From positions 1 to 25,039 of IMG/VR virus record IMGVR_UViG_3300005911_000011: DNA of 25,039 nt; one strand, written 5' to 3'. The notes under the pieces are model-generated. The model was given only the letters and a program-made list of their open reading frames with translations. It did no database searches and was not told where the DNA came from. A program made the position numbers and the translations under genes. This document shows, piece by piece, positions 1 through 25,039 of this stretch. The DNA is from a virus. Positions within the stretch are counted from its first letter, which is position 1. Every line of letters begins with the position of its first letter.

Positions 1-159
1 GATATCTGCAAGATGTATCTGGACCTGGTCGAAATGGCCATCATGCTCAACACGAACATGCGGAAAAATGATCTTGATGAAAATGGCTTTACGGTCATGG
101 CAAACACCATGGCCCATGACTGTATTAAATTTAAGGAGGAGGTGCCAGTGAAATTATAA
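1..159 (+). CDS. 3' end of an unrecognised phage protein (partial)
   Basis: Frame 1 is open from the first base to a TAA at 157-159 and gives the last 52 residues of a protein whose start lies outside the window. The visible part is rich in Met, Asp and Asn and ends in KEEVPVKL. I see no motif, membrane segment or known family. It reads in the same direction as everything downstream, so it probably belongs to the same early operon. It could also be an unrelated open frame, but its codon use looks coding. Confidence 0.55.
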   Translation, partial: DICKMYLDLVEMAIMLNTNMRKNDLDENGFTVMANTMAHDCIKFKEEVPVKL

Positions 160-209
160 CTGAACAACCCGATTTTAACCATAATTAAAATCAAAAAAAA
201 TATACGTTT

Positions 210-236
210 GCCGGGCCTGCATCGGGTGGGCTCGGC
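210..236 (+). other. Intergenic stem-loop upstream of the methyltransferase gene
   Basis: GCCGGGCC (210-217) can pair with GGCTCGGC (229-236) through one G-T wobble around an 11-nt loop. No T-run follows on the + strand, so it is not a standard intrinsic terminator. It sits between a gene end and the GGGGG ribosome-binding site at 246-250, an arrangement repeated elsewhere in the window. It may protect or process the mRNA. Confidence 0.4.
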
Positions 237-261
237 TTAAAAAAAGGGGGATTGATGCGGC

Positions 262-807
262 ATGGAACACATAGAAAGATCAATGAATTTGTTTGAAGAA
301 AATTATTCTGACCCATCAGATATAGTATATACTCCTAATTCGGTGGCTGCAGATATAGTTTCTTTTTTCCCTATTTGTACGCCTTGTTTAGACCCGTGTG
401 CTGGTGATGGTGTTTTTTTGAAGTTTCTACCACAAGGGGCGGAGTATTGCGAAATTAGAAATGGAAAAGATTTTTTTAATTATTCAAAATCGGTTGATTG
501 GATAGTTGGAAATCCACCATATAGTATTTTTAAAGACTTTTTAGCACATAGTTTTAATATAGCTGAAAATATTGTGTATATCGTCCCAACAAACAAAATA
601 TTTCAATCATTCAAGGTTATGGATCTTATAGAAAGAAATGGCGGAATACACACTATGCTTATTTATGGTTGTGGTCAAAATGTCGGTTTTCCTTTTGGTT
701 TTTCAGTTGGAGCTTTTTATTTTAAAAAAGGGTTTAATGGTTCAACAAAAATAATTTTTAGAAGATTAAGCAAAAGTCTGCAGATTAAACAAAAGGAGAC
801 AGCATGA
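262..807 (+). CDS. Adenine-specific DNA methyltransferase (orphan, phage type)
   Basis: The 181-aa product has the SAM-binding motif I DPCAGDG (residues 44-50), a YTP motif before it (23-25) and the catalytic NPPY of N6-adenine/N4-cytosine methyltransferases (84-87). It should transfer a methyl group from S-adenosylmethionine to a base in phage or host DNA. The protein is short and has no clear separate target-recognition domain, as in many small phage enzymes. No restriction nuclease is adjacent, so self-protection of phage DNA is the likely role. The ATG at 262 follows GGGGG at 246-250. The end overlaps the next gene by ATGA. Target sequence is unknown. Confidence 0.8.
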   Translation: MEHIERSMNLFEENYSDPSDIVYTPNSVAADIVSFFPICTPCLDPCAGDGVFLKFLPQGAEYCEIRNGKDFFNYSKSVDWIVGNPPYSIFKDFLAHSFNIAENIVYIVPTNKIFQSFKVMDLIERNGGIHTMLIYGCGQNVGFPFGFSVGAFYFKKGFNGSTKIIFRRLSKSLQIKQKETA

Positions 808-1121
808 CCCAATACACCGAAAATAAAAACCCCAAAGTCTTCAACGTAGATTTTGACAATACCCTGACAACCGGCGAATATACCGACAACCCAGGTCCAG
901 AACAATCCGTAATTGATCGAGTCAAAGAACTCTATATGAAGGGTCATATCATCATTATCTGGACAGCCAGATTTTGGGACCAGGCGCCCTTTATGGTCGG
1001 CTGGTTGATAAGCCACTCAGTGCCATTTCATGGTGTTATGATGGGTAAGGGTGGGAGCAATTATTATCTTGATGATAAGATGATTGATTTTAATAAGTTT
1101 TATTTTGGGGAGGAGTTTTAA
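804..1121 (+). CDS. HAD-superfamily phosphatase-like protein
   Basis: The 105-aa protein has the HAD signature in order: motif I DFDNTL near residue 17 (nucleophile Asp and acid Asp), motif II WTAR near residue 54, a Lys in GKGG as candidate motif III, and DDK near residue 92 as motif IV. Small HAD proteins of this type are common in phages and hydrolyse phosphate esters, possibly nucleotide or DNA-end phosphates. The substrate cannot be read from the sequence. It starts inside the methyltransferase stop (ATGA overlap) after AAAGGAGA, so the two are probably translationally coupled. Confidence 0.72.
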   Translation: MTQYTENKNPKVFNVDFDNTLTTGEYTDNPGPEQSVIDRVKELYMKGHIIIIWTARFWDQAPFMVGWLISHSVPFHGVMMGKGGSNYYLDDKMIDFNKFYFGEEF

Positions 1122-1122
1122 A

Positions 1123-1350
1123 ATGGCTAAAATTCATAAGGCCATGGACGAAATAAAATTAAACAGAATTAAAAATCAAAGAATTATTGATCTTGGCACA
1201 TGGGCAGATCCGATTGGCTTTAGATGCAGGATTGTAAGCACTCCATTTGGTGGCAGGATTATTGGTGGCAGGATTATTGGTGGCAGGATTATTGGTGGTA
1301 GGATTATTGGTGGTATTGATTTTGGGAAAAAGAAAGATGTTTTAAAATAG
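1123..1350 (+). CDS. Small unknown protein with GGRII pentapeptide repeats
   Basis: I place the start at the ATG at 1123 because GGGGAGGAG (1107-1115) lies just upstream; the frame is open further back to an ATG at 1084 inside the HAD gene. The 75-aa product has a basic N-terminal part (MAKIHKAMDEIKLNRIK) and a C-terminal part of four perfect GGRII units plus a partial GGID. The repeat comes from a 15-bp tandem DNA repeat, so copy-number changes keep the frame. No known family is recognised. The Gly-rich hydrophobic repeat could be a flexible linker or oligomerisation segment, which is speculation. Confidence 0.6.
   Translation: MAKIHKAMDEIKLNRIKNQRIIDLGTWADPIGFRCRIVSTPFGGRIIGGRIIGGRIIGGRIIGGIDFGKKKDVLK
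1249..1318 (+). repeat. Tandem 15-bp repeat, four full copies plus a partial one
   Basis: The unit GGTGGCAGGATTATT occurs at 1249-1263, 1264-1278, 1279-1293 and, with one C-to-T change, 1294-1308. A partial unit follows at 1309-1318. It lies wholly within the coding sequence and is in frame, giving GGRII each time. The near-identity of the copies suggests recent slippage or strong selection. Confidence 0.9.
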
Positions 1351-1353
1351 TCG

Positions 1354-1382
1354 TTGACATTCTGTTTTTAGTTTTTTAAGGT
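1354..1382 (+). promoter_or_regulatory. Candidate sigma70 promoter for the HTH gene
   Basis: A perfect -35 box TTGACA (1354-1359) is followed after 17 bp by TAAGGT (1377-1382), a weak -10. A more AT-rich alternative (TATTAT, 1391-1396) is too far from the -35. It lies in the 71-bp gap before the small HTH gene, where a phage regulator promoter is expected. Confidence 0.45.
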
Positions 1383-1421
1383 AGTAGTAGTATTATATTA
1401 ATTATTTTAAAAGGGTAAAAA

Positions 1422-1589
1422 ATGAAGAGCCTAAAAAAATTAAGAGAGAGCAAAGACCTAACTCAGGTTGAAGCTGCAAAGGCCATAGGGGTAAGTGTCG
1501 AGGCTTACAGAAGATGGGAAAACGGTGGCGGCAAGGCTTCTTCTAAAAACCTTGAAAAACTCAAAGCTGTTTTTGGAATTAAGGATTAA
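1422..1589 (+). CDS. Small Cro/CI-family helix-turn-helix DNA-binding protein
   Basis: The 55-aa product starts at ATG 1422 after AAGGG (1411-1415). It is almost exactly one XRE-type HTH domain: LRESKDLTQVEAAKAIGVS is helices 1-3 with the typical TQxEAA turn, followed by VEAYRRWENG with the conserved W-E-N/G recognition-helix end. A C-terminal helix (LEKLKAVFGI) completes the fold. It probably binds phage operators and regulates early transcription like Cro or an Xre-type regulator. It has its own candidate promoter. No divergent repressor gene is present, so it need not be the immunity switch. Confidence 0.8.
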   Translation: MKSLKKLRESKDLTQVEAAKAIGVSVEAYRRWENGGGKASSKNLEKLKAVFGIKD

Positions 1590-1592
1590 AGC

Positions 1593-2207
1593 ATGGGTTA
1601 TATATCTTCTTCTAAGCATTTTATAAATTTTATCAAAAAAATAATTAATGAAAATAAAGTTAATCCAAAAAATTTATTAGAACCAGAAGCTTATATAAAT
1701 TTTATTTATGATAAAGGGTTGCAAGATAATTTTACTTGGGATTTAAAAGACAATCCAGAATTATTAGAAAATGATAATTTAATGGAATGGTTGCAGTGGA
1801 AAACATCAACCGGAAATTTTTGTATATCAAGCCAACTTGAGAATATAACAACACCTGAATTTAGTTCTATATTGCAAGGCCTTGATAATATTCCTGGTGT
1901 CTATTCTTTTTGGACAAAAACAGACATTCCTTTATATGTTGGTGTTTCTCAAAATTTACAAGATAGAATACCAAGCAGTTTTTGGGAGAGATTTTCAAAA
2001 TATAAAAAACCAGTTTATTTAAAATACATATCAACAGAAACGGCAAGTGATGCCGCTGTTTTAGAGGTTTATTTTATTTGTAAATTAAAACCATCTCTGA
2101 ATGGTACGTCAAAATATTCAGACCCCCTTACAATAAAAATCAAAAATATTCCAAACTTTTCTAAACCTGTTTTGTGTAACAGGGTGAAAACTAAAAAGGT
2201 GGTATAG
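1593..2207 (+). CDS. GIY-YIG nuclease-domain protein
   Basis: The 204-aa protein has an unrecognised N-terminal half and a GIY-YIG module from about residue 101: PGVYSF (the GIY strand), PLYVGVSQN (the YIG strand), Arg in QDRI, and the catalytic Glu in VLEVYFICKLKPSLN, with the conserved Asn after it. Such domains cut DNA with a single metal ion and occur in homing endonucleases and repair nucleases. The gene is markedly AT-rich compared with the structural genes, which fits a free-standing mobile nuclease gene. It starts 3 nt after the HTH stop and ends directly against the next ATG. Confidence 0.68.
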   Translation: MGYISSSKHFINFIKKIINENKVNPKNLLEPEAYINFIYDKGLQDNFTWDLKDNPELLENDNLMEWLQWKTSTGNFCISSQLENITTPEFSSILQGLDNIPGVYSFWTKTDIPLYVGVSQNLQDRIPSSFWERFSKYKKPVYLKYISTETASDAAVLEVYFICKLKPSLNGTSKYSDPLTIKIKNIPNFSKPVLCNRVKTKKVV

Positions 2208-2987
2208 ATGCCAGCAGGAAGACCATTAAAAAACGGAGTCTCTTATTTCCCTTTAGATGTTGCCCTGGATGATAAGTTTGAGTTGATAGAATCGGAACAT
2301 GGGATAGTTGGTTTTGGTGTTATAATAAAATTGTATCAAAAAATTTATGCAGACAATTATTACATTATATGGGACAAAAAAGCACTTCTTGTATTCAGTA
2401 AACGAATTAATGTCGGTATTAATTCAATTAATGCAGTCATTAATTCCTGTATTGAGTGGGATATTTTTGATAAAAAATTGCATGATAAATACAATATACT
2501 TACGTCTGAAGGTATACAAAAACGGTTTTTCTTTATTTGCAAAAAAAGAAAGGTTTTAACGGTCTGTAAGGAATTAATGTTAACAATAATTGACATTAAT
2601 GCATACAATAAAGTCGAATATGTTGACATTAATTCACAAAGGAAAGGAAAGGGAAAGGAAAGGGAAGTAAATAAAAGAAAAAAGATAAAAAAGAAGCCTA
2701 CCTTTTCCCCACCAATACAACCAGATGTTGAAAATTATTTCTTTGAAAATGGATACACAAAAAACTCAGGTGCAAAAGCATGGAATTATTATGATGTTGC
2801 AGACTGGAAAGACTCAAGAGGTAATCAGGTTAAAAACTGGAAACAGAAAATGCGTGGTGTTTGGTTTAAAGATGAAAATAAAATCAATAACGTTCAAATT
2901 ATTAATAATAGAAATTTCTCAAGGTCGGAGCGCAATGCCCTTGAATGTCAAAAAGCAATAGAAGGGAGAAAACAAAATGGAAAATAA
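2208..2987 (+). CDS. Phage replication initiation protein, Lin1244/Lin1753-like (DUF4373-type)
   Basis: The N-terminal ~110 residues match the phage replisome-organiser pattern: SYFPLDVALDDKFELIESEHGIVGFGVIIKL, then a winged-helix-like stretch ending in IEWDIFDKK. A Lys-rich linker follows (about residues 145-165, KGKGKEREVNKRKKIKKK). The C-terminal part FSPPIQPDVENYFFENGYTK...WKQKMRGVW resembles the tail found on phage initiator and helicase-loader proteins. It likely binds the phage origin and recruits the host helicase through the next gene's product. AAAGGTGG lies just before ATG 2208. The gene contains clustered ATTAAT repeats, a possible origin. Exact spans are quoted only in part. Confidence 0.65.
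   Translation: MPAGRPLKNGVSYFPLDVALDDKFELIESEHGIVGFGVIIKLYQKIYADNYYIIWDKKALLVFSKRINVGINSINAVINSCIEWDIFDKKLHDKYNILTSEGIQKRFFFICKKRKVLTVCKELMLTIIDINAYNKVEYVDINSQRKGKGKEREVNKRKKIKKKPTFSPPIQPDVENYFFENGYTKNSGAKAWNYYDVADWKDSRGNQVKNWKQKMRGVWFKDENKINNVQIINNRNFSRSERNALECQKAIEGRKQNGK
2406..2633. repeat. Cluster of seven ATTAAT repeats: candidate replication origin iterons
   Basis: ATTAAT occurs at 2406, 2418, 2427, 2439, 2573, 2595 and 2628, inside the replication-initiator gene. Two carry the longer sequence TTGACATTAAT (2590-2600 and 2623-2633), exactly 33 bp apart; the outer two of the first group are also 33 bp apart. A purine-only tract (2639-2667) follows. Lambda-type phages carry the origin inside the initiator gene, so this is a sensible candidate, but no binding data exist. 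Confidence 0.35.
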
Positions 2988-3516
2988 AGACATGGGAAAA
3001 TTTACAGCCATTATTTTTGCTCTTGCAGAGGAATATGGCGGGACAATATCAAAGGCCGGGGTTGATCTTAAATTTGATGCCTTGAAAGGATATTCACTTG
3101 AAAGCGTCACCAGGGCTTCAAATTGGCTGCTAAGAAATAGAAAAGAAAAATACCCACCCATCCCCACCATTAAAGAATTTATTAGAACAATTGATTCTAT
3201 CGAGAATCCAAAACCAAGCTGTGAGACACATGCCCAAAAACAGGTTGATATAATTTTAAGATATTTGAATTATTACGGGAGCTATTGCGAACACGTCTTT
3301 AAGGATTCAATCACGAATTACTTGATGACCAATCGGTGGACCTTTGCTCAGCTTGGATCGATGAAACAAGAGGATTTAAAGTGGTTCAGGTGTAATTTTG
3401 TTTTTGCATATACAAACCTGCAAAAAGATACTGAAACGGCTATTGAGTATTTAGGGGCCAGGGGAACAATACCGGTTAATGATCTTAAAAAATTAATACA
3501 GCCGGGTAAAAAATGA
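2977..3516 (+). CDS. Probable phage helicase loader (replication protein)
   Basis: The 179-aa product follows the initiator with an 11-bp overlap and precedes RusA, the usual place of a helicase loader such as lambda P or the G39P type. The N-terminal ~70 residues fit the helical loader pattern: FALAEEYGGTISKAGVDLKFDALKG, then ASNWLLRNRKEKYPPIPTIKEFIRTI, where a basic stretch and a P-x-I-P-T-I-x-E/K-F segment are typical. The rest is helical without motifs and has no Walker A, so it is not a DnaC-like ATPase. A second start at ATG 2992 is possible. The function is inferred mostly from order and the weak family pattern. Confidence 0.5.
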   Translation: MENKDMGKFTAIIFALAEEYGGTISKAGVDLKFDALKGYSLESVTRASNWLLRNRKEKYPPIPTIKEFIRTIDSIENPKPSCETHAQKQVDIILRYLNYYGSYCEHVFKDSITNYLMTNRWTFAQLGSMKQEDLKWFRCNFVFAYTNLQKDTETAIEYLGARGTIPVNDLKKLIQPGKK

Positions 3517-3968
3517 TATTCATCCAAAACAACGTCCCTTCTCTTAAAAACTCCAAGATAGCCACCACCATTGGCAAGGCCCCAAATAAACGTGTAATCC
3601 TTCTTCCTTCCAAAACCGTCAAGAAATATCTCAAAGCCATGGGAATAAAGAAATATTCAGCGAAAGGATATGTTGAGGAATACGCAACCCGGGAAAACCT
3701 TTTCCGTAAAGCGATCGGGAATTATTTTGATGGGTGCCAAAAACCGGTTGTTGTGAAATTCTTTTTTGTTCGGGGCTCTAAACATAAATTCGATATAATT
3801 AATGCCATGCAGATTATATGTGACTTATTGGTTGCTCATGGCTTTATTGTTGATGATAATGCAGATTACAAGATTTTGATTCCTATGCCAATGAGGGTTG
3901 AGGGTCGGTGGTATAGGTATGATAAGGATCGGCCGGGGGTTTGGTTGAAAATCGAGAGGACAGCGTGA
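3513..3968 (+). CDS. rusA: RusA-family Holliday junction resolvase
   Basis: The 151-aa protein shows the RusA core: KKPVVVKFFF-type strand, then KFDIINAMQIICDLLVAHG with Asp94, Asn97 and Asp104, and IVDDNADYK with Asp114/Asp115. These match the acidic residues RusA uses to bind magnesium. It acts as a dimer that cuts four-way junctions, resolving branched phage DNA before packaging. Its length is slightly above the usual ~120-140 aa. It begins at ATGA overlapping the loader stop, so it is in the replication operon. The quoted segments are what I can read; the assignment is firm. Confidence 0.82.
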   Translation: MIFIQNNVPSLKNSKIATTIGKAPNKRVILLPSKTVKKYLKAMGIKKYSAKGYVEEYATRENLFRKAIGNYFDGCQKPVVVKFFFVRGSKHKFDIINAMQIICDLLVAHGFIVDDNADYKILIPMPMRVEGRWYRYDKDRPGVWLKIERTA

Positions 3969-4168
3969 TGAAAACAGCCACCATATCCATCATGTTCCTT
4001 TTTATGGTCGTATTGGGTGCTTGTGAGTGTCAGCGCACCACAAAGGATATTGAACAAAGAATATGGTACGAAAAACGCGTTAAAACGTATATGCCGATAT
4101 CGTTTGATTTTCCGATAGTCGAGATTGAATGGAAGATTAGGAATAGAAACTTAATGCGGAAATATTAA
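3968..4168 (+). CDS. Small phage lipoprotein
   Basis: I start at ATG 3968, which overlaps the RusA stop by one base; an upstream in-frame ATG at 3941 lies inside rusA and would put a charged stretch before the signal. The 66-aa product begins with MKTATISIMFLFMVVLGAC, a short basic end, a hydrophobic core and a lipobox LGAC with the lipidated Cys at residue 19. About 47 mature residues would face the periplasm. Phage lipoproteins this small often change the lysogen surface or block superinfection; Rz1 spanins are another option, but there is no lysis cassette here. Confidence 0.6.
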   Translation: MKTATISIMFLFMVVLGACECQRTTKDIEQRIWYEKRVKTYMPISFDFPIVEIEWKIRNRNLMRKY

Positions 4169-4173
4169 AAAAA

Positions 4174-4194
4174 GATGCAAAGACAATTAAAATA
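4174..4194 (+). repeat. 21-bp direct repeat, left copy (remnant of a gene start)
   Basis: This 21-bp stretch, starting GATGCAAAGACAATTAA, is identical to 4952-4972, the beginning of the downstream zinc-ribbon gene. After one indel the next six bases (AAATGC) also agree. Read from its ATG it gives MQRQLK and then stops, so it looks like a broken copy of that gene's 5' end left by a cassette insertion. Confidence 0.85.
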
Positions 4195-4218
4195 AAATGC
4201 AAAAAAAAGTGTTTAGGG

Positions 4219-4247
4219 TTGACATCAATGATATTAGTGTGTATATT
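4219..4247 (+). promoter_or_regulatory. Strong sigma70-type promoter for the 160-aa gene cassette
   Basis: TTGACA (4219-4224), a 17-bp spacer and TATATT (4242-4247) make a near-consensus promoter in a 118-bp non-coding gap. Transcription should start near 4254, giving a leader of about 33 nt to the ATG at 4287. It is among the best promoter matches in the window and would let this cassette be expressed apart from the phage early operon. Confidence 0.7.
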
Positions 4248-4286
4248 ATAAGCATGAAAACAAACACACATAAGGGGAGCGAAAAC

Positions 4287-4769
4287 ATGGGAACAAAAAC
4301 TTTTTACCATAAAGCTAGCGTAGTCGGATTAATTAATCTACTTACCGAGCCTACAAGCTCCCCTGTTTGTGTTTCCACACATGATTCAGCTCAACTTTTC
4401 TGGAGAGACGTCTGCTTAGTTTTAGATGTTCCAGAGAAAAATATATTAGTTGAGAATGAAAACGACATCGATTCTCATTCCGTCACGGCACACAACGAGG
4501 CAAGGATTAAATTTGATAGCAAAGAAGAACTTTTAAACTGTGTTAAATACATCATCATTGATGGAAAGATACTTAGGACAATAAAAGCAGCAAAATTTGA
4601 TTCCCCAGATACGATTGATGGCGGACTGTCGAATGAATTTTTTGAAGGAAATCATGATTCTGCCCAAAAATTAGCAATAAAAGATTTTTACACAAAAAAT
4701 ACAATAACCACCCTTGGAGCAGCAAAGAAGCTAAATAAAGATTGGAATAGAAAATTTTTAAATATGTAA
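4287..4769 (+). CDS. Unrecognised 160-aa protein of an accessory cassette
   Basis: The open frame extends upstream to an ATG at 4197, but the promoter at 4219-4247 and AGGGGAG (4273-4279) point to the ATG at 4287. The soluble 160-aa product begins MGTKTFYHKASVVGLINLL and has no signal or membrane segment. The C-terminal third is basic and helical (TTLGAAKKLNKDWNRKFL). I do not recognise a family. It sits with a downstream RHH gene inside a segment bounded by a 21-bp repeat, so a lysogen-expressed accessory role (for example exclusion or a toxin-like effector) is possible but not shown. Part of its coding sequence (4357-4370) can pair with its own ribosome-binding region. Confidence 0.65.
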   Translation: MGTKTFYHKASVVGLINLLTEPTSSPVCVSTHDSAQLFWRDVCLVLDVPEKNILVENENDIDSHSVTAHNEARIKFDSKEELLNCVKYIIIDGKILRTIKAAKFDSPDTIDGGLSNEFFEGNHDSAQKLAIKDFYTKNTITTLGAAKKLNKDWNRKFLNM

Positions 4770-4784
4770 ACCATAAGGAGGATT

Positions 4785-4925
4785 ATGAAATCTTACACAG
4801 TCAGAGGCATTCCAGATGACCAATACAGGTTGCTTAGGATTAAAGCGGCTGAGAAAGAAACAAGTATTAATAAGACCATTCTTGAGGCTATTAAGAGGTA
4901 TCTTGAGGATAAGCGTGCGGTATAG
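4785..4925 (+). CDS. Ribbon-helix-helix (Arc/FitA-like) DNA-binding protein
   Basis: The 46-aa product starts at ATG 4785 after AAGGAGG (4775-4781). It is a complete RHH fold: beta strand KSYTVRGIPDDQYRLLR, then helix A (LLRIKAAEKET), the turn and helix B (SINKTILEAIKRYLED). RHH dimers bind operator DNA with the strand pair, as Arc, and as antitoxins such as FitA and CopG do. It lies 15 nt after the 160-aa gene and could autoregulate the promoter at 4219 or act as an antitoxin. The reversed gene order (RHH last) is unusual for classic toxin-antitoxin pairs. Confidence 0.78.
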   Translation: MKSYTVRGIPDDQYRLLRIKAAEKETSINKTILEAIKRYLEDKRAV

Positions 4926-4951
4926 GCAACCAAGACCATGGCGGAGGTAAT

Positions 4952-4972
4952 GATGCAAAGACAATTAAAATA
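4952..4972 (+). repeat. 21-bp direct repeat, right copy
   Basis: Identical to 4174-4194, with a 778-bp period. It covers the ATG at 4953 and the first codons of the zinc-ribbon gene. The pair bounds the promoter, the 160-aa gene and the RHH gene, as expected if that block was inserted at this gene's start with duplication of the target. Confidence 0.85.
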
Positions 4973-5429
4973 CAAATGCGGGTGTGGGTGTATCAACACG
5001 CCGGACCAAATGATTATTATCAGGATAGCGGGAACAAAAAAGAATATTAATCGCAAGAGATGCATAAAACATACTGATCTGGGCAATGTTGTATCAAGGA
5101 TAATCACTTGCGATGAATGCGGTAAAAAGGTTGAATTTAAACCCAAGGGTGGCATACCAACAACATGTACAGAATGCAGTCGGCCCCTCCTGCTAAAAAA
5201 AATGAGCGACCGGGCAAAGAAATATTACAACAATGGTAGCCAAAAAAATATCATAAAAAGGAATGGGCACCTTGCGGATCCTGATAGATGGGATTGTGCG
5301 AAGCGGTCAGCCTGTCTCGATAAATATGATGGCTATGACGCCTTGCCTTGCCTGGGTTGTGATAATTATAGTCCTTATTTGCCGAATGATATACACGATC
5401 GAAGAAGGGTGCGCTATGGCTTACGATAG
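4953..5429 (+). CDS. Cys-rich zinc-binding phage protein
   Basis: GGAGG at 4943-4947 fits the ATG at 4953 (or 4950); an in-frame ATG at 4938 has no good ribosome site. The 158-aa protein begins MQRQLKYKCGCGC and contains three Cys clusters: CGCGC near the start, CDECGKK...CTEC in the middle, and WDCAKRSACLDKY...LPCLGCDNY near the end. These should hold one to three structural zinc ions. Such proteins occur in phages next to HNH and terminase genes with no known role. The last 14 bases overlap the HNH gene. Confidence 0.65.
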   Translation: MQRQLKYKCGCGCINTPDQMIIIRIAGTKKNINRKRCIKHTDLGNVVSRIITCDECGKKVEFKPKGGIPTTCTECSRPLLLKKMSDRAKKYYNNGSQKNIIKRNGHLADPDRWDCAKRSACLDKYDGYDALPCLGCDNYSPYLPNDIHDRRRVRYGLR

Positions 5430-5724
5430 ACCATATCAATATCTTTATAATGCTAAGTGGGCTCGGTTTGCAAAATTATTTTTAAAAGCGAACCCATTAT
5501 GTGCATATTGTCTTCAGGTAGGCAAGACAACGCCTGCCGAGATAGTCGATCACATAAAACCGCATAAAGGTGATATGGAGCTATTCTGGGACAAATCAAA
5601 CTGGCAGCCATTGTGCAAGCACTGCCATGATTCGATCAAAGCGAAAGAAGAAGCCCGAGGGTATGCGGTTGGGTGCGATGTGGATGGTAAGCCGTTGGAC
5701 CCTAAGCATTTATGGAATAAATAA
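5416..5724 (+). CDS. HNH endonuclease (packaging-associated)
   Basis: I start at ATG 5416 (after AAGAAGG), since this gives a normal 102-aa phage HNH protein. The motif is complete: CAYC (Cys29, Cys32), DH (Asp45, His46), Asn62, and CKHC-H (Cys67, Cys70, His71) with the zinc-knuckle cysteines. In HK97-type and cos phages an HNH protein encoded near the terminase genes stimulates large-subunit cutting of DNA at the packaging site. Here it lies about 1 kb before the small terminase gene, separated by four small genes. The order supports that role. Confidence 0.85.
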   Translation: MAYDRPYQYLYNAKWARFAKLFLKANPLCAYCLQVGKTTPAEIVDHIKPHKGDMELFWDKSNWQPLCKHCHDSIKAKEEARGYAVGCDVDGKPLDPKHLWNK

Positions 5725-5741
5725 TTAAAAGGAGTGAGAAA

Positions 5742-6035
5742 ATGGAAAACAAACCAGAATTACAAATGCAGATAACGATTAATGTGATGAAAGACGGACG
5801 AATCGGAGTGGGCGGATTCCCAACAAACTTCATGCAGGCCTCACAGATCATGCATGCTGCCCATAATTCAGTCATGAACTACTTTATAGAGCATGCTAAG
5901 GCAGGCAAGCTGAATGATAAAGGCACTGTGATTGAGAGTAAGATCATACAGCCTAAGAAGCCTATCATAAGGCTGAATGCAAAGCAGCATATGATAGGGC
6001 CACGAGTCAAGAAAGATGGATTGTATAAGAATTAA
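5742..6035 (+). CDS. Unrecognised 97-aa phage protein
   Basis: ATG 5742 follows AAAAGGAGTGAG, a good ribosome site. The protein is soluble and mixed alpha/beta: MQITINVMKDGRIGVGGFP looks like two strands, QASQIMHAAHNSVMNYFIEHAK is a helix, and the C-terminal third is basic. The pattern resembles small phage proteins that regulate or bind nucleic acid, but I recognise no family. It is the first of four small genes between HNH and the small terminase gene. Confidence 0.65.
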   Translation: MENKPELQMQITINVMKDGRIGVGGFPTNFMQASQIMHAAHNSVMNYFIEHAKAGKLNDKGTVIESKIIQPKKPIIRLNAKQHMIGPRVKKDGLYKN

Positions 6036-6045
6036 GGGGGGTATT

Positions 6046-6264
6046 ATGAAACGGTATGATATTGAGGATACAGGCACACCTGGAAACCCTTATAATGAGA
6101 TGATCGAGACAGTCGATGGTGGATGGGTGAAGTGGGAAGATGTAAGACGTTGTTTTGGTGTAGGATTTGAGTGTAATTGCGCCGAAATGGCTGATAATTT
6201 CTTACATCATGGCAGCACTCAGCCGACATGGATATGTCCGGCTCATGGATATAAGAAGCTATGA
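6046..6264 (+). CDS. Unrecognised 72-aa phage protein with Cys/His residues
   Basis: The ATG at 6046 follows AAGGGGGGT, a strong site, and is preferred over an in-frame ATG at 6016. The product contains FECNCAEMADNFLHHG and WICPAHGYKKL. The Cys and His spacing (CNC, HH, C-x2-H) suggests a small metal site. No family is recognised. It overlaps the next gene by four bases (ATGA), so the two are probably co-translated. Confidence 0.6.
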   Translation: MKRYDIEDTGTPGNPYNEMIETVDGGWVKWEDVRRCFGVGFECNCAEMADNFLHHGSTQPTWICPAHGYKKL

Positions 6265-6542
6265 TGCAGAACACAGCAACGTCATATGATGATGACACAG
6301 GACCAACCACAGGAACATGGATAGTCTCTGATGGTACTACAAATACGCCTACGAATATTGCATATGGTGATTTTTATATTGAGTGCTATGATGTACCTGA
6401 GATACCTGTGTTATACAAAGAGTGCAACGATCATCCACCAAGGCCAAAGAAACTAACGTACAACCACAATGTATTTACGGTGGTTAGTCATCGGATCAAA
6501 CAGCCTTATCGGATGGGGTTTAAACGGGGGAATCGGTTATGA
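6261..6542 (+). CDS. Unrecognised 93-aa phage protein
   Basis: It begins at the ATGATG at 6261, overlapping the previous stop. The N-terminal half is polar and Thr/Asp rich (TATSYDDDTGPTTGTW), and the C-terminal third is basic (HRIKQPYRMGFKRGNRL). There is no membrane segment or known motif. Tight overlaps on both sides support it as a real gene. The role is unknown. Confidence 0.55.
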   Translation: MMQNTATSYDDDTGPTTGTWIVSDGTTNTPTNIAYGDFYIECYDVPEIPVLYKECNDHPPRPKKLTYNHNVFTVVSHRIKQPYRMGFKRGNRL

Positions 6543-6673
6543 TGTGCAGCTCATGTGGCCATATTGGACCCGATGATGATTTTACGAAGTGGAACAGAAC
6601 AGGTGACAATATCGGTAGGTGCAAACAATGCAAAGCCTTGAGGGAGGGGGCCTTGACTTTGCCCAGTTTTTAG
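6539..6673 (+). CDS. Tiny 44-aa zinc-ribbon protein
   Basis: The frame starts at ATG ATG 6539, overlapping the previous TGA, and ends at TAG 6671-6673. It reads MMCSSCGHIGPDDDFTKW and later RCKQCKAL, giving two CxxC pairs (Cys3/Cys6 and Cys28/Cys31) about 21 residues apart. That is a complete zinc ribbon of the kind seen in small phage proteins near HNH and terminase genes. It probably binds nucleic acid or a protein partner. The small size makes it easy to miss in annotation. Confidence 0.6.
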   Translation: MMCSSCGHIGPDDDFTKWNRTGDNIGRCKQCKALREGALTLPSF

Positions 6674-6731
6674 TCGTGTGCAGCGAGATTGCAGTCAGGA
6701 TATCAGTAAGCCGAAAATTTAGGGGGTAACC

Positions 6732-7160
6732 ATGGGAGACCGAGGACCAAAACCAGAAACCAAAATACACGTACTGCCGGCGCAAAAAAATAAACGCAAA
6801 TCACCTATACCAGGAATGACAAAGCCTGCTTGCCGGATCTGGACAAAAGTAATGGGTGACTACGATCCGGATCATTTTTTACCACAACACTATGGCATTT
6901 TACGCGCATATTGCGAAGCCGAAGCAGCTCACAACCGGGCGATTAAGGGTGTTGCTGAAGGCGGAGATATCATCAAGCAAGAAAACGGCGTGGTAAAAGA
7001 AAATCCATATGTGAACATGGAAATAAAGTTTGCAAATCTTATGTCTCAGCTTGGAACAAAGTTGGGCATAACAAAAAATGCAACAACCGTTTCAAGGGGT
7101 GATAAGTCTTTAAAACCAAAACCAAAAAGCAAACGGGATGGATTAATGGGTGGCCAATGA
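6732..7160 (+). CDS. terS: Terminase small subunit, P27 family
   Basis: The 142-aa protein begins MGDRGPKPETKIHVLPAQ and continues with PGMTKPACRIWTKVMGDY and LRAYCEAEAAHNRAIKGV, the pattern of P27-type small terminase subunits. NPYVNMEIKFANLMSQLGTKLGIT follows as the usual C-terminal helix. It recognises the phage packaging site and hands DNA to the large subunit. GGGGG (6721-6725) precedes ATG 6732. The C-terminal tail SKRDGLMGG is repeated at the end of the RHH gene at 8680, a sign of a cassette insertion just downstream. The stop overlaps the next gene by ATGA. Confidence 0.88.
   Translation: MGDRGPKPETKIHVLPAQKNKRKSPIPGMTKPACRIWTKVMGDYDPDHFLPQHYGILRAYCEAEAAHNRAIKGVAEGGDIIKQENGVVKENPYVNMEIKFANLMSQLGTKLGITKNATTVSRGDKSLKPKPKSKRDGLMGGQ
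7131..7153 (+). repeat. 23-bp direct repeat, left copy (end of terS)
   Basis: This segment matches 8854-8876 with two mismatches in 23 bases and encodes KRDGLMGG in both places, in the same frame. The two copies are 1,723 bp apart and bound the PLD-like gene and the second promoter-driven cassette. Confidence 0.7.
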
Positions 7161-7837
7161 AAATTAAATTACAACCTGCCACCATTGCCGATATGAAAAA
7201 TATCAAGCCGTCAAAAAAAACTACCACATCTGAAAAATACCGGGAAGATGTCAGGATATTTCTTGAGGAGATGAAAATCTTTTCCATTAAATCGAAGAAA
7301 ATCATTAAGATGATTATTAAGACATTTGACGACCTTAAATTACCCATCCCAGGTGAACAACTCCGGATCAGGACACAGCAACAGGTGAATCTCATAGTTT
7401 TGGTTTTACGTATCCTGAAACAACACGACAAAATTGATGAATTGACAATCGCAACATATTCCCTGAATAAAGAAGCCTTTAATATTTTGAGTGATCTTGT
7501 CAAGGCGGGCAAAATAAAAAAATTCAATATATTCCTTGCCAGCTCAAACCGCTTCAGGAATGAGAATCATTTGAATTATCTAATTAACCTTTCCCGGGAA
7601 CTTTCTGAAAGTGGTTTTTTGCTTTCCTTTGTTTTGGTTTGGAGTCATTTCAAAATAACCCTTGCCAGGTGCGGATCTGATTTTTATCAATTTGAGGGCA
7701 GTATGAATTATTCAATGAATAATATGGCCGAACAGATCGTTTTTGAAAACAATAAAGATTTATACGATTTTGATTATGATTTTATAACCGAAACCATGCA
7801 GGATACAAAAAACAAGGCCCTGGAAATAATAATATAA
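7157..7837 (+). CDS. Phospholipase D-superfamily-like protein (single HKD-type motif)
   Basis: The 226-aa protein has a Lys-rich N-terminus. A region around residues 92-135 (IDELTIATYSLNKEAFNILS and KKFNIFLASSNRF) looks like the first PLD strand-helix units. The active-site-like segment is SHFKITLARCGSDFY followed by FEGSMNYSMNNMAEQ: His164-x-Lys166, Gly181-Ser182-x-Asn184 and Glu192. This is one HKD half-site, as in dimeric PLD nucleases such as Nuc and BfiI, though the Asp after HxK is less clear. It may act on phosphodiesters of DNA or lipid. It overlaps the terS stop by ATGA, so it is made with TerS, which is an odd place for such an enzyme. Confidence 0.55.
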   Translation: MKIKLQPATIADMKNIKPSKKTTTSEKYREDVRIFLEEMKIFSIKSKKIIKMIIKTFDDLKLPIPGEQLRIRTQQQVNLIVLVLRILKQHDKIDELTIATYSLNKEAFNILSDLVKAGKIKKFNIFLASSNRFRNENHLNYLINLSRELSESGFLLSFVLVWSHFKITLARCGSDFYQFEGSMNYSMNNMAEQIVFENNKDLYDFDYDFITETMQDTKNKALEIII

Positions 7838-7875
7838 AAAAAGTGCTTTTTTCTTAAATAAAGTTAATAAAACGC

Positions 7876-7904
7876 TTGACATTAATCATAGACTCCTGTA
7901 ATAT
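7876..7904 (+). promoter_or_regulatory. Strong sigma70-type promoter for the second accessory cassette
   Basis: TTGACA (7876-7881), a 17-bp spacer and TAATAT (7899-7904) lie in the 95-bp gap after the PLD-like gene. The -35 region shares the 11-mer TTGACATTAAT with two sites in the replication gene (2590 and 2623). The start would be near 7911, giving a ~22-nt leader with GGGAG (7921-7925) before ATG 7933. An independent promoter in the middle of the packaging genes suggests expression in the lysogen. Confidence 0.68.
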
Positions 7905-7932
7905 TAGACATAATCAAACAGGGAGATAAAAC

Positions 7933-8340
7933 ATGAAATTGATTGGCGGACAGAAACTCAAAGAACTCGGAAGCACAAGACACACAGAAGATTCAGATTA
8001 TATTATTTTCGACTCTGAAAAAGACGTTTTCACCCATGACGCAGAAAAAAACATTGATTATATCAACGCAGCAAAAAATGATTTTTTCGGAAAAATTTGG
8101 AACAAAGAAATAGACAACTCTGAAATTTCTTTAAACTCCCTCCTGGAACTCAAATCATTTAGCTTTGTTCAACACTGCCAGAACATGAATTTTACAAAAG
8201 CAGACAATGACGAATTTGACATTAAATTTCTGGTTAGAAAACTTGGATTTGATGTCAACTTTAACATTGTCAAAAAATACATCTCAGCCGGTGAGTTGAG
8301 CGAAATAGTTAAAATAATCAATAGCATGAAAAGGAGCTAA
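7933..8340 (+). CDS. Nucleotidyltransferase-superfamily-like protein (AbiEii/MNT-type signature)
   Basis: The N-terminus MKLIGGQKLKELGSTRHTED continues SDYIIFD. This fits the nucleotidyltransferase signature GG-x(6)-G-x2-R-x-T-x-D-x-D: Gly5, Gly6, Gly13, Arg16, Thr18, Asp20 and Asp22. Later LNSLLELKSFSF and NDEFDIKFLVRKLG match the L-x2-L-x-x-K and D-x2-D-x3-L elements of AbiEii-like proteins. Members transfer nucleotides to tRNA or protein, often in toxin-antitoxin and abortive-infection systems. At 135 aa it is a minimal version. It is the first gene after the strong promoter at 7876 and precedes two small genes. Function in superinfection defence is an inference. Confidence 0.55.
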   Translation: MKLIGGQKLKELGSTRHTEDSDYIIFDSEKDVFTHDAEKNIDYINAAKNDFFGKIWNKEIDNSEISLNSLLELKSFSFVQHCQNMNFTKADNDEFDIKFLVRKLGFDVNFNIVKKYISAGELSEIVKIINSMKRS

Positions 8341-8342
8341 TC

Positions 8343-8633
8343 ATGACAAAGTTAAAAAATAAAACTCAGTTAAGAAACCTCGTAAAAAGCAGTGTCGGGA
8401 ATACTGGAAGTCTTGACAGGGTAGAGATTTATGACGATTACACCTGGGCTGATATGAGTTGCAGTACGTGGTCAGAAAATTGCGTATTGAGAATGAGCGT
8501 GATTGATGTTGCGAGACGGTGTAGCTATGACAACACCATTGACCAGGATATCACAGAGATGTTTAGAAGAATTGAAGCCGCCGTTGATTATTACCACGAA
8601 CATGGCCAGAAATTAGATTTTGACATGATATAG
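8343..8633 (+). CDS. Unrecognised 96-aa protein of the accessory cassette
   Basis: ATG 8343 follows AAAAGGAGC and starts 3 nt after the nucleotidyltransferase-like gene, so the two are co-transcribed. The soluble product has a basic N-terminus, a central segment WADMSCSTWSENCVLRMS, and an acidic helical C-terminus (EMFRRIEAAVDYYHEHGQ). I looked for the HEPN R-x(4-6)-H motif that would make an MNT/HEPN pair and did not find it. No family is recognised; partner or inhibitor of the preceding protein is only a guess. Confidence 0.6.
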   Translation: MTKLKNKTQLRNLVKSSVGNTGSLDRVEIYDDYTWADMSCSTWSENCVLRMSVIDVARRCSYDNTIDQDITEMFRRIEAAVDYYHEHGQKLDFDMI

Positions 8634-8648
8634 ACAATCAACCCAAAA

Positions 8649-8668
8649 GCCCGGCCACCATACCGGGC
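8649..8668 (+). other. Intergenic stem-loop just before the RHH gene
   Basis: GCCCGG (8649-8654) pairs perfectly with CCGGGC (8663-8668) around an 8-nt loop. AAGGAG follows at once (8669-8674), so the hairpin abuts the ribosome site. No T-run is present, so it is not an intrinsic terminator. It may set translation or mRNA stability of the next gene. Confidence 0.5.
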
Positions 8669-8679
8669 AAGGAGATAAT

Positions 8680-8883
8680 ATTAAAAACAAATCAAAAGGG
8701 GCTGGCAGGCCGCCTGTCCCACCACACCTAAAACGTGTAAAAATGACAGGGGTAAGGATTCAGCAATGGATCCTTGATTGGCTTATGGCGCAACATGGAT
8801 CAAAGGGTCAGTTAATTGAAAAATTGTTGATTGATAAATATGGGTTGGAATCAAAACGGGATGGATTGATGGGAGGGAAATAA
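8680..8883 (+). CDS. Ribbon-helix-helix-like small protein with a probable ATT start
   Basis: The frame has no ATG, GTG or TTG until an ATG at 8743, which lacks a ribosome site. Yet the typical N-terminal pattern (AGRPPVPPHLKRVKMTG) lies before that ATG, so translation must start upstream. AAGGAG (8669-8674) points to ATT at 8680, five bases away, giving 67 aa. The core GVRIQQWILDWLMAQHGSKG then QLIEKLLIDKYGL looks like strand, helix A and helix B of an RHH or related DNA-binding fold. The last residues SKRDGLMGGK copy the TerS tail. It may regulate the cassette promoter at 7876. The start codon is the uncertain part. Confidence 0.55.
   Translation: MKNKSKGAGRPPVPPHLKRVKMTGVRIQQWILDWLMAQHGSKGQLIEKLLIDKYGLESKRDGLMGGK
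8854..8876 (+). repeat. 23-bp direct repeat, right copy
   Basis: Matches 7131-7153 with two mismatches. Here the sequence also supplies GGGAGGG, the ribosome site of the next gene (ATG 8886), suggesting that this copy is the ancestral end of terS and that the DNA between the copies was inserted. Confidence 0.7.
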
Positions 8884-8885
8884 AA

Positions 8886-9152
8886 ATGTATTACATAGAA
8901 ATACCAAAGATAATTGAAGCCACTCAAGTTTTTAAACTTTCAGATCATAAATTGATTGTTCCGATAACAACAAAATATGAGAATTTTACACCTGTTAAAA
9001 ATGGCGCATTTGCTTTATTGCAAGCAGGCTTCTATGAAATTGATTTTGTTATGCCTGGTGATTATATCATAGAAGAAAATTATGATGAAGATTATCCATG
9101 TGTTGTAATGCGTAAGAAAGATTTTGAAATAAGATATAAAGAATACGAATAA
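8886..9152 (+). CDS. Small phage protein with PGDYI motif
   Basis: The 88-aa product starts at ATG 8886 after GGGAGGG. It is beta-rich: EATQVFKLSDHKLIVPITTKY, then FYEIDFVMPGDYIIEE, then VVMRKKDFEIRYKEYE. The pattern PGDyII, a turn, then a V/F-x2-F-x2-x-Y end is a recurrent signature of small uncharacterised phage proteins. Its function is unknown. It is two bases upstream of the large terminase gene and so is likely co-translated with it. Confidence 0.6.
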   Translation: MYYIEIPKIIEATQVFKLSDHKLIVPITTKYENFTPVKNGAFALLQAGFYEIDFVMPGDYIIEENYDEDYPCVVMRKKDFEIRYKEYE

Positions 9153-9153
9153 C

Positions 9154-11214
9154 ATGCAAACCTACATAGATAAAGCCAGAGCCCAAAGAATAATTGATTT
9201 TATCCAAACCCTTACCATTCCTGAAGGTATGCACCAAGGAAAACCGTTTATTTTGAGACCATGGCAACAGGAGATAATCATGGATGTATACTCCCCTGTT
9301 GATGAAAATGGCCTTCGCGTTGTCCGTAAAGCAATCCTATCCATGGGAAAAAAGAACGGAAAGGGGCTTGCTCTTAATACACCACTCCCGACACCTACCG
9401 GATGGATGACGATGGATGACGTAAAACCGGGCGATATCCTTTATGATGAGTTTGGAAATGAATGCAAGGTAACGTTTGAAAGTGATATAAAAAATATTGA
9501 TTGTTATTCTGTTTCATTTTCAAATAACGATACAGTGATATGTGATGAAGAACATCTATGGGTCACTTCAACTATTTTGTCTAATAAAAAAACAAGGTCC
9601 ATGAAAGAAATATATCTTACACAATCACATGAACATTCTATAGAATCATATGAAACTGTAAAAATAATATCTGTTAAAAAAACACCAAGTGTCCCTACAA
9701 AATGTATTCGGGTTGACAGCCCAAATAGTTTATTTCTTTGTGGCAAAACAATGATACCTACCCACAACACCCCCCTGATAGCTGCAATAGTCCTAACTCA
9801 CCTCATAGGCCCAGAAGCCAAACGAAACGAGCAAATGAACTCAGCAGCCTTTGAGCGCGAGCAGGCTGGTATCGTCTTTAAATATATGGAAAATATAATT
9901 TATGCCGATGAAGAACTAAAAGAAGCCACCATTATCAGGACAACTAAAAAAGAAATCGAAGGGCGGTATACTGGATCCATTTACAAGGCATTATCAGCAG
10001 AGACAAAATCAAAGCATGGTTTCAGTCCCGCCCTACTCGCATTTGATGAGCTTGCCCAGTTTGGAGCGGATAGAAGATTTTACGATACTCTTGTCCAAGG
10101 TTTTGGCGCTCATTTAGAACCTATGCTATGGATTATTTCAACTCAGGCAGCAGACGACCTGGCGGTTTTATCGGAGGAAATAGACTACGTAATAAAAAAC
10201 GGTCACACGGACCCCACAGTAAAGCTATTTCTATTCACAAGCCCTATCCATGACGAAAAGGGCGAGGAGATAGATATAATGGATAGAGAGTCCTGGAAGC
10301 TGTCAAACCCGGCCCTGGACGATTTCCTTTCCCTGAAAGACATGGTATCTCTTGCCAATACAGCCCACAACATGCCAAGCTCTGAACCAGGATTCCGAAA
10401 TCTAAGATTAAATCAGCGCATTTCAACAGATTCCCCTTTTATGTCTATCGGTGTATGGACTAAAAACAATGCATTACCAAGCGTTGACGCATTATCAAAG
10501 GGGCGTATAACAGCAGGGCTTGATTTGTCCGGAAAGAATGATTTATCAGCCTTGGTCTTGGATGCCTTTTATTACGAAGAAATAGAAATAAAAGTTGCTG
10601 GTAATTTAAGCGTAATTGAAAAAGGGAAAAAAGGCTTTCACAATCTATTTGCCTATTTTTGGAAACCAGGTGACCTGATCCAGGAACACAAGAAAAAAGA
10701 CAGGGTGCCATATGATTTGTGGGTAAAGCAAGGGCATATCGAAGCGAAGCCAGGGAAAACAATTGATTATGAGTATATTGCCTTAAAGGTCTATGAGCTG
10801 CACGTTTTACACCATATAGACGAATTACGCTTTGACAGATGGCGCATTGAGGACTTCCAAAGGGCCTTGGATAAGGTCGGGTGTGACACCTACATAAAAG
10901 ACAAGGAAGAATCCCCAGGCAGCGACGCGCTTTGCCTTGTACCACATGGTCAGGGTTTTAAGGACATAAATCCAGCGATAGAGAGCGTTGAGGATGTATT
11001 TACAGACTCCAGGGCCAGACACGGTGGCAATCCTGTTCTTACAAATTGTGTGGCAAATACAGTGGTGACTTTTGACCCTGCCAATAATCGAAAATTTGAG
11101 AAGCAAAAATCAACTGGTCGGATTGACGGAACAGTTGCAATGGCTATGGCTATGAATGGGGCCGAACTGCCGCAACTTGAGGACACCACACAACCGGCTG
11201 TAATATTTATTTAA
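9154..11214 (+). CDS. terL: Terminase large subunit (HK97-type) interrupted by a mini-intein
   Basis: The 686-aa precursor holds an HK97-type large terminase of 551 aa plus a 135-aa intein. The N-terminal host part has LRPWQQEII (adenine-binding motif, 34-42) and SMGKKNGK (Walker A, 63-70). The intein then runs from Gly71 to Asn205, and TPLIAA resumes the P-loop at Thr206. Walker B is LLAFDE (294-299) and motif III is ISTQ (328-331). The nuclease begins at AGLDLSGKND (Asp457), and RIDGTVAMAMAM near the C-terminus carries another likely metal ligand. The enzyme pumps DNA into the prohead using ATP and cuts the concatemer. ATP binding is impossible until splicing joins Lys70 to Thr206. Confidence 0.9.
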   Translation: MQTYIDKARAQRIIDFIQTLTIPEGMHQGKPFILRPWQQEIIMDVYSPVDENGLRVVRKAILSMGKKNGKGLALNTPLPTPTGWMTMDDVKPGDILYDEFGNECKVTFESDIKNIDCYSVSFSNNDTVICDEEHLWVTSTILSNKKTRSMKEIYLTQSHEHSIESYETVKIISVKKTPSVPTKCIRVDSPNSLFLCGKTMIPTHNTPLIAAIVLTHLIGPEAKRNEQMNSAAFEREQAGIVFKYMENIIYADEELKEATIIRTTKKEIEGRYTGSIYKALSAETKSKHGFSPALLAFDELAQFGADRRFYDTLVQGFGAHLEPMLWIISTQAADDLAVLSEEIDYVIKNGHTDPTVKLFLFTSPIHDEKGEEIDIMDRESWKLSNPALDDFLSLKDMVSLANTAHNMPSSEPGFRNLRLNQRISTDSPFMSIGVWTKNNALPSVDALSKGRITAGLDLSGKNDLSALVLDAFYYEEIEIKVAGNLSVIEKGKKGFHNLFAYFWKPGDLIQEHKKKDRVPYDLWVKQGHIEAKPGKTIDYEYIALKVYELHVLHHIDELRFDRWRIEDFQRALDKVGCDTYIKDKEESPGSDALCLVPHGQGFKDINPAIESVEDVFTDSRARHGGNPVLTNCVANTVVTFDPANNRKFEKQKSTGRIDGTVAMAMAMNGAELPQLEDTTQPAVIFI
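9364..9768 (+). other. Class 3-type mini-intein inside the terL Walker A motif
   Basis: Residues 71-205 of the precursor form a Hint domain without an endonuclease. Block A is LALNTPLPTPTGWMTMDDV then KPGDILYDEFGN. Block B is CDEEHLWVT with His134 and Trp136. Block F is KCIRVDSPNSLFL with Cys184. Block G is IPTHN with His204 and Asn205, followed by Thr206 as the +1 residue. Residue 1 is Gly, not the usual Cys or Ser, so the normal first nucleophile is absent. The Trp, Cys and Thr set is the signature of class 3 inteins, which use the block F Cys instead. Excision restores GKKNGKT. Confidence 0.88.
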
Positions 11215-11239
11215 AAACCCACCACATATAGAAATAAAC

Positions 11240-11269
11240 TTGACATAACCCCCATATAGTGCTTTTAAT
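11240..11269 (+). promoter_or_regulatory. Candidate promoter between terL and the portal gene
   Basis: TTGACA (11240-11245) is followed after 18 bp by TTTAAT (11264-11269). It lies in the short gap after terL and could drive the small membrane protein and the head genes. Because the -10 overlaps candidate start codons (GTG 11259, ATG 11268), either translation begins at ATG 11277 or the promoter is a chance match. Confidence 0.4.
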
Positions 11270-11459
11270 GTACTTTATGAAGGTATTTCAAAATATTGGT
11301 TCATATATCGTCTTAATGTTTATAGGCTGCATCCTTATTGGATACGGCCTTTTTCTTTTATACGGATTGGGCCTTTCTTTGTCAGTTATTGGCGCTATTT
11401 TCTTTAGCTTGGGAGTATTCGGAGAGTTTGCGCCCGTTTTTGTTAAAAAAGGATCTTAA
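11268..11459 (+). CDS. Small two-TM membrane protein between terL and portal
   Basis: The frame can begin at GTG 11259, ATG 11268 or ATG 11277; none has a clear ribosome site, and I list the middle one (63 aa). The product has two hydrophobic segments, IGSYIVLMFIGCILIGYGLF and LSLSVIGAIFFSLGVFGEF, separated by a short Leu/Gly turn, and ends in VKKGS. It should insert in the inner membrane. The size and two-TM layout resemble some holins or exclusion proteins, but no lysin gene is near. It touches the portal ATG directly. Confidence 0.5.
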   Translation: MYFMKVFQNIGSYIVLMFIGCILIGYGLFLLYGLGLSLSVIGAIFFSLGVFGEFAPVFVKKGS

Positions 11460-13442
11460 ATGGGTTTTTTGGCCAAAGAGCTTAGAGAGAATATTAAAAC
11501 CGGGTCGTTATCTGCTTATTCTGATTTTTGGTATAACGCCACAGGCGGCGGGCCTACAAAATCCGGTGTAAAGATAAACGAAGAAACGGCCATAAAATAT
11601 TTAGCTATTTTTTCTTGTGTATCACTAATATCCGGTGATCATGCCAGCCTGCCATTAATTCTATATCAAACCGGAAAAGATGGGAGCAAAAAGAGAGCCA
11701 CAAGTGAACCACTCTATGATATCCTGCATAATCAACCAAATAAAAATACAGATTCATTCCATTGGCGTGAAACCGGGCAAAGTCATCTTTTGACCTGGGG
11801 TAATTTTTTTAATGACCTTAAAAGAAACCCCAGGACCGGAGAAGTAAGCCAAATAATTCAACTTGCAAAACCCGGTGGTGTATCCGTAAAAAATAACCGA
11901 AAAGGGATTTATTACGAGTGGCTGGATAAAGACGGCAAAATTCAGCGAAGACAAAAAGATAAAATATTCCATATTGCCGGATTTGGTTTTGATGGCATTA
12001 AGGGAATGTCTGTGATAGCCAATGCACGTGAAGCCATTGCCCTTGGAATTGCTGCTCGGGATTACGGATCTTTATTTTTTGGACAGGGCATCCATCCATC
12101 CGGAACATTTGAGACTGAGCAGAATTTAGGTGATAACGCTGCGGACTTTGCGAAAGATATCAAAAAACAATATGGGGGCCTTGGGAAAAGCCACAATGCA
12201 ATGGTCTTGACAAGGGGTGTAAAATATAATCCAATCACAATACCCATGGATGATGCTCAATTCATATCTACCAGGCAACACCAGGATCTTGATATATGCG
12301 GAATGTATAAAGTGCCTCCCCATAAAATCGGGATCCATGGCGCGAACTCAAATAACAACAATTTAGAGCAAGAAAACGGATCCTATGTTTCTCAATGCTT
12401 GCGGCCTTGGCTTGTAAGGTGGGAACAGTCTATGAATATGCAACTATTGACGCCTGAACAGAGACAGCGCGGTCTTTATGTTGAATTATTGGTCGAGGGT
12501 CTTTTGCGTGGTGATTCAGAAGCAAGGTCAGCATATTATGATTCCCAATGGCAGAAAGGCGCAATGTCTGCAAACGACATTAACAAACTTGAAAACCGAA
12601 ACCCGGTCCCGGGTGGCGATCAATATTTTGTTCCTTTAAATTTCATACCATCAGACCAGGCTGCAGACTTTGCCAAAGAAACCAATCAGGATCCAGCCAA
12701 AGAAGATAAAAGCCTTAGAATGATTGAATACCGGGCAAAAACATCCATCCTTCTCAGAGACCGGATAGCAAAACAATATTATCCGCTTTTTAAACGAGCA
12801 GCTCAGGATATTGTGAACAAAGAAGGACTTGCGGTAAAAGCACAGGTCAACAAACAGCGCAAAAGCCGTGAAAATAGGGACATGCAGACTTGGCTTGATG
12901 ATTTTTATCGGAAAATGCCGGCTGAAATAAAATCCAAAATAGGGCCGGTGATCAGGAGTTTTTCAGAGGCTATACAGGCGGCAAGTGCAGAAGAAATGGG
13001 CGTTGATGTTGGTATTTCTGATGATCTTGAAAGATTTATCAATGATTATACCGAACGATATGCAGAGCGCCACACAGAAAGCTCATTGGGTCAATTAACA
13101 GCCCTTTTAAAAGATGATTTGGATGCCTTGGAAGAAAGGGTAGATGAATGGGAAGAAACCAGGGCCGATAAGATAGCATCAAACGAAACAGTTAGAAACT
13201 CAAACGCAGTTTATCAAGCCGTTGCCTTTGGTGCTGGGTTGACAACAGCTTGGAGAATACGAGGGGCTAAAACTTGCCCATTCTGCAAAAGCCTTGCAGG
13301 AAAACGGGTAAGCACAGGCCAAAGTTTTGTGAATGATGGCGACGAGCTTAATCCGAAAGGGGCTGAAGCGCCAATGAAAATCAGGGGCATGAAAGCCCAC
13401 CCGCCTCTTCACCGGGGTTGTGATTGTTATTTAAGTATTTAA
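11460..13442 (+). CDS. Portal protein fused to a MuF-like head morphogenesis domain
   Basis: The 660-aa protein is longer than usual HK97 portals (~400 aa). Residues 1 to about 395 are a typical portal: AIFSCVSLISGDHASLPLIL near the start, GKIQRRQKDKIFHI, GMSVIANAREAIALG, and the core IYKVPPHKIG-like MYKVPPHKIGIHGANSNNNN. The rest is helical (about 410-600) and ends in CPFC (606-609), H647-P-P-L-H651 and CDC (654-656). That is the MuF-type C-terminal motif. In many phages portal and MuF are separate adjacent genes; here they are one polypeptide. It forms the dodecameric DNA channel, and the MuF part may be injected or aid assembly. Confidence 0.85.
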   Translation: MGFLAKELRENIKTGSLSAYSDFWYNATGGGPTKSGVKINEETAIKYLAIFSCVSLISGDHASLPLILYQTGKDGSKKRATSEPLYDILHNQPNKNTDSFHWRETGQSHLLTWGNFFNDLKRNPRTGEVSQIIQLAKPGGVSVKNNRKGIYYEWLDKDGKIQRRQKDKIFHIAGFGFDGIKGMSVIANAREAIALGIAARDYGSLFFGQGIHPSGTFETEQNLGDNAADFAKDIKKQYGGLGKSHNAMVLTRGVKYNPITIPMDDAQFISTRQHQDLDICGMYKVPPHKIGIHGANSNNNNLEQENGSYVSQCLRPWLVRWEQSMNMQLLTPEQRQRGLYVELLVEGLLRGDSEARSAYYDSQWQKGAMSANDINKLENRNPVPGGDQYFVPLNFIPSDQAADFAKETNQDPAKEDKSLRMIEYRAKTSILLRDRIAKQYYPLFKRAAQDIVNKEGLAVKAQVNKQRKSRENRDMQTWLDDFYRKMPAEIKSKIGPVIRSFSEAIQAASAEEMGVDVGISDDLERFINDYTERYAERHTESSLGQLTALLKDDLDALEERVDEWEETRADKIASNETVRNSNAVYQAVAFGAGLTTAWRIRGAKTCPFCKSLAGKRVSTGQSFVNDGDELNPKGAEAPMKIRGMKAHPPLHRGCDCYLSI

Positions 13443-13454
13443 AAAGGTGATAAT

Positions 13455-14087
13455 ATGCCAAAAGAAAAAAAAGAAATCAGGATTTTAAAGACTGCCGAAC
13501 TCAGGGTAAAACGTGATGGTGACGAACTCCCAAAAATAGAGGGCTATGCGGCTGTTTTTAACAAGGATAGCGAAGACATGGGCTTTATTGAACGTATTGC
13601 GCCAGGGGCCTTTAAAAAGGCTTTAAAAACGTCAGATGTCCGGGCATTGTTCAACCATGACTCAAATATTATCCTGGGCAGAAAATCAGCCGGGACCCTT
13701 GAACTCAAAGAAGATAAAAAAGGGCTGTTTATGTCTGTCACGCCACCCGATACGCAACTTGTCAGAGATATGGTTTTGACACCTATTGAGCGCGGAGACA
13801 TAACACAGCAATCTTTTGGATTTAATATAAAAACTGATGAATGGAAGGATATGGACAAGGAGACGCCAATACGGACGATTACAGAGGTAAACGAGCTTTT
13901 TGACGTTTCACCTGTGACATTTCCGGCTTATCCTGATACAGAAGTTGCCTTACGATCATTGGACAATATAAAAAAAGACCTCTCAACAGAGGCAACAGAC
14001 GCGGCAACCCGTGCAATTGACAAAGAGCAGAACGATAAGATTGACAAATTAATTGAAGGAAGAACAGCAGGAGGTCTGAAAATATGA
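13455..14087 (+). CDS. HK97-family prohead protease
   Basis: The 210-aa protein has the herpesvirus-assemblin-like core: IEGYAAVFNKDSEDMGFIE, ERIAPGAFKKALK, then VRALFNHDSNIILGR with the catalytic His of NHD, and DITQQSFGF with the catalytic Ser. VNELFDVSPVTFPAYPDTEVALR is the usual end of the domain. It cleaves the N-terminal delta domain of the capsid protein during prohead maturation. GGTGATA precedes ATG 13455. The C-terminal ~45 residues are charged and may act as a scaffold contact. It overlaps the capsid gene by ATGA. Confidence 0.92.
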   Translation: MPKEKKEIRILKTAELRVKRDGDELPKIEGYAAVFNKDSEDMGFIERIAPGAFKKALKTSDVRALFNHDSNIILGRKSAGTLELKEDKKGLFMSVTPPDTQLVRDMVLTPIERGDITQQSFGFNIKTDEWKDMDKETPIRTITEVNELFDVSPVTFPAYPDTEVALRSLDNIKKDLSTEATDAATRAIDKEQNDKIDKLIEGRTAGGLKI

Positions 14088-15424
14088 CTAAATTACAAAA
14101 GCTGCAAAAAGCTTATCGTGAAAAACTGGCAAAGCTCAAAGAGTTGAGAGACTTGGAAACCAGAACAGCCGAGCAGGACACCGAGATTACAACCATTATG
14201 GACGATATGGAAAAGCTTGGAACAGACATTGACACTGAGCATAGAGCGGCCAAACTTGAAGAAGATAACCTTTTTGCCGAAGGCGGTGATGATACAGAGG
14301 ATGGAATAACCACAGAAATCGAAGATAAACCCATTTACAGATCCCGTTTTCCCCTGGGCGAACAATGCCGGGATATGATTATCGTTGCAAAAAATGGACA
14401 CGGCAAACCCACAGAAGAAGCCAGGTCAAGACTCGATCAAGTCGGAAAAAGGGAGCTTGAAACCCAAGAAACCCGGGCCGCTGGTGTTGGAATGGTCGAG
14501 GCTGTTGGAGAGGATGGCGGGTTCTTACTTCAGGGAGAATCGGTTATCAGCCTCATGACAAACGGCTGGAATAACAATGCCTTATTGTCCAGAACTGACT
14601 CCATGACCATTGGCGGCATGTTTTATGATCAATATGGAATTGATGAAGATTCCAGGGTTGATGATAGCCGTGGTGGTGGTATACGATGGTATAACGACAA
14701 GGAATTGACAGAAATTGAAAGCACAAAAACCGTCTTGAAAAAAACAAGATGGGAGCCAAACCGATTGACCGGGTTATATTTTATGTCAAACGAAATCCAG
14801 CAGGATGTGCCGGCGCTTCAATCTGAAATGAATAATCTTTTTGGTGAGGAGCTTGCATTCAGAAAACAAGAAATGGTTTTTCGTGGATCCGGTTCTGGTG
14901 AAGCTCTTGGTTTGATCAATGCACCGAATAAGGTTTCCCAGGCAAAACAATCCGGGCAGGATGCTGATACTATTACCCACAGAAATATAACCATGATGCT
15001 GACCAGAATACATTTGAAAAATCTCAATTCTGTTGTCTGGATTATAAACCAGAACACTCTTGACCAGCTTTTGAACCTTACTGTATCCGTTGGTACCGGT
15101 GGTGCAATTTCAAACGCTTTCATGCCAAATTTTGCGGGCGCTCCTGGCGTTATTGGTACTTTGTGGGGTTATCCTGTAATTCCAATTGAACAGGCTTCTA
15201 CGCTGGGTGATCTTGGCGATATCATGCTGACTGATTTGAGCCAGTATAAAACGGTTGATCGCGGTGGTGTTGAAACTGCAATTTCCGGTCATATTAAATT
15301 TCTGAATAATCAGACAGCAGTTCGATTTGTCACTCATTTTGATGGCCAGCCAAAACAAAAAGCGCCATTAACGCCGAATAAAGGGACTTCCACAAGCTCC
15401 ACTGTCCTTTTGGCCGCAAGATAA
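14084..15424 (+). CDS. Major capsid protein, HK97 fold
   Basis: The 446-aa protein starts with a charged coiled coil (about residues 1-75, LQKLQKAYREKLAKLKELR onward), the delta or scaffold domain removed by the protease. The HK97 body begins after about residue 120: GVGMVEAVGEDGGFLLQGE, then TRWEPNRLTGLYFMSNE-like segments, and ELAFRKQEMVFRGSGSGEALG (residue ~260). The C-terminal domain contains VVWIINQNTLDQLLNLTV and GTLWGYPVIPIEQAS, common in this family. It assembles into the icosahedral shell. A GGGAG-free start by ATGA overlap suggests coupling to the protease. Confidence 0.9.
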   Translation: MTKLQKLQKAYREKLAKLKELRDLETRTAEQDTEITTIMDDMEKLGTDIDTEHRAAKLEEDNLFAEGGDDTEDGITTEIEDKPIYRSRFPLGEQCRDMIIVAKNGHGKPTEEARSRLDQVGKRELETQETRAAGVGMVEAVGEDGGFLLQGESVISLMTNGWNNNALLSRTDSMTIGGMFYDQYGIDEDSRVDDSRGGGIRWYNDKELTEIESTKTVLKKTRWEPNRLTGLYFMSNEIQQDVPALQSEMNNLFGEELAFRKQEMVFRGSGSGEALGLINAPNKVSQAKQSGQDADTITHRNITMMLTRIHLKNLNSVVWIINQNTLDQLLNLTVSVGTGGAISNAFMPNFAGAPGVIGTLWGYPVIPIEQASTLGDLGDIMLTDLSQYKTVDRGGVETAISGHIKFLNNQTAVRFVTHFDGQPKQKAPLTPNKGTSTSSTVLLAAR

Positions 15425-15450
15425 TTTTTAAATAAAAAAGGAGGTCCATA

Positions 15451-15930
15451 ATGGGTCTTTATCCGAGAATTCCAGAAGACGCGGTGCCTGTTGTTTTAAC
15501 AGCACCTGTTACCACTAATGGCGGCGTGACGACCGACTATATCAGCCTCAAGCTGGCCCACATGGTTTACCTTGAGCTTATTTTTACGCAGGCTCAAGCA
15601 GATGCAACCGGGATCGATCCTGTTCAGTGTACGGCGGTTGATGGATCTGATTCAAAGGCAATCACAAACATGCTGCCAATTTTTTCAAACACCGATATCA
15701 GCCTTACAAGTGTATTGACCAGGAGAACCGATGCCATCACTTACGATTTGCCCGCAACCGCAAAAAATATGATTGTCGTAATGCAGATTGATCCTGCCGG
15801 TTTTGATATTGAAAATGGGTTTGACGTCCTTGGTGTTACGATTGACAATTCAGGCCAGGCCACGGATTTTGTGAGCGTTGTTGCTCATGTTGTGCCAAGA
15901 TACAAGGATTCCAATTATATTGTTGATTAA
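15451..15930 (+). CDS. Probable head-associated structural protein (159 aa)
   Basis: ATG 15451 follows AAAGGAGGT, one of the strongest ribosome sites here, as expected for an abundant virion protein. The protein is beta-rich and Thr/Asp/Val rich: VPVVLTAPVTTNGGVTTDY, LAHMVYLELIFTQAQADATG, and NMIVVMQIDPAGFDIENGF. It directly follows the capsid gene, the usual place for decoration or head-stabilising proteins. I do not recognise a named family. Confidence 0.6.
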   Translation: MGLYPRIPEDAVPVVLTAPVTTNGGVTTDYISLKLAHMVYLELIFTQAQADATGIDPVQCTAVDGSDSKAITNMLPIFSNTDISLTSVLTRRTDAITYDLPATAKNMIVVMQIDPAGFDIENGFDVLGVTIDNSGQATDFVSVVAHVVPRYKDSNYIVD

Positions 15931-15943
15931 TTTCAGCCTAACA

Positions 15944-15965
15944 GTCACGGGGGAAACTCCGTGAC
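15944..15965 (+). other. Intergenic stem-loop downstream of the 159-aa head gene
   Basis: GTCACGG (15944-15950) and CCGTGAC (15959-15965) form a perfect 7-bp stem with an 8-nt loop. ATAGGAG (15967-15973), the ribosome site of the next gene, follows directly. It has no T-tail, so it more likely stabilises or processes the mRNA of the abundant head genes than terminates it. Confidence 0.5.
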
Positions 15966-15979
15966 AATAGGAGTAAACC

Positions 15980-16162
15980 ATGGATCAAGCAGGTATCAAA
16001 GAGGTTTGTGACGCAATAATTACCAGGCCCGGATTTAAACAATTTATGTCTGGTGAAATTGCCAGGCAGTTGAAAGAGGCCAACAAACCCAAAAAAGAAA
16101 CGGCCACATCAAAATCGGCCATGAAAAGAGAAAAGGCAGTAAAAAATAATCTTATAAAATAG
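15980..16162 (+). CDS. Small basic phage protein (60 aa)
   Basis: ATG 15980 follows ATAGGAG. The product has an N-terminal helical half (IKEVCDAIITRPGFKQFMSG) and a Lys-rich C-terminus (KPKKETATSKSAMKREKAVK) with many positive charges. It may bind DNA or the acidic capsid surface. There is no recognised family. Its location among head genes suggests a minor structural or assembly role. Confidence 0.5.
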   Translation: MDQAGIKEVCDAIITRPGFKQFMSGEIARQLKEANKPKKETATSKSAMKREKAVKNNLIK

Positions 16163-16174
16163 GAGAGGTGACAA

Positions 16175-16711
16175 ATGCCTAACTATGCACCATCAACACG
16201 AGCAAGAATCTCGGATCTCATCCTGGGAATGCGAGTAGACACCCCAAACGTTGACGTTTCAGATGCAGTACACCTTCATCAAGCACAAGTAGAAGATTTC
16301 AACGTCTATGGATCAATCCTTTTAATGAATTTATTTATGGAAGTTGTAACAGTGTTAGAGGCAAGTGCGGCATTGTTTCAATATACATATTCCTGTCTTT
16401 TGCACACAGGCGGTGCAATTGCAGCAACTAAGCTGGGGCTTGTCAGTACATCTATATCAGGCTTAACAGAAGGCCAAAGGGTAACATGGGGCGGCGGCGC
16501 CGTATCCGGATCAAACCATAATGTTACAGGTAGTGCCGGTGTTGCAGATAAGCCGGTGGGCCTTGGTCAGCCAATAATTGTTGGATATAAAAATGCTGTT
16601 TCAACTATTGGCCATCTTACAACCACACAGGATATTGCAACCGGGGTCGTTTTTCATTCATTGTTTTATGTTCCCATGTCTGCCGGCGCTTATGTAGAGG
16701 CCGCATATTAA
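16175..16711 (+). CDS. Probable virion structural protein (178 aa)
   Basis: ATG 16175 follows AGGAGAGGTG. The protein is Ala/Gly/Thr/Val rich with low charge. An N-terminal part (STRARISDLILGMRVDT) precedes hydrophobic strands (SILLMNLFMEVVTVLEAS) and Gly-rich turns (TWGGGAVSGSNHNVTGSAG). VGLGQPIIVGYKNAV and MSAGAYVEAAY near the C-terminus resemble head-decoration proteins. It sits between the capsid and connector genes. The assignment is by composition and place only. Confidence 0.55.
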   Translation: MPNYAPSTRARISDLILGMRVDTPNVDVSDAVHLHQAQVEDFNVYGSILLMNLFMEVVTVLEASAALFQYTYSCLLHTGGAIAATKLGLVSTSISGLTEGQRVTWGGGAVSGSNHNVTGSAGVADKPVGLGQPIIVGYKNAVSTIGHLTTTQDIATGVVFHSLFYVPMSAGAYVEAAY

Positions 16712-16720
16712 GGGGGTATT

Positions 16721-16900
16721 ATGACTGTTAAACTTGAAACCAATATCCAAAGATTCAACGGGGTATCATCCGACGATAAACCTGAAAGCCCCCCTGAAGG
16801 ATCAACCTTTCATGCCATTGATACTGGAGAAAAACAGATTTTCCATGATGGTATGTGGGAGGATGATCTGAGCCTGATTTATGCTTTTAACGCAAATTAA
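16721..16900 (+). CDS. Small phage structural-type protein (59 aa)
   Basis: The frame starts at ATG 16721 after AAGGGGGT and ends in TAA at 16898-16900. The core EGSTFHAIDTGEKQIFHDGMW is a recurrent phage motif (G-S-x-F-x2-I-D-T-G-x4-F-x-D-G-x-W) found in small head or tail-fibre-associated proteins. The strong ribosome site and its fit between two structural genes support it as real. Likely a minor virion or assembly protein. Confidence 0.62.
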   Translation: MTVKLETNIQRFNGVSSDDKPESPPEGSTFHAIDTGEKQIFHDGMWEDDLSLIYAFNAN

Positions 16901-16915
16901 AATATGAGGTGATTT

Positions 16916-17503
16916 ATGTACGGACAAGATGCAGACGGGGTCGGACGGGCTCCATTAATTGACAGTAAACGTCAACTGGTTATGGCCGGGGCTTTTGCCG
17001 AAGCCGTAAAAGATGGAAAGTGCTTCTCGGGTGCTAACCAAACCGGAACAGTCTGGACGGTTGGCCTTGCAACGACCAATACTGGCTTGTGTATTGCAAA
17101 TCCCATTGGATCAGGAAAAATTCTTAGTCTCTTGGCTGCCGGATATTCTGAGGTCGTCGCTCCCACAGGCATTGCAGACGCTTGGATTGCAACAGGATAT
17201 CATGCCAGCACAGATGTGATCCTTGGCGTTATTGGAGTAGCAAGGAACTTGAAAGTCGGTGCGGCGGTTGGTGTTGGAAAAGTCTATACCGGAGCCACCC
17301 TGCCAGTAGCTCCCACCTATACATTCCCTATCATGACCGGCCATACATCGGCGGCATTATCAACGTCAGCAGCTCCCGGGCTTATCAGAATTGACGGACT
17401 TGTATCACTTCCACCTGGTGCTTTCGCAATCATCGCAAACTTTACCATTGGTGTTGCAGTCGGTGCAAAGGGTGCTATTCTTTGGCAAGAATTGGACGAA
17501 TAA
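16916..17503 (+). CDS. Probable virion structural protein (195 aa)
   Basis: ATG 16916 follows GAGGTGAT. The 195-aa protein is Gly/Ala/Val rich and almost free of charge in the middle: GKILSLLAAGYSEVVAPTG, VGAAVGVGKVYTGATLPVA and FAIIANFTIGVAVGAKGAI. This fits a beta-sandwich or trimeric decoration or fibre-type domain. No known motif identifies it. It stands in a row of four similar genes after the capsid gene, which suggests an enlarged head-surface module. Confidence 0.55.
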   Translation: MYGQDADGVGRAPLIDSKRQLVMAGAFAEAVKDGKCFSGANQTGTVWTVGLATTNTGLCIANPIGSGKILSLLAAGYSEVVAPTGIADAWIATGYHASTDVILGVIGVARNLKVGAAVGVGKVYTGATLPVAPTYTFPIMTGHTSAALSTSAAPGLIRIDGLVSLPPGAFAIIANFTIGVAVGAKGAILWQELDE

Positions 17504-17510
17504 AACTATT

Positions 17511-17528
17511 GGCCGGGTAAAACCGGCC
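17511..17528 (+). other. Intergenic stem-loop between head genes
   Basis: GGCCGG (17511-17516) and CCGGCC (17523-17528) pair perfectly around GTAAAA. TTAAAAGGTG follows and contains the ribosome site for ATG 17543. It lacks a T-run, so a terminator is unlikely on the + strand. It is another of the hairpin-before-ribosome-site units in this window. Confidence 0.5.
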
Positions 17529-17542
17529 TTAAAAGGTGATCC

Positions 17543-18148
17543 ATGAAATTTGATTCAAAAATAACGCCAAGATTTTTTAAAGCTGTGTTTGGTAAAACAT
17601 CAACAGATAATTATCATCCTATTATAGCAGATCCATCAACATGTGGTCTTTTGACGTCAGAACATAACGATATCGCAGTTCATGAGGGCCATTATTTTAG
17701 ATCTGGGCTTAATTATACCCTGGCAAATGGCAATGTCGCTGGATTCGGAATGTCCATCCCTAATGCCGGGAAAGAAATACATATGTCCTGGGAATTTACA
17801 GCCACAGCAAATGGTGTTTTTACATTAAAAGAAGATGTTACGAGCTTTGCAGGTGGCGCCACTGTTACCCCATTGAATCATAACAGAGTCAAAGCCAGCA
17901 CGAACCCATCAATCACAACATGTATAAAAGGTATGACAGGAGTAAGCCCTATCACGCCAACCGGGGGAACAACCATTTTAAATGCCATACTGTCAACTGC
18001 AAGAGGATCGTCTATAAATCGAGACACAAGCGCTGAACTTATTTTAAAACCGTCGTCAAATTATTTTTGGCAGTACACAAACGGAACAAGTGCAAATGTG
18101 ATCCAATTAATATTAACCTGGCATGATCATATTCCATGTGTATCATAG
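17543..18148 (+). CDS. Probable virion structural protein (201 aa)
   Basis: ATG 17543 follows AAAAGGTG. The protein is Thr/Asn/Ser-rich with beta-type stretches: HYFRSGLNYTLANGNVAGFG, EIHMSWEFTATANGVFTLKE, and FWQYTNGTSANVIQLILTW at the C-terminus. The composition and location before the connector gene suggest a head decoration or fibre-type protein. No family is recognised. Confidence 0.55.
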   Translation: MKFDSKITPRFFKAVFGKTSTDNYHPIIADPSTCGLLTSEHNDIAVHEGHYFRSGLNYTLANGNVAGFGMSIPNAGKEIHMSWEFTATANGVFTLKEDVTSFAGGATVTPLNHNRVKASTNPSITTCIKGMTGVSPITPTGGTTILNAILSTARGSSINRDTSAELILKPSSNYFWQYTNGTSANVIQLILTWHDHIPCVS

Positions 18149-18156
18149 GAGTTTAA

Positions 18157-18942
18157 ATGATAACCGAACTTGTCACATTACCAGCCCAATATCCGGTCTC
18201 ACTCACAGAGGCAAAAAAGCAATGTGAGATTGACGATGATGATACGGCACATGACACATACGTCAAAAGTCTGATCATGGCCGCAACCGGACGGGCGGAA
18301 CAGTATTTGCATAGGCGTCTGGTTACCCAAACATGGAAGTATTATATGGACGGTTGGCCTTATGGGTCATCTATCCGGCTTCCTTTCGGGCGCCTTCAAT
18401 CCGTGACAAGTATAAAATATAAAGATTCTGACGGTGACGAATCGACCTTTTCAAGCGATGATTACATCGTGGATACAAACAGCGAACCCGGGCTCATTGA
18501 ACTTGGATATGAGGAGTCATGGCCAACAGTAACCCTTTATCCTTCAAACCCGATTAAAATAGAGTTTGTTTGTGGGTATTATATCGGGTCCACATGGATC
18601 AAAGAAACGGCATACGCAGAGAATGCCCTTGTCCTGCCAGCCACAGAAAACAGACTTGTTTATAAATGCACAACAGAATTGACAAGCCTTACCACGGCTC
18701 CCACATGGCCATTAACCATCGGTGGGACTGTAGCGGATGGAACAGGAGTAACAGAAGGAGTGTGGACATGTGTTGGTCTTGCAGTACCAGAAATAATCAG
18801 ACATGCCATAAAACTTGATATATCTGATTTCTTTGAGAACCGGGAAACGGAAGTCTATATACCAAATCATTTTACACTTAAAACCTGGGAAGCCTTGTTG
18901 TTCCCATGCAAATTATTTGGAGGGATCGTTGAAAATGACTAA
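18157..18942 (+). CDS. Head-tail connector protein, HK97 gp6-like, with inserted module
   Basis: The 261-aa protein carries the gp6-like connector pattern: PVSLTEAKKQCEIDDDD and LIMAATGRAEQYLHRRL in the N-terminal half, IKIEFVCGYY (strand, 133-142), then VPEIIRHAIKLDISDFFENRE (helix, 210-230). Normally CGY is followed closely by the VP helix. Here about 62 residues (146-207) are inserted: TWIKETAYAENALVLP, YKCTTELT, APTWPLTIGG, GVWTCVG. That resembles the aromatic-rich glycan-binding-type modules seen on phage surface proteins. The connector binds the portal ring. ATG 18157 follows TAGGAG. Confidence 0.78.
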   Translation: MITELVTLPAQYPVSLTEAKKQCEIDDDDTAHDTYVKSLIMAATGRAEQYLHRRLVTQTWKYYMDGWPYGSSIRLPFGRLQSVTSIKYKDSDGDESTFSSDDYIVDTNSEPGLIELGYEESWPTVTLYPSNPIKIEFVCGYYIGSTWIKETAYAENALVLPATENRLVYKCTTELTSLTTAPTWPLTIGGTVADGTGVTEGVWTCVGLAVPEIIRHAIKLDISDFFENRETEVYIPNHFTLKTWEALLFPCKLFGGIVEND

Positions 18943-19102
18943 AATGGTAGACAATGCTGCCGTACCATCCGGTATTTTTGGGATAATGGTTGGATTCCTT
19001 CACGATTGTGGAAATGAAATTTTGATATTATTTTCTATAGTTTTGATTTTATGTCAATTGCTTAGGATGTTTTATAAATTTATGAAATGGATTAGAGGAT
19101 GA
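18935..19102 (+). CDS. Small one-TM membrane protein (55 aa)
   Basis: The ATG at 18935 lies inside the end of the connector gene and follows GGAGGG (18919-18924). The product has an N-terminal polar/Gly part and one strong membrane helix (ILILFSIVLILCQLLRMFY) with a basic C-terminal tail (KFMKWIRG), so an N-out/C-in arrangement is likely. The stop overlaps the head-closure gene by four bases (ATGA). One-TM peptides in this spot are not a standard head-gene feature; a holin-like or exclusion role is possible. Confidence 0.6.
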   Translation: MTKMVDNAAVPSGIFGIMVGFLHDCGNEILILFSIVLILCQLLRMFYKFMKWIRG

Positions 19103-19428
19103 GGGCGGGCAGTTTAAGACACAGAGTATCGATACAAGAAAGTGTGCAGACGCCAGACGGTAGGGGAGGCTTCAGCACAGTATTTAGCGATGTAACCGGT
19201 ATGGGAAGTGTGCCAGCAGCGATCTGGCCGTTATCATCAAAAGAACAACTTGACGCCATGAAACTTGAATCAGTGATAACAAATAAGATCCGGATCCGAT
19301 ACCGGGCCGGGATAACTTCAGCAAATAGGATTTTATTTGGATCAAGGATTTTTAATATTCGGGGAGCGCCGATTAATTCTGATGAAAAAAATAAGACTTT
19401 AGATTTTTTGGTCCAGGAGGATATCTGA
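19099..19428 (+). CDS. Head closure protein (HK97 gp7 / SPP1 gp16-like)
   Basis: The 109-aa protein begins MRAGSLRHRVSIQE and continues with TPDGRGGFSTVFSD, followed by WPLSSKEQLDAMKLES and TNKIRIRYRAGIT. NRILFGSRIFNIRGAPI and LDFLVQED near the end complete the phage head-tail joining family. These proteins form a ring under the connector and close the DNA exit. The beta-barrel pattern and the length of ~110 aa are typical. Order in the cluster agrees. Confidence 0.85.
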   Translation: MRAGSLRHRVSIQESVQTPDGRGGFSTVFSDVTGMGSVPAAIWPLSSKEQLDAMKLESVITNKIRIRYRAGITSANRILFGSRIFNIRGAPINSDEKNKTLDFLVQEDI

Positions 19429-19844
19429 TGACTTTTGAAATTGAATGGTATGGTGGCCAAGTTTTAAACGCTTCCAAAATCGCCCTTGATACTGCATCTA
19501 AAAAGGTCGCTAAAATGGTTATGGAAGATGCAAAAAAGATCCTGAAACAAAAAGCCAAAACCACAACAGATAAAGGCCTATTAAGTCAATTTTATGTTGA
19601 TGAGAGCTTGTTTAAAAACGGTGGGTATTTGGTTTGGTGTCAGGGGCCTAAAAAATGGTGGGGCAAATATCATGCCAGTTTTTTTGAACTTGGAAATGTT
19701 TGGATACATCCGTATGGAAACAAATCACTTCCAAAAATTAATTTACCAGCAAATCCATTTATGAGGCCAGCGGCAAGGAAAAATAAACACAAGGCAACAA
19801 AAGTATATCAAGACAGCTTAGATGCTTGGTTAAAGGCAGGGTAA
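19428..19844 (+). CDS. HK97 gp10-like tail/head-tail protein
   Basis: The 138-aa protein opens with MTFEIEWYGGQVLNASKIAL and helix DTASKKVAKMVMEDAKKIL. The middle has YLVWCQGPKKWWGKYHASFF then ELGNVWI, and the C-terminus ANPFMRPAARKNKHK. The E-L/F-G and P-A-x-P-F-M/L-R-P-A elements are hallmarks of the gp10 family. These proteins connect the head connector to the tail or help start the tail tube. It overlaps the previous gene by one base. Sound assignment. Confidence 0.82.
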   Translation: MTFEIEWYGGQVLNASKIALDTASKKVAKMVMEDAKKILKQKAKTTTDKGLLSQFYVDESLFKNGGYLVWCQGPKKWWGKYHASFFELGNVWIHPYGNKSLPKINLPANPFMRPAARKNKHKATKVYQDSLDAWLKAG

Positions 19845-20257
19845 TGGATTTATTATTTCAAGCCATATATAACCATTTTTCAGCCACAACCGGAAGCGGT
19901 TTTTATAACGATGTGTCAGGCCGGATGTATCCCAATTTTGCCAGCCAGGGTGCCAGCTTCCCATATTGCGTTTATTTTTCCGTAGTTGATGGCAATGACC
20001 TTGATTTTTCAGATGAAAGCGAAGATTTTTTATTACAGTTTAACATTTTCAGTCAAAATACTTCAAGCATTGAGGCCGGGAACCTACTTGAAAGCCTTAA
20101 AACTATGTTCGATAATTGCAGCTTGACAGTGACGGGATGGAGACATTTACAATTTCAGAGAGGGAACATATACCCTAACGGTGATTATGAACAGAGCCCA
20201 CCAATACAGGGGTATTCAGTTGAATATAACGTCTTACTTGAAAAGGCTCGGAGCTAA
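19844..20257 (+). CDS. Tail completion protein (DUF3168-like)
   Basis: I start at ATG 19844, which overlaps the previous stop by one base, rather than at a TTG at 19826. The 137-aa protein begins MDLLFQAIYNHFSATTGS and continues with RMYPNFASQGASFPYCVYF, the phage tail-completion pattern (short helix, then P-Y-x-V/C-Y-x-x). ESEDFLLQFNIFSQNTSS and the C-terminal GYSVEYNVLLE fit DUF3168. Such proteins cap the tail tube where it meets the head. Confidence 0.75.
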   Translation: MDLLFQAIYNHFSATTGSGFYNDVSGRMYPNFASQGASFPYCVYFSVVDGNDLDFSDESEDFLLQFNIFSQNTSSIEAGNLLESLKTMFDNCSLTVTGWRHLQFQRGNIYPNGDYEQSPPIQGYSVEYNVLLEKARS

Positions 20258-20862
20258 TGATAACCCTGAAAAATAAATATAAAGGCCAAATATTAAATAT
20301 TGTCGGCAAGGGACCGTCTTTGAGATATTTAAAAACTGAGCATTTTATCCCAGGTCCAATAGTAACAATCAATCATGCCATAATAGCAGTAGAGCAATTT
20401 AATTTTGATGACGTATATTCAATGCAGAAAGATGGTGGGAACCGGCGTATTTCTTTGAGTCAGCAGGATTTAAACCCGAGTTGTGAGCATTCAGGAGATT
20501 GTGGCGATACCTGTGGCGGAATGACAAGGCCAAAAAAAGCAACTCTCCTTGTTCATAGACACGAATCTTTATTTTGTTTTCCTGAATACAAGCCAAGAGT
20601 GGTTTTTGATTGGGATCTTTTAGGATTGCCGGGGAACGAAAACTCAATGATTTTTTCAATTCAAATCGGTAAATTATTTGGGTGTACTGGATTTCGGTTT
20701 ATTTCGTTTGACATGCACACTCATGGAGACAATAGAACTTATATACCCGGAATGATAGAAGATATGCCGAATAATCCCTATCAATCTCAAGTGCCAAAAA
20801 TAGCACAATATATAAACGGGTTTGATTCAATGTGGGTCACACCGAAAAAGGAGCAAGAATGA
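20257..20862 (+). CDS. GKGPSL-motif Rossmann-like protein (MptE/DUF115-type or glycan enzyme)
   Basis: The 201-aa protein starts MITLKNKYKGQILNIVGKGPSL. The strand-GKGPSL loop, then PIVTINHAIIAV, resembles the nucleotide-binding start of DUF115/MptE-like and some sialyltransferase-type proteins. A Cys-rich stretch follows (SCEHSGDCGDTCGG), and SIQIGKLFGCTGFRFISFDM is typical of the later Rossmann half. It directly precedes a glycosyltransferase gene, overlapping it by ATGA, so the two probably act in one glycan pathway. The exact reaction is unknown. Confidence 0.5.
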   Translation: MITLKNKYKGQILNIVGKGPSLRYLKTEHFIPGPIVTINHAIIAVEQFNFDDVYSMQKDGGNRRISLSQQDLNPSCEHSGDCGDTCGGMTRPKKATLLVHRHESLFCFPEYKPRVVFDWDLLGLPGNENSMIFSIQIGKLFGCTGFRFISFDMHTHGDNRTYIPGMIEDMPNNPYQSQVPKIAQYINGFDSMWVTPKKEQE

Positions 20863-22142
20863 TGGAGCAAAAAGTATCAATAATTATCCCGGTCATAAGA
20901 CCAGAAAGCGCAGAAAGGTGTATTGAGGCTATCAGGAAAAATGCAGGGTGTGATAGTTATGAAATAATATCTGCCGTTGATGTTGATGGTATCGGATGCC
21001 CGAAAATGGTAGAAATACTTACAAAACAGGCCAAATACGATCTTGTCATGTTTCTTGGAGATGACACCATCCCTGAAAGAGACTTTTTAAAACACGCCAT
21101 TGACGCCATGGAAAGTTTTCCTGACGGATGGGGCGTGGTTGGATTACATACACTTGACATAAGAATTGAAACCGGTAACCCACTCGCACACTGGATGGCC
21201 CATAAAAAGATGCTTGAGCATATCCCTGACGGTAATTTCTTTTCTACCGAATATCATCATTGTTGGTGTGATAATGAATTAAAAGATGTTGCTGATGAAT
21301 TGGGCCGGTGGGCATATGCTAAAAAATCAAAAATAACGCATATGCATCCTGTCAATAAATTGGCCCGGGATGATGCAGGATATAAAAAAGCGTATGGCAA
21401 TGGCCATGATACAAATGATTTTAAGATATACTGCCAGCGCAAACGTGCCCGGATGCAGGAAAGATATGGAATCAAGCTCGCAATAGCCGTGCCATTGACG
21501 GACGAAACAGTTTACCGACAATTCTTCTTTTCTTTTGTCAAAGTCATAACGGAATATATGAGCAGCCTGGTGAAAAATGGAAAGCCAATATCATTCGATG
21601 TTTTAATGCCGGACTTCCCCTGTCAAATTGATGCAGCACGAAATAATTTGGTTCAGAAAGCCCTTCTGTCAGGATGCACACATATTTTAATGATGGACAC
21701 AGACCAGATCTACCAGACAACCGGAATGATCGAAAAAATGTTGGCTCATGATAATCCTGTTGTCGGGGCTCGTGTCCATCGGCGGTACCCTCCTTTTGAT
21801 CCGTTATTGCTCAGGGGGGATCCTGGGAAATTATATCAGGTGCCGGACGATGAAATAAAAAACGAGGATGGAAGTTTTAACGAGGATCTTCCAGTGGACT
21901 ATACCGGGACAGGGTGTATCCTTTATGATATGAAAATTTTTAATGACATGATACCCTTAAAATGGTTCAGGTTTTCCGTGGGTGATCATGGTCAGCCGAT
22001 AGGAGAAGATATCAATTTTTGCGATGAGCTGAAAAAAGCAAATATCCCTATCATTGTTGACTGCTCGATTGATATAAAACACTTGTCAACCATGGCGATC
22101 GATTGGGGAACATATAAATTATTCCAGAAAATAATGAAATAA
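20859..22142 (+). CDS. Tandem-domain GT-A glycosyltransferase
   Basis: I start at ATGATG (20859), five bases after AAAAAGGAG, instead of a GTG at 20832. The 427-aa protein has two GT-A units. Unit one (about 1-210) has VSIIIPVIRPESAERCIEAI and VMFLGDDTIPE with an Asp pair for metal. Unit two (about 211-427) starts LAIAVPLTDETV, has ILMMDTDQIYQT (the DxD motif), VVGARVHRRYPPF, and EDINFCDELKK...IDIKHL near the end. It would move sugars from nucleotide donors. It lies inside the tail genes, so a target on the virion or on the host surface is likely. Confidence 0.78.
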   Translation: MMEQKVSIIIPVIRPESAERCIEAIRKNAGCDSYEIISAVDVDGIGCPKMVEILTKQAKYDLVMFLGDDTIPERDFLKHAIDAMESFPDGWGVVGLHTLDIRIETGNPLAHWMAHKKMLEHIPDGNFFSTEYHHCWCDNELKDVADELGRWAYAKKSKITHMHPVNKLARDDAGYKKAYGNGHDTNDFKIYCQRKRARMQERYGIKLAIAVPLTDETVYRQFFFSFVKVITEYMSSLVKNGKPISFDVLMPDFPCQIDAARNNLVQKALLSGCTHILMMDTDQIYQTTGMIEKMLAHDNPVVGARVHRRYPPFDPLLLRGDPGKLYQVPDDEIKNEDGSFNEDLPVDYTGTGCILYDMKIFNDMIPLKWFRFSVGDHGQPIGEDINFCDELKKANIPIIVDCSIDIKHLSTMAIDWGTYKLFQKIMK

Positions 22143-22203
22143 ATATAAACTTGTTAAGCAGGACTGGAGCCCCTAATAACAAAAAGATAGGAGGACAGAT
22201 ATC

Positions 22204-22656
22204 ATGGCACTCGAAAGCAAAATAGGCATAGATTGTAGGGTCACATTGGGGGCAAATATTATCCTGGGGCAAGGCACCTGGGGTATTTCTGGGGGATCAT
22301 ACGCGGAACTGGACGATACTGATTTCGGTGATGACGATACCATAATGTTACGAGGTGTCAGGACAGGCGGAACCGTAACTTTTTCCGGGAAATACAAAAA
22401 AGACGATACAACCGGCCAGGATAAAATCAGGGATGCATACTGGCTAAAATCTGACATTACTGATCTTAGGTTCTGGGTTGATGATACCAGTTATTATACG
22501 CCTAACAACACAACAGGTGCCGGTGGCGGGTTGCCTGCTGAAACAATGATCAGTCATATCAAAATCATGACAGAGCCTATGCCAAGCACCGACAAGAGTG
22601 GCCTTGCAACTATTTCATTTGACGGAAAAATTGAAGGCGCAATGAGATTAATCTAA
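22204..22656 (+). CDS. Major tail tube protein
   Basis: ATG 22204 follows ATAGGAGGAC. The 150-aa protein begins MALESKIGIDCRVTLGANII and has WGISGGSYAELDDTDFGDDD then VRTGGTVTFSGKYKKDDTTG, typical of the beta-barrel tail-tube fold. AGGGLPAETMISHIKIMTE and LATISFDGKIEGAMRL near the end fit the family. It stacks as hexamers to form the non-contractile tube. It is followed by a good terminator, in keeping with high expression. Confidence 0.78.
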   Translation: MALESKIGIDCRVTLGANIILGQGTWGISGGSYAELDDTDFGDDDTIMLRGVRTGGTVTFSGKYKKDDTTGQDKIRDAYWLKSDITDLRFWVDDTSYYTPNNTTGAGGGLPAETMISHIKIMTEPMPSTDKSGLATISFDGKIEGAMRLI

Positions 22657-22680
22657 CACATTGGGCGGGCCGGATTGTCC

Positions 22681-22718
22681 GGGCGGGAGTTGCTCCACTC
22701 CCCCCGCCCTTAATTTTA
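22681..22718 (+). terminator. Probable intrinsic terminator after the tail tube gene
   Basis: GGGCGGG (22681-22687) pairs with CCCGCCC (22703-22709), with an additional AGT/ACT pairing inside, and TTAATTTTAA follows at once. The GC-rich stem plus T-rich tail is the best + strand terminator in the window. It would partly separate the very abundant tube mRNA from the lower-level chaperone and tape-measure genes. Confidence 0.6.
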
Positions 22719-22745
22719 ACGGAGCAAACAAAAGGAGCATACAAA

Positions 22746-23174
22746 ATGAGAATTTCAAAAGTTACAGAACGTTGGTTTACGGTCCCAAACGATCCGGACA
22801 AATCACGATTGAAAATCAAACATCTTTTGCCAGGGGAAGCCCAAGATATTTTCGACCAAGTTTTCAAACAAAAGGTCGATTATCAAAAAGGTAAAGAGGG
22901 AAAAATGGAGCCTAAGTTTTCCCAGGAAAGTGACCCAAAACTTGACCGGAAATTAACATTTACATCTGTTGTTGTTGGCTGGGAAAATATGTTCGATGAC
23001 AAGGGCCAGAAGATGAAATGCACCCCTGAAAATATCGAAAGGGCGTATAAGGAAATAGACGGTTTTTCAGAGCTTGTCAATGAATTTAAAGCAACCCTTG
23101 CAGCTAATATTAAACAGGAGCAGGAAGACCAGAAAAAAAACTTGAAGAGTTCTGTATCCGAGCTGGAGAAGTAG
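22746..23174 (+). CDS. Tail assembly chaperone, short (G-like) form
   Basis: ATG 22746 follows AAAAGGAGC. The 142-aa product is charged and helical: MRISKVTERWFTVPNDPDKS, then HLLPGEAQDIFDQVFKQK and TENIERAYKEIDGF-like segments typical of phage tail assembly chaperones before the tape-measure gene. A run of eight A (23133-23140) near its end includes the heptamer A AAA AAC in the correct register. Ribosomes that do not slip end at TAG 23172-23174 and give this form. It binds the tape-measure protein and helps tube subunits assemble. Confidence 0.78.
   Translation: MRISKVTERWFTVPNDPDKSRLKIKHLLPGEAQDIFDQVFKQKVDYQKGKEGKMEPKFSQESDPKLDRKLTFTSVVVGWENMFDDKGQKMKCTPENIERAYKEIDGFSELVNEFKATLAANIKQEQEDQKKNLKSSVSELEK
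23135..23141 (+). promoter_or_regulatory. -1 programmed ribosomal frameshift site (A AAA AAC)
   Basis: The zero frame reads AAA AAA AAC at 23133-23141, so A AAA AAC (23135-23141) is a canonical slippery heptamer. A slip back by one base opens the frame to 23440. The chaperone/tape-measure position is where siphophages carry such a site. I see no long stimulatory hairpin in the next 50 nt. Confidence 0.82.
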
Positions 23175-23440
23175 ATTGCCATGGATGCAGAGCAGCATAT
23201 AAAAAATTGTACAACGAGGAGCCACCATGTTCAACATGCTTGCCAGATTTATTTCCCGAAAACAGACTTGTATACGAAGTATTTTGGCGTATGTTTGGAT
23301 CAATCGAAAATCTGGATGCATTCAAAATCATGGACATGGTGGGCATAGGGTCAGATGAACGGCTTTATTGCCTAGATCTAGTGCAGGGAGCAAAGGGCGA
23401 GGTCATGAAAGATAAGCAGCTTAAAAAGGGTAAGAAATGA
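23141..23440 (+). CDS. Tail assembly chaperone -1 frame extension (G-T-like)
   Basis: After the slip, 99 further codons give a fused protein of about 231 aa (22746-23440). The extension has no credible start of its own: the first possible start is a TTG at 23207 without ribosome site. Yet the sequence before that codon is clearly coding in this frame. It holds VDCHGCRAAYKKLYNEEPPC then STCLPD, two CxxC pairs that form a zinc-binding knuckle split by the TTG. This shows that translation comes through the frameshift. The C-terminal part (YEVFWRMFGSIENLDAFKI) is helical. The fusion should link the chaperone to tube subunits. Confidence 0.78.
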   Translation, partial: LEEFCIRAGEVDCHGCRAAYKKLYNEEPPCSTCLPDLFPENRLVYEVFWRMFGSIENLDAFKIMDMVGIGSDERLYCLDLVQGAKGEVMKDKQLKKGKK

Positions 23441-25039
23441 AGCTTGGCGGAATATATATCAGTGTTGGTGCGAAGACCACGAAGCTTGCGCTTGATTTAA
23501 AAAAAGCTGAAGGGATGGCTAAAAAAACAGCCGTCTTGATGAATCATGAGCTTGGAAGTATATCCATGGGTGCTGCCACAATAGCCTTTGCAGCACTTGC
23601 CGCTGGTACAACAATGGCCACATCTAAAATAGTATCACTCGGTCGTGAATTTGAATCGACCATGAAAACCGTCCAGGCATGGTCAGGTGCCACAGGTAAA
23701 TCTCTTGAAAATCTCAATAAAATAGCCCGTGAAATGGGGGCTACAACAGAACATACAGCCACGCAGGCCGCTGGAGCATTAAAGTTCTTGGCGGCTGCTG
23801 GCTTCAGTGCCGAGCAAAGTATTGCAGCGTTACCTGGGACATTAGACCTTGCCACAGCAGCACAGGTTGATTTGAGTTTGGCAACTGATATAACAACAGA
23901 CACAATGACAGCTTTCGGAATGAAGGTTGAAGATTTATCTAGAGTTAATGACGCTTTTATTGTTGCGAGTACAGGATCAAATACCACGGTTGAAATGCTT
24001 GGCGAGTCAATGCGATATGCCGCACCTATGGCGAAGCTAATGGGTTACAATGTCGAGCAAACAGCAGCCATGTTAGGTGCATTGGCTGGTGGTGGTATAA
24101 AGGCGTCAATGGCTGGGGCTGGCTTAAATATGATCATGTTAAAATCCGCACAGTATATTAAGACAGCCGGAATAGAAGGCATGACATTTATTGATTTATT
24201 AAAGCTAATGAAAAAGGAGCAATGGGATGCAGCGAAAATTGGTAAAGTTTTTGGAGCGAGACAGGTTAAAACGGCTGATGTTTTAGCAAGCCAAATACCT
24301 TTATATGAAAAATTGCATAAGAAAATGCAAGAGAGTGCTGGGATCACTCAAGAACTTGCAGACGTAATGAGAGATTCTCTTGACAATGATATCAAAGTTT
24401 TAAACTCAACAATTGAAGAGGAACTTTTAAGAACATTTGATGATTACAATGAATACATGCGTGACATCGTCCAGTCCACAACCGAATGGATCAGGACAAA
24501 TCCTGAAGCTATAGATCAGTTTGCAGAAATGGCAAGAAATATGTTTGAGGCCGGTGCAGCCATGGCCAAAGTAATTAGCTATGCACCAGCATTTATAAAT
24601 GCATTTGCAGACATTGCCGGGGCAGCCGGTCTTGCGTCAACCGGTTTGGTAAGCTGGAAAGATGCTATTTTTGGTGGTGTGGGTGTTATGAAATTGTTTG
24701 AAACTGAGATTGGCCGTCTTGTTTTACAGGCAAGAAAACTTCAGCAAGAGATTGCCGCCCTTGAACAAACAGATAATTTACTTGGCCCGGATCCTTCCAT
24801 TGCAAAAAAAGAGGCCGAGCTAAAAAAAATAGCTACTCAAATAAATAAATTAAATGTAATTATTGAAGAAACCAAAGCCTTGACATTTACAATTGATAAA
24901 AATACCCCTGGATTTGAAAAATGGAATACAAGTGTTGAAGATGTAAACAAAAATCTAAAAAAGACAAAAGAAGCATTAACGGAAATAGAACAAGAATTGC
25001 TCGATGAAAAAATATTAAAGGCTTTAGATAAGTTTTTTG
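23437..25039 (+). CDS. Tail tape-measure protein (partial, runs off the right edge)
   Basis: The ATG at 23437 overlaps the chaperone stop (ATGA). The frame is open for 534 codons to the end of the window. It begins MKLGGIYISVGAKTTKLALD. A hydrophobic helix (ATIAFAALAAGTTMA) follows. REFESTMKTVQAWSGATGKS then AREMGATTEHTATQAAGALK and AAAGFSAEQSIAALPGTLDL are the conserved TP901-type tape-measure core, with DTMTAFGMKV after them. Coiled-coil helices start near the right edge. This protein sets tail length and takes part in DNA delivery. Its C-terminal domains cannot be seen. Confidence 0.88.
   Translation, partial: MKLGGIYISVGAKTTKLALDLKKAEGMAKKTAVLMNHELGSISMGAATIAFAALAAGTTMATSKIVSLGREFESTMKTVQAWSGATGKSLENLNKIAREMGATTEHTATQAAGALKFLAAAGFSAEQSIAALPGTLDLATAAQVDLSLATDITTDTMTAFGMKVEDLSRVNDAFIVASTGSNTTVEMLGESMRYAAPMAKLMGYNVEQTAAMLGALAGGGIKASMAGAGLNMIMLKSAQYIKTAGIEGMTFIDLLKLMKKEQWDAAKIGKVFGARQVKTADVLASQIPLYEKLHKKMQESAGITQELADVMRDSLDNDIKVLNSTIEEELLRTFDDYNEYMRDIVQSTTEWIRTNPEAIDQFAEMARNMFEAGAAMAKVISYAPAFINAFADIAGAAGLASTGLVSWKDAIFGGVGVMKLFETEIGRLVLQARKLQQEIAALEQTDNLLGPDPSIAKKEAELKKIATQINKLNVIIEETKALTFTIDKNTPGFEKWNTSVEDVNKNLKKTKEALTEIEQELLDEKILKALDKFF

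Follow-up and report, generated by a model that had tools for sequence, protein, structure and literature searches.

How can a phage large terminase (TerL) carry 135 extra residues in its Walker A loop, between SMGKKNGK and TPLIAAIVL? The question is raised by an IMG/VR virus record of 25,039 bases, the whole of which was analysed here and is called the window. It contains a packaging and head module of the HK97 type (HNH endonuclease, small terminase, TerL, portal and prohead protease). Our best explanation, to which we give a probability of roughly 95%, is that the insert is a class 3 mini-intein that splices out of TerL and was derived by loss of an endonuclease at the same site. A sequence-only reading had proposed a class 3 mini-intein in the Walker A loop, and this is where the PDB matches, the fold, a comparison of 27 inteins and the TerL alignments agree.

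The insert and its host gene

The terL gene is a single open frame of 686 residues (9154-11214, plus strand), uninterrupted through 9364-9768, and the portal and protease frames alongside it are also intact. The sequence-only reading had placed the insert exactly, with 135 residues in frame, and was right about its motifs (HLW, KCIRVDS and PTHN), about Gly at residue 1 and about the numbering (Cys184 and Asn205 of the precursor are C114 and N135 of the intein). On TerL, Pfam recognised the C-terminal part of the ATPase domain, starting at residue 212, and the nuclease domain (PF03354 and PF20441), and from residue 206 onward the C-extein shows about 41% identity to HK97 TerL. The structure of HK97 TerL (6z6d) aligns with an intein-free relative (L006) through ARKNGKT. 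The insertion point in the HK97-type Walker A loop lies between K70 and T206 (KKNGK/T, the slash marking the junction). For inteins that separate the Lys and Thr of the TerL P-loop there is a described site class, TerL1-a (PMC5050341), and the window has the insert at this invariant Lys/Thr in a TerL of the Terminase_1 type (PF03354).

TerL relatives were collected from IMG/VR by the C-extein, and the site was found in three states among them. It is empty in L005 (AKKQGKT) and L006 (AKKNGKT), where the N-extein runs directly into the C-extein with an intact P-loop; including these two, 17 of the 20 rows of the TerL alignment have no intein and are exact at the site, so that the in-frame insert is missing from homologous host proteins. 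An intein-less relative had been named beforehand as a check, and here there are many. In two identical TerL genes (L003 and L004) the very same position holds an intein of 360 residues, whose LAGLIDADG_3 domain passes the Pfam cut-off, and L040 carries a 355-residue intein at the TerL site. The third state is another mini-intein, of 138 residues, in a more distant phage (L011). Such sporadic occupancy is as expected of a mobile intein. A scan of genome contigs with the TerL alignment gave only two remote relatives. Mis-assembly of the insert is unlikely, because a separately assembled contig from another metagenome (L002) is nucleotide-identical to the window along a 10,518-base stretch that contains the insert.

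Table 1. Parts of terL and of the predicted intein, with the basis of each assignment
Feature	Positions	Strand	Basis
N-extein, TerL residues 1-70, ending in Walker A ...SMGKKNGK	9154..9363	+	alignment to intein-free TerLs
Predicted class 3 mini-intein, 135 aa, Gly1 ... His134 Asn135	9364..9768	+	PDB sequence match, fold, block comparison
Block A, GLALNTPLPTPTG; position 1 without Cys/Ser	9364..9402	+	sequence blocks
Cys47 codon, counterpart of Cys48 in Msm DnaBi1 (there the redox partner of the catalytic Cys)	9502..9504	+	alignment; role PMC6195587
Block B DEEHLW: Asp61, His64 (B:10), Trp66 (B:12, W of WCT)	9544..9561	+	block alignment
33-residue linker, position of the LAGLIDADG endonuclease in sister inteins	9562..9660	+	alignment
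Cys114 codon, predicted block F:4 nucleophile, C of WCT	9703..9705	+	alignment of class 3 inteins
Block G Thr133 (T of WCT), His134, Asn135	9760..9768	+	alignment; definition PMC5050341, PMC6195587
+1 Thr (precursor T206, TerL Walker A Thr), predicted second-step nucleophile	9769..9771	+	frame and TerL alignments
C-extein, remainder of TerL ATPase and nuclease domains	9769..11214	+	Pfam PF03354, PF20441; HK97 TerL

Class 3 identity

Class 3 inteins were reportedly defined in a paper by Tori and Perler in 2011. They lack Cys or Ser at position 1 and have Trp at B:12, Cys at F:4 and Thr at G:5 (PMC5050341, PMC6195587). The window intein has Gly1, shared with the inteins of L003, L011, L040 and L056, and the triplet W66, C114 and T133, aligned to W67, C118 and T137 of the Mycobacterium smegmatis (Msm) intein. 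We compared 27 class 3 inteins, drawn from IMG/VR, from named phages and from a single phage-plasmid, and the Trp, Cys, Thr and block B His, together with the terminal Asn, were identical in all of them. This alignment had been suggested by the sequence-only reading as a check, and the insert proved Hint-like, with the WCT triplet and block B His in common. That reading had assigned the Trp to block B and the Cys to block F correctly, but the Thr of the triplet is Thr133 of block G, just before the penultimate His, and not the +1 Thr (T206). The intein ends in His-Asn followed by Thr (PTHN/T).

Searches of the PDB point the same way. In phmmer the insert (all 134 residues used) matched class 3 DnaB inteins end to end, the best being that of M. 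smegmatis (6bs8, E 1.4e-24), with those of M. chimaera (6rix, 6riy) also found and E values ranging to 2.5e-22. An AlphaFold (AF2) model of the insert, made from a 10-sequence alignment of the window and IMG/VR inteins, had a mean pLDDT of 90.4. When this model was searched with Foldseek and VIA-align 2, 6riy, 6rix and 6bs8 came top in both (Z 20.1-20.7, 1.3-1.5 A over 122-126 residues), and the Hint fold is seen with blocks A, B, F and G. The model of the whole precursor was too poor to use (pLDDT 72, the intein part mostly under 65). Pfam and NCBIfam gave no intein match for the insert; PHROGs terminase and helicase profiles matched it, and such profiles evidently include inteins. The alignments and the predicted fold support the assignment of the insert as a class 3 mini-intein in the Walker A loop of TerL, and as far as comparison and modelling go they show its identity and anatomy.

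Proposed splicing course

That the window intein splices is something we infer by analogy with relatives that are solved and splice experimentally; three class 3 mini-inteins, Msm DnaB-1 among them, do so (PMC5222942). Following the class 3 mechanism (PMC4031507, PMC5222942, PMC7664689), the Hint domain would fold after translation, and Cys114, activated by His64 with Thr133, would attack the bond between Lys70 and Gly1 and hold the N-extein in thioester linkage. Next, the N-extein would move to the side chain of the +1 Thr206, Asn135 would cyclise to release the intein, and an O-N shift would join K70 to T206, giving a TerL of 551 residues with a normal KKNGKT P-loop. The ancestor would have been a homing intein with a LAGLIDADG endonuclease at the same site, which lost the endonuclease later. 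The intein would now be kept because a functional TerL results only if it is excised, or lost, exactly. The unspliced precursor should have no working P-loop, and its ATPase, and hence packaging, should be dead until splicing. A packaging timing switch through intein splicing is a speculation.

Possible redox control through Cys47

In Msm DnaBi1, oxidation forms a disulfide between Cys48 and the catalytic Cys118, and splicing stops (PMC6195587). Cys47 of the window intein aligns with this Cys48, which the authors of that study called "non-conserved"; 23 of the 27 class 3 inteins compared have Cys there, and our alignment thus shows that a counterpart of Cys48 is widespread in class 3 inteins. 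This conservation could reflect either a common redox gating or a plain need for splicing. One may add to the best explanation that the intein is conditional, a Cys47-Cys114 disulfide slowing its splicing so that redox gates packaging. The inhibitory disulfide of the counterpart and the 23 inteins favour this addition, but every Cys48 mutant of DnaBi1 was splicing-inactive (PMC6195587), so that catalysis or folding may be the reason why Cys47 is retained, and Cys34, Cys60 and Cys126, the further Cys of the window intein, could react too. We consider the addition rather unlikely. Still less likely is a gate general to class 3 TerL inteins, in which the Cys47-Cys114 disulfide would keep TerL unspliced and ATPase-dead until the cytoplasm is reducing, though if true it would explain the wide retention of the Cys48 counterpart. 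Since this counterpart is widespread, redox control of phage packaging becomes directly testable.

Selection and probable endonuclease loss

The sequence-only reading had also noted that a homing endonuclease is missing, which holds, since the linker between blocks B and F gave no LAGLIDADG match, and the domain is present in L003 and L004. It had therefore left room for a relict, that is, a decayed intein that does not splice, so that TerL would be dead or the phage or prophage defective. Such decay would fit the lack of an endonuclease, the diverged linker and the 25-kb fragment that makes up the record. However, the catalytic residues are all intact, the TerL, portal and protease frames are unbroken, and the identical phage is present in a second assembly. 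Moreover, the splicing blocks (the first 66 and last 38 codons of the intein) gave dN 0.042 and dS 0.338 between the window and L003, a ratio near 0.12, from a single pair of which part of the branch carried an endonuclease. The neighbouring exteins of the pair gave dN/dS values of 0.105/0.633 and 0.052/0.817, ratios of the same order. This purifying selection and the kept catalytic residues favour an active intein and make a relict very unlikely. That the insert belongs to class 1 or class 2 and merely has unusual residues is a reading that can be set aside almost entirely. In its favour are the Hint fold, common to the classes, and a Z of 18.4 for the class 1 intein gp41-1, although class 1 inteins score below the class 3 entries (18.4 and lower). 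Against it, position 1 is Gly, F:4 is Cys and not Asp, the WCT triplet is complete, and the +1 residue is Thr, where a class 2 intein would have Cys (PMC4031507).

For the class 3 mini-intein, the linker fits endonuclease loss, as its remnant RSMKEIYLTQ...HSI resembles the stretch RNIKDIFRTQ...HSI before the endonuclease in the long versions. By both exteins and splicing blocks, the window stands nearer to the endonuclease-bearing L003 than to L011, so that the two mini-inteins probably lost their endonucleases separately. A single ancestral loss for both is disfavoured, since L003 groups with the window and leaves L011 outside; on the four sequences compared, two losses would probably fit better, as would one loss and a later regain.

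Between the window and L003, the 30 bases directly 5' of the insertion site are identical, and the intein is 91% identical against 84% for the exteins (Fisher p 0.005), which gives only a hint of co-conversion by homing at the site, the intein being also under different constraint.

Comparison with known inteins

Class 3 inteins are thought to originate in phages (PMC4031507). The TerL1-a inteins of mycobacteriophages (PMC5050341) resemble ours in their site, in the P-loop of a Terminase_1 TerL at the invariant Lys/Thr; they belong to actinophages, whereas the window has an HK97-like TerL with an intein that has no endonuclease. The DnaB inteins of Msm DnaBi1, Mle DnaB and Mch DnaB1 (6bs8, 6rix, 6riy) are class 3, without endonuclease, at a P-loop site and with the same WCT and fold, with a full-length identity of about 37%, but their host is the DnaB helicase and their +1 residue is Ser, in contrast to TerL and Thr here. 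The Marinobacter phage-plasmid phiTHAF39 (NZ_CP045368, L089) has a class 3 mini-intein with the WCT triplet at the Walker A loop of its gpA (AQSAK/T), differing in the gpA-type terminase and with 35% intein identity to the window. In Clavibacter phage CN1A, whose TerL annotation reads 'contains intein', Vibrio phage 489E54-1 and Stenotrophomonas phage SOVA965, class 3 inteins interrupt the TerL Walker A motif between K and T or K and S, though these are longer and have an endonuclease-like insert. A class 3 mini-intein of 162 residues lies at a terminase Walker A loop in L055. The intein of L003 and L004 shares the window's site, with 92% nucleotide identity in the splicing blocks, and differs in its length and endonuclease. 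Thus, TerL inteins between K and T, class 3 inteins of phages and mini-inteins of that class in terminase P-loops are all on record, and the window intein is a further example of a known arrangement.

It leaves the general picture of inteins unchanged, and adds a small member to a class with few characterised members. Among the related environmental phages, one and the same site occurs empty, with an endonuclease-bearing intein and with two mini-inteins, a clean natural series that should be useful for studies of endonuclease loss. Separately, an endonuclease-bearing member of this intein family lies in L077 (702-818) within a terminase that looks different (HN/TTCAVPIGLAML), which suggests that the family has moved from one terminase lineage to another at this P-loop site.

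Other features of the window

The tail of terS (...KRDGLMGG, 7131-7164) is repeated 1.7 kb downstream at 8854-8887 (34 nt, 85%), at the end of a small ORF, and three small ORFs lie between the repeats (7157-7837, 7933-8340 and 8343-8633). In L003 the terS-terL interval has a single short ORF, and in L006 the first ORF only. The small ORFs look like inserted cargo with a duplicated terS tail. The first of them encodes a protein of 226 aa (phrog_20533); L006 has it in the corresponding position behind terS, at 74% nucleotide identity. At 1247-1313, ORF 1084-1350 ends in a 15-base tandem repeat of 4.5 copies, which codes for (GGRII)n. Two overlapping ORFs directly before the tail genes (20257-22142) appear by eye glycosyltransferase-like or sugar-acting.
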